DNA from: a virus | Virus record (IMG/VR): IMGVR_UViG_3300027754_000171 | Location: 1 to 44,765 of that record | Direction: 5' to 3' (one strand) | Length of the DNA stretch: 44,765 bases | Part shown: positions 1 through 44,765 of the stretch, one piece after another | How positions within the stretch are numbered: position 1 is the first letter of the stretch | Layout: each line of letters begins with the position of its first letter | Notes under the pieces: generated by a model | Seen by the model: only the letters and a program-made list of their open reading frames with translations | Told to the model about the DNA's origin: nothing | Databases searched by the model: none | Program-made: the position numbers and the translations under genes

Positions 1-1
1 A

Positions 2-91
2 CCAGGGTTCTTTGCCCCACCAGGGTTCTTTTCCCCACCAGGGTTCTTTGCCCCACCAGGGTTCTTTTCCCCACCAGGGTTCTTCGGACCT
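2..91 (+). repeat. 18-bp coding tandem repeat (PPGFFA/PPGFFS)
   Basis: Five consecutive 18-bp units start at 2, 20, 38, 56 and 74. The first four alternate between a GCC and a TCC codon, giving a 36-bp higher-order period; the fifth unit is diverged. Read in the frame of the downstream coding region they encode Pro-Pro-Gly-Phe-Phe-(Ala/Ser). The array runs off the left edge, so its full length is unknown. The near-identical units suggest recent expansion or homogenisation by recombination or slippage. Confidence 0.93.
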
Positions 92-694
92 CCTAGTTTT
101 GCAAAATCAGTCGGAGTTAATACTTTAGTGAGAACACCATCAGGATTAGTTTCAGCTGGACAACTTGAAATTGGAGACGAAATAATTGGTTTAAATATAC
201 CAGGAATTCCAGACAATTACTGGGATCTAGCAGGAGTTGGCATTTATGCATCGTATTCAGATTATGTTTTTACAGAAGAACAGATGGCCAACGCAATAGA
301 AACCGTGACAACAGTTGTTGGCAAAGTACTTCATGAAAATATTGGAGCAGTTGCTGTAAATGGAGACATTTACACATTAAATCACTTTATTCTTGCTAAA
401 AGAGATAATGAAATTAAATCAATAAACGTAAGATTTTTATTAAATACTGATTTGATTTATAATCATCAAACACAAGATTTTGTACCTGTTGAAGCATATG
501 AAAAAAATGAAGAAATTACAATTCAATCCTATTCTATAAACGTAGAACCTTTTGATTTTTATTTTACAGAAAACGGATTAACTTTTGATATGCAAGCACT
601 TGAAATAAGTCTTTCTGGAGAAAATGAATTAGCAATTCACTGCGCTGGACCTATTCATGACGGACATTGTTGTGACGAAATTACTCAACCTTAA
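2..694 (+). CDS. Repeat protein with Hint-like C-terminal domain (5' partial)
   Basis: The frame is open from base 2 to the TAA at 692-694 (230 residues visible), so the real start lies outside the window. The N-terminal part is the PPGFFA/PPGFFS repeat. The rest resembles a Hint (hedgehog/intein) fold. It has a block-A-like NTLVRTPSG followed by the LEIGDEIIG strand, a block-B-like TLNHF with the TxxH pattern, and a late strand EPFDFYFTENGL like the end of Hint domains. The residue expected to be the catalytic Cys or Ser is Val or Asn here, and the terminal His-Asn is absent, so splicing or autoprocessing looks unlikely. A Cys/His-rich tail (HCAGPIHDGHCC) may bind metal. I infer a virion surface or fibre protein. 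The repeat and frame are seen directly; the Hint call is pattern recognition. Confidence 0.6.
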   Translation, partial: PGFFAPPGFFSPPGFFAPPGFFSPPGFFGPPSFAKSVGVNTLVRTPSGLVSAGQLEIGDEIIGLNIPGIPDNYWDLAGVGIYASYSDYVFTEEQMANAIETVTTVVGKVLHENIGAVAVNGDIYTLNHFILAKRDNEIKSINVRFLLNTDLIYNHQTQDFVPVEAYEKNEEITIQSYSINVEPFDFYFTENGLTFDMQALEISLSGENELAIHCAGPIHDGHCCDEITQP

Positions 695-703
695 TTTCTA
701 TAA

Positions 704-1252
704 ATGAAATTTAGGGTAGGCCAAGCTGAAAGGGAGATAGAGAAATCTATCTCCTATCAGTCTTTTCCAGATGAATTGTATAAAGAAGGAATATGGGGAC
801 ATTTTGCTTTTGTTAATGATAGAGAGCACGGCGTAAGAGTAATTTGTTCTGCATACAATACTGATAGGTATTCTCCAGGCACAGTAGTTGTATCTAATAA
901 AGTTTTTAACGAATTTCCAATAGCACAAAGTGCCTGGAATATAAATAATCAAATAAGTAGAATGTATGTAGACCCATTTTATAGAAGCAAAAAAGTTGCA
1001 ACATATAGTGTTATTACAAATGACATGCTGGCAAAAAAACTTGGATATGAAATATGGTCTTCTATTTATAGCGAAAAGGGTGGCACAGTAGCAGGAGACC
1101 AGCTTTATAATAAAATATACAATTTGGGGTTTGAGGACAAAAAAATGGAAATAAACTTTAATGATATTTTTGAATTTAGGAATTTTTCATTTCCAGTAAA
1201 CTACATAGATAAGAGGATAGTTTATGTTGAACCAGACATACAGCCAGACTAA
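704..1252 (+). CDS. GNAT-like acetyltransferase family protein
   Basis: This 182-residue protein starts 9 nt after the previous stop and has no clear Shine-Dalgarno sequence. The centre carries a GNAT-motif-A-like stretch: a strand ISRMYVDP, then FYRSKKVA in the position of the acyl-CoA pyrophosphate loop, then a helix ending KKLGYEIW. The later LYNKIYNLGF resembles the Y-x-x-G-F ending of many GNATs. The canonical Q/R-x-x-G-x-G/A loop is imperfect, so activity is uncertain. It could modify a virion protein or a small molecule. Its place between the repeat protein and the oxygenase cassette suggests a virion-modification role, which is inference. Confidence 0.42.
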   Translation: MKFRVGQAEREIEKSISYQSFPDELYKEGIWGHFAFVNDREHGVRVICSAYNTDRYSPGTVVVSNKVFNEFPIAQSAWNINNQISRMYVDPFYRSKKVATYSVITNDMLAKKLGYEIWSSIYSEKGGTVAGDQLYNKIYNLGFEDKKMEINFNDIFEFRNFSFPVNYIDKRIVYVEPDIQPD

Positions 1253-1802
1253 GTTTTTTAAAAAAACAATAGATATAAATTTTGATATTAATAATTTAAA
1301 AGAAATGTCTTTTAAAAAAGATGATCTCTACTATACAAACAATGGAGACCTAGAGTTAAAAAATGAAATTATTATAAATAGCAAAAACATTTTTTCTGTT
1401 TATACAAATGGCTCATATGATTTATATACATCAATTTCAGAAGGATTAAAAGAAGCTTGTAATTTATATGATATAAATATAAATAAACAAAAATATATGA
1501 TTTATGGCAAAATTTCAAAATATGGGCCATCTACAAATAAATTATGGTATGATTTTCCAGGAATTAATATACCATACTTGCATGGAATATATTTTCCAGT
1601 TGAAGCGGAATATCAAGTATTCTTTATGAATAATAATAATAAAAAAGAAGAACTATTCCATAAAAATACATTATTTATTAATAAACCAACGGATATTATA
1701 AATATTAAAACAGACAAGGATCAAGATGTTATTGAGTTTTATATCGTCCCTCTTGATGCTTTAAAGCATAATGAGCCAGGCGTGTGGGTTCCAATTAATT
1801 AA
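1224..1802 (+). CDS. Hypothetical protein, oxygenase-cassette leader
   Basis: This 192-residue protein overlaps the preceding gene by 29 nt, suggesting translational coupling. It is very rich in Asn, Ile, Lys and Tyr and the DNA is extremely AT-rich. I do not recognise it with confidence. The C-terminal half (from about residue 105) reads as alternating beta strands: GIYFPVEAEYQVFFM, then LFINKPTDIINI, then DVIEFYIVPL. This resembles the beta-strand rhythm of a double-stranded beta helix. No HxD...H iron motif is visible, so it is not called an oxygenase. It may be a non-catalytic cupin-like partner of the enzymes that follow. Confidence 0.6.
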   Translation: MLNQTYSQTKFFKKTIDINFDINNLKEMSFKKDDLYYTNNGDLELKNEIIINSKNIFSVYTNGSYDLYTSISEGLKEACNLYDININKQKYMIYGKISKYGPSTNKLWYDFPGINIPYLHGIYFPVEAEYQVFFMNNNNKKEELFHKNTLFINKPTDIINIKTDKDQDVIEFYIVPLDALKHNEPGVWVPIN

Positions 1803-1808
1803 AATAAA

Positions 1809-1817
1809 TGATATACT
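1809..1817 (+). promoter_or_regulatory. Possible extended -10 promoter for the oxygenase operon
   Basis: TGATATACT fits an extended -10 element (TGN plus TATACT) in the 40-nt gap before the first oxygenase gene. A purine-rich AAAGAGA (1833-1839) could be its Shine-Dalgarno before the ATG at 1843. No good -35 is visible, so confidence is modest. Confidence 0.35.
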
Positions 1818-1842
1818 ACAATAGACAAAGAAAAGAGAAATT

Positions 1843-2541
1843 ATGTTAGAAAATGCAGAATACCTAGCAACTGGTATAGTTGTGTATAGAAATGTTTTCA
1901 ATACAGATAAAGCCTATATTCAAAGACTAGAAGATACGTTAGGGTCTAAAGAAAATACAAAGTACAGCTGGAAGCCAGGATATACAGGGTATGGTTCAAA
2001 AAATCTAAATTACAGAGACTGTGTAGATTTTAAGATTAAGCATAATACAGATGGATCCCTTTCGGCACACATGGACAATATTAGCAAAGAAGATCAAGAC
2101 GGTACGGATAAAGAATTGGTTAGAATTTGGGAAGACGCATATTATGCACAACTTCCAGCGGTAGATGATTATAGAGCAATGTTTAATCTTGCCCCACTTG
2201 AATATTGGGAATCTTTTAATTTTATTAAGTACGGGCCAGGCCAACATTTTCAAATTCATTCAGATCATGGATATTCCTATACATGTGTATTATCATTAGT
2301 GGGTTATTTAAATGATGACTACGAAGGCGGAGAACTTCATTTTGATAAGTTAGGCTTAACCATTAAACCAAAAGCAGGGGATCTTTATTTATTCCCATCA
2401 TCATATGTGTATTCACATGCAGCCATGCCAGTTACATCAGGAACAAAGTATTCAGTTGTAACAATGCTTGATTATTTAGAAACAGCGCATACCCCAGATT
2501 ATAGAAATCTAGAGGCAAAATATTCAAAGAGCTTGTTGTAA
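1843..2541 (+). CDS. 2OG-Fe(II) oxygenase, prolyl-4-hydroxylase-like (1)
   Basis: This 232-residue protein has the double-stranded beta-helix signature of the 2OG-Fe(II) oxygenase superfamily. The iron facial triad is H139-x-D141 (IHSDH) with distal H192 (YSHAAMPV). K202 (GTKYSV) sits where prolyl 4-hydroxylases use a basic residue to hold the 2-oxoglutarate C5 carboxylate. Between them is the hallmark YLNDDYEGGELHF strand-turn-strand. Known members couple 2-oxoglutarate decarboxylation and O2 to hydroxylation, often of protein prolines. The substrate here is unknown; the upstream X-Pro-Gly repeats are a candidate. It is the first member of an eight-gene overlapping run and ends in TAATG shared with the next start. 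Confidence 0.85.
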   Translation: MLENAEYLATGIVVYRNVFNTDKAYIQRLEDTLGSKENTKYSWKPGYTGYGSKNLNYRDCVDFKIKHNTDGSLSAHMDNISKEDQDGTDKELVRIWEDAYYAQLPAVDDYRAMFNLAPLEYWESFNFIKYGPGQHFQIHSDHGYSYTCVLSLVGYLNDDYEGGELHFDKLGLTIKPKAGDLYLFPSSYVYSHAAMPVTSGTKYSVVTMLDYLETAHTPDYRNLEAKYSKSLL

Positions 2542-3239
2542 TGTATTCAATAGATGCATTTAGAACTACAGGGCTATCAAATATTTCTCAATCTCCAGTA
2601 AAAAGAGATTGGATGGATGATACCTATGATAGACATGCATACAACTGCTTCCCAGTCACGATAACTAATTCATTAGGATGGAGTATATCTTTCCCAGAAG
2701 AAATTTCATTTGTTTGGGATGGAATTTCAGACTCATCTTCACACCATGTAAAGGTCTTGTCGGGAGAAAAGTATGTTTCTACTGGAAGAGCCAACGGAAC
2801 AATTAGTTTCAATACTGGGATAGGATTTAAAACAGATTCTAATTTAAGCCTATTATGTATGCCCACTCCAAATTTATTTATTAGGGGAGTGCAATCTTTT
2901 ACCACATTAATTAGCACATCTTTTTTTCACGGAGATTTCCCAATAGCCTGGAAAATTACTGAGCCCATGGTAAAAATTACAATACCAGCAAACACACCAA
3001 TTGCAAATATACTTCCTATATCATTGTCAGAATTACAGAATTCAGAAATAAAGTTTGCTCCGTTAAGCGAAAGGCCATCAACCGATTGCAGCGGGGAAGT
3101 CACAATGAAAAAAGTTAATGAAATAACAAAATCTGGCGGTTGGACAAATTTTTATAGAGATTCTATTGATGCATGCGGCAACTCTTTGGGTGATCACGAA
3201 GTTAAATCTATAAGGTTAAGCGTAGTAGAAAATGCCTAA
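2541..3239 (+). CDS. DUF6065-like protein (1)
   Basis: This 232-residue protein starts in the TAATG overlap with the upstream oxygenase. The order of motifs recalls the DUF6065 family of unknown function: KRDWMDDTYDRHAYNCFP near residue 20, TITNSLGWSISFPEEISFVWDG, then a mid-domain LLCMPTPNLFIRG and FPIAWKITEPMVKITIPANTPIANILPI. These are mostly beta strands. No catalytic motif is obvious. DUF6065-like genes are found beside 2OG oxygenases in some phage and bacterial clusters as far as I recall, but no function is established. It is paired with a probably related gene immediately downstream. Confidence 0.6.
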   Translation: MYSIDAFRTTGLSNISQSPVKRDWMDDTYDRHAYNCFPVTITNSLGWSISFPEEISFVWDGISDSSSHHVKVLSGEKYVSTGRANGTISFNTGIGFKTDSNLSLLCMPTPNLFIRGVQSFTTLISTSFFHGDFPIAWKITEPMVKITIPANTPIANILPISLSELQNSEIKFAPLSERPSTDCSGEVTMKKVNEITKSGGWTNFYRDSIDACGNSLGDHEVKSIRLSVVENA

Positions 3240-3936
3240 AATAACTTTTCATTCTAATAGATTTTACAATAATAAAAATTCAGACTTAAACCCCGAGCCA
3301 GCTAAAAAAAGTATGCCGCAGTGGTTTGTAGATTCTAGTAGGTATTGGTTTCCAGAAGATTCTAGCTCGTTATCATTTAAAGCTTGTCCAGCTCTGATAG
3401 ATGCTTTTTTAACTGGATATGTGTTAAAAACACCATGTGACATATATATTGCTAAAGGAGTAGATGCAGAAGGAAAAGAGCAAGTAGCTGCAATGACTCA
3501 ACACGGGTATGAAGATTTTTGTGGACATAGACCAGATATGGTTGGATTTCCAAAACCTATAGGAACAAATAAACATTTTCACTGGTACCCTAATTGGATG
3601 CCTGGGTTAGAAGACGGGTATAGCGCTATTTATGTTCATCCGCTAAATAGATATGACCTTCCATTTGTTACGGTTTCTGGTATAATTGATAACGATAAGA
3701 TGGACACTCCAGGGCTTATGCCATTTTTTTTAAAAGATGGTTTTGAAGGACTTATTCCTAAAGGTACTCCATACGCACAAGTGATTCCATTTAAAAGAGA
3801 AGACTGGACCTCAGAAGAAAAAATGTATACCCAAGAAGAAATTTTAGAAAGACACAACTTTCAAGCAAATAAATTTAGAGTGCCAGAGGGCGGGGCATAC
3901 AAGAAAAAGGTATGGTCAAGAAAGAGGTATGATTAA
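3232..3936 (+). CDS. DUF6065-like protein (2)
   Basis: This 234-residue protein overlaps the previous gene by 8 nt. Its N-terminus (PEPAKKSMPQWFVDSSRYWFP) is followed by KACPALIDAFLTGYVLKTPCDIYI. A later YSAIYVHPLNRYDLPFVTVSGIIDNDKMDTPG leads into LIPKGTPYAQVIPFKREDW. The last segment parallels PANTPIANILPI in the gene upstream, suggesting the two are divergent paralogues of one beta-rich fold. The sequence resembles phage proteins of unknown function often found near capsid or oxygenase genes. No enzyme motif is visible. It ends in TAATG with the next oxygenase. Confidence 0.55.
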   Translation: MPKITFHSNRFYNNKNSDLNPEPAKKSMPQWFVDSSRYWFPEDSSSLSFKACPALIDAFLTGYVLKTPCDIYIAKGVDAEGKEQVAAMTQHGYEDFCGHRPDMVGFPKPIGTNKHFHWYPNWMPGLEDGYSAIYVHPLNRYDLPFVTVSGIIDNDKMDTPGLMPFFLKDGFEGLIPKGTPYAQVIPFKREDWTSEEKMYTQEEILERHNFQANKFRVPEGGAYKKKVWSRKRYD

Positions 3937-4649
3937 TGATTACTGATAAGTGGGACACATCTAATAACGTTGCAAATTTTAATTCTCCCTCAATTACCCC
4001 TTCAGGATTTTTTGGAGATTCAGATAAAAATATAGTAGAAGTAGAAAATGCAATTACAGAAGAAGAACAGACTGTGTTGTTAGCATTTGCCAGAAATAAT
4101 AATTCATTTGACGATATCCCCACAGAGTTTAATGAAAATGGGACTCTTATCTATGACGAAAGACCGTGGGCAAATAGAGTAATTACTGGAGAAGAATTAG
4201 TAAAAAATGGCCACAACGAAATTATTGAAATTGTGACTAATATTATAAATAGATTTAAACTTGTAATAGAAAGCTTTTTTGAAGTTAAGGCAACTCCAAC
4301 GGGGCCAGCAATTGTTAGGTGGCCAGTAGGGGCAAGGCAAGAGCCACACGCAGACAAAGAGCTCCACGAGGGCCCAGACTCAGGAACACCCAATTCCTTT
4401 CCCTGGTATGACCTAGGGACAGTTTTTTATCTTAATGATGACTACACTGGGGGAGAGTTATATTTTCCAAAACAGGGCGTAGAGTTTAAGCCAAAACCAA
4501 GAGCGGGTTATTTTTTCCCAGGTGATATGAATTATATTCATGGGGTTAGGCCTATATCAGAAGGCTGCCGATACACATTACCATATTTCTGGACTATATA
4601 TGAATTACCAGAAAAATTTAGCGGACCAAAGGATTTTAAAAATGACTAG
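3936..4649 (+). CDS. 2OG-Fe(II) oxygenase, prolyl-4-hydroxylase-like (2)
   Basis: This 237-residue protein carries a full iron triad, H138-x-D140 (EPHAD) and H202 (YIHGVRPI), with R212 (CRYTLPYFW) as probable 2-oxoglutarate anchor. YLNDDYTGGELYF is the family hallmark. There is a longer insertion between HxD and the next strand (about residues 141-158) than in the first enzyme, in the region that shapes the substrate entrance. The N-terminal 60 residues have no match in the neighbours. The start is the TAATG overlap; the end overlaps the next gene by 8 nt. Confidence 0.85.
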   Translation: MITDKWDTSNNVANFNSPSITPSGFFGDSDKNIVEVENAITEEEQTVLLAFARNNNSFDDIPTEFNENGTLIYDERPWANRVITGEELVKNGHNEIIEIVTNIINRFKLVIESFFEVKATPTGPAIVRWPVGARQEPHADKELHEGPDSGTPNSFPWYDLGTVFYLNDDYTGGELYFPKQGVEFKPKPRAGYFFPGDMNYIHGVRPISEGCRYTLPYFWTIYELPEKFSGPKDFKND

Positions 4650-5364
4650 CTATGTGACAATGCATAAAGATCAATGCTTTACAGTAGATAATTTTTTATC
4701 TGAATTTGAATGTAAAGCAATAATTGCCTATTTAGATTTTTTGGTGGTCAATAAAATACTAGAGTGGAATCAGATATCATTCTATGATTCATTTGCAATG
4801 GGATTTTGGCCCTACGATCCAAATCTAGAAATGTTTGGATTGCCCTCTAATTACTTTAACGATATTTTGAAAAAAAGAATACAGGATATATCAGAAAATG
4901 TTTTATCAGTTAGTCTTGCGGAAGTAAGCTATCACGCACAAAAATGGGATGACGGAGCATATGCATCATTTCATTCTGATAATTCGGATGAACATGGTAA
5001 CCCAACAGAATTTGTAAGAAGTAAATTTGCGGTATTTATATATTTAAACGATAATTTTGAAGGAGGGTATCTAAACTTTAAAAATCATGATGTAAATATA
5101 AAACCAGCCGTAGGCAGAGCAGCTATATTTGCTGGGGGACACAACAATGAACACGAAGTAACAAAAGTTCATGGCGGAACAAGATACACTATAGGTTCGT
5201 TTTGGGATTTAGCAGATTGCGTATACTCTGAAGAAGAATTACAGGAAAGAGAAGAAAGACTTAAAAAGACCAGGGCGGGCCAAGACATAACCTACAAGCA
5301 ATGGGAAGATGAAAAAAAGCTTGGCATCACGCAAGACTATATTGGAAAGTACGGAGAAAAATGA
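4642..5364 (+). CDS. 2OG-Fe(II) oxygenase, prolyl-4-hydroxylase-like (3)
   Basis: I place the start at ATG 4642, within the end of the upstream gene. It has AAAGGA about 10 nt upstream and matches the short overlaps of the cassette. A longer open frame reaches 4540 but would overlap the upstream gene by 110 nt. The 240-residue product has H111-x-D113 (FHSDN), distal H171 (NNEHEV) and R181 (TRYTIGSFW), plus YLNDNFEGGYLNF. A charged C-terminal extension (about residues 195-240, rich in Glu and Lys) follows the catalytic core and is probably helical. It ends in an ATGA overlap with the next gene. Confidence 0.85.
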   Translation: MTSYVTMHKDQCFTVDNFLSEFECKAIIAYLDFLVVNKILEWNQISFYDSFAMGFWPYDPNLEMFGLPSNYFNDILKKRIQDISENVLSVSLAEVSYHAQKWDDGAYASFHSDNSDEHGNPTEFVRSKFAVFIYLNDNFEGGYLNFKNHDVNIKPAVGRAAIFAGGHNNEHEVTKVHGGTRYTIGSFWDLADCVYSEEELQEREERLKKTRAGQDITYKQWEDEKKLGITQDYIGKYGEK

Positions 5365-6215
5365 AAAAGATAGAAATTTATCCAAAAGTTATTGTTTATA
5401 AAAATATGCTTCCAAGATGGAAGGAATATGTTGAGCTTTTAAAAGAATCTGAAAAAAGAAGCCCTGAACATTTATTTAAAGAGTGGCAGGATTGGTATGG
5501 ATTTGGCGGCATGATGAATCTTTCAATGAATAGACCAGAAACTGAATATGCCATAGATAGCAATGATAGATATGCTTTATTGCAAAAAGACTTTTTGACA
5601 GATGTAACAAATGCATATTATCAATGCACAGAAGACTATGTTATGACAAATGAAATATCTTTACCAAATTGGGTAAATAACGGAATTTCAATTTGCAAGT
5701 ATTGGGAAACTCAAAAAGACAATACAATGGCAATGCACTATCATACAGATTACAGAGGGTTTGACTATGAGTCACCAGGTAAAAAATATGCCATAACCTG
5801 TACAATTTACATTAATGACGATTATGATGGAGGCGGACTATCATTTTTAAGAGAAGACACTGGAGATGTTATTGATTATAAGCCAGAGGCTGGCGACATT
5901 GTTGTATTCCCATCAGGAGATCCAGTAACGGGGGGCTCTCATTATTTTCATGGAGTTGATAGAGTTGATAATGGAGAAAAATATTTTATAAGATGCTTTT
6001 GGTCATATGATTTCCCAGGCACAGAAGAATGGCATGCCAATAAAACAAAACACGGGGAAGACTGGGACAAGATTGATTCGGAAAGAATGAAGAAGGAGAT
6101 ACATTCTGGCAAGTGGCACAAATACCTGGTTAAACCTGGGCAAGAAGATCCAAAGCTAGAAAAATCAAGTCCATTTTTTATGAAAGATGAAGATGCATAT
6201 AAAAAAATTAGATGA
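5361..6215 (+). CDS. 2OG-Fe(II) oxygenase, prolyl-4-hydroxylase-like (4)
   Basis: The start overlaps the previous stop as ATGA. This is the longest member (284 residues). The triad is H128-x-D130 (YHTDY) and H197 (YFHGVDRV), with K207 (EKYFIRCFW) as likely 2-oxoglutarate ligand and YINDDYDGGGLSF as family hallmark. A C-terminal extension of about 70 residues, rich in Lys and Glu, follows the core. Every arginine codon examined in this gene is AGA, in contrast to the capsid gene. Substrate unknown. Confidence 0.86.
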   Translation: MKKIEIYPKVIVYKNMLPRWKEYVELLKESEKRSPEHLFKEWQDWYGFGGMMNLSMNRPETEYAIDSNDRYALLQKDFLTDVTNAYYQCTEDYVMTNEISLPNWVNNGISICKYWETQKDNTMAMHYHTDYRGFDYESPGKKYAITCTIYINDDYDGGGLSFLREDTGDVIDYKPEAGDIVVFPSGDPVTGGSHYFHGVDRVDNGEKYFIRCFWSYDFPGTEEWHANKTKHGEDWDKIDSERMKKEIHSGKWHKYLVKPGQEDPKLEKSSPFFMKDEDAYKKIR

Positions 6216-6807
6216 TAATATAATATATTACACGGGGGTAATCCCAGACCCAAATGGTTTTGTAAATCAAATTGAAAGCCTAGATCTGTCTAATGATAAT
6301 ACTACACAAATTTCAAAATGGAAAACATGGACAGCCAGCGACCACGATGTAGAATATGGTTTATCAAAAGATGGAATGTTTTCTAATATGCAATACTACA
6401 CGGATGAAGATTTAGACACATCTATGATGGTGTATCAAATTAAATTAATATCTGATTTATGTTTTGCAAGCTATTCACATATTACTGGTGCACCTCGTTT
6501 AAAGCTACCAGATTATTTTAGCATCAGGAAATATAACTCTCTTGCAGATATGGGACAGCATGTAGACGCAGAAGACCCAACCGACAAAGCCCACCCAGTT
6601 GTTTCAGGAGTCTTGTATTTAAATGATAATTACGAGGGTGGAGAAATATATTTTCCAGAACAAGATATTAAAATAAAACCAGAAGCTGGTAGCTTAGTTA
6701 TGTTTCCTTCGTATAGGCCATACTTCCATCATCCATTGCCAGTAACTTCTGGCAGCAAGTACATGGTTCCATTTTTTTGGTTTGATATAGAAACTAATTG
6801 GGGGTAA
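6187..6807 (+). CDS. 2OG-Fe(II) oxygenase, prolyl-4-hydroxylase-like (5)
   Basis: The coding region overlaps the previous one by about 29 nt if ATG 6187 is used. ATG 6193 is an equally plausible start two codons later. The product (206 residues) has H125-x-D127 (QHVDA), a distal His at 181 or 182 (YFHHPLPV), and K191 (SKYMVPFFW). YLNDNYEGGEIYF precedes the distal His. The tail PLPVTSGSKY resembles the corresponding MPVTSGTKY of the first enzyme, suggesting these two are the closest relatives in the array. Confidence 0.84.
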   Translation: MKMHIKKLDDNIIYYTGVIPDPNGFVNQIESLDLSNDNTTQISKWKTWTASDHDVEYGLSKDGMFSNMQYYTDEDLDTSMMVYQIKLISDLCFASYSHITGAPRLKLPDYFSIRKYNSLADMGQHVDAEDPTDKAHPVVSGVLYLNDNYEGGEIYFPEQDIKIKPEAGSLVMFPSYRPYFHHPLPVTSGSKYMVPFFWFDIETNWG

Positions 6808-6812
6808 TTTAA

Positions 6813-7418
6813 ATGATGCATTTGCCATCAATTTTAGACAACGATTCAATATACTTTAGGAATAATATTTCTGAGGTTGATAATTTAATTAAATTTATAG
6901 AAGAATGTGATCAAGACTCATCAACTTACGGGTACATAACTCAATGGCAAAAATTAAATGATTATACTATGTATAAAACATTTACTAGAAATACAGAAGC
7001 AATGTCTAACAGAATGCTTCAAAAATGCTTATACATATATAATAGCTTTAACTCGGGATTATCTTTTTGCAAAGAGCATTATTCAAACTACTCTATGAGA
7101 AATACAGGACCGCTTGAAGAATTAACAATTTTTAAATCTTTAACAAGAACACAGCATCCTAGAGAACAAGAATTTAATGTCTTGAATGACGAGGATACCA
7201 TTTCTGCTTATCTTGTACTTAATACCGAGATCTCCAGTAGCCCATTCTGCATAGACAGATCCAGAAATGTTTATATTAATCCAGAGCCATGCAGCGCAAT
7301 AATGATTAAAAATACAGTACAGCATGCAGAAGGAATGAATATAACGCAGCCACTTTACTATGTAAAGTGCAAATTCCCCCTTCTGGAAACAAAGACCAGC
7401 GTAACAGATCTGCTATAA
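6813..7418 (+). CDS. Degenerate 2OG oxygenase-like protein
   Basis: This 201-residue protein follows the fifth oxygenase by 5 nt and appears to share its fold: a long helical N-terminus, a strand region near residues 100-140, and a closing HAEGMNITQPLYYVKCKFP. A distal-type His (H171) and a Lys (K185) are retained. However, the HxD position reads H115-P-R117, so the iron-binding Asp is replaced by Arg, and the LND-EGG hallmark is reduced to LVLNTE. I infer a catalytically dead paralogue, perhaps a substrate-binding subunit. It could also be an unrelated beta protein. Confidence 0.5.
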   Translation: MMHLPSILDNDSIYFRNNISEVDNLIKFIEECDQDSSTYGYITQWQKLNDYTMYKTFTRNTEAMSNRMLQKCLYIYNSFNSGLSFCKEHYSNYSMRNTGPLEELTIFKSLTRTQHPREQEFNVLNDEDTISAYLVLNTEISSSPFCIDRSRNVYINPEPCSAIMIKNTVQHAEGMNITQPLYYVKCKFPLLETKTSVTDLL

Positions 7419-7419
7419 T
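7411..7419 (+). promoter_or_regulatory. Extended -10 promoter, leaderless start
   Basis: TGCTATAAT is a perfect extended -10 element straddling the end of the upstream gene. Only 6 nt separate it from the ATG at 7426, so initiation would fall at or next to the start codon. That gives a leaderless mRNA for the LamG protein. The usual -35 position has no match, as expected for extended -10 promoters. Confidence 0.65.
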
Positions 7420-7425
7420 TAAATA

Positions 7426-9186
7426 ATGTCATACTATATATCAATATTAAAAGACTCGCCAATTGGTTTTTGGAAATTAGACGAGGCTTCAGGCACTTCC
7501 GCCAGTGACAGCTCTGGCTGTGGAAATAATGGTTCGTATGTAGGCGGAGTGCAGTCAATTAAAATACCACTTGTTCCAAATGGTATCTATTCAACCAAAA
7601 TAACAAATACAAATACCCTGTCTTTTCCAATAACAAAAGATTTTTCTGGACAGACAGGAATTGGTGGTTTTGGTATATCTAAGACAGAAGATAATGATTT
7701 TTCCTTAGAGCTTTGGTTTCACCCAAAAAATATAACTGCTCTTACCCCACTTTTTGCAGACCTGGACGGAATAGGTTTATATTGGGATAACGGTAATATT
7801 GTTTTTAAATTGCAATCTGAAAGAATAGATTACGTAGTTCCATATTCAAATAAATCATTTTATGTAGTTGCAACCTATTCCCCAGGAATAATTAAACTTT
7901 ATGTAGATGGAGAACTTGTAGGTTACAAAAAAATATCATCTTTTCTATTTACAAATCAAAGCATGGAATTAAAAATAGGTCCAGCAGCAAACACAAAATA
8001 CTTTTTAGCAGATGCTCCAGCAGTATACAGATATTGTCTTTCAGGAGCACAAATAAAATCTCATTACGAATCTACTATAATTAACAATAGTGTGCAGGTA
8101 GTGTCTGGAAGTTTTGGAGAGTTGTTTAAATCAACAATACAGCATCAGAATAGCCCAGACAAGTTTATGTATCCAGTTCAAAAAAATTGGGAATACTTCT
8201 TAAATGATAATTTACTATACAGAGAGTCTTCAAATAGTATATACTTAAACCCATCATCTTTATCTGCAGAATTTGTAGAAGAAGTATTCCTGATATCTTG
8301 GAAAGATTATGTATCTTCTAAGATTGAGTGGTTTGGTGGTAGTGGTATATCTGTTTACGTCTCAACAGTTTCAGAAACTGGTCCGTGGACACAGTGTGAA
8401 AACGGATCTGGAATACCAGGACTCACATTGGGACAAGTGTTTCCAGACACATCAATATTATTTTTTAAAGTAAGTTTTACTTCAAGCGATACAAGTTTAT
8501 ATTTACCAGAGCTCTACTACCTAGGAATATTTTTATACGAAGATAAAAAATTATATTCTCATAATGGAGAATCGTTTATATCTGTTTTGGCACCAACGAC
8601 GGGAAGCTCTTGGGATGTAGACATTTCAAATAGAGAGCATTCTCTTCTTTCAAGAAATTATGATAACGGAATTAGATCAAAAGGAGCGGGATTCTATATA
8701 CAGACGGGTAATAGCATATATAGCCTTGAAATGATTATGACTCCAGTATCTTTAGGGTCGGGATATTTATTCTATAATAAAACTAATGGGGTGGAGTCAT
8801 CATTAAGCTGGAATTCTAGCGGGCTTATATCAAAAGCCAATGTATCTGGTGTTTATATAAATGGACAAGACATATCCTCGGCAACAAATATATCCTCATA
8901 CTTAAATATTGATGAGCCTAATTATTTGCTAATAAAAATGTCAACTTCAATTTCAGGACAAATTTGGGTAAATTCAAAATCAGACAATTCAGTCAGATCG
9001 GGCATTTTGCCTAATAATATATATAATACCTTATCAATATATCAAAATTCTGACATTGACCATCAAGCTCACTATTTAATGTACATAGGACAAAACATAA
9101 ATTATATATACGATTCGGGTTTCTCCGTGACACAAAGGTCAGCAGATGCGTACGGCGATGACTGGGTATCTATAAATAACGGATAA
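7426..9186 (+). CDS. LamG-lectin domain structural protein
   Basis: This 586-residue protein begins with a concanavalin/LamG-like jelly roll (about residues 8-225). Typical pieces are PIGFWKLDEASGTSASDSSG at the N-terminus, FSLELWFHP, the strand FYVVATYSPGIIKLYVDGELVG, and the closing ADAPAVYRYCLSGAQIKSHY. These match the LamG_3 type of carbohydrate-binding modules. The remaining 360 residues are beta-rich and may include a second sandwich near residues 390-570 (YSLEMIMTPVSLGSGYLFYN). I infer a virion surface or fibre protein that binds glycans. It lies between the oxygenase cassette and the portal operon and has its own predicted promoter. Confidence 0.72.
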   Translation: MSYYISILKDSPIGFWKLDEASGTSASDSSGCGNNGSYVGGVQSIKIPLVPNGIYSTKITNTNTLSFPITKDFSGQTGIGGFGISKTEDNDFSLELWFHPKNITALTPLFADLDGIGLYWDNGNIVFKLQSERIDYVVPYSNKSFYVVATYSPGIIKLYVDGELVGYKKISSFLFTNQSMELKIGPAANTKYFLADAPAVYRYCLSGAQIKSHYESTIINNSVQVVSGSFGELFKSTIQHQNSPDKFMYPVQKNWEYFLNDNLLYRESSNSIYLNPSSLSAEFVEEVFLISWKDYVSSKIEWFGGSGISVYVSTVSETGPWTQCENGSGIPGLTLGQVFPDTSILFFKVSFTSSDTSLYLPELYYLGIFLYEDKKLYSHNGESFISVLAPTTGSSWDVDISNREHSLLSRNYDNGIRSKGAGFYIQTGNSIYSLEMIMTPVSLGSGYLFYNKTNGVESSLSWNSSGLISKANVSGVYINGQDISSATNISSYLNIDEPNYLLIKMSTSISGQIWVNSKSDNSVRSGILPNNIYNTLSIYQNSDIDHQAHYLMYIGQNINYIYDSGFSVTQRSADAYGDDWVSINNG

Positions 9187-9211
9187 AGTTGTCAATGGTT
9201 GTGACAAAAGC

Positions 9212-9240
9212 TGGACTTAGATATTAAAGAATGGTAAAAT
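9212..9240 (+). promoter_or_regulatory. Promoter before the portal operon
   Basis: A TGGACT hexamer (9212-9217), 17 nt of spacer, and TAAAAT (9235-9240) preceded by TGG form an extended -10 type promoter. The ATG of the next gene lies 8 nt further on, so the transcript would be leaderless or have only one or two leader bases. Confidence 0.5.
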
Positions 9241-9248
9241 AAAGGTAT

Positions 9249-9593
9249 ATGGATATAAATAATGCAAAGTACAGAGTACTTGAAGAAGAGAGCACGCTAG
9301 GCATATATGTCTGGGAAATGCCTGATGGCAGATGGATTGGAGATGACGATGGCAATTTTCTTTCAATCACGTCCAAAAAAGAAAATAAATCCAGAATCGA
9401 TGCTTTGGCTAGAGAGGTTCGCTCATTTGGCATACACGAGGGCAGGCCTAAATTTCTTTCTGCAAGACGAAAAATTGATGACGAAGAATTTGAATACCAA
9501 AAACAAAGACTCAACTGGGGATTGATTCCAGATCCGATGGATATTGGAAACTATAAGGATGAAATGAAAAAATTAAAGAATGGTGGAATGTAA
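9249..9593 (+). CDS. Portal-adjacent conserved phage protein
   Basis: This 114-residue acidic and basic protein contains YVWEMPDGRWIGDDDGNFLSI near residue 19, followed by a helix and an EGRPKFLSARRKIDDEEFEYQKQR motif. It ends in GLIPDPMDIGNYKDEMKK. The same pattern is familiar from small proteins encoded just before the portal in many actinobacteriophages, with no assigned function. It overlaps the portal start by one base (TAATG), so the two are probably translated together. Confidence 0.75.
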   Translation: MDINNAKYRVLEEESTLGIYVWEMPDGRWIGDDDGNFLSITSKKENKSRIDALAREVRSFGIHEGRPKFLSARRKIDDEEFEYQKQRLNWGLIPDPMDIGNYKDEMKKLKNGGM

Positions 9594-11173
9594 TGATAGA
9601 GTCTGAAGACGACACATCTGGGCAAGATATTGAAATTTCAAATACTACGGACTGGGTAAAATTTAATACCATTTCTGATCAAACATCAAATGACCCATTT
9701 AAAATTGAAGGCGAAGATCTAGCAAAAGTGTCTGGGCTTTCTGCTACATTTAGAAGAAAAATGAATAGGGATATTCAGAAAAGTTTTACAGGTATTGATG
9801 GATCAAAAACTCAACAAAACCTTTTAGCACAAGCAATTACTGGGTATGCATTATTTGATTTAATTGAGCCACCCTACAACCTGGAATACCTGTCTACCAT
9901 TTATGAAATATCTCCATATAACTTTGCAGCAATCAATGCAAAGGTTGCAAACATTGTAGGTCTGGGGTATGACTTTATTGAAACTAAAAAAACTAATGAT
10001 GCTCTTGACGGAATTGAAAGTAAAGCTCAGCTAGAGCGAGCAAGAAAGAAATTAAATAGAGTTAGACAAGATTTGCACACATGGCTTGAAGACTGCAACG
10101 ATGAGGAAACCTTTAAAGAAACCCTAATGAAGTTCTACACGGACGTAGAAGCCACAGGAAACGGCTACCTAGAGATTGGTAGGACTGTGACTGGAAAGAT
10201 CGGCTACCTAGGCCACATACCCTCTAAGAGCATGCGTGTGAGAAGGCTAAGAGATGGATTTATTCAGCTTCTTTACGGCAAGGCTGTTTACTTTAGAAAC
10301 TTTGGAGACACAGAAACACCTAACCCATTAGCAGGTGGTCTAGATAGACCAAACGAAATTATTCAATTAAAAAAATATACTCCAAGAAATAATTATTATG
10401 GAATTCCAGATATTATTGCTGCTCAAAACGCCATGGCTGGAAATGAATTTGCTGGTAAATACAATTTGGATTACTTTGAAAATAAAGCGGTTCCTAGATA
10501 TATTATTACAGTAAAGGGAGCAAAGCTCTCTACTGAATCTGAACGAAAATTGCTTGAATTTTTTCAAGTTGGGCTAAAGGGAAAGAATCATAGATCTTTA
10601 TATATTCCGCTTCCTCCAGATTCCCCAGATTCAAAAACTGAATTTAAAATGGAACCTATTGAGGCGGGAACACAAGAATCATCATTTAATGTTTACAGGA
10701 CATCAAATAGAGATGAAATTTTAATGGCCCATAGAACCCCAATTAATAAAATTGGCACCCCCGCTGGAATTAATTTAGCAGCTGCCAGAGATGCCGATAA
10801 AACATTTAAAGAGCAGGTTTGCCGACCATCACAAGACATCCTTGAAAAAAGATTAAATAAAATTGTGGCTGAAATGACAGATGCCCTAGAAATTAAATTT
10901 AATGAATTAAGCTTAACCGATGAAGATACTCAGTCTAAAATTGATGAAAGATATCTCAGATTACAAGTAATTACCCCTAATGAAATTAGAATTAGAAAGG
11001 GTATGATCCCAATTGACGGTGGGGATGAAGTTGTTGATTTGAACGCACAAGCAGCAGAAATTAAGGCTCAGGCAACTCAAGGAAGAGCAAGAGATAAAGA
11101 ACGCTCTGCCACATCTCCAGATAAATCGGGAGAAGGAAGAAATGCCAAGGGCGATGGAAGACAGGTTGAGTAG
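9593..11173 (+). CDS. Portal protein
   Basis: This 526-residue protein matches the PBSX-type portal family. The N-terminal stretch LEYLSTIYEISPYNFAAINA is followed by VANIVGLGYDF. A central LRDGFIQLLYGKAVYFRNFG leads to a KKYTPRNNYYGIPDIIAAQNAM segment. The stem and clip region includes KAVPRYIITVKGAKLSTESE and the later MAHRTPINKIG. Portals form the dodecameric ring at the packaging vertex and bind terminase. The C-terminal about 60 residues are charged and low-complexity (GRARDKERSATSPDKSGEG). Length is normal for the family. The start is set by TAATG coupling. Confidence 0.9.
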   Translation: MIESEDDTSGQDIEISNTTDWVKFNTISDQTSNDPFKIEGEDLAKVSGLSATFRRKMNRDIQKSFTGIDGSKTQQNLLAQAITGYALFDLIEPPYNLEYLSTIYEISPYNFAAINAKVANIVGLGYDFIETKKTNDALDGIESKAQLERARKKLNRVRQDLHTWLEDCNDEETFKETLMKFYTDVEATGNGYLEIGRTVTGKIGYLGHIPSKSMRVRRLRDGFIQLLYGKAVYFRNFGDTETPNPLAGGLDRPNEIIQLKKYTPRNNYYGIPDIIAAQNAMAGNEFAGKYNLDYFENKAVPRYIITVKGAKLSTESERKLLEFFQVGLKGKNHRSLYIPLPPDSPDSKTEFKMEPIEAGTQESSFNVYRTSNRDEILMAHRTPINKIGTPAGINLAAARDADKTFKEQVCRPSQDILEKRLNKIVAEMTDALEIKFNELSLTDEDTQSKIDERYLRLQVITPNEIRIRKGMIPIDGGDEVVDLNAQAAEIKAQATQGRARDKERSATSPDKSGEGRNAKGDGRQVE

Positions 11174-11191
11174 AACCAGTCAACCGATTAT

Positions 11192-11220
11192 TTGCCTTTT
11201 TATAGATAGAAACCTATAAT
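11192..11220 (+). promoter_or_regulatory. Strong sigma70-type promoter, leaderless start
   Basis: TTGCCT (11192-11197), a 17-nt spacer and a perfect TATAAT (11215-11220) stand in the short gap after the portal gene. The protease ATG at 11228 lies 7 nt beyond the -10, exactly where transcription should begin. No Shine-Dalgarno fits in that space. This predicts a leaderless mRNA for the protease and probably the capsid gene. Confidence 0.75.
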
Positions 11221-11227
11221 TAAGACT

Positions 11228-12553
11228 ATGACAATTGAGAAATCGCACTGGTCCTCGATTGGGAATGATATTACTTTATCTGTCCCATTTACGAAGGTCA
11301 ATAGAGAAAAAAGAACAGTCTCTGGGTTTGCAACTTTAGACAACCTAGATCAGACTGGTGATGTCGTTACACAAGAGGCAAGCATAAAAGCTTTTGAAGG
11401 CTTCCGTGGAAACATCCGAGAAATGCACGGCTCAATTGCAGTTGGCAAAATGGTTTCTTTTAAGCCAGAAACATTTTATGACCCAGCTACAAAAGAATTT
11501 TACAATGGAGTGTATGTTGATGCATACGTTTCAAAGGGCGCCCAGGACACCTGGGAAAAAGTTTTAGACGGAACCCTGACTGGATTTTCTATTGGCGGAA
11601 AAATAGTAGAGTCTGATAACGAAGTAAATAAGTCAACAGGTAAACAAGTTCGATTTATAAAAGATTATTCTTTAATAGAGTTATCTATTGTTGATTCACC
11701 AGCAAATGAACTTTGCAACATTCTCTCCATTCAAAAAGTAAATGGAGAATTAATTTTTAAAGGGATCGCAGCGGAAGTAAAAATGGAAAATATTTTTTAT
11801 TGTGCAGAAAGCGATTCTATTTTTATGTCAACAGAACCAGAATTTGTTTCCCCAATCAACGGCAAGCAAGCAGAGCTAATCGGCTGGGTAGAATCAAATG
11901 ATACAAACAAAGCAAAAGAAATAGATAAAATTCTTGATTTATATAAGTCAAGATTTCAAACGTTGCCTGATATACAAAATGCAAAACAGGCAAACGCAGA
12001 AGGAGGTAAGAAAGTGACAAATGTAGAAAATACAGAATCTGTAGAGAAGTTGCGTGCTGAAGCACCAGCAGAACCTCAAGCAGAAACACTAGTTGATCAG
12101 GTAGAGAATGTTGATAGCTCAACAGTAGAAGCCGTATCACATGAAGACACTTCTGCCGAAACTGAAATAGCCGAGGTATCGCAAGCTGAGGTTTTAGAAC
12201 CTGATTTTGCAAAAATGCTAGGCGATCTCAAGGGTTTCTTTTCAGAAACTATTGAAAAAGCTACAGAGTCAAACACATTGGCTGTCTCATCAATTAAAGA
12301 GACAGTTGAAGTATTTAGCAAAAGCGTAGATGACAGAATTTCAGAATTAGCAGAAAAGCACACAGCACTCTCTACCGCAGTAGAGTCTATTCGGACTACT
12401 ATTAACGGTGTAGAAAAGAGAGTTGACGCAGTAGAATCAGATACTGCAATTAAGAAGTCCTCTGACCTTGGCGGGTCTCAGGAGATCAATACAATCAAAA
12501 AATCAAAATGGAACGGTTCTTTCCTCGGTTCCGTAAATGAAATCTTTAACTAA
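11228..12553 (+). CDS. Prohead protease with C-terminal scaffold-like region
   Basis: Residues 1-165 of this 441-residue protein match the XkdF/HK97-type prohead serine protease. The pieces are RTVSGFATLDNLDQTGDVV, H67 in REMHGSIAVGK and S153 in LIELSIVDSPAN, the expected His and Ser of the active site. From about residue 255 the protein changes to Glu/Ala/Val-rich sequence and predicted coiled coil (about 325-415), ending in a basic segment before VNEIFN. I infer a fused protease-scaffold that is cleaved during maturation, since no separate scaffold gene lies between it and the capsid gene. Confidence 0.85.
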   Translation: MTIEKSHWSSIGNDITLSVPFTKVNREKRTVSGFATLDNLDQTGDVVTQEASIKAFEGFRGNIREMHGSIAVGKMVSFKPETFYDPATKEFYNGVYVDAYVSKGAQDTWEKVLDGTLTGFSIGGKIVESDNEVNKSTGKQVRFIKDYSLIELSIVDSPANELCNILSIQKVNGELIFKGIAAEVKMENIFYCAESDSIFMSTEPEFVSPINGKQAELIGWVESNDTNKAKEIDKILDLYKSRFQTLPDIQNAKQANAEGGKKVTNVENTESVEKLRAEAPAEPQAETLVDQVENVDSSTVEAVSHEDTSAETEIAEVSQAEVLEPDFAKMLGDLKGFFSETIEKATESNTLAVSSIKETVEVFSKSVDDRISELAEKHTALSTAVESIRTTINGVEKRVDAVESDTAIKKSSDLGGSQEINTIKKSKWNGSFLGSVNEIFN

Positions 12554-12574
12554 AATAAGGTAGGTGAAATAAAA

Positions 12575-13645
12575 ATGAGTAATGAATTATTAGAAAAAGC
12601 CGCAGCAGCTGGTGCAACAGTATCAACTGGATTCGGTTCTTCAACAGGTGGTTCAGGCGTTCATGTTGCTTCAGAAAATGGCAACGGTGGACTTCTAAAC
12701 CCAGAACAATCAGCACGATTCTTGGACTATATGTTCGATGCTACCGTAATTGGTAAGGTTGCACGTACAGTCCGAATGAAGTCTGACACAACAGAAATTG
12801 ATCGCATGTCAGTAGGAGAAAAGCTTGTAAAGCTTGCATCCGAAGGAGAAAACACAGCTGCTAACAGCGGTGTAACATTCTCAAAGATCTCTCTCACAAC
12901 AAAGAAGCTTCGCATGGATTGGGAACTTTCAACTGAGTCTCTAGAAGACAATATTGAAGGTGCCGATCTAGAAGATCACATTGCACGTTTGATGGCAACA
13001 CAAGCAGGAAATGACATCGAAGATGTTATTCTTAACGGTGATACATCACTTTCAGGCGATGCACTATACAAGTCTTTTGACGGTGTAGTTAAGAAGGCTA
13101 AGGCTTCAGGCCACGTAGTCGACGCAGCACAAATTAAGGGAACAAATACTGCAACTGGTCTTGACCGTGCAGTATTCAACGCAGCCCTAAAGGCACTTCC
13201 ACGTAAGTACAAGCAACGTCGTACAGACCTTCGCTTCCTTGCAGGATCAAACTTGATCCAGGATTACCTATACTCTAACTCACAGAACATTCAGAACGTT
13301 ACCCCACAAGATATTGCTTCTGGCATTATCCGTGGCGATGTTCCAGTTCTTGGAGGTCCAGCAGGATATGTAGCTCCATACGCATTTGGTATTCCAATCG
13401 TTGAGGTTCCATTGCTTCCTGAGACACAGACAGGTTCATACACAGGAACCGCAGGTTCACACGGAGATATTCACTTGACATTCCCAAATAACGTTGTTAT
13501 TGGTGTCAAGCGTGATGTTACCGTTTACCGCTTCTTCTGGCCACGCAAGGACTCAATCGAGTACACAATGTATACTCGTGTTGGCGTTCAAGTAGAGCAA
13601 GCAGACGCTTGGGTAGTTGTAAAGAACATCAAGGTTGCTTCTTAA
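12575..13645 (+). CDS. Major capsid protein (HK97 fold)
   Basis: The position after the protease, a strong Shine-Dalgarno (AAGGTAGGTG, 12557-12566) and the sequence support a 356-residue HK97-type major capsid protein. N-arm-like SARFLDYMFDATVIGKVAR is followed by KLRMDWELSTESLEDN, then GNDIEDVILNGDTS and a long P-domain helix (GLDRAVFNAALKALPRKY). The ending FPNNVVIGVKRDVTVYRFFWPRKDSIEYTMYTRVG is typical. All arginines are CGN codons, unlike most genes here, consistent with selection for high expression. Two hairpins follow the stop codon. Confidence 0.93.
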   Translation: MSNELLEKAAAAGATVSTGFGSSTGGSGVHVASENGNGGLLNPEQSARFLDYMFDATVIGKVARTVRMKSDTTEIDRMSVGEKLVKLASEGENTAANSGVTFSKISLTTKKLRMDWELSTESLEDNIEGADLEDHIARLMATQAGNDIEDVILNGDTSLSGDALYKSFDGVVKKAKASGHVVDAAQIKGTNTATGLDRAVFNAALKALPRKYKQRRTDLRFLAGSNLIQDYLYSNSQNIQNVTPQDIASGIIRGDVPVLGGPAGYVAPYAFGIPIVEVPLLPETQTGSYTGTAGSHGDIHLTFPNNVVIGVKRDVTVYRFFWPRKDSIEYTMYTRVGVQVEQADAWVVVKNIKVAS

Positions 13646-13656
13646 TTAATTAAGAA
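13639..13656. repeat. AT-rich palindrome over capsid-gene stop
   Basis: TTCTTAATTAATTAAGAA is an 18-bp perfect palindrome that includes the TAA stop of the capsid gene. A similar CTTAATTA-T-TAATTAAG overlaps the stop of the major tail gene. It may form a weak hairpin protecting the mRNA end. Confidence 0.7.
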
Positions 13657-13667
13657 TTAGACCACCG

Positions 13668-13697
13668 AAAGGCCCCCAATTAGTTTTGGGGGCTTTT
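13668..13697 (+). terminator. Intrinsic terminator after major capsid gene
   Basis: The arm AAAGGCCCCCAA (one bulged G) pairs with TTGGGGGCTTT around a 6-nt loop, followed by a short T run. It ends the capsid transcript; a new promoter lies immediately downstream. Confidence 0.85.
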
Positions 13698-13722
13698 CAT
13701 TTAAATTTAACAATGCTATAAT
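13694..13722 (+). promoter_or_regulatory. Extended -10 promoter for connector operon
   Basis: TGCTATAAT (13714-13722) is a perfect extended -10. TTTTCA (13694-13699) is a weak -35 at 17-nt spacing. A Shine-Dalgarno AAAGGAG follows near 13737-13743, before ATG 13753. The 13-mer TGCTATAATTAAA is shared with the promoter at 7411. Confidence 0.72.
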
Positions 13723-13752
13723 TAAAGCACCTAGAAAAAGGAGAAATAAAAT

Positions 13753-14145
13753 ATGTCGTTTGACACATTAAAGGTGGCCGAATTAAAAGTAATTGCAACA
13801 GATTTTGCAGTTGATACTGAAGGTTTAAAAAATAAAAAAGACATTATTGCAGCTTTATCAGAAGAAGGCGTTAGCTGGAATGTATATCAAAGTACAGTAC
13901 AGGCAATAGAAAAAGATACAGAGGAAATTGAAATTCTTCCAAAGTTTGATCCGAAGGCCCAGCCAGAAAATACAGTCCTTGTTAGAATGACAAGAGATAA
14001 CGCCAGATACGATATCAATAGAAGTACGTTTACAAAACAACATCCTTTTGTGGCAATGCCAGAAGAGGAAGCTCAAAAAATCTTTGACTCAGAGGAGGGT
14101 TTCCGTTTAGCAACACCCAAGGAAGTTCAGGACTTCTACAGCTAA
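13753..14145 (+). CDS. Head-completion region protein with SAP/HeH-like N-terminus
   Basis: This 130-residue protein starts with a short helix-extension-helix pattern: LKVAELKVIATDFAV, then GLKNKKDIIAALSEEG. This resembles the SAP/HeH modules found in phage proteins after the capsid gene. The rest (LVRMTRDNARYDINRSTFTKQHPFVAMPEEEAQKIF) resembles a small beta domain seen in post-capsid phage proteins. I infer a minor head or connector role. The function is unknown. It has a good Shine-Dalgarno and its own promoter. Confidence 0.6.
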   Translation: MSFDTLKVAELKVIATDFAVDTEGLKNKKDIIAALSEEGVSWNVYQSTVQAIEKDTEEIEILPKFDPKAQPENTVLVRMTRDNARYDINRSTFTKQHPFVAMPEEEAQKIFDSEEGFRLATPKEVQDFYS

Positions 14146-14161
14146 ACGTTAACATCAGTTA

Positions 14162-15130
14162 ATGCCAGAAATATACATTCGTCAAACTTCACCAGTAAGG
14201 TTTAAGCTGTACTGGGGCGGAGAAATAAGAGATGCAGATGGAAGTGTTACTGCAACCGTAAGACAGATAAATTCAAATGGGACAACTGGTTCTACTATTG
14301 CAACGTATACTGCCACTAAACTAGAAACGGATAGTGGGACATATCAAATTACCATTCCGTATATTCTTACTGATACCAATAAAAATCTAGTAGTTACTTG
14401 GTCTTATTTAGTAGATACCGTGGCGGGGTTTGAAAATCAATTTGTTAACGTTATAACCCCTTATGTAAACATATCTGATGTCATGGAAGATTTAAATATA
14501 GGTACAGATCAATCTGACCCAAATTATAAATCCTACCATGAGCTTCAGCTTGCAGAAAAATATTCAAGAAAAGTAATTGAGGCGTATACAAATCAAGTTT
14601 TTTATAATTATACAGGAACGCAAATAGTTTACGGTCACGGATCAGATATCCTACCACTTCCTACTAGAATTGAATCTGTTTCAGATTTAGAAGAAGAAGA
14701 TATTTCTTTATACAGCAATGGACAAACTACAGATAATTGGATATATTCTCCAGTAGTATCTGAATCAAATTACTCAATTAGAGTTAAAAGAACAGATCTT
14801 CAGGACAACACAATTTATACTGCAAATGGATTAATACCACCAACAATTAATGATAGAGGATACGCTGGCGTATTTAAAAAAGATTTTAGATATACAGTAA
14901 AGGGTACACTAGGCTGGAAATATGTGCCAGACAACGTTCAAGAGGCATGTAAGATTTTAATGAAACAATACTTTGAACAAGACCGTGCGTGGAAAGATAA
15001 ATACGTAAAAAATATAAGCACATTTGACTGGAAGTTTGAATTTTCAGATCGTTCAGTAAACGGCACTGGAAGTATGTATGCAGACCAACTTCTTGCTCCG
15101 TATGTAACAAATGGCATGGTTATATTTTAA
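14162..15130 (+). CDS. Head-tail connector (adaptor) protein
   Basis: This 322-residue protein has two parts. Residues 1-100 form a beta-rich domain (PVRFKLYWGGEIRDADGSVT, then VVTWSYLVDT), possibly an immunoglobulin-like decoration. The C-terminal part (about 105-322) has the helix-loop organisation of gp6/gp15-type connectors: HELQLAEKYSRKVIEAYTNQ, then LPLPTRIESVSDL, and a closing VQEACKILMKQYFEQDRAW. Such proteins form the ring below the portal. No good Shine-Dalgarno precedes the ATG, which lies 16 nt after the previous stop. Confidence 0.68.
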   Translation: MPEIYIRQTSPVRFKLYWGGEIRDADGSVTATVRQINSNGTTGSTIATYTATKLETDSGTYQITIPYILTDTNKNLVVTWSYLVDTVAGFENQFVNVITPYVNISDVMEDLNIGTDQSDPNYKSYHELQLAEKYSRKVIEAYTNQVFYNYTGTQIVYGHGSDILPLPTRIESVSDLEEEDISLYSNGQTTDNWIYSPVVSESNYSIRVKRTDLQDNTIYTANGLIPPTINDRGYAGVFKKDFRYTVKGTLGWKYVPDNVQEACKILMKQYFEQDRAWKDKYVKNISTFDWKFEFSDRSVNGTGSMYADQLLAPYVTNGMVIF

Positions 15131-15556
15131 ATGGGACTTATAGCATCTATTCTGCCAATGCAGCTAGATCTGTATATTCAAACCAACTCACAAGACCCCA
15201 ACACAGGCGCAATGAGTAAAGAATGGAACTACAATCAAACATTGAGCTGTTCTGCAAAAGGAAATATTACCAGCAGTGGAGTATCTCAAGGAAGCGATAG
15301 GCAGATTATTGATAATAAATATACGAATCAGCAAATGATACAAATTAGAACAATTGAAAAAATAAACATTAGACATAAAATTACAAACATTAAAAATAAA
15401 AATGGAGGGTACCTGTGGACAGAATTAGACTACCCATCGGAAACTCCCACAGTATTTGAAGTTGTAGGAACGACTCCAATATCAGACCCATTTGGGACTA
15501 TAATCGGATACAGCACAACTGCAAAGAGATCGGAGAGTCAGAAAATTGGCATCTGA
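15131..15556 (+). CDS. Probable head-tail stopper
   Basis: This 141-residue, mostly beta protein begins directly after the stop of the adaptor gene. The order adaptor, stopper, completion protein, tail terminator is standard. The sequence (MQLDLYIQTNSQDPNTGAMSKEW at the N-terminus, then a KINIRHKITNIKNKNGGYLW strand pair) is compatible with the SH3-like stopper fold that closes the connector channel. The assignment rests mainly on order and size. Confidence 0.5.
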   Translation: MGLIASILPMQLDLYIQTNSQDPNTGAMSKEWNYNQTLSCSAKGNITSSGVSQGSDRQIIDNKYTNQQMIQIRTIEKINIRHKITNIKNKNGGYLWTELDYPSETPTVFEVVGTTPISDPFGTIIGYSTTAKRSESQKIGI

Positions 15557-16328
15557 GCAAGCACTAATACAGGCTGCAAGTGGACTATCTAAAATGATGT
15601 TGGGCCAGCCAGTAACTGGAGCAATAAAAGATAGCACCGTAGCGCAAATATCGGCTGCAATTTTTTTCCAATCAATGGTAATGGCAAAAATAATTGAAAG
15701 TCCAGCGTTTAAAATTATGTTTAATAGAACTATTTTTAATCAAATAGAAAAAGATTTTGGAGATTACGTTGACGCAAAAGCCAGGCTTTCTCCAAAATCA
15801 TTACACCATGTTTATGAATGGGGTCAATCTGGCAATAGAGAATCCAGGCTATTTAAGCTGGGACAAACCCCAAGCAATCAGATTGGGTTTTTATTAAACT
15901 ACGACCTCCTTGACTCTAAAAGTTTTGTAAGATCATCTAACTCGAAAAATCGTCATGTGTTTATTAAAAAAGCCGAAGTAATGGAGTTAGGGAAAACCGT
16001 AGTAATTAGACCTAGAAATTCAGAAAGATTAGTTTTTGAAATTGATGGAGAAACTATTTTTATGCCAAAGGGTGCTTCTGTAACAGTTGTAAAACCTGGG
16101 GGCAATGCCGTAAAGGGTTCATTTCTTGCACTATACAAACATTTCTTTACTAGCCAACTTGTAAGCGCTTCAATTAAAAAATCTGGATTTCAAAATCTAT
16201 TTAGATCTTCTTTATCAAAATCCATCAAATTACCATCAGATATTAAAACAGTAAAATATAAATTTTCACCAAATACAGTTGCTAGCCAGGCAGATGCTGC
16301 CGTAATTTCTGGATTTGTGGGGGTATGA
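15546..16328 (+). CDS. Minor head/tail completion protein
   Basis: This 260-residue protein uses a TTG start overlapping the previous gene by 11 nt. It has hydrophobic helices near the N-terminus (VAQISAAIFFQSMVMAKII) and a central KSLHHVYEWGQSGNRESRLFKL. A positively charged C-terminal half follows. Position between stopper and terminator matches HK97 gp10-like or neck proteins. The LHHVYEWGQ segment is familiar from actinophage neck proteins without defined function. Confidence 0.5.
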   Translation: MASEQALIQAASGLSKMMLGQPVTGAIKDSTVAQISAAIFFQSMVMAKIIESPAFKIMFNRTIFNQIEKDFGDYVDAKARLSPKSLHHVYEWGQSGNRESRLFKLGQTPSNQIGFLLNYDLLDSKSFVRSSNSKNRHVFIKKAEVMELGKTVVIRPRNSERLVFEIDGETIFMPKGASVTVVKPGGNAVKGSFLALYKHFFTSQLVSASIKKSGFQNLFRSSLSKSIKLPSDIKTVKYKFSPNTVASQADAAVISGFVGV

Positions 16329-16329
16329 T

Positions 16330-16839
16330 ATGGCAAACTATAAACTAGATGCAATGTTTGAAATAAGAAAATTTTTATGGAACAAGATCCAGGCGGCTGG
16401 AATCTTTGACACAGAAGACTATTATAGTGATAGTTTAAATGAGGTTGTAGTTCCAATATTGCCAGTCCAACAAGTCCCAGAGATGAATCAATTTTTGAGC
16501 GGCAAGAAGCATATGATTTATGACAAGATAGGAATTTCCTATGAAAACAATTGGATGATATGTTGCGAACAGATATTATTTACAATATATTCAACAGACT
16601 TGATAGATATAGTTGAAATAAGAAACTTTATGACTGATGAATTTAGAAGGATGGACGACTCAGCTAGGGATATAAACGATTGGGCGGGCCTCTCAGACAA
16701 GTTTAAATTCCACAGTATCATAGTTGCCGATATCTCCCCCACCAAGCCCTCAGAGGACCTGGAAGGGTTTTATGCAAGCGACCTGGTCCTAGAAATAAAA
16801 TATTCAAGGATAACTAACAACAACGGCAAATTTGCCTGA
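16330..16839 (+). CDS. Probable tail terminator
   Basis: I take ATG 16330, one base after the previous stop; a TTG at 16315 is possible but would overlap. The product is 169 residues: an N-terminal helix (AMFEIRKFLWNKIQAAGIF), strands around IGISYENNWMICCEQILFTIYSTD, and a helix IVEIRNFMTDEFRRMDD. This alpha-beta pattern and its place just before the major tail gene suggest the ring that caps the tail tube. Context carries most of the call. Confidence 0.55.
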   Translation: MANYKLDAMFEIRKFLWNKIQAAGIFDTEDYYSDSLNEVVVPILPVQQVPEMNQFLSGKKHMIYDKIGISYENNWMICCEQILFTIYSTDLIDIVEIRNFMTDEFRRMDDSARDINDWAGLSDKFKFHSIIVADISPTKPSEDLEGFYASDLVLEIKYSRITNNNGKFA

Positions 16840-16840
16840 T

Positions 16841-16869
16841 TTGCTTTAGGCGACTAAATACTCTAAAAT
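16841..16869 (+). promoter_or_regulatory. Promoter of the major tail gene
   Basis: TTGCTT (16841-16846), a 17-nt spacer and TAAAAT (16864-16869) precede an approximately 75-nt leader. The leader ends in AGGAGG (16939-16944), the best Shine-Dalgarno in the window, 7 nt before ATG 16952. This fits a strongly expressed gene. Confidence 0.7.
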
Positions 16870-16951
16870 TAGACTAGAGGAAAGGGCCTAGCCAGCCAAG
16901 ATTTAATGATTTACAATAATATATATATTTTTTTAAACAGGAGGAAAACAA

Positions 16952-17683
16952 ATGGCACAAAACATAGGAAATGCTAAAAACATTCTTGTTGGTGCATCAC
17001 CGCTATTCTTGTCTGTTGATGACTCAACAGTTGTAGGATACGATGACAGCATGGAAGCAGGACAACCAAACGCAGGTACAGCAGCAGTAGGTAGCGTAAA
17101 GCCATCTACACTTGTACCAGCTTTTGCATCTTCAGCATCATACAGAGATACACTTAATGCAGGAACAATAGCAGATGGTGGTGCAACCGCAGCAGCATAT
17201 CGCAACGTAGGTTACACAAATAATGGTCTTCAGATTACTTATAACCCAACATATGACTCAGTTACAGTAGATCAGCTTCTAGATACAGCTAAGCTATTTA
17301 AGTCAGCAATGGAAGTTATGATTGCAACAGAAATGGCAGAAGGTACACTTGAGAATATTCTCATTGTATTCGGCCAGGGCAAAGGCACATTGCAAGATGG
17401 TGCTACAGTTGATGAATTAGGTCTTGAGGCAGGTGCACTTGGTGCAGCTCCAACAGAACGTCAGCTTATTGCGGTTGGACAAGCTCCAACAGTAGCAGGC
17501 CCACATACAGAACGTGTATATTATGCACGTCGTGTTCTTTCTGTACAACAGTCACAGTTCTCTTTGGCTCGTACAGCAGCAACAACATTCCCAGTAACAT
17601 TCCGTCTTCTACCATCAGGTCTATCTGCTCACGCAGGTTCAGAATATGGTAAGATAATTGACCGTTCTTGGACACCAGCTTAA
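16952..17683 (+). CDS. Major tail (tube) protein
   Basis: This 243-residue protein has its own promoter, strong Shine-Dalgarno, CGN-rich arginine codons and a terminator, all signs of very high expression. The sequence has an Ala/Gly/Thr-rich N-terminal third, then GLQITYNPTYDSVTVDQLLDTAKLFKSAM and a late LSVQQSQFSLARTAATTFPVTFRLLPSG. This is compatible with a siphovirus tube protein, and it lies immediately before the frameshifting chaperone genes. It polymerises around the tape measure. Confidence 0.88.
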   Translation: MAQNIGNAKNILVGASPLFLSVDDSTVVGYDDSMEAGQPNAGTAAVGSVKPSTLVPAFASSASYRDTLNAGTIADGGATAAAYRNVGYTNNGLQITYNPTYDSVTVDQLLDTAKLFKSAMEVMIATEMAEGTLENILIVFGQGKGTLQDGATVDELGLEAGALGAAPTERQLIAVGQAPTVAGPHTERVYYARRVLSVQQSQFSLARTAATTFPVTFRLLPSGLSAHAGSEYGKIIDRSWTPA

Positions 17684-17695
17684 TTATTAATTAAG
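17679..17695. repeat. AT-rich palindrome over major-tail stop
   Basis: CTTAATTA-T-TAATTAAG overlaps the TAA stop of the major tail gene. It mirrors the palindrome over the capsid stop at 13639-13656. Confidence 0.65.
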
Positions 17696-17702
17696 TAATA
17701 GT

Positions 17703-17731
17703 AATAAAGCCCCCTTTTAGGGGGCTTTATT
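17703..17731. terminator. Terminator after major tail gene
   Basis: AATAAAGCCCCC and GGGGGCTTTATT form a perfect 12-bp stem around a 5-nt loop (TTTTA). The T tract after it is short. The symmetrical A and T flanks could stop transcription in both directions. Confidence 0.85.
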
Positions 17732-17732
17732 C

Positions 17733-17761
17733 TTGTAATGGTAACCCCCATATGTTATAAT
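17733..17761 (+). promoter_or_regulatory. Promoter for tail chaperone and tape measure operon
   Basis: TTGTAA (17733-17738), 17 nt, then TATAAT (17756-17761) with the TGT extension. AAAGGAGG lies at 17774-17781, before the TTG start at 17790. The promoter sits directly after the terminator of the major tail gene. Confidence 0.7.
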
Positions 17762-17789
17762 AATTATAATCCTAAAGGAGGATATTAAA

Positions 17790-18122
17790 TTGGCTACAAA
17801 AATCTACGATGTAGAAGAAATTCAGTTACAGAATGGCGATAAAGTTTTACTTAAGCCGCTTTCTATTAAGCAACTTAGAAAGTTTATGGTAGTGGTACAG
17901 AAAACGCAAGACGTAACAGAAGAAGATCAAACACTAAGTGTATTGGTAGAGGCATGTGCGATTGCACTTGAAACACAGCTACCAGAGTTAACAAAAAACC
18001 TAGATGCATTTGAAGATGCGCTAGACGTTCCAACAATCAATCGCATCATGGAAGTGTGCGGAGGAATTAAGATGGACGACCCAAACCTCATAGCGGCAGC
18101 GGTACTGGCTGGTCAGAACTAG
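17790..18122 (+). CDS. Tail assembly chaperone, short form (G-like)
   Basis: This 110-residue protein uses TTG as start, supported by a strong AAAGGAGG Shine-Dalgarno. It contains VEEIQLQNGDKVLLKPLSIKQLRKF followed by helices, as in lambda G-like and actinophage chaperones. It ends at the TAG 18120-18122. The upstream tube protein and downstream tape measure give the context. It is proposed to coat the hydrophobic tape measure before tube assembly. Confidence 0.85.
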   Translation: MATKIYDVEEIQLQNGDKVLLKPLSIKQLRKFMVVVQKTQDVTEEDQTLSVLVEACAIALETQLPELTKNLDAFEDALDVPTINRIMEVCGGIKMDDPNLIAAAVLAGQN

Positions 18123-18448
18123 ATTTAGCCGCTCTAGAGGGTGAAGTATTTCTTTTAGGACATTGGAAGAATTACGAAGAGTTAGAAGCAAATTTATCAA
18201 TGCCAGAACTTATCATTACATTGAAATCAATGCATGATAAAGAACATAACCAGAGAAAGTTTACCGCTTCGTTAAAGGGTGTAAACCTAGATGAAGAAGT
18301 AGAAAGTGCAGGTCCATCCTTTGAAGATGTTAAACGAAGGGCCCTTGGGATCAATTCATCAGCAGATGATGTTGTTGGTTTGCAAGGACAATTCGCAGCA
18401 GACGCTGGATTCGGAGTAGGAATGGGACTAGGGTACTCTAAGGAGTAA
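17790..18448 (+). CDS. Tail assembly chaperone, -1 frameshift form (GT-like)
   Basis: The -1 frame opens at 18071 and runs to the TAA at 18446-18448. Slippage at CCCAAAC joins 17790-18086 to 18086-18448 and gives a product of about 219 residues. The second part reads SGSGTGWSELDLAALEGE, then EELEANLSMPELIITLKSMHDKEHNQRKF, typical of T-like extensions. The frame also contains an ATG at 18200, but it has no good start context, so a separate gene is unlikely. The ratio of short to long forms usually matters for tail assembly. Confidence 0.86.
18080..18086 (+). promoter_or_regulatory. -1 ribosomal frameshift slippery site CCCAAAC
   Basis: The heptamer is in register as C-CCA-AAC in the chaperone frame, the canonical X-XXY-YYZ form. 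Both tRNAs can re-pair with CCC and AAA after a one-base backward slip. It lies within the 50-nt window where both frames are open. Confidence 0.85.
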
Positions 18449-18457
18449 TTGTAATAA

Positions 18458-21400
18458 ATGGCTGATGAACAAATTGTAACCAGTATAGTCGCCAAAGCCG
18501 ACTTATCAAGTCTTGTGTCTGAAGTACACAGGGCCACGGCAAGTCTACAGCAATTACAAAGAGAACTTCTTTCATCTAACAAATCAATTGCTGCTGCTAC
18601 AAAAGTATCTAATAATTTATTTTCAGATAACTTAGTAAAAAGCGGATTATTCTCATCACACTTTGTTAACTTAGCATCCGATGTAGAAAAATTTGGCAAG
18701 AACTTAGACTCGGGAAGATTAAAACTTAAAGAGTTTTCTTCTGTATTTCAGACACACGCAAGAACATCTGGTGGATTAATAAGAGAGCTTGCTAAAGAGC
18801 AAGTAATGCTTCAAAACGCAATCCTGCAACCCCTAGGCCGAAATGCTCAGGGGCTAATGCAGTTTAATGTTGCTGTGCCAAGAGGATTAGATTTAGTAAA
18901 AAATAAAGCCGCATTAGCCAGAATGGAACTTCAGATAATGAATAAAACATTGTCTGAAGGATCAACAGCAATGGTAAATTGGGGTAAAAATACACAATGG
19001 GCTGGTAGGCAGCTTACTGTTGGATTAACAGTACCACTTGCAATGTTTGGCGCTGCAGCGGCTAAAGCATTCAGAGAAGCGGACTCTGAACTGGTAAGAT
19101 TAACAAAGGTTTACGGAGATATTGCGGGATCTTCTGCACAAGATTTATCTAAAATTAGAAAAGAAGTTATTGATACTTCTAAAGAGCTATCAAAAGCTAT
19201 GGGTGTTAATTTTAAAGATACAATCTCATTAGCAGCAGATATTGCAGCAACTGGTAAGCAAGGAAATGATTTGCTTGTCTCAGTAAAAGAAACTACCAGA
19301 CTTGCAGTACTTGGTGAAATTGATAGACAAGATGCAATGAAAGCAACATTATCACTTCAAACAGCATTTAAATTAAATACAGATGAACTATCAAAATCTA
19401 TTGATTTTTTGAACGCAGTTGAAAACCAAACTTCTACAACACTACAAGATCTTGTAGAAGCTATTCCAAAGGCTGGACCAATTATACAAGGCCTAGGTGG
19501 AGACGTAAAAGATCTTGCCTTATATCTAACAGCAATGAGAGAAGGTGGAATTAATGCATCAGAAGGCGCTAACGCATTAAAGTCAGGACTTGCATCTCTT
19601 ATTAACCCAACAAAAGTTGCAACAGATAGATTTAAAGGTTTTGGAATTGACCTTATGGGTATAGTTCAGAACAATGCAGGAGATGTAACAGCAACACTTT
19701 TATCACTACAAAAAGCTTTAGAAAAACTTAATCCGCTTCAAAAGCAGCAAGCTTTAGAGCAGCTATTTGGCAAGTTCCAGTTTGCTAGAATGAACGCTCT
19801 ATTTTCAAATTTAGGTAAGCAGGGCTCACAAACACTACAGGTTATGGATTTAATGAAAGCATCATCACAAGATTTAGCTAATGTGGCAGGTCGAGAATTA
19901 GCACAAGTTACAGAATCTGCATCTGGAAAATATAAACGAGCAATAGAAGGACTCAAGGCCGATATGGCTCAAGTCGGAGAGCAATTCTTAAAAATTGGCA
20001 CAATTGTAATTGGTGTAATTGATAAGGTTATTAATTTCTTTAATATGCTACCTAAGCCATTAAAGCAAGCCTTAACATTTTTAGGGGGATTAACAGCAGT
20101 AGCTGGTCCGTTAATTATGTTAACTGGTGTGCTTGCCAACTTCTTTGGATACATTATCAAGGGAGTAGTAAACCTAAGAGCATTTTTCAAGGGGGCATCT
20201 GGCTGGAAGATGTTGACTCCAGAAATAATAGCTGCAGAAAAAGCTGCAAAACTAGTTGAAAAATCGTTCTACTCAGATGCAGCTGCAGCACAAGTTTTAG
20301 ATGTAGCACTGAAAAAATTAATTTCAGACTATGCAAATTTAAATACACAAATGTTAAAGGGAGCAGTTCCAGTAAATCCTAGTGTAGCCACAGTGCAGGG
20401 AAGCGCAATAATGTCTGGCTCAGCTTCAATAAGAAGAGAAGTAGATCCAACAAACAGATTATCTGGGGATGAAAATACAAGAGCTATGGCTCACATTCTT
20501 CCAAGGGATCCACAAAGACCAGCATCATTGATGGGAGTTGTTCCAGCAGCAATACCAGTTAATAGAGGAATTCAAAGAGCTCCGCAAGTATATATGGATC
20601 AAAGACTTCCAGATTACGAAGGGCTCACATCCGTAAAGGGTATCTCAACAGGAATAGTTTCTGGAGAAGCTGCAAGATTCCACGCATTAATGGCCACGCT
20701 AGGAATGCAAACAAAAGCAGAAGTTGAGTCACTAAAAAAGACTATTGCTTTGGGTGGAACAGTAAGCTCAGAACTGCTTGGAACTTTTGATGACATTCTT
20801 CCAATTACATCAATGTTTACTGATAAAGCAGCAGCTGGCTCAGCCGCCATAGTTGCTGAATTAAAAGCTGGAAAAATGACTGTAGACCAAGCAAAAGCTA
20901 GAATCACGGCGCTTAATGCAGAAATTGAAACAATGATGGGATCAGCGCTAACATCATTTGCTGGCAGCAGAGGAAGAACACTTAACCTAAATAGAGCACC
21001 ATTAATGAATCAACCAGTTGTTGATGTTAATGGACAATTTACCCTTAGAGATTTATACAAGAAGCAATCAAACCGTGCAGTAATGGAAGAGTTCGGGCGA
21101 CTACGTGGAGTAAGAACATTTGGTGCACCATATTCAATAGAAACAACAAGACTACCAAGATTTTATGAGGGTGGTCGTATTGAAGGCTTTGATGCAAATA
21201 AAACAACAGTAAGCGGATCAACATCAATTAATTATGATGACAGATTGGGAAATGTTCCAGTTGGAGGGTATGTTTTAAACCAGCAAGCCTCAATGGACCC
21301 AGCAAATGCTGACCTTGTTGCGATGGCCCCAGAAACATACTTGAATAGTGGCGGAGAGATAACTGCCAACTTGACTCCAGGAGAAACAGTATTTGGGCCA

Positions 21401-24400
21401 AAGATTGCAAAAGATCCTGAACTTTATGCCGCAGTAGATGCTGCAAATAATGGATATAGTTTTGGCGGGCAGATTAAAAGAGGATTAAAGTCGTACGGAA
21501 GACAAAACCCACGATCTCGTTACAATGCAGATGGCACTCCCAGATTTGAAAGAAGTCATGTAGCAATGGGTTCAGCATCTGATATAAGAGACGTCAGATC
21601 TCAAAGTGGTTATACAGACTCTCTTGGTAACTTTGTTAATTATAAGAACACTGTAAGCGTAGGCAAGGGAATTCCAATTTGGATGACGGCAGATGCTAAT
21701 CAAGAAACACGTTCAACTGGCAGAGGAATGACTGGTCCTCAATTAGCAAACGAATTTCAAAAAGCAATAAGAGCGGGACGACACCCCTTTGAGCCATGGA
21801 TGACCGCATCCGATAACCTTGGGGGCGATCCAAGGAATCAAGATAAATTTAATAAAGTCTTCAAGGAAATGATAAGTAAGCTTGAAAAAGACGGTAGAGT
21901 ATTTGGCGGAAATAATGGAGACTTAACTTTTGAACAATGGTTTCAAAAAGAAATACTGCCTTCTAGGTCATTTAGCTCAATAAGAGTCGGATCAAAATCA
22001 TTTAAATCATTATTTAATTCCGTACTTCAACCTTACGGACCAAGGGGCGAGAAAACAAATGTTGCTTTACGAACATTAATTAAAGGTGCATCGGGCTTAA
22101 CTTCAATTGAAAAATCCAAACTTTCTTCTGTGGCAAAAGGTCTACTTGGGACATATAGCGGAAAATCTTTTAACACTAGTAGACAAGCTCTTGCTAAACT
22201 TATGGCAAAAATGTTCCTTAAGAGAAACAAGGGCGGCGGAATCCCAAGCCTCAACGGGGGAGCCGATCTTTCAACAATAGGTAACTATGATGATTCTTCA
22301 GGAATATGGCATCGTAACGTGGGCGGCTTTTCTCCAGGAGGATCAATATCTGCAAATAGATCTTCATACGGACTCTCTCCAAGATTAGAAGCTTTTAGAG
22401 TAGCTCAGCAGGCCAGGTATGCTGCAGAACATGAAAAAAACATGGCCAGGTACCCCTGGATTAGAGAAAAAATTCAGGCATACGACACAAGCATCCTCAA
22501 TGGTGGGATCATGGATAAAATTTCAGCCAGGGTATCTTCAAGCAGATTTAAAAGAATTAAGCCAACTAATTTTGGAACACTTGAAACCAAATCAACAGGA
22601 CATAGCTTTCCAGTAGAAGGAATAGGCGGAGTTTGGCTAAAGCCAGATGGGTCTAGATCATTTGTTAAGCCACAGCTAAACGAAAGATCAGCTATTGCAT
22701 CACTCAGGGCTACGGAAATAGCACGACGTGCAAACGGATTAAATACAGCCAAGCACACAATTAGAACAATGATTGATCCAACAGATCCCGCAGGTAAGAG
22801 AAAAGTAATAGTTCTTGAATCTCCATACGATGCTAGGCTTGCAAAGGGTGGAAGAAGCTTTACACAAAAACAATACATAAGGCAATTAGTTGCATCATTA
22901 ATCCGTAATGATAAAGATCTTTCTTCAAGCAATGTATTTGGCAATAACATGGCAGATGAAGGCGCAGGCGGCGTATTTGGAAGAGCTTCAGGACAAAGAG
23001 AGTATAACTTTAATCTTCCTTCAATGGCGCAGCAAGCAACAGTTAACCTACTTGGAGTAAAGGGTGGAGCACGAAAAGATTTTGCAATGGCTACATCAGA
23101 TATTGCAAGAAAGATGACTCCAGATCAATATCATCATTTAATGATAGAGGAAATAAATAGGGTATTGCCTAAGCTTAAGCATGTTATAAAATCATTTAAA
23201 TTAACAAAAGTTGAGGCAGCCCTTTATCAAAAAATGGTTAAGCGCTTAGAGGCTGGTAGATCGGTTGACTGGAGAAAGTATCATGATATGCACTCCAAGG
23301 TTCCTGGTTTTAACTATGGTGGCCCAATCACTAGCGGTAAGCGTTCATACGGTAAAAAGGGTAATCCAGCTGCAAGAGCAGAACAAGTAAGAGCAAAAGC
23401 AGAAAGAGCTGCCTCGTATAGAGGCTCATCGGAATCATCATACACCTCATCTGGCAATTCACAAATGGGTGTTTCTCGCACACCATATGTCGGTGGCGCA
23501 GGTGTGTCTGGAAATGCGTATAGTGGAGGATTTACACCATCTGCACAAAGTACTATTAATACATTAAGACTTGCAAGATTTCCTCAAATGAATATGCCAA
23601 CAATGCCAATGAATATAGCTGGTGTTGGAAATACGGCAGCAATGTCAGCAGCGTTTAAAGACATGTCTATTTCTATTTCGCATGGCGCAAAATTATTAAA
23701 ACAAACCCTATCTGTTTCAGGAAATTATATTGGAACAGCATACTCTGATGCTGGAAAGTCTATGAGTAACGCTGCAAAAAAAGCAGCGTCCATGGCCGCA
23801 TCTGCCGCAAGACAAGCAGAAATTCAAGCCAAGATGGGAAGATCTTTATTAAGAAATGAAGCATATCAACAACATAGAGAAGCTGGGACACTTAACACGC
23901 AGTACAAACCTAACGCAATTACTGGGCCTATAGGGTTAACCCCTTGGATGTCAAGTCAAGTAGAAGGCGTAGGTACTGTAGAAAGCAGAAAGAGCGGATA
24001 TCTGGGATTTAGAAAAACACAATATCAAGTAGACGGACAAGCAATAACAAGACAACAGGCTGTACAAAAGGGTCTAGTTGCTCCACGAGGAACTATGAGT
24101 GGTGGAGCAGGAATGGGCACTATGATGGGCGGCCAAATGGCTGGAATGGCGCTCATGCAACAAAATCAAAATCTTGGTATGGGAGTAATGATTGGTTCAA
24201 GCATACTTCCTATGATGGGTCCTAAACTTGCAAGTGGTGCAAAAGCATTGGCTACTGGAGTAAAAGGAGCAGCAACTGCACTTAAGGGTGGAACTCTTAC
24301 AGCAAAAACATTTGTTAACATATTAACTAAATTTAAATTTGCAGGCCCAATAGGAGCAATTATAACTTTAGGGTCAGCCATATACGCTCTTAAAAAGCAT

Positions 24401-26728
24401 ATGGATCAAGTTCATCAAAATACACAATTAACTTTTGGTATGACGGAAAAGGGTGCCGAGCAAGCGGGTATTAAATACTTTAAGTTAGCAGATACCATGA
24501 AGCTTGTTTCAGAAAGACAGAAAGCAATGTTTGCATCAGCAAAGGGAGCTTATCAAGGGTCTTCTGTACCAGGATTAACTTTATCCATAACAGATCTTAA
24601 AAAAGAAAAAGAAAATGCTAAAAAGAATTTAGGAGAGTTTGTAGATACATTTAGTTCTGTAGGACAGAATAACATTATACAAACAGCAACTAACATAAAG
24701 GCTCAATTCCTTGCAGCTGGCATGAGTGTTGAAGAAGCCAATAAAAAGATTTACGCATCTATATCAGTTTCAAAAAATGCAAGTAGCGCATTTGCAGTTC
24801 TTTCAGATGCTGGATTTATGGGCATTACCGATAAGGCAACTGCTGCTAAATATAGTATTGAAAGTTTTACAAAAGTACTTGACGGAAGCATAAAGGATTC
24901 AGGTTTTGATGATTTAAAAACTGCAACAATTGAAGGAATATCTTCTGTTATAAATTCCTTTAGCCAATACCAGAACTCACTTGTTGGCACCAAGGATGAG
25001 TTTGGAAAAATTATAACAGCAGCAGATGCATTTAGAATTTCAATGGAAAAGCTTTCAAGTGTTCCAGGATTTACCAAAGGAATGGGCGAGAGCGCATTTT
25101 CTAATCTGCCTCCAGAATTCCAAGCAATATCAAACAGCGCCGACTCAATAGCTGGCATGTTGGCTAAATGGCAATTGTACAGTTCTGATATTGTTGTAAA
25201 CTTTAAAGAAATAAGTTCAGAGGCAGCAATTGGCCTAGCAGCATTTAATTCAGCTTTTGGAACTGCAATGAATAATCTTGAAACAGCAGCAGGCCCATCA
25301 ACTACATTTTCAACAATGGGGAAAACCCTTACAGGCCTAAAGAAAATAATCGATTCAAACTCACGAGCATCACAGAAAGCAGCAGCGCAATCACAAAGAA
25401 ATGCTGAAGATGAAATTAAAGCAATTAATAAAAAAATTAAATTAATTCAAGATGAAGCAGATGCCAAGCTTAAGGCAATGCAAAAAATACAAGATGCAGA
25501 AAGCTATCAACTAAACTCACTACAAGCGCAACTAGAATACCAAGACGCTATTGCAAGAGGAGATATGGCCGCAGCTGCACAAGCTCAAATTAAACAGCAG
25601 CAATTAACAAAAGAATATCAAATGCAACTTGCACAAGAGGCTATACGTGATGATGCATCTAAAAAAGAAGCAGCGGCACAGAAAAAAGCTGAAGCAGTTC
25701 AGGCTAGCATAGATGCGGCTGCCAGAAGAGCAGCAATAGCAGCAGAAAAATCTGCTGATGCACAAGCTGCATCAACCGCAATAACTGCATTTAAAGGTAG
25801 ATATGAAAATCTGTTGCAGCAAAAAAATGATATTCAATTTCTTGATCCATCTAAACAAGGCGCTGCTACAAAAACATCAAATGAAAACCTTATTGCACTA
25901 TTTGCAGAAATACAAAAATCTGGTACTGGCAACACTCTTCTAGCAAAAAACGTAAAAGAAGCATTTGAAAAATTAAATTTATTTGATAAAAATGGTAAGC
26001 CAACACCTTTAAAGACAACTACCCCACTCTTACCTGGCGGCGTAATGGGAACAACGGGAATTAATCCAACAATTGCTGGAACAATAGCATCAGATATTGC
26101 AGCAGCAAATAAGCAGGCAGATTCTATTGTTAAGGGTATTGCTGGTGGAATGACCATTAAAGAATTAGCCGTAGCAATGGGATACAAGGTCCCTGGAGCG
26201 AAAGCAACACCTGGTTTATCAGTTGGCATTGTAACTGATTCACGAAATAATAAATCATATGAAGTGGATATTAGACAATTCCAAGCAGCTGGGATAACCC
26301 CCAAAGTAGGTAGTACCTTTACTGATAAAGATGGTAAAACTTGGAAAATCATGCAACCTCCCACAGGAGATCGTGACACAACATATGATGTTGTCAAGGC
26401 TGGGTACGGAATAGATAAAATTAACCCAATGGTCCCAACAATTGTTGGAGACCGAGGACCAGAATTGGTGTTTGGTAATATGGTTATTCCAAATATGTCT
26501 GATATTCCATACTCATCCCCTAGATTTGATGTTCAACAGGCGCAAAAACTCTTTGAGCCTATGAGAAATTCGGGCGGAGGCGGAGTAAATATTACTAACT
26601 ATATAACCGCTCCAGAAGGAATGGATATAGAGTCATTAAGCAATAGGGTAACCATGAAAACAATAAAGGTTATTAAAGATATGGAAAAGAATTATAGCGG
26701 CCAAGTAGGACCAGGGAGGAGCAATTAA
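18458..26728 (+). CDS. Tape measure protein (TP901-type) with embedded domains
   Basis: This 2756-residue protein starts after an AAGGAG Shine-Dalgarno (18440-18445). Residues about 170-520 match the TP901-type tape measure core, for example WAGRQLTVGLTVPLAMFGAA, the VKETTRLAVLGEIDRQDAMKA helix and MREGGINASEGANALKSGLA. Hydrophobic segments follow near 540-565 and again near 1885-1970. Gly-rich linkers (YEGGRI, FGGQI, NKGGGIPSLNGG, NYGGPI) separate globular insertions between about 890 and 1640. One of these, about 1388-1600, has a kinase-like motif order. Residues about 2308-2441 are an Ala/Gln/Lys coiled coil. Tape measures set tail length and are ejected with DNA, so the tail should be long. 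Confidence 0.92.
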   Translation: MADEQIVTSIVAKADLSSLVSEVHRATASLQQLQRELLSSNKSIAAATKVSNNLFSDNLVKSGLFSSHFVNLASDVEKFGKNLDSGRLKLKEFSSVFQTHARTSGGLIRELAKEQVMLQNAILQPLGRNAQGLMQFNVAVPRGLDLVKNKAALARMELQIMNKTLSEGSTAMVNWGKNTQWAGRQLTVGLTVPLAMFGAAAAKAFREADSELVRLTKVYGDIAGSSAQDLSKIRKEVIDTSKELSKAMGVNFKDTISLAADIAATGKQGNDLLVSVKETTRLAVLGEIDRQDAMKATLSLQTAFKLNTDELSKSIDFLNAVENQTSTTLQDLVEAIPKAGPIIQGLGGDVKDLALYLTAMREGGINASEGANALKSGLASLINPTKVATDRFKGFGIDLMGIVQNNAGDVTATLLSLQKALEKLNPLQKQQALEQLFGKFQFARMNALFSNLGKQGSQTLQVMDLMKASSQDLANVAGRELAQVTESASGKYKRAIEGLKADMAQVGEQFLKIGTIVIGVIDKVINFFNMLPKPLKQALTFLGGLTAVAGPLIMLTGVLANFFGYIIKGVVNLRAFFKGASGWKMLTPEIIAAEKAAKLVEKSFYSDAAAAQVLDVALKKLISDYANLNTQMLKGAVPVNPSVATVQGSAIMSGSASIRREVDPTNRLSGDENTRAMAHILPRDPQRPASLMGVVPAAIPVNRGIQRAPQVYMDQRLPDYEGLTSVKGISTGIVSGEAARFHALMATLGMQTKAEVESLKKTIALGGTVSSELLGTFDDILPITSMFTDKAAAGSAAIVAELKAGKMTVDQAKARITALNAEIETMMGSALTSFAGSRGRTLNLNRAPLMNQPVVDVNGQFTLRDLYKKQSNRAVMEEFGRLRGVRTFGAPYSIETTRLPRFYEGGRIEGFDANKTTVSGSTSINYDDRLGNVPVGGYVLNQQASMDPANADLVAMAPETYLNSGGEITANLTPGETVFGPKIAKDPELYAAVDAANNGYSFGGQIKRGLKSYGRQNPRSRYNADGTPRFERSHVAMGSASDIRDVRSQSGYTDSLGNFVNYKNTVSVGKGIPIWMTADANQETRSTGRGMTGPQLANEFQKAIRAGRHPFEPWMTASDNLGGDPRNQDKFNKVFKEMISKLEKDGRVFGGNNGDLTFEQWFQKEILPSRSFSSIRVGSKSFKSLFNSVLQPYGPRGEKTNVALRTLIKGASGLTSIEKSKLSSVAKGLLGTYSGKSFNTSRQALAKLMAKMFLKRNKGGGIPSLNGGADLSTIGNYDDSSGIWHRNVGGFSPGGSISANRSSYGLSPRLEAFRVAQQARYAAEHEKNMARYPWIREKIQAYDTSILNGGIMDKISARVSSSRFKRIKPTNFGTLETKSTGHSFPVEGIGGVWLKPDGSRSFVKPQLNERSAIASLRATEIARRANGLNTAKHTIRTMIDPTDPAGKRKVIVLESPYDARLAKGGRSFTQKQYIRQLVASLIRNDKDLSSSNVFGNNMADEGAGGVFGRASGQREYNFNLPSMAQQATVNLLGVKGGARKDFAMATSDIARKMTPDQYHHLMIEEINRVLPKLKHVIKSFKLTKVEAALYQKMVKRLEAGRSVDWRKYHDMHSKVPGFNYGGPITSGKRSYGKKGNPAARAEQVRAKAERAASYRGSSESSYTSSGNSQMGVSRTPYVGGAGVSGNAYSGGFTPSAQSTINTLRLARFPQMNMPTMPMNIAGVGNTAAMSAAFKDMSISISHGAKLLKQTLSVSGNYIGTAYSDAGKSMSNAAKKAASMAASAARQAEIQAKMGRSLLRNEAYQQHREAGTLNTQYKPNAITGPIGLTPWMSSQVEGVGTVESRKSGYLGFRKTQYQVDGQAITRQQAVQKGLVAPRGTMSGGAGMGTMMGGQMAGMALMQQNQNLGMGVMIGSSILPMMGPKLASGAKALATGVKGAATALKGGTLTAKTFVNILTKFKFAGPIGAIITLGSAIYALKKHMDQVHQNTQLTFGMTEKGAEQAGIKYFKLADTMKLVSERQKAMFASAKGAYQGSSVPGLTLSITDLKKEKENAKKNLGEFVDTFSSVGQNNIIQTATNIKAQFLAAGMSVEEANKKIYASISVSKNASSAFAVLSDAGFMGITDKATAAKYSIESFTKVLDGSIKDSGFDDLKTATIEGISSVINSFSQYQNSLVGTKDEFGKIITAADAFRISMEKLSSVPGFTKGMGESAFSNLPPEFQAISNSADSIAGMLAKWQLYSSDIVVNFKEISSEAAIGLAAFNSAFGTAMNNLETAAGPSTTFSTMGKTLTGLKKIIDSNSRASQKAAAQSQRNAEDEIKAINKKIKLIQDEADAKLKAMQKIQDAESYQLNSLQAQLEYQDAIARGDMAAAAQAQIKQQQLTKEYQMQLAQEAIRDDASKKEAAAQKKAEAVQASIDAAARRAAIAAEKSADAQAASTAITAFKGRYENLLQQKNDIQFLDPSKQGAATKTSNENLIALFAEIQKSGTGNTLLAKNVKEAFEKLNLFDKNGKPTPLKTTTPLLPGGVMGTTGINPTIAGTIASDIAAANKQADSIVKGIAGGMTIKELAVAMGYKVPGAKATPGLSVGIVTDSRNNKSYEVDIRQFQAAGITPKVGSTFTDKDGKTWKIMQPPTGDRDTTYDVVKAGYGIDKINPMVPTIVGDRGPELVFGNMVIPNMSDIPYSSPRFDVQQAQKLFEPMRNSGGGGVNITNYITAPEGMDIESLSNRVTMKTIKVIKDMEKNYSGQVGPGRSN
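22616..23260 (+). other. Kinase-like insertion inside the tape measure
   Basis: Within the tape measure, residues about 1387-1600 show an N-lobe-like order: GGVWLKPDGSRSFVKPQ with K1404, then a helix with E1409 or E1420, a strand, and KVIVLESPYD (1449-1458) like a hinge. Next comes N1484-D-K-D-L-S-S-S-N1492, where D1487 and N1492 have the spacing of the D-x4-N catalytic loop. D1500 or the VFGRAS segment (1506-1511) could take the place of the metal-binding loop. This resembles HipA/PI-kinase or protein-kinase folds only by motif order and spacing. It is a tentative call. Confidence 0.3.
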
Positions 26729-27288
26729 TGTCATATGAAGTATTACCAAAAGGGTCAGCTTTATCAATTAAGGCAAAAGATCCTCTTGCAATTAATCTTG
26801 CAATAGTTTCCCCCCCCACACCTACATTTTTATATAAGGGCGCATCAACAGTTGTCCCAGGGCAATACTACAATTTAAGTACATCAACTACAAATGGATT
26901 AGTATACGCAACAAAAGATACTGTTGCCTGGAGAAGAGTTTCAGAACACAATAGATCAGAATTTACTATTGGGAATAATAGAATTGAGCAACAATCTAGA
27001 ATGGCAAATGGCTCAATGCGAAAATATTTTATTGCAGATAAAAGTACATTTAGCGTATCTTGGACAATGCTACCCTCATTTAGAAATGAAACAGTTGACG
27101 GAGCATGGGGAGCGGAAGATATAAAAGAATTTTATGAAAGCACTGCGGGACAAGGACAGTTTGATATTAAAGTAAAGACAAGTTCTGAAGTAGATTATAG
27201 TGTAATATTTACATCATGCAATTTTGTCTTGGCTAAAAGAGGAATTCAATCATACTGGAATGTTGACATAAGTATGGAGGAAGCATGA
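26728..27288 (+). CDS. Distal tail-like minor tail protein
   Basis: This 186-residue protein starts in a TAATG overlap with the tape measure. It contains TIGNNRIEQQSRMANGSMRKYF, then ADKSTFSVSWTMLPSF, TVDGAWGAEDIKEFY and a closing beta strand set. The same order is familiar from short proteins encoded between the tape measure and the hub in actinophages. I infer a role at the tail tip, analogous to distal tail proteins. Strand-rich composition is consistent with that. Confidence 0.65.
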   Translation: MSYEVLPKGSALSIKAKDPLAINLAIVSPPTPTFLYKGASTVVPGQYYNLSTSTTNGLVYATKDTVAWRRVSEHNRSEFTIGNNRIEQQSRMANGSMRKYFIADKSTFSVSWTMLPSFRNETVDGAWGAEDIKEFYESTAGQGQFDIKVKTSSEVDYSVIFTSCNFVLAKRGIQSYWNVDISMEEA

Positions 27289-30200
27289 TCTCTGCTTCAG
27301 ATTCAATAAAAGATCTATTAAAATCAACAGTAAATATTAGTACCTCAGCAGGTGCAATTATTGAATATAATTTAAATACGATGGTTGACAAAATAACCGC
27401 ATCCTCATCTGGTCTAGACCATGTGTCGTCTTTATCAAATGCATTTAAAAAGCTATTCCCTATTGATACAATATACAAGCCATGGAGACCAGTTGCTCCA
27501 GGAATTAAATACTATATATACACAACAGAAACCTCTCCTGGGGTTCAAACCGATACCCCTCCAAATTCCTATTATTCATTTAGAGATATGGAAGCGGGTT
27601 CACCAAGACTATATTATCCAGGTGCTGATACAACATACAAATACTGGGTAGGACCAAAGAATCAAAATGTATCGCTATCTCTTGAGTATTTTGACAACCA
27701 ATCTATTCCAGTTGCAAAATTAGTTCCTTGCAATAAGGTTATTGCAAGATTTGAAACAAGTCACGATGTACCAATGTCCTGGACAATTAAAGGAACAAAA
27801 TCAGACTCTACAATAATTACATTGGGAACTGGAACATCTTTAACTAATGGAGAAGCCGTTGTCTACTACAACGGAACTGCCTGGTCTAAAACAGAACCAG
27901 CTTCATATTCAACAACACAATCTTTTAAAAAAATATCTTTAGAAGCAGTAAATTCAGGAACTGGAAAACTAATAGGAGTTATTGAGTTAAGTCCTAGGTG
28001 GGTAATAGACATATCTAATGATATCCAATCTTTTGATATATCAAAGCAGACGAGTATGGATCAAAATTCTATGCTGCCTGTTGGCACATTGACTGCAAAT
28101 ATGTTAAACATAAATATTAATAAATTTAGCCAAGATAGTTTAATCATTAAAGAATATAATCGTGATAGCGATATTGATAGCACAAAAATTTATTTACATA
28201 AAAACATGATTATCAAGCCGTATATCAATATAAAGGATGGCACAACAGATAATAAAATTTTTCAAGGAACATTCTACGCATTATCGTGGCAGTTTAATGA
28301 ATTTGGAGACACTTCTATATCGGCTTTAGATTCGGCAAAAATACTTCAAGAAACTATGTGCCCCCTTATACTTGTACAAGATGCCCCAGTTACGTCATCT
28401 ATCAAAAGATTACTAGATGCAATAGGATTTTCAAATTATAGAATAAATATAAGAGCACAAGATGGATCAATTCCAACAATAAGATATTTTTGGACATCTG
28501 AAGATAAAACAGTATGGGAAACAATACAAGAGTTATGTAGAGATATTCAAATGAATGCTTCTGTTGATGAAAATAATGTGTTAAATTTTTATAGTAGAGA
28601 TTATATTTATGACTACAACAGAGCAGTCGATTGGGATTTTACAAGTGAAACAATTACAGTAAATAATAAAACTGTTTTGCCAAATATTATTTCATTAAAT
28701 AAGACAGAAAATTCATCAGCAAACTCGGTAAGAATACTTTGGCAGGCCCCAGCAACATCAGATTATGATGGTTCATCTTCCCCAATATGGCAATCTGATA
28801 CATCGTACCTTGGAGCGGGTTCTCTTGCAACCCCTTTAACAGAACTTGACACAACCTATTTTAATTTAAATAGTAACACAATTGATCAACAAAGCAATGT
28901 AAATTCTTTTTACGGTTTTAGCGGGTATGCTTTAATAAATGGAGAAATTATTGAATATGACGGCATAGAGTATCAATACGTTCCAAAAACTGCTTCTGAT
29001 AATAAAGCTTTGACTGTAGTAATAAAATCTTTAACGGATATATATAAATATAAAACCTTATCTAAACCAGGTTACGCAAACACACAAGACCCGAGCTCTT
29101 CGTTCTTTAAGCCCACTGGTCGTTATAAAATTCTTCCCATATCTACAAGTAGACCCACTGGTGGAAGAGGTGCCCTGGGGACAAAAGCCAAAGCTCACTT
29201 AGTTAAATCCACAGATATATCTAAATACAAAATTAACTTAAAGTCGTCCCTAGACTCAACATATATTGGAAATCCAAACCAGTTTTATAACTCCCCCACG
29301 GGATGGACAGAATCATCTATTTCAAAGTCTTTTATTTCAGTTTCTAATTTTGATAAAGATAAAACAACCTTTACAATAGGTATAAAAGAAATTAGCTCTA
29401 TAGACACCTCAAGTAAATATCACTCATTTGGAACAAGAATGTTTTTTGATAATAATTTTCAAGACAGCTCAGAGCAGGTCGGAGGATTTTCATTTTTTAC
29501 AAGCGCAAATGGAGCTTACGGATATTACGTTGTCCTAACAACCACTGGACTTGCAAAAACAAGCAAAGATATTAGAATTCTTAAAAAAAGAGCAAACGGA
29601 ACGGTGATAGTTTTAAAAGACACTCAGACTAATTCAGCAAACACATTGGCGGGAGTATATGCCGCAGAAACATATAATATAGATGTACTTGTAAAGTGTA
29701 CAACCGAAAAGAATATTATTACAGTATTTGTTAATGGGTTTAAGATACAAGCGGAAGATATTGTTTCAGAAGGGCAGTCGGTAGTTTACCCGCCTCTATC
29801 TCCTACAAAAAATATTGGAATTATATGCGGACAAGGAATAGCATATTACGATTATGTATACGGAACTGCAATAGAAAGTGGTGATTCTCCAAAACTGGAC
29901 GGGAAGCCAACATACAAATCTTTATTCGCAAAATCATCTTATCAATACAGTGGTGTGTATTCAGATGACACAATATCACTTCTTTATGGTGACCTGATAT
30001 ATTCTCCTGGGGAGACTGCGGAATCAAGAAATGGATCTCTTTTAGAATTTGGCTCAACTGCAAGAGAAGTAAGAAAAGTAAAGGTTAGATTTCAATCGGA
30101 AGGCCCTTCCATCCCACTCAGAGTTTCTGTGGGAGGGAATAAGCAGGTAACTGTATTGGATAGCAAGATTCAACCGTTTGGTGCAGAGATGTACGTGCTA

Positions 30201-30596
30201 AATAACACCTCAACATTTGTTCCATTACACGATAATCAATTTAGTACATTTTCTGTTATTGGCAATGAAATTAATAAGTCTGGCCAAATAGAATATTCAA
30301 TCGACGACTCTACTGAAATGTCTTCAAAAGAACCTTTGATATTTCAATCCACCTGGATACAGTCCGAGCAGGACGCAAAGTCTTTAGCAACATGGATTAA
30401 AGAATCTATTCTAAATAAAAATAAGGTAATCAACTTAGACATATTTGGAAACCCCTTAATATCTCCAGGTGATATTGTAACTATAAACTATCCTTTACAA
30501 GAGCTTATAACTCAAGTTGGTAAGTATATAGTGGTAGACGTTCAACTTCAGTTTTCAGAGGGGGTGACAACCAGGATAGCATGTAGAGCAATTTAG
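27285..30596 (+). CDS. Large minor tail / baseplate hub protein
   Basis: The 1103-residue protein starts in an ATGA overlap, with a GGAGG Shine-Dalgarno. Residues about 240-470 (FDISKQTSMDQNSMLPVGTL, then SISALDSAKILQETM, TVWETIQELCRDIQMNASVDENNVLNFYSRDY) resemble the hub domains of Tal/gp27-like tail proteins. A LamG-like or jelly-roll segment is plausible near 660-870 (GGFSFFTSANGAYGYYVVLTTTGL). The C-terminus (PLISPGDIVTINYPLQ) resembles the closing hub strands. It probably organises the tail tip and fibres. Confidence 0.75.
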   Translation: MISASDSIKDLLKSTVNISTSAGAIIEYNLNTMVDKITASSSGLDHVSSLSNAFKKLFPIDTIYKPWRPVAPGIKYYIYTTETSPGVQTDTPPNSYYSFRDMEAGSPRLYYPGADTTYKYWVGPKNQNVSLSLEYFDNQSIPVAKLVPCNKVIARFETSHDVPMSWTIKGTKSDSTIITLGTGTSLTNGEAVVYYNGTAWSKTEPASYSTTQSFKKISLEAVNSGTGKLIGVIELSPRWVIDISNDIQSFDISKQTSMDQNSMLPVGTLTANMLNININKFSQDSLIIKEYNRDSDIDSTKIYLHKNMIIKPYINIKDGTTDNKIFQGTFYALSWQFNEFGDTSISALDSAKILQETMCPLILVQDAPVTSSIKRLLDAIGFSNYRINIRAQDGSIPTIRYFWTSEDKTVWETIQELCRDIQMNASVDENNVLNFYSRDYIYDYNRAVDWDFTSETITVNNKTVLPNIISLNKTENSSANSVRILWQAPATSDYDGSSSPIWQSDTSYLGAGSLATPLTELDTTYFNLNSNTIDQQSNVNSFYGFSGYALINGEIIEYDGIEYQYVPKTASDNKALTVVIKSLTDIYKYKTLSKPGYANTQDPSSSFFKPTGRYKILPISTSRPTGGRGALGTKAKAHLVKSTDISKYKINLKSSLDSTYIGNPNQFYNSPTGWTESSISKSFISVSNFDKDKTTFTIGIKEISSIDTSSKYHSFGTRMFFDNNFQDSSEQVGGFSFFTSANGAYGYYVVLTTTGLAKTSKDIRILKKRANGTVIVLKDTQTNSANTLAGVYAAETYNIDVLVKCTTEKNIITVFVNGFKIQAEDIVSEGQSVVYPPLSPTKNIGIICGQGIAYYDYVYGTAIESGDSPKLDGKPTYKSLFAKSSYQYSGVYSDDTISLLYGDLIYSPGETAESRNGSLLEFGSTAREVRKVKVRFQSEGPSIPLRVSVGGNKQVTVLDSKIQPFGAEMYVLNNTSTFVPLHDNQFSTFSVIGNEINKSGQIEYSIDDSTEMSSKEPLIFQSTWIQSEQDAKSLATWIKESILNKNKVINLDIFGNPLISPGDIVTINYPLQELITQVGKYIVVDVQLQFSEGVTTRIACRAI

Positions 30597-30603
30597 CTCT
30601 AAA

Positions 30604-30612
30604 TGGTATAAT
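30604..30612 (+). promoter_or_regulatory. Extended -10 promoter, leaderless start
   Basis: TGGTATAAT is a perfect extended -10. The in-frame ATG at 30611 overlaps its last bases and cannot be the start of this transcript. ATG 30620, 7 nt after the -10, falls at the predicted transcription start, so translation would be leaderless. Confidence 0.68.
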
Positions 30613-30619
30613 GAATATT

Positions 30620-30967
30620 ATGGCAACAGCAGGCAAATCAACACCACATATACCAGACGAAATAGATAAGTTTTATCTAAATCCCGTGTGGACGGCCAAC
30701 CTTGCAGCAAACAGAACTACATCAGTTGTAGGACCGTTTAAAGCTGGAGTTGGAGACCCAGGTAGCGGCCCAGTGGATCCACCAAGCAATAAAGATGAAA
30801 GACCTCAAATTGATGATATTCAACGTCCAGTTACGCAAGAAATTTATTATGTAAACAATATAGCTAGGGTAAAGGTAAAAATGAGAATCTACATATCTTC
30901 AACAGATGCAGTAAAGAAATTTAAAATAACAAGCACTCTTCCTGTCTTAAGGGGTGGAAGAACATGA
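30620..30967 (+). CDS. Small minor tail protein
   Basis: I choose ATG 30620 because the earlier ATG lies inside the -10 element. The product is 115 residues: a Pro/Gly-rich N-terminal region (ATAGKSTPHIPDEIDKFYLN, then GVGDPGSGPVDPPSNKDERP) and a C-terminal strand YYVNNIARVKVKMRIYIS. No family is recognised. Position after the hub and before fibre genes suggests a tail-tip linker. Confidence 0.6.
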   Translation: MATAGKSTPHIPDEIDKFYLNPVWTANLAANRTTSVVGPFKAGVGDPGSGPVDPPSNKDERPQIDDIQRPVTQEIYYVNNIARVKVKMRIYISSTDAVKKFKITSTLPVLRGGRT

Positions 30968-31821
30968 TAACACTATTTGGTAAAAGATTTTTGACAAGTT
31001 TTTTAGCAGGCAACCAGTCTTTTGAGAAAAAAGATATGGCTATCGGTATAGCAAAAAATTTAGAGTATACGCTAGCGGAAACAAACTCAAGATTAGGTTT
31101 TGAGTTTTATAGACTTCCAGTTAAATTTGGCGGGATCGATATAGACACATCGGCAACTCCAATAACATATACAGCAATATTTAGCGCAACATTGCCAACA
31201 AACCTTGCGGGTAAAATTAATGAAATTGCAATATACCCAGGACTTAGAACATCCGTAAATTCTTTTGATAATAAATTTATAACAGACTTTGAATCAATTT
31301 ATAGTTGGACCCCAGAACCATCTATAGATCAAGTTAACTATAGAATCGGTAACAGCTCTTTGATATTTACTTCTAATGCTTCAGCTACAAAAGAATACAT
31401 TTCCATAGTAGAGGATTTTGATATATCAGGGTATAGCAATTTTGATACGCTATCTTTTTCATACAAAGCAAATGATGCAAACTTATCTTCAGTTAAAGTT
31501 AGATTTTATAGCTCAGACGTGGATTATTATCAATTTAGCTTTACGGGACATTCTGTAGGATGGAATATAAAGCAATTAGGCTTTGCCTCTATGTCAGTAG
31601 TTGGAAGCCCATCAAAAAATAAAATATCTAAGGTGGGTATTGTTGTAACCCCAAGTTCTGGCACAACTTCAATTTGTGTTGATGGGTTGAGAGTTAATGA
31701 TGAAGATACATTTGACCCAACGTATGGTATGGTAGCAAGAGCAAATATAACTGAGATAGAAAAGATTGCTGGAAGAGAAATGCTTCTAGAATATAAATTA
31801 GATTTAAATTTTGGAGTTTAA
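30964..31821 (+). CDS. Minor tail protein with CBM-like sandwich
   Basis: This 285-residue protein starts in an ATGA overlap. The N-terminal third (about 1-95) is beta-rich (AIGIAKNLEYTLAETNSRLG, then PITYTAIFSATLPTN, KINEIAIYPG) like fibre-attachment domains. Residues about 105-245 read as a carbohydrate-binding-module-like jelly roll: EDFDISGYSNFDTLSFSYKA, then SSVKVRFYSSD, GWNIKQLGF and ISKVGIVV. I infer a tail component that binds surface glycans or attaches a fibre. Confidence 0.6.
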   Translation: MITLFGKRFLTSFLAGNQSFEKKDMAIGIAKNLEYTLAETNSRLGFEFYRLPVKFGGIDIDTSATPITYTAIFSATLPTNLAGKINEIAIYPGLRTSVNSFDNKFITDFESIYSWTPEPSIDQVNYRIGNSSLIFTSNASATKEYISIVEDFDISGYSNFDTLSFSYKANDANLSSVKVRFYSSDVDYYQFSFTGHSVGWNIKQLGFASMSVVGSPSKNKISKVGIVVTPSSGTTSICVDGLRVNDEDTFDPTYGMVARANITEIEKIAGREMLLEYKLDLNFGV

Positions 31822-31825
31822 ATAA

Positions 31826-34800
31826 ATGGCTTTTGAGGATCTTGTCAATCAATCTAAAACGGATGACGGTAAATATGTCGATCTTGTTTTTACTGACCTG
31901 GATCCAGATACCATATATGGATTAAGATTTGCTTGGGAGTATGAAGACCCATCACTCGGCCTAGGCGGAATAAGTAGTCCTTCGGATGTATTCCCATTGA
32001 TTACAAATCAAGAGCCAGATTTTCCAGCTCCAAATTTTCGATCTTCAGATTTAACTGCAAAAAATGGTTTCCTATTAATTAATTGGGATGGCAATGATTT
32101 AACCAACATGCCGTTATTAAACTTTAAACAAGTAAATGTTTGGATAAAGGGCGGATCATTTGGGGCAGTATATGTTAAAGCTGCACAATCATTTACGCAA
32201 GCTGGATTATTGACTATACCAGTAAACGCTGGTGAATATTGTGTAAAACTTCAAGCGGAATCAATGCTCGGCACACTGTCTGCATTTTCAAATGAATATT
32301 GTGTTAAGGTATATAAAAGCCCAAAGCCAGTTACTAATCTTCAAGGAAGATGGGTAAAGGATGATTTGACATCAAAGACTGATGCATTAATGATTAGCTT
32401 TACTTTTGATCCAACTTCGGTAGATGCAACCAATTCAAATACAGATGCAGATTATTTCCTAATAACACTAACAGCAAACTCCAAAACTAGAACTTTTTGG
32501 TCTCCAGTAAATAAATCTTTAACCAGCCAATCATTCTTTTTATCAGCCACAGATAATAAAGCTAGCTTTGGACTATTTGCTTCACAGTTTGAAGTTTTTA
32601 TATTAGTACGAGATACATTTGGTCAAGTTAGCACATTAGTTAACGCACAGACTCTTACGTATTCAACTCCTTTAGATACTCCAACCATTACCGCAACAGC
32701 TGGAACACTTTCATATAATGTTTCTTATAACAACCAAACCGATAAGCCATTTGACAATATCTATATCTTTGAAGATACGGGTTCTGGGTACAGTCAGGTG
32801 GCTCAGGGAACTTCAAATCCAATATCTGTTCCTGTTAATAATACATTAACAAGATCTGTCAAAGCAAAGTTTTATGATAGTAATGGCGGATCAACATCAT
32901 TTAGCACACCAGTAACAGTAAAACCTTTAGCCGCCGTATCACTAGGCACTTCAGGTCCACCTAATGTCGGCACAGTAACAACCAGCGGGGGATTAGACTC
33001 ACTAGGCACTATTGGATTCAATGGCTTTGCTAACATTTCTTGGGCCGCAGTCACTACTGGAGATATTCGTGGATACACAATACGATATAGACCAGTAACT
33101 TCACCAGTATCTCCATATGCATATGTAAACTCGCCAGGCACAGGACTTTCTTTCAGACTGACTGGCCTAAACGCAGGGCTAGTATATGAAATTGCAGTTG
33201 CCACATACGATGCATACAATAATACATCAACAGATTTTATATCTGGAACCAATGTCACGGTTGGCGGAACTCCATACATAGCCAGCACAGTAGATGTATC
33301 TGGATACTTTTCTGCAAAAGCAAATTCCACCGATGTAGATTCAACAGCATTTAAATTTGGATATTTTGACAAAGCCCTCTTGGGTAAAAGAGGAATTTCT
33401 TTAACTGAGCACAACTATTGGTATATAGATTCAAATCAGGGTGCATCATTAAAGGTTGGCGGCGCAGATAATTATATGAGTTGGAACGGATCTTCTCTTA
33501 CAGTAACTGGAGACCTTCGGGCAAAAAAAGGATCATTTAGCGGAAATGTAAGTATTGCTAGTGGTGCATCTTTGTATAGTGGCGCTCTAACTGGAAATAC
33601 CGTGACAAGTGCAGGAGACACTGGCGGAGTCCTTCTTGGTAAGGGATTTGTGCTAAATACTGGCGGGCTTAAATTTAACTCTTCAACAGTTACAGACATA
33701 ACAACAATAGATGCCGAAACTGGAAAGCTAAGTACATCTCTAGCAAATATTGGTGGTTGGGATGTCAGCGCAAGCACAATAAGCAAAAATGGTATTACTT
33801 TAAACTCAACAGGAAAAATTATTGCCAGCAGCGGAGCGTATTATGTTGGTATAGAGCCAAAATCAGCTTCAGTCAACGATATTGTTTTATGGGCAGGACA
33901 ATCTGCAACTGGCGGAACCTCAGTTGCTGGAGCAAACTTTAGAGTAACTGCAGGCGGAACATTGTATGCAACGGGTGCGTTTATTGAAGGAAATATAACA
34001 TTAACAAATGGATCAGGACTAAGTACAATAATTGATAGCAAAGCAAGTATTTTTAGAAGCGCTTCTATGCCATCGGGAAGCTCATATAAAAATGGTGACC
34101 TCTGGATAGATACGGACGATAATAATAAAGTTTATCAATGGAGTACGTTAGTAACTCCAGCCGCATGGGTGGTTGTTCAAGATTCCGCAGCAGCTTTAGC
34201 TGCAGCTGCAATAGCAGATGGTAAATCGGTTGTTGCCAAAAATGCCGCAGATGCCGCAGCTCAGTTAGCTGCAGACGCAGATGATGCAGCAGGTGTCGCA
34301 GATGGCAAAGCGGTTGTTGCCAAAAATGCCGCAGATGCCGCAGCTTCCGCAGCAGCGGTAGCAGCAGGAAAAGCAAAGAAATTTGACTCAACAACGGGTA
34401 ATTTAATATTAGGGTTAACGCTTGATAATAATAGTGCATCTATTTATTCATCAAAAAGTAGCTATACCGATACAACAAACGGATGGTATATGGGGTGGAA
34501 GTCAGTCGGAGCTGGATCTTATACCCCAGCAATTTATTTAGGCGGAGCAGATACCTATTTAAAGTATTCTACAGATGATGGCTTAGTGATAAAGGGAAAT
34601 ATATCTGCCACAACAGGATTCATTGGCGGATGGAGTATAGGAACAGATTCTATATACAAAGGTGCAATTTCATTAAACTCTGCAACTGGAACAATTTCTG
34701 GTGCAACAATTACTGGTGGAATTATTTATAGTGGATCTGCATCTATTTCAAATGGAGCCATAGTTGGAGCTTCACTCACAACGGCTGGTTCAGGATATGG

Positions 34801-35209
34801 AGCTGTTAGAATTAATGGATCTAATAATACAATTGAGTTATTAAATTCAAGTAATGCAGTTGCCACATCACTTTTCACATTTGCTGACGGAAGCGAAAGT
34901 ATATTTCAGCACGGATCTAAAACAGCACTTGGATATCCAGCATCATCAGCTTACCTTTCACTCAATTCAAGTACTACAACTTTGGGGTATACTGATGGAA
35001 ATGGAAGCACAAAGTATTCCATAGTAATCGAGTCGGCTGGCAGCATATATTTTAGAGGCAAAGAAGTTAGCACCAGCTACGGGGGCGCTATTGGCGGAAC
35101 CGCTACAGATGGTCTTTATTACATGAGAAATATTGGCATGGGCACTGGAGCAAAAACAACATCACATACAGATGGCGTACGTGGTGACATATGGATTCAA
35201 TACGCTTAG
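31826..35209 (+). CDS. Tail fibre with fibronectin-like domains
   Basis: The 1127-residue protein has repeated fibronectin type III-like sandwiches in its first 480 residues, for example FANISWAAVTTGDIRGYTIRY with FRLTGLNAGLVYEIAVATYD. A long central region (about 500-760) consists of short beta turns (ASLYSGALTGNTVTSAGD and similar), as in intertwined fibre shafts. Residues about 790-850 are an Ala-rich helix made of a near-duplicated unit. The C-terminus is another beta region ending GVRGDIWIQYA. It is probably a trimeric receptor-binding fibre. Confidence 0.78.
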   Translation: MAFEDLVNQSKTDDGKYVDLVFTDLDPDTIYGLRFAWEYEDPSLGLGGISSPSDVFPLITNQEPDFPAPNFRSSDLTAKNGFLLINWDGNDLTNMPLLNFKQVNVWIKGGSFGAVYVKAAQSFTQAGLLTIPVNAGEYCVKLQAESMLGTLSAFSNEYCVKVYKSPKPVTNLQGRWVKDDLTSKTDALMISFTFDPTSVDATNSNTDADYFLITLTANSKTRTFWSPVNKSLTSQSFFLSATDNKASFGLFASQFEVFILVRDTFGQVSTLVNAQTLTYSTPLDTPTITATAGTLSYNVSYNNQTDKPFDNIYIFEDTGSGYSQVAQGTSNPISVPVNNTLTRSVKAKFYDSNGGSTSFSTPVTVKPLAAVSLGTSGPPNVGTVTTSGGLDSLGTIGFNGFANISWAAVTTGDIRGYTIRYRPVTSPVSPYAYVNSPGTGLSFRLTGLNAGLVYEIAVATYDAYNNTSTDFISGTNVTVGGTPYIASTVDVSGYFSAKANSTDVDSTAFKFGYFDKALLGKRGISLTEHNYWYIDSNQGASLKVGGADNYMSWNGSSLTVTGDLRAKKGSFSGNVSIASGASLYSGALTGNTVTSAGDTGGVLLGKGFVLNTGGLKFNSSTVTDITTIDAETGKLSTSLANIGGWDVSASTISKNGITLNSTGKIIASSGAYYVGIEPKSASVNDIVLWAGQSATGGTSVAGANFRVTAGGTLYATGAFIEGNITLTNGSGLSTIIDSKASIFRSASMPSGSSYKNGDLWIDTDDNNKVYQWSTLVTPAAWVVVQDSAAALAAAAIADGKSVVAKNAADAAAQLAADADDAAGVADGKAVVAKNAADAAASAAAVAAGKAKKFDSTTGNLILGLTLDNNSASIYSSKSSYTDTTNGWYMGWKSVGAGSYTPAIYLGGADTYLKYSTDDGLVIKGNISATTGFIGGWSIGTDSIYKGAISLNSATGTISGATITGGIIYSGSASISNGAIVGASLTTAGSGYGAVRINGSNNTIELLNSSNAVATSLFTFADGSESIFQHGSKTALGYPASSAYLSLNSSTTTLGYTDGNGSTKYSIVIESAGSIYFRGKEVSTSYGGAIGGTATDGLYYMRNIGMGTGAKTTSHTDGVRGDIWIQYA
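34214..34345 (+). repeat. 48-bp near-direct duplication in fibre gene
   Basis: The unit at 34214-34261 recurs at 34298-34345 with a few substitutions (84-bp offset). Both encode ADGK(S/A)VVAKNAADAAA, part of an alanine-rich helical segment. This looks like an internal duplication that lengthens a coiled coil. Confidence 0.85.
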
Positions 35210-35217
35210 GATAATAA

Positions 35218-37782
35218 ATGTCAGATATCTTTGTCAAAGCAGCTAGTTCAGGAGGTTACGGCACAACTGGCTGGAGAAAAGCATCAAGAATTTGGGCTAA
35301 AACTGCCAACTCACCATCTACTGGTTGGAGAGAAGCAACTGGGGTATGGATTAGAAACGCAACTCAATGGCTCAAGGTCTGGCCAATATCTGGTATATTT
35401 GCTTCAAGAGTTCCGTATATATCAGCCTCTTCTGCTGACACTTACGCAAATAGATTAACTACTGCAGGCAGGATAAGAATGGGATATGCATACTATGGAG
35501 ACAATGCTGTTTGGGATTTAAATGGTTTTGCTGCGTCTAACTATACCTACAAATGGAAATTGTATGATCAATATGGATCAGATTTAAATACAGTTTTAAG
35601 AAGCGGTACAGGATCAGGGTGGACATCCTCAGCAGGAGAAGATGTACTTCCATCTTCTATCTGGACAACTACCAACTGTGCAAACTCGGACGAACAATAC
35701 CTAGGATTTGAATGTATGGCTAACGCCTCCAGCGGATCAGTATATAGTGGACTTTCTGTTTCTTCAAAAATTAAAGTCATTAGGCAATCACCTATTAATT
35801 CTACTTATTCTTTAAGTAGCCTGACTCCAGTAGTGGGTACACAGCTAACTTATAGCTCCACTTGGTTTGCAGCGGAAGCAAATAGAGCCAGGACAATAAC
35901 TATTGGATGGTATAGTAATAGTACAAATTCAACAACTGGGGGAACACCTTTAACTACAGGATCAACATACACTCCAGTATCTGCTGATGTAGGTAAATAT
36001 ATATATGTAACTGAAACAAGAGTAAATTCAGGATCAGATTTTGATTATGGAGTTGATGTAGGAGTTTCTGTTAGCGTTATAACTACAAGCGTAGTAACTG
36101 AAATTTCTAATCAAGCGACTGGCTCAAAAAGAAGGGTGTTGTTAAATTCAAATTTTACTTCAGGAACTACTGTATATGTTTCTACAAATGGATTTATATC
36201 TATAGGTTATGATCCAGGTTCATCAATTGGTGTACCAGCATCTGGAGCACACCTAACTATTTTAAGAGGCGATCATGTGCAAACGGCTTTATATCATTAT
36301 TCAGATGCAACTAATTTTTATGTTAGGTGGCAAGGTTATAGGCTAAATAACACAGGTAGAACAATTGACTACCAAGCAAAGTTTACATATGGGTCTTCGG
36401 CAGTAGATGTTTATTTTGTTACAAATAATTTAATAACCGCTGACTATGATACAAATGCTGTATATAATGGAGCTACTGCAACAGCAACTTGGGCAGGATC
36501 TACTACTATTGCAACGGACCTAGTTGGCGGAATGACTAGGAATACATTAAAAGATAATGTTGATGATGGAAGTACTGCGATAGTTGCATCTATACCACTG
36601 CCAGCTCCAACCATAATTTATTTGGGAGACCCAGTAGTAAGTAGGACTTCAAATACCTATTCGTATTCCACAACAACTGGGTCATGGAATAATACTCCAA
36701 CCTCATACAGCTATCAGTGGTATGCATCTACAACCCTTCCTTATCCGCCATACATAAGCACTGTAGCTGTTGGAACAAATTCTAGCACCTATACCTCAAG
36801 CTCATCTTATCATAATTATTCAATATATTGTAATGTTACTGCAACAAATGCTACAGGAAGCTCTTCCCCAGCAAGCTCAAACTCTATTCAAAATACATCA
36901 CCTACATATACAATTACTTATCTTAAAAATGATGGGTCTGGAACAGCGCAAGGCACAAGCACATTTACCTATGGAGGATCAACAGTAGCTGCTTCAGCTC
37001 CCACAAGATCTGGTTTCTCATTTAATGGTTGGTATGACTCATCTTCTTTAGACTATAGTTATTTTGTTGCCGCTGGAGGTACTTGGTCACCACCAGAAGG
37101 AAACCGAAATATGTATGGTAGATGGACAGCTGTTGCTGTTGCCACAAAACTTGGAACACCAACGGGAGTAACTGCTTCTAGAACTTTTACAGACAAAATT
37201 CGTATTAGTTGGGCTGCTGTTTCAAATGCTTCTACCTACGGTGTTTGGTATAGAGGCGGGGCCCCCGTATACGACAGTGCCCCAGATTTTCCAACTACAT
37301 CAAGTTTATTCCTTGACGACACTTCTGTATCATCTGGCGCAGAGCGTCAATACGATGTTCAAGCTTACCCAGCTTCAGGAAGCACTCTCTATCTAAAAAG
37401 TGATTGGGGAGGTCCTTCAAATGCTGGACTAAGAGCTACTGCTACTACACCAGCCACAGCACCATCGCAACCAGGTACACCAACTAATGGATGGACTTCT
37501 GGTACTACATACCCATTTAGCTGGACAGCGTCAACTAGTCCTGGAACAGTAAGTGGAGGAGGAGCAGCAACTATTTCCAAATACGGTATAGCAATATATG
37601 AAGCATCAAGCAGTTCTGGTAGCGGAGCAGTATGGAAAGGATCATTTTATACTACAAATGGTAGTACATTATCCTATACATATACTTCACCGAATGCTGC
37701 GTTGTATTATGCTGCCTCAGTCTGGGCAGTTAACTCTGCTAATCTAGAAAGTACAGCTTCACCATTGAGTCTATACAAATGA
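35218..37782 (+). CDS. Tail fibre with Ig-like, InlB-like and fibronectin-like modules
   Basis: The 854-residue protein has an N-terminal Trp-rich repeat (GWRKASRIWAKTAN, then GWREATGVWIRNATQWLKVWP). Ser/Thr-rich Ig-like beta domains follow. Residues about 565-640 match the Listeria-Bacteroides (InlB B-type) repeat: YTITYLKNDGSGTAQGTSTF, then APTRSGFSFNGWYD and NMYGRWTAV. Two fibronectin type III-like modules follow (GVTASRTFTDKIRISWAAVS and YPFSWTASTSP). Such modules occur in adhesins. I infer a receptor-contact fibre. AGGA precedes the ATG. Confidence 0.75.
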   Translation: MSDIFVKAASSGGYGTTGWRKASRIWAKTANSPSTGWREATGVWIRNATQWLKVWPISGIFASRVPYISASSADTYANRLTTAGRIRMGYAYYGDNAVWDLNGFAASNYTYKWKLYDQYGSDLNTVLRSGTGSGWTSSAGEDVLPSSIWTTTNCANSDEQYLGFECMANASSGSVYSGLSVSSKIKVIRQSPINSTYSLSSLTPVVGTQLTYSSTWFAAEANRARTITIGWYSNSTNSTTGGTPLTTGSTYTPVSADVGKYIYVTETRVNSGSDFDYGVDVGVSVSVITTSVVTEISNQATGSKRRVLLNSNFTSGTTVYVSTNGFISIGYDPGSSIGVPASGAHLTILRGDHVQTALYHYSDATNFYVRWQGYRLNNTGRTIDYQAKFTYGSSAVDVYFVTNNLITADYDTNAVYNGATATATWAGSTTIATDLVGGMTRNTLKDNVDDGSTAIVASIPLPAPTIIYLGDPVVSRTSNTYSYSTTTGSWNNTPTSYSYQWYASTTLPYPPYISTVAVGTNSSTYTSSSSYHNYSIYCNVTATNATGSSSPASSNSIQNTSPTYTITYLKNDGSGTAQGTSTFTYGGSTVAASAPTRSGFSFNGWYDSSSLDYSYFVAAGGTWSPPEGNRNMYGRWTAVAVATKLGTPTGVTASRTFTDKIRISWAAVSNASTYGVWYRGGAPVYDSAPDFPTTSSLFLDDTSVSSGAERQYDVQAYPASGSTLYLKSDWGGPSNAGLRATATTPATAPSQPGTPTNGWTSGTTYPFSWTASTSPGTVSGGGAATISKYGIAIYEASSSSGSGAVWKGSFYTTNGSTLSYTYTSPNAALYYAASVWAVNSANLESTASPLSLYK

Positions 37783-37985
37783 TAAATAAACTAGAGATTA
37801 TACAAGAGCATTTAGATAATATTCAGTTTCACATAGACCATGTTAATAATGTTATGGCTAATCCAGATATGCAATTCATCCCAGATGGTAAAATAGGTGT
37901 AGACTTAGAGCTGTACTTAGAAGATTTGTTGTCTGTAAAACAGGCACTAGAGCAAGAAAAACAGGCCTTGACTAATCAAGACTAA
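37779..37985 (+). CDS. Small coiled-coil protein after fibre gene
   Basis: This 68-residue protein overlaps the fibre stop (ATGA). It is strongly helical: LEIIQEHLDNIQFHIDHVNN, a short GKIGVDLELY turn, then LEDLLSVKQALEQEKQALTN. It could be a fibre-assembly chaperone or a small structural protein. No family is recognised. Confidence 0.6.
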   Translation: MINKLEIIQEHLDNIQFHIDHVNNVMANPDMQFIPDGKIGVDLELYLEDLLSVKQALEQEKQALTNQD

Positions 37986-37995
37986 ATGCTATAAT
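37968..37995 (+). promoter_or_regulatory. Strong extended -10 promoter
   Basis: TTGACT (37968-37973), a 16-nt spacer, then TATAAT (37990-37995) with the TGC extension. The -35 lies inside the preceding gene. AAGGAGG (38000-38006) follows 7 nt before ATG 38013, so this transcript has a short leader. Confidence 0.75.
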
Positions 37996-38012
37996 ATGAA
38001 AGGAGGCAAAAA

Positions 38013-38234
38013 ATGACAAATATTTTATCTAAAGAAGAAAGAATTCAATTGGTAGACTCACATAAGAGATCTCTAGCAATGTCTCAATATAACATAGAGC
38101 TTACTTTAATTGAAGAAAATGTTAAATCAGTAAAAGATACTGCAAACATAACAATTTTAACAAGCCAAGTAGAATTAATTGATCAACAGATAGCAGCTCT
38201 TGATGCAGAAAAAGCATCAATTGAATTAGAGTAA
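38013..38234 (+). CDS. Small helical protein, unknown
   Basis: This 73-residue protein has an excellent AGGAGG Shine-Dalgarno and its own promoter, so it is a real gene despite its size. It is almost wholly predicted helix: SKEERIQLVDSHKRSLAMSQ, then TSQVELIDQQIAALDAEKAS. With the next small gene it may form coiled-coil partners. No function can be assigned. Confidence 0.65.
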   Translation: MTNILSKEERIQLVDSHKRSLAMSQYNIELTLIEENVKSVKDTANITILTSQVELIDQQIAALDAEKASIELE

Positions 38235-38245
38235 AGGATTTTAAA

Positions 38246-38419
38246 TTGAATAAAGAAGAGTTAATTATTACTGCCCTACAGCAACGTATTGGCGAAATTG
38301 TCTCAAACTATGAGACACAAATTGCAGTGATGCGGGCAGAAATAACTCAGCTAATTGAAAAAGAGGCAGCCAAAGAAGAATACTCTGATTCTTTAAAAGA
38401 ACAGATAAAGGAAGTGTAG
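38246..38419 (+). CDS. Small coiled-coil protein with TTG start
   Basis: A TTG start at 38246, with AAAGGA (38233-38238) at proper spacing, opens a 57-residue frame: NKEELIITALQQRIGEIVSN, then helix QIAVMRAEITQLIEKEAAK, ending SLKEQIKEV. It lies between two well-supported genes with 11-nt and 1-nt gaps. Its composition resembles the 73-residue neighbour. Function unknown. Confidence 0.7.
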   Translation: MNKEELIITALQQRIGEIVSNYETQIAVMRAEITQLIEKEAAKEEYSDSLKEQIKEV

Positions 38420-38420
38420 C

Positions 38421-38837
38421 ATGGCAGAAACATTTGCAGACGGAGAACCAGTAGATCCGCAAAAATTAAGAAACCTTCAATCTCAGATAACAGAGATCAA
38501 GGCAACTGCAGGTGCTGCATACAATCTAATTAGCACTACCGCAAATGGACAAACTACTAGCTCTGTATTTCATACCAGATCTGGAGAATTAGATTTTGAA
38601 AATGTAAAAAGCGGCAGTTTAAGAACAGAAGGCCTAGACTTTGCATGGGACTCAACAGTATATAAAAATCCTGTAACCGTAGCAACTGCAAAAATTCAAG
38701 ACCCAAAAGCCAATGAAGTTAGAATTGGAGTTAAGGGAGCATTTGCCCCTATAATTAATATATACTATGAAGGTAAACCAGATACAAAACCATTGATTAC
38801 AATTTGCTGGATAAGTTCAGCAGAAAAAATTATTTAG
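38421..38837 (+). CDS. Minor structural protein, fibre-associated
   Basis: This 138-residue protein follows AAAGGAAG Shine-Dalgarno sequence by a few bases. The first third is helical (DPQKLRNLQSQITEIKATAG), and the rest is a beta domain (SGELDFENVKSGSLRTEG, then KNPVTVATAKIQD, then APIINIYYEG). A helix leading into a sandwich is common in small phage fibre or tail-tip proteins. It is the last gene before a strong promoter. Confidence 0.5.
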   Translation: MAETFADGEPVDPQKLRNLQSQITEIKATAGAAYNLISTTANGQTTSSVFHTRSGELDFENVKSGSLRTEGLDFAWDSTVYKNPVTVATAKIQDPKANEVRIGVKGAFAPIINIYYEGKPDTKPLITICWISSAEKII

Positions 38838-38839
38838 TA

Positions 38840-38867
38840 TTGACAAGATTGTTTTTTATGTTACAAT
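38840..38867 (+). promoter_or_regulatory. Strong promoter upstream of replication block
   Basis: TTGACA is a perfect -35 (38840-38845). A 16-nt spacer leads to TACAAT (38862-38867) with TGT extension. It is the best -35 match in the window. A palindrome begins 16 nt after the -10. Confidence 0.8.
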
Positions 38868-38883
38868 TTAATTGTAGCGCCCT

Positions 38884-38907
38884 AAGTCACGATATCGTGA
38901 CTTTTTT
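38884..38907 (+). terminator. Palindrome with T run: attenuator or operator
   Basis: AAGTCACGAT-ATCGTGACTT is a perfect 20-bp palindrome (38884-38903) followed by a T run to 38907. As RNA it gives an 8-bp stem with a 4-nt loop and looks like an intrinsic terminator. It begins only about 10 nt after the predicted start site of the promoter at 38840. It could end the structural transcript, attenuate the replication transcript, or bind a dimeric repressor. An AAGGTAG Shine-Dalgarno follows before ATG 38924. Confidence 0.65.
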
Positions 38908-38923
38908 AGTATTAAGGTAGAAA

Positions 38924-39724
38924 ATGAGTAACGATTTAAAATGGATGCTTTCGTCTGACCAGCAGTTCCCATATCAAGATGACAAAATGATTGCGCTTTG
39001 GTTTAAGGTAATGAAATGGTTTAAGCCAGATGTTGTTGACTATTTGGGAGATACTGATGATCAAGCTTGCTACAGCAAATATACCGAAGGACGCTCAGCT
39101 GAGTTTTTAAACTATCATAAAAATGATAGCAAAGATTTAATTGTTCCTATGATGCGCCATGAGGCAAAGGGGGCAAGAGATTTTTATGCTAAAACAAGAG
39201 AGATGTTGCCAGATGCACAACTTTTTTCAGCATTAGGAAACCACGATATTAGGGTATTTAATTACGTTGATGCAAAGCTTCCAGATTATATTTCTGAGGT
39301 AACACCAGAAGCTTTGTGGAGCTTAGATTCTTTAGGATATGATTATATTTATTATGACAGCCTACCGAAGAAACGTTTTGGAGATATACATGTTCATCAC
39401 GGACTATCTGTTTCCGCAACAGGTGCGGTAAGAAAAGATATGGAAGATATGCAAGTATCTTTGATTAGAGGACACTCTCACAGGATTGCTTCACATATGG
39501 TAACATATGAACTTAGAAATAACGGTGAAGGAGAAACACTACGTGGCTATGAAATTGGTCACATGTGTGATGAAAAAGGTCCAGGAATGAAATATACTCA
39601 GCACCACGATTGGCAAAAGGGTTTTGCCGTTGCACATATTGTAAATGATTATCCTCATATTCAAATGATTCACGTATCTCCAGACTACTCTTGCGTAGTA
39701 GACGGAAAGGTATTTACTTTATAA
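38924..39724 (+). CDS. Metallophosphoesterase (calcineurin-like)
   Basis: This 266-residue protein has the calcineurin-like motif order. D12-x-Q14 (SSDQQFP) replaces the usual D-x-H. D43 follows in YLGDTDD, then N106-H107-D108 in LGNHDIR, H159 in HVHHG, and H184-x-H186 in RGHSHR. These residues coordinate two metals in known phosphoesterases. The Gln at the D-x-H position is a notable change. It may act on nucleic acid or nucleotides during replication; the substrate is unknown. It is the first gene of the replication block. Confidence 0.82.
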   Translation: MSNDLKWMLSSDQQFPYQDDKMIALWFKVMKWFKPDVVDYLGDTDDQACYSKYTEGRSAEFLNYHKNDSKDLIVPMMRHEAKGARDFYAKTREMLPDAQLFSALGNHDIRVFNYVDAKLPDYISEVTPEALWSLDSLGYDYIYYDSLPKKRFGDIHVHHGLSVSATGAVRKDMEDMQVSLIRGHSHRIASHMVTYELRNNGEGETLRGYEIGHMCDEKGPGMKYTQHHDWQKGFAVAHIVNDYPHIQMIHVSPDYSCVVDGKVFTL

Positions 39725-39909
39725 TGTGGTGTAGTAAATGTAAGGGAAGAGTTTTTGTAGATAGAGTTTTTTCACAAAAACTACATGTTGAACTTTTCTG
39801 TATTATGTGCGGAAAACGTTGGATGGTTAACAAAGAAACGAGTTCTTTTGGAAAATGGATAGAAAAAAAAGAAAAAGCTCAACTAAAAAGTTCCTCTATT
39901 TCTTCTTAA
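39724..39909 (+). CDS. Small zinc-ribbon protein
   Basis: I start at ATG 39724, the TAATG overlap with the phosphoesterase; an upstream start at 39691 would overlap far more. The 61 residues include CSKC near the N-terminus and CIMC after a 23-residue spacer, the four cysteines of a zinc ribbon. The C-terminal 20 residues are Lys/Ser-rich. A DNA- or RNA-binding role is plausible. Confidence 0.65.
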   Translation: MWCSKCKGRVFVDRVFSQKLHVELFCIMCGKRWMVNKETSSFGKWIEKKEKAQLKSSSISS

Positions 39910-40334
39910 ACAATAAAATACATCGTGTACTTAGTTCGTCAAGATCTAAAGATGAAATGATTGCATGGTCCTATTTAGATCGCAAGCGTGTACTTTATTC
40001 ACATTCACAGGTTTTAAAGAATATGGAAAAGGCATACAGCACAACGCAAGTTGCAGACTTATTAAATAAACATAAGGTTACCATAGAAGACTATATCCTA
40101 GAGGGCAAGATTAAGATACCACAAAAGGTATACCCAATAGGAAAACCAGATAGTAAATGGTATAAGTTTATGTATAGCGAGTCAGACATAATGGACATTC
40201 ATGAATTTATATTGGAAGCGGGCTATTCTAAAAATGTTCCATCTAAGGCTGAATTGAGGGCTCTTCTCAAACACAGCTTTATATTGTATACTAAGACTGA
40301 GACTGGGTTCATCCCAGTATGGAAGGCGGAATAA
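39855..40334 (+). CDS. Helix-turn-helix DNA-binding protein
   Basis: This 159-residue protein overlaps the zinc-ribbon gene by 55 nt. An N-terminal domain (NKIHRVLSSSRSKDEMIAWS, DRKRVLYSHSQVLKNM) precedes a MerR/excisionase-like helix-turn-helix, YSTTQVADLLNKHKVTIEDYI, then LEGKIKIPQ. The end (SKAELRALLKHSFILYTKTE) is familiar from HTH proteins of actinophage replication regions. The long N-terminal part belongs to that family, so I keep the 39855 start. It may regulate phage genes. Confidence 0.72.
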   Translation: MDRKKRKSSTKKFLYFFLNNKIHRVLSSSRSKDEMIAWSYLDRKRVLYSHSQVLKNMEKAYSTTQVADLLNKHKVTIEDYILEGKIKIPQKVYPIGKPDSKWYKFMYSESDIMDIHEFILEAGYSKNVPSKAELRALLKHSFILYTKTETGFIPVWKAE

Positions 40335-40471
40335 TGGCTGACATGCCTAGGTACACATTAGAAACTGGCGCTTCTAAAAAAAGAAAAAGAGAAGCAGAAG
40401 TAGAGTATTGGAATTCTTTAAATGGTCCAGTTGTTATTAAAAAAGCTGAGGTTAAAAAAGATGGCAAGTAG
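40334..40471 (+). CDS. Small basic protein
   Basis: ATG 40334 is in a TAATG overlap with the HTH gene. The 45-residue product (ADMPRYTLETGASKKRKREA, then VEYWNSLNGPVVIKKAEVKK) is basic and charged. Small genes at this position are common in actinophages. No function is recognised. Confidence 0.6.
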   Translation: MADMPRYTLETGASKKRKREAEVEYWNSLNGPVVIKKAEVKKDGK

Positions 40472-40571
40472 TAGGCTAGTCATGTGCCCAACATGCAACA
40501 AGGAGCTGGAAGTAAGATCTGGATTTGCACACCTAACACTATCTAACCATATTAAAAAGGAGCACAGGTGA
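40461..40571 (+). CDS. C2H2-like zinc-finger microprotein
   Basis: This 36-residue frame overlaps the previous gene by 11 nt and the next by 4 nt. It reads MCPTCNKELEVRSGFAHLTL and ends SNHIKKEH. The CxxC and HxxxxH spacing is that of a single C2H2 zinc finger. It is tightly packed between coupled genes, supporting that it is translated. A DNA-binding or protein-binding role is possible. Confidence 0.6.
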   Translation: MASSRLVMCPTCNKELEVRSGFAHLTLSNHIKKEHR

Positions 40572-40771
40572 CAACTAGAGTTAAAATAGATTTATCATTC
40601 ACACGCAACCTTGGCAATTATGAAAGCATTAAGATTGCCGTTGGAGTTGAAGATGATATCCGTGATGGAGAAAATGTAGATACGGCAACGGAAAGAGTTT
40701 ATCAATTTGTTGAAAGCAAGCTTATAGAAAAAACTCGTGAGGTAGAAGAAGAGCTAAAACGTGGCAAATGA
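40568..40771 (+). CDS. Conserved small replication-region protein
   Basis: This 67-residue protein uses GTG in a GTGA overlap. KIDLSFTRNLGNYESIKIAV, then GVEDDIRDGE, then RVYQFVESKLIEKTREVEEEL form a compact strand-helix pattern. This pattern is familiar from small proteins near helicase genes in actinophages, with unknown function. Confidence 0.65.
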   Translation: MTTRVKIDLSFTRNLGNYESIKIAVGVEDDIRDGENVDTATERVYQFVESKLIEKTREVEEELKRGK

Positions 40772-41075
40772 GAAGCAGCCATATATACTAATAGGGATAT
40801 ACCTGTCTATATATAAAGAGAAATATAACAAAACTTTAACAATTAATAAGTTTAGAGAAAAGTGGGCTATGCAAGATGTCATTGATAGTGTAGGATATGA
40901 TCGTGCAGTTGAACTTATAAAGTATTATTTTGATACCAACAAGTCGGGGCATCCGCTAAACTTTTTTTATAATAATTTTGACAGAATTGATAAATTACAA
41001 AAAGAAATTGAAAAAGATAAAGCAAATCGCAGTGTCTTGCTAATTGAAACCAAGAAGATGGTGGAGAGCGAATAA
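40761..41075 (+). CDS. Hypothetical protein upstream of helicase
   Basis: This 104-residue protein uses a GTG start (GTG GCA AAT) overlapping the previous gene by 11 nt. It is helical: LIGIYLSIYKEKYNKTLTIN, then KFREKWAMQDVIDSVGYDRAVELIKYYF, then FDRIDKLQKEIEKDKANRS. Position directly before the helicase suggests a replication accessory such as a loader, which is inference. Confidence 0.6.
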   Translation: MANEKQPYILIGIYLSIYKEKYNKTLTINKFREKWAMQDVIDSVGYDRAVELIKYYFDTNKSGHPLNFFYNNFDRIDKLQKEIEKDKANRSVLLIETKKMVESE

Positions 41076-42319
41076 TGAATACAGAAGCAACATTAATTTC
41101 TGCCGTATGCAAGAATAAAGACATCAGCACACTTCTTGCTAATAACGTAGATGAGCTGTTTACATCACATAGAGATATCTGGGAAAGCCTAAAGTCATAC
41201 TACTATAAGTTTAAAGCGGTACCAGAAGCTGGCATACTTATGGAACGACATAAAGATTTTGAGCCAGTTGAGGCAAAAGCAGAAACTGGATATTACTTAG
41301 ACATTTTAAAAAATGAATTTATTTCAAACAAGCTTAAGACAATTATTATGCGTGGCGGATCCGCTCTTAAAGAAGATGCGGCATCCAGAGTTCTTGCACA
41401 AATGCAAAGCGACCTCGCTAGCCTAAGTCGATACACAAATAACGTAAGAGACCTAGATATTATTGATGTTGAAAATGCTGCAAGACATTATCAAGCAGTT
41501 AAAGACCGTTCATCTATAATGGGAGGGGCCCCAGGAATCCTCACTGGCTTTGAAGCAATTGATAAAGCTTATCCAACTGGCATGGCACCAGGACATTTAA
41601 TTGTTGCAATCGGCTGGCCAGGAAAAGGAAAGACATGGTTTACGGCCTACTTGGCGTGCAAAGCATGGGAGCAAGGATTTAAGCCAATGATTGTCTCACT
41701 TGAAATGTCGCCAGAAAATATGAGAGATAGAATTTTTACTATGCTGGGTTCTGGAATATTTCGTGCAAGTGATTTATCAAAAGGAGACATTAACATTGAT
41801 GACTTCAAGTCATGGGGAAATAAAAAGTTTGAAGGAAAAAATAGCTTTGTTTTAATTTCAAATGAAGGTTCATCTGAAGTTACTCCAGCAACAATTCAAG
41901 GAAAGATTGATCAGCACAAACCTGATTTAGTTATTCTTGATTACCACCAGCTATTTAATGACAACAAGAGATCAAATTCTGAAGTAGAAAGAAATAGAAA
42001 CGTTTCTCGTGAATTCAAAATGCTTGCGGTATCAAACAATATTCCTATTATTGATATTACTGCTGCAACAGCAGACGATATATCAGATCAAGACAATCCA
42101 CCAATGATGAGCCAAGTTGCTTGGTCAAAGGCAATTGAGTATGATGCGGATATGGCCTTAGCTGTTCACAGATATCCACAAACTAATATGATTGAGATTG
42201 TATCTCGTAAGAATAGGCACGGTCACGACTTTAACTTTTATCTGGACTGGGATATCAACCGTGGTATTGTCAAAGAAATTTATGAGAATCCATTCCAGAA
42301 TGACTCACAAAAGGATTAA
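41075..42319 (+). CDS. DnaB-like replicative helicase
   Basis: This 414-residue protein has an N-terminal helical domain, then a RecA-like core beginning GILTGFEAIDKAYPTG. Walker A is G180-W-P-G-K-G-K-T187. SLEMSPENMRDRI is a DnaB signature. D289 in PDLVILDYHQL is Walker B. QVAWSKAIEYDADMAL and a basic SRKNRHGHDF complete the core. It should unwind the fork and partner with the primase downstream. It starts by a 1-nt overlap (TAATG). Confidence 0.9.
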   Translation: MNTEATLISAVCKNKDISTLLANNVDELFTSHRDIWESLKSYYYKFKAVPEAGILMERHKDFEPVEAKAETGYYLDILKNEFISNKLKTIIMRGGSALKEDAASRVLAQMQSDLASLSRYTNNVRDLDIIDVENAARHYQAVKDRSSIMGGAPGILTGFEAIDKAYPTGMAPGHLIVAIGWPGKGKTWFTAYLACKAWEQGFKPMIVSLEMSPENMRDRIFTMLGSGIFRASDLSKGDINIDDFKSWGNKKFEGKNSFVLISNEGSSEVTPATIQGKIDQHKPDLVILDYHQLFNDNKRSNSEVERNRNVSREFKMLAVSNNIPIIDITAATADDISDQDNPPMMSQVAWSKAIEYDADMALAVHRYPQTNMIEIVSRKNRHGHDFNFYLDWDINRGIVKEIYENPFQNDSQKD

Positions 42320-42599
42320 AAGATTTCAAATAGATGTACTGTTTCTGGATAATTCACAGCTAATTAGCCTTAGACCGCAGTATGAGAACCTTTTAACTCA
42401 TGATATGAGGTCAAAAGGGTATGTCAGGGTACTTGACATAGATACTGCATTTTCGGTAGAATTTACTGGTGAGACATGGAAGTTCTTAATGACACTTCAT
42501 GGAGTATATGTTGGAAAGAAGAAGGCATGGCTATCAGAGGGTATAACGCAAGGAAAATTGATTCCACGCAGTATGCGCCCAACCATATCAAGTCTATAG
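42300..42599 (+). CDS. Hypothetical protein between helicase and primase
   Basis: I start at ATG 42300, overlapping the helicase end by 20 nt; a longer frame to 42192 would overlap by 128 nt. The 99 residues (RIKRFQIDVLFLDNSQLISL, then DMRSKGYVRVLDIDTAFSVEF, then ETWKFLMTLHGVYVGKKKAW) include a strand-rich core. It overlaps the primase start by 73 nt. Function unknown. Confidence 0.55.
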   Translation: MTHKRIKRFQIDVLFLDNSQLISLRPQYENLLTHDMRSKGYVRVLDIDTAFSVEFTGETWKFLMTLHGVYVGKKKAWLSEGITQGKLIPRSMRPTISSL

Positions 42600-43525
42600 T
42601 TAAATCTTTAGGTTTAGATATTGTTGCAGAACCAGGTAATGAGGTTATGTTCTACTGCCCATTTCATTCTAATAGACATACGGCAAGCTGTTGTATAAAT
42701 AAATCTTCGGGTGTCTGGCTTTGCTTTAATCCATCATGCGGAGAGTCGGGAACGTTAATAGAATTAGTAAAGCGTGTGTTACACAAGAATGATTTTGAAG
42801 CTATGAGATTTATATCTTCTCAAGAAAAAGAAGTGCTAAATAATTTTGATGAAATAATGGCGGGTCTATTTGAGGAAAAGCCTGACTTTGAAGAGTTTCC
42901 AGAAGAGACATTAAGGGGTTTATATAACGGACTTGTTGGTTCTGAAATGGCAAAAGATTATTTTAAATCAAGAGGTATCGACATGTCTTCGATGGCACAT
43001 TTTTCTTTAGGGTATTCTGAAAAACAAAATATGGTTACTGTTCCAGTGCATAGCCCAGACGGTATTCCGATTGGAATTGTAGGAAGATCTATTGAGGGAA
43101 AGTCTTTTAAAAATAGCACAAACCTGCCTAAGAGCAAAACATTATTTAATGTGCACCGTGCTAAAAAAATTGGCAGTAATGTCATAGTTGTGGAGTCTAG
43201 CTTTGATGCAATCCGTGTGCATCAAGCTGGGTTTCCAAATGTTGTTGCTACGCTAGGTGGATTTTTGTCAACTGAGCAGCACAATATTCTAAATAGATAT
43301 TTTAATAAAATAACCGTAATGACAGACGCAGATTTGGCTGGCAGAGAGCTAGGCTTGAGCATAGCCAATAGATTAAAAAATAAAGACCTCTTGTGGGCTT
43401 CCCATGAATATGGTAAGATATATCCACATGATGCAAAAGATGCTGGCGATATGACTGATGAAGAAATTAAAAACTGTATTAAGAATGCAGTATCAGACAT
43501 AGAGTACAGATCTTGGACCCCATAA
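42527..43525 (+). CDS. DnaG-like primase
   Basis: I start at ATG 42527, after AAGAAGG; an upstream ATG at 42476 lies deeper in the preceding gene. The 332-residue product has a zinc-binding CPFH (C44, H47) with C66 and C71 (WLCFNPSCGESG), a CHC2-like finger. A TOPRIM core follows: E223 in VIVVESSFDAIRVHQAG and D267-x-D269 in VMTDADLAGRELG. It should lay RNA primers. It lacks a C-terminal helicase-binding domain as large as in bacterial DnaG, as usual in phages. Confidence 0.86.
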   Translation: MAIRGYNARKIDSTQYAPNHIKSIVKSLGLDIVAEPGNEVMFYCPFHSNRHTASCCINKSSGVWLCFNPSCGESGTLIELVKRVLHKNDFEAMRFISSQEKEVLNNFDEIMAGLFEEKPDFEEFPEETLRGLYNGLVGSEMAKDYFKSRGIDMSSMAHFSLGYSEKQNMVTVPVHSPDGIPIGIVGRSIEGKSFKNSTNLPKSKTLFNVHRAKKIGSNVIVVESSFDAIRVHQAGFPNVVATLGGFLSTEQHNILNRYFNKITVMTDADLAGRELGLSIANRLKNKDLLWASHEYGKIYPHDAKDAGDMTDEEIKNCIKNAVSDIEYRSWTP

Positions 43526-43578
43526 TAAAAACAAACTAAAGATGGATATACACCATCAACTATATGAAATGAGGAAAA

Positions 43579-44247
43579 ATGGGAATAGTAAAAGGGCTTA
43601 AAGGCCTTAATCAAGTAATGGACAAGCCACAGTCTTCAGGTGGAGACGGTACAAAGGCTCGTTGGGTTAAGTTAGAGGATGCAGAAAGTGTTAAAGTTCG
43701 CTTTCTTCAAGAACTTGATCCAGACTCACCTACCTACAATGAAAAGCTAGGTCTTGGATTTATTGCAGTAGAACACACAAATCCAAAAGACTATCGTCGC
43801 AAGGCTTTATGCTCAATGGATGATCAAGGAAAGTGTTACGGTTGCGAACAACACCGAAAAGATTACAAGGCAGGATGGAAAGGTCGTTCACGACTTTACA
43901 TTAATGTTCTTATCGATGATGGCAAGGAAGATCCTTACGTAGGAATCTTGTCTCAAGGTTCAAGCGGCAAGACAATTACACCGACACTAATTGAGTATGC
44001 TGGAGAGATGGGAAGCATTACTAATCTAATGTGGAGAATCAAGCGTACTGGTACAAAGACCGATACAAGTTATACAATAATCCCACTTGCAAAAGATGAA
44101 ACACCATTTGATGGTTCATCACTTGAGCTTTATCAGCTTGAAGATACAGCAGTGCGTGACATGCCATACACAGATCAAGAAGGATTCTTTGCAGGCGAAC
44201 ATTCAAATGAAGAAGAGTCTAGCTCATCTAGCAGCGTAGACTGGTAA
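43579..44247 (+). CDS. Single-stranded DNA-binding protein (phage type)
   Basis: This 222-residue protein follows ATGAGGAAAA Shine-Dalgarno sequence. Residues about 28-140 form a beta-rich core with a Cys cluster (CSMDDQGKCYGCEQH) as in zinc-binding phage SSBs such as the gp32 group. The C-terminus is acidic and Ser-rich (SNEEESSSSSSVDW), typical for SSB partner binding. It lies between primase and DNA polymerase. CGN codons are frequent for arginine, fitting a highly expressed protein. Confidence 0.7.
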   Translation: MGIVKGLKGLNQVMDKPQSSGGDGTKARWVKLEDAESVKVRFLQELDPDSPTYNEKLGLGFIAVEHTNPKDYRRKALCSMDDQGKCYGCEQHRKDYKAGWKGRSRLYINVLIDDGKEDPYVGILSQGSSGKTITPTLIEYAGEMGSITNLMWRIKRTGTKTDTSYTIIPLAKDETPFDGSSLELYQLEDTAVRDMPYTDQEGFFAGEHSNEEESSSSSSVDW

Positions 44248-44270
44248 TAGGTTCAGGGGCGGAGAGTTAA

Positions 44271-44765
44271 ATGAAATTCACACATTTGCATGTGCATTCC
44301 TACTATTCTTTAATGGATGGGCTTAACTCTCCCCTTGAACTTGTTCAGGCAGCAAAAGCGGCGGGACAAACAGCAATAGCAATTACAGATCACGGAACAT
44401 TATCATCACACCGTGAAATGCAGATTGCGTGTAAAGAAGAGGGCATCAAGCCAATCCTTGGAGTAGAAGCATACATCTCTCCAACAGATAGATTTGATAA
44501 GTCTTCAAAGACAGATAAATCTATTCAAGCATATAACCACATCATCCTATTGGCAAAAAACAAAAAGGGATTAGAGAATATCAATACTCTCCAAGAGCTT
44601 GCTTGGAACGAAGGCTTTTACCATAAGCCAAGAATTGACAGAGAGGTTTTAAATGATTATAGCGAAGGTATTATCGTTCTCAGCGGATGTCTTAATGGAC
44701 TCATTAGTAAGGCTATCGATAAAGGTAACATGGAGGAAGCAGAACTTCTTCTCAAAGGCTTTAAA
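44271..44765 (+). CDS. dnaE: DNA polymerase III alpha-like, N-terminal PHP domain (3' partial)
   Basis: The frame starts at ATG 44271 after GGGGCGGAGAG and runs off the right edge (165 residues visible). FTHLHVHSYYSLMDGLNSP is the opening of the DnaE PHP domain. AIAITDHGTLSSHREM and KPILGVEAYISP give the next two motifs, and VLSGCLNGLI a later one. Phage DnaE-type polymerases replicate the genome. The rest of the gene is not in the window. Confidence 0.92.
   Translation, partial: MKFTHLHVHSYYSLMDGLNSPLELVQAAKAAGQTAIAITDHGTLSSHREMQIACKEEGIKPILGVEAYISPTDRFDKSSKTDKSIQAYNHIILLAKNKKGLENINTLQELAWNEGFYHKPRIDREVLNDYSEGIIVLSGCLNGLISKAIDKGNMEEAELLLKGFK

Follow-up and report, generated by a model that had tools for sequence, protein, structure and literature searches.

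The window analysed here is a viral DNA of 44,765 nucleotides (IMG/VR record IMGVR_UViG_3300027754_000171), and the genes at its left end lie in a block of virion-structure genes. They comprise the end of a repeat protein, five oxygenases, a DUF6065 protein and several accessory or remotely related proteins, whose positions are collected in Table 1. The relatives L005–L009 keep both the gene content and the gene order, so the arrangement is not a product of chance.

Table 1. Features of the array locus in the window (positions in nucleotides; residue numbers refer to the proteins).
Feature	Position	Strand	Remarks
Truncated array protein	2..694	+	array 2-100; Hint-like domain from Ser at 107-109 to stop
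Possible GNAT-like protein	704..1252	+	best match 0.0076, in a homologue, below cut-off; accessory
Protein with weak DUF432 match (0.023)	1224..1802	+	window subclade; accessory
E1 ('m1') oxygenase	1843..2541	+	H139-x-D141...H192...K202; core; immediately 5' of DUF6065; clade with myovirus orthologues
DUF6065 protein (PF19541)	2541..3239	+	3.8e-31, 108.8 bits against a curated cut-off of 26.6; core
phrog_7084 protein, remote DUF6065 relative	3232..3936	+	5e-29; in roughly half the loci
E2 ('p1') oxygenase	3936..4649	+	H138-x-D140...H202...R212; core; clade with myovirus orthologues
E3 ('p2') oxygenase	4540..5364	+	H145-x-D147...H205...R215; start uncertain; best solved relative prolyl 3-hydroxylase 1
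E4 ('p3') oxygenase	5361..6215	+	H128-x-D130...H197...K207
E5 ('p4') oxygenase	6187..6807	+	H125-x-D127...H181...K; best solved relatives prolyl 4-hydroxylases
Sixth oxygenase relative, degenerate	6813..7418	+	no H-x-D; E 2e-6 to cassette profile

The first reading frame is open at the left edge of the window and starts inside the array, which reads PGFF-A-PPGFF-S-PPGFF-A-PPGFF-S-PPGFF-G-PPSF. A complete protein of 477 residues with 16 PPxFF units is present in L005, a relative with 90% identity (L005:9119-10552). There, an FN3-like N-terminal part is followed by a long (A/S/G)-Pro-Pro-x-Phe-Phe array and then by an intein-like (Hint) domain. This last domain, which an earlier, sequence-only reading of the window had missed, shows intein-like profile similarity (2lwy, 6.4e-7; gp41-1 intein, 2e-5), with all Pfam matches of the Hint domains under the curated cut-offs. 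The domains are divergent: position 1 is Cys in most relatives and Ser, with T-L-N-H, in the window, and several relatives do not have the His of the TxxH motif. Some array proteins bear an S74 tail-spike chaperone (Peptidase_S74), and many of the myovirus type are short, with no evident FN3 domains. Arrays without a Hint domain retain the oxygenase cassette, which makes the array the common part. Its location downstream of tail-fibre genes, its FN3-like domain and, in some loci, its S74 chaperone make it look like a tail protein.

The array sits either at the C-terminus, as in the short versions where it forms the native end, or immediately before the Hint or S74 domain. Both of these families are known for cleaving themselves off, and the mature protein would probably end with the array after such self-cleavage. 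For the Hint domains cleavage is uncertain, since they are divergent and in the window Ser takes the place of Cys at position 1.

The sequence-only reading had taken X-Pro-Gly, as in collagen, for the hydroxylation target. The composition of the arrays argues against this rationale and excludes Gly-X-Y triplets as the substrate logic. Gly occupies 313 of the 599 x positions (52%), where 13 different residues occur, the period is 6 or 4, and 4 of 53 loci are free of Gly. The PPYF and PPFF arrays contain no Gly at all and are accompanied by core genes identical in kind to those of Gly-bearing loci. What does not vary is Pro-Pro plus Phe/Tyr, with the aromatic residue almost as constant as Pro-Pro; this constant part resembles extensin-type polyproline more closely than collagen. 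A search of cellular genomes for arrays gave 13 matches; those inspected had no cassette gene in their vicinity and proved to be either repeats of an unrelated kind or proteins that are not homologous.

The description of the five oxygenases as keeping H-x-D...H and a Lys/Arg anchor holds. All match 2OG-FeII_Oxy_3 (PF13640; E1 7e-16, E2 1.4e-5, E3 5e-11, E4 1.6e-10, E5 3e-11), E2 narrowly below the Pfam cut-off with 26.4 of 27 bits. They have the features of this family, a double-stranded beta-helix fold with the iron triad and the Lys/Arg anchor. H-x-D...H is invariant within the alignment of each of the five families, and the 2-oxoglutarate anchor, about 10 residues past the triad, is Lys in E1, E4 and E5 and Arg in E2 and E3. 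The degenerate sixth relative is probably non-catalytic. The structures nearest to the AF2 model of E1 (pLDDT 90) are prolyl 4-hydroxylases (P4H), namely algal P4H-1, PBCV-1 vCPH and the enzyme of P. putida. The best solved matches of the E1, E2, E3 and E5 profiles are prolyl or lysyl hydroxylases (P4H, P3H1, LH3), at modest levels (profile matches of 1e-5 to 1e-9; TM near 0.55). This similarity suggests peptidyl-proline hydroxylation as a candidate activity. The nearest solved relative of E4, by a weak match, is Streptomyces PolD (9blq), an enzyme of a small-molecule pathway. Not all individual oxygenases need act on the array.

The gene set of array protein, several P4H-like oxygenases and DUF6065 recurs in several hundred freshwater phage sequences; the hosts of the window lineage are probably Actinobacteria of freshwater. 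The co-occurrence that the sequence-only reading had proposed to survey was found in both directions. P4H-type 2OG oxygenases are present in 50 of 50 array-bearing viral contigs (1-14 each) against 2 of 34 random contigs, with a Fisher value of 4e-21 that overstates independence, because the contigs are related: a single portal family is common to 38 of 56 loci. Conversely, among the matches listed for DUF6065, an array lies upstream in 39 of 39 contigs of the window type and in 61 of 63 of the myovirus lineage, the two exceptions being myovirus-type DUF6065 fragments. No random contig had an array (0/34) or DUF6065 (0/34), and arrays were likewise missing from control loci (0/120). On contigs longer than 60 kb, the distance to the array is at most 10 kb for 35 of the 50 oxygenases listed, where 19% would be expected. 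Neither arrays nor DUF6065 occur in 80 listed loci found through an unrelated cyanophage-type 2OG oxygenase, which rules out a general tie of any phage 2OG oxygenase to arrays. This two-way co-occurrence against both random and 2OG-matched controls, together with its presence in two unrelated tail types, strongly supports a functional connection of the repeats with the oxygenases.

The array gene adjoins the cassette, most contigs share one backbone, and adhesion modules are exchanged as blocks. The two might thus be passed on jointly as a single exchangeable adhesion module and have no biochemical link. We regard such mere co-inheritance as improbable, since the same four parts (array, E1, E2 and DUF6065) occur in two backbones whose array proteins are differently built (PPxFF or PPYF; FN3, Hint or S74 present or absent), with a change in the orientation of E2. 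The E1 enzymes of siphovirus- and myovirus-type loci group in one clade, and so do the E2 enzymes (support 0.93 and 0.99, respectively).

The cassette could also modify another protein of the adhesion apparatus, such as the FN3-like domains, a LamG protein, long fibres or a collagen-like S74 fibre (c11), with the array as a scaffold or co-inherited part. In 17 of 56 loci the cassette ends with the collagen-like fibre, and a LamG protein follows in most, but the window lineage does not have the fibre, nor do 39 of the 56 loci, and this limited distribution disfavours it as the main substrate. Moreover, the myovirus loci lack both fibre and LamG in the stretches read, and many of their array proteins are short and have no evident FN3 domains; the array, E1, E2 and DUF6065 are nevertheless all retained. 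Another adhesion substrate is therefore unlikely.

The DUF6065 protein was one of two so named in the sequence-only reading; the second is a phrog_7084 protein, linked to DUF6065 by remote homology (hhalign 76%, 2e-5). The GNAT-like assignment survives only as a weak match below the cut-off, and within the array-centred set the gene is confined to loci of the window subclade (about 9). DUF6065 gave no match in a PDB sequence search and was not found in cultured phages (INPHARED, tblastn, two queries). Relatives of phrog_7084 exist in haloarchaeal tailed viruses, and the one inspected has no annotated oxygenase adjoining. The predicted fold of DUF6065 is weakly dUTPase-like (Foldseek E 1.5e-3, TM about 0.3-0.6, no match below 1e-3) and gives no pointer to protein modification. 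Together with a Tet_JBP match of E1 (0.0045) and a DNA-repair role suggested for cyanophage 2OG oxygenases (PMC3037559), this fold would fit enzymes acting on nucleotides, DNA or small molecules, with DUF6065 as a dUTPase-like nucleotide protein. We consider this very unlikely: the nearest relatives of the oxygenases are protein hydroxylases, their genes lie among those for virion structure, and the specific link to the array is missing for the cyanophage-type enzyme.

We therefore hypothesize that the locus serves specifically to hydroxylate the Pro-Pro-aromatic array of the phage's own adhesion apparatus, as a dedicated modification system, and regard this as the probable reading. A tail-type protein would bear the long Pro-Pro-(x)-Phe/Tyr array at its C-terminal end, and the adjoining Fe(II)/2-oxoglutarate enzymes of the P4H type would hydroxylate its residues, most likely prolines, in the infected cell prior to assembly. 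DUF6065 would probably serve as a partner or recognition factor. A Hint or S74 domain, where present, would probably remove itself and leave the array at the mature C-terminus. Hydroxylation would make the polyproline stretch more rigid and equip it with groups that are polar or open to attachment; some loci also encode a sulfotransferase and an Asp/Asn-type hydroxylase immediately behind the array gene.

With the array as the substrate, the modified residue could instead be Phe/Tyr or x, or the enzymes could split the positions (3- and 4-hydroxyproline plus side-chain hydroxylation). Several enzymes of distinct families per locus (P4H-like, P3H1-like), the near-constancy of Phe/Tyr and an Asp/Asn-type hydroxylase directly behind the array gene in 6 loci are consistent with this, but most matches are prolyl hydroxylases and no known peptidyl-Phe or -Tyr hydroxylase was found among the close solved relatives. 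We judge a target other than proline alone highly improbable. More tentatively, we speculate that these phages share a widespread system of a new kind, in which several hydroxylases with different positions and a DUF6065 recognition protein may convert the Pro-Pro-aromatic tail array into a hydroxylated and possibly further decorated adhesion polymer at the C-terminus, laid bare when Hint or S74 removes itself.

To our knowledge, 2OG oxygenases are common in aquatic phages, mostly without a known substrate. Here, the genome itself points to a candidate, as the array accompanies one oxygenase set and DUF6065 but is missing beside the other 2OG family tested. If the proposed hydroxylation is correct, tailed phages hydroxylate their own virion protein, which so far is known for eukaryotes and giant viruses. 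DUF6065 would then be placed in a functional context for the first time, and short peptides would allow a direct test of which substrate is used. Literature searches for a phage array-hydroxylase system and for DUF6065 found no paper.

Several known systems resemble parts of the locus. Bacterial intein-like Hint domains (2lwy) and Peptidase_S74 chaperones have counterparts that directly follow the phage array, the Hint domain of the window differing in its divergence and its Ser1. The 2OG-Fe(II) oxygenases of marine cyanophages (phrog_61 and others) belong to the same superfamily and often occur several per genome, but the listed loci of the one such enzyme surveyed have neither arrays nor DUF6065. 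Bacterial P4Hs acting on EF-Tu (P. putida 4iw3; B. anthracis 3itq/5v7y) are the closest solved sequence relatives of E1 and structurally among the closest; unlike the phage cassette, they are single host enzymes with a cellular substrate. The viral collagen prolyl hydroxylase vCPH of PBCV-1 (5c5t) and mimivirus L230 are virus-encoded protein-modifying 2OG hydroxylases, as proposed for the cassette. L230 is a collagen lysyl hydroxylase and glucosyltransferase that acts on viral collagen. These two belong to eukaryotic giant viruses and collagen Gly-X-Y, whereas the phage loci combine a non-collagen Pro-Pro-aromatic array with DUF6065 in tailed phages. The top structural match of E1 is the extensin/polyproline-type P4H-1 of Chlamydomonas (2jig, 3gze), which acts on Gly-free proline-rich repeats and was solved with a (Ser-Pro)5 substrate (3gze). 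E1 is about 14% identical to this enzyme, and the phage cluster differs from it in being operon-like, with several paralogues, DUF6065 and a predicted activity.

The left edge of the window, a viral fragment of 44,765 bases from IMG/VR, falls inside a C-terminal repeat array of a tail-type protein (PGFF-A-PPGFF-S-PPGFF-A-PPGFF-S-PPGFF-G-PPSF), followed by A-K-S and a Hint-like domain. The sequence-only reading had placed a PPGFF-unit repeat protein upstream of five oxygenases, and this arrangement holds, with the array at the window start and E1-E5 downstream. Behind the array gene come two ORFs, one weakly GNAT-like and one unknown, then E1, DUF6065, the phrog_7084 protein, E2-E5 and a degenerate sixth oxygenase, then a LamG protein and finally portal and head genes. 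The complete array protein of a close relative, L005 (477 aa; 90% identity to the window in the Hint-like domain), comprises an FN3-like domain (2.3e-6) in its N-terminal part, 16 PPxFF units and the Hint-like domain. The window portal is 59.5% identical to that of Karimac-type Streptomyces phages, and the host is therefore likely among Actinobacteria; the Karimac annotation contains no such cassette.

Positions of array, cassette and neighbouring genes
Feature	Position	Strand
Array ORF, open at left edge	window 2-694	+
E1	window 1843-2541	+
DUF6065 (PF19541)	window 2541-3239	
phrog_7084 protein, remote DUF6065 relative	window 3232-3936	
E2	window 3936-4649	+
E3	window 4540-5364	+
E4	window 5361-6215	+
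E5	window 6187-6807	+
Sulfotransferase and Asp/Asn-type hydroxylase (also in five other loci)	L251:4486-5758 of oriented locus (G001:C1:51409-69393 reversed)	
Collagen-like, S74-ending fibre gene	L251:10789-11946 of oriented locus	
AurF-like diiron oxygenase; putative SAM methyltransferase	L267:9205-10963	
phrog_7084 relative, haloarchaeal tailed viruses	L372:7857-8693	

Scanning viral contigs for PPxFFxPPxFF yielded at least 120 stretches, nearly all long arrays. We took 50 array contigs of about 20 kb or longer, leaving out the window's closest relatives. The predicted co-occurrence of repeat protein and oxygenases was borne out: PF13640 oxygenases were present in all 50 (1-14 apiece) vs 2/34 random viral contigs (Fisher 4e-21, a descriptive value, as the contigs are related by descent). 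On contigs longer than 60 kb, 35 of 50 oxygenases among the matches listed (the best-scoring part) lay within 10 kb of the array (expected, 19%). In the reverse direction, starting from contigs found through DUF6065 alone, an upstream array was present in 39/39 window-type contigs with at least 5 kb upstream (33 by the strict and 6 by a looser pattern). Among 63 myovirus-type contigs, 56 had the array inside the fetched flanks and 5 elsewhere; the two lacking it measure 5.1 and 18.4 kb. Random controls contained neither arrays nor DUF6065 (0/34 each), 120 control loci contained no array, and 80 loci retrieved through an unrelated cyanophage-type oxygenase had neither. The link of the array to oxygenases and DUF6065 is real and specific.

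A rival account of this linkage is co-inheritance of array and cassette without chemistry. The p-values argue less strongly for the link than the fact that it recurs in two backbones whose array proteins are built differently. Window-type loci share a Karimac-like portal; the remaining loci encode a tail sheath and another set of structural genes, with remote nearest cultured matches. Both hold array, E1 and DUF6065 in this order, plus E2, which is inverted in the myovirus type. A tree built from 285 oxygenases unites both types within the E1 clade and again within the E2 clade (support 0.93 and 0.99). Relatives of E3-E5 occur in most window-type loci; the GNAT-like and DUF432-like genes are confined to the window's subclade.

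The array had been read as a collagen-type X-Pro-Gly substrate. This reading does not hold: over 599 units, x is Gly in 52%, Ser in 16% and Ala in 10%, then Leu, Arg, Asn, Thr, Val and others, and myovirus-type arrays are either of the PPxFF kind or Gly-free period-4 PPYF/PPFF, so that the constant part is Pro-Pro plus Phe/Tyr.

Among 152 non-redundant array proteins, 70 stop within 60 residues past the array, 71 continue directly into a Hint-like domain (recognised by a simple pattern plus visual inspection) and 5 into an S74 chaperone (2.4e-12). The S74 junction reads PPAFK-SDVRDK; in short forms, PPAFK or PPSFK is the native C-terminus. Hint and S74 domains both belong to families known to cleave themselves off, so that the array would be the mature C-terminus in each class. 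Some contigs (L252, L273, L034, L083) encode two array proteins, one fibre-sized (about 500-1057 aa).

All five oxygenases keep the H-x-D...H triad and Lys/Arg, as first noticed. The best solved relatives of the family profiles are B. anthracis P4H and LH3 for E1 (1.6e-7), P4H and P3H1 for E2 (1e-5), P3H1 for E3 (1.5e-9) and P4H and PBCV-1 vCPH for E5 (4e-9); E4 has a weak match only. The E1 AlphaFold model (pLDDT 90) first matches Chlamydomonas P4H-1, PBCV-1 vCPH, an algal P4H with a (Ser-Pro)5 peptide, P. putida P4H and PHD2. The DUF6065 model (pLDDT 79) is weakly dUTPase-like and gives no clear function. The PHROG names 'ferrochelatase', 'DNA endonuclease V' and 'DNA endonuclease', on families matching the window's 2OG oxygenases (1843-6807), look like misannotations.

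In the simplest reading, the phage's own tail protein would be hydroxylated in its array by E1, E2 and partners. The data show the linkage, its specificity and the build of the array proteins; we infer the substrate, the modified residue, the cleavage and the purpose. Alternatively, the enzymes might act on other tail substrates, or the cassette might perform small-molecule or nucleotide chemistry.

In six loci, two additional genes sit immediately between the array gene and E1, possibly for further tailoring: a sulfotransferase (PF03567, 1.8e-7) and an Asp/Asn-type hydroxylase (PF05118, 1.3e-11). The collagen-like, S74-ending fibre gene closes the oxygenase cassette in many loci of the window type (17 of 56 loci). 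Near the cassette, myovirus-type loci also hold the AurF-like diiron oxygenase (PF11583, 3.7e-7) and the putative SAM methyltransferase. Haloarchaeal tailed viruses (HF1, HRTV-8, others) hold phrog_7084 relatives (26-32% identity), in HRTV-8 close to baseplate genes.

DUF6065 was not found in INPHARED phages, and a literature search for an array-hydroxylase phage system found none. Virus-encoded protein hydroxylases are already known from giant and chlorella viruses.
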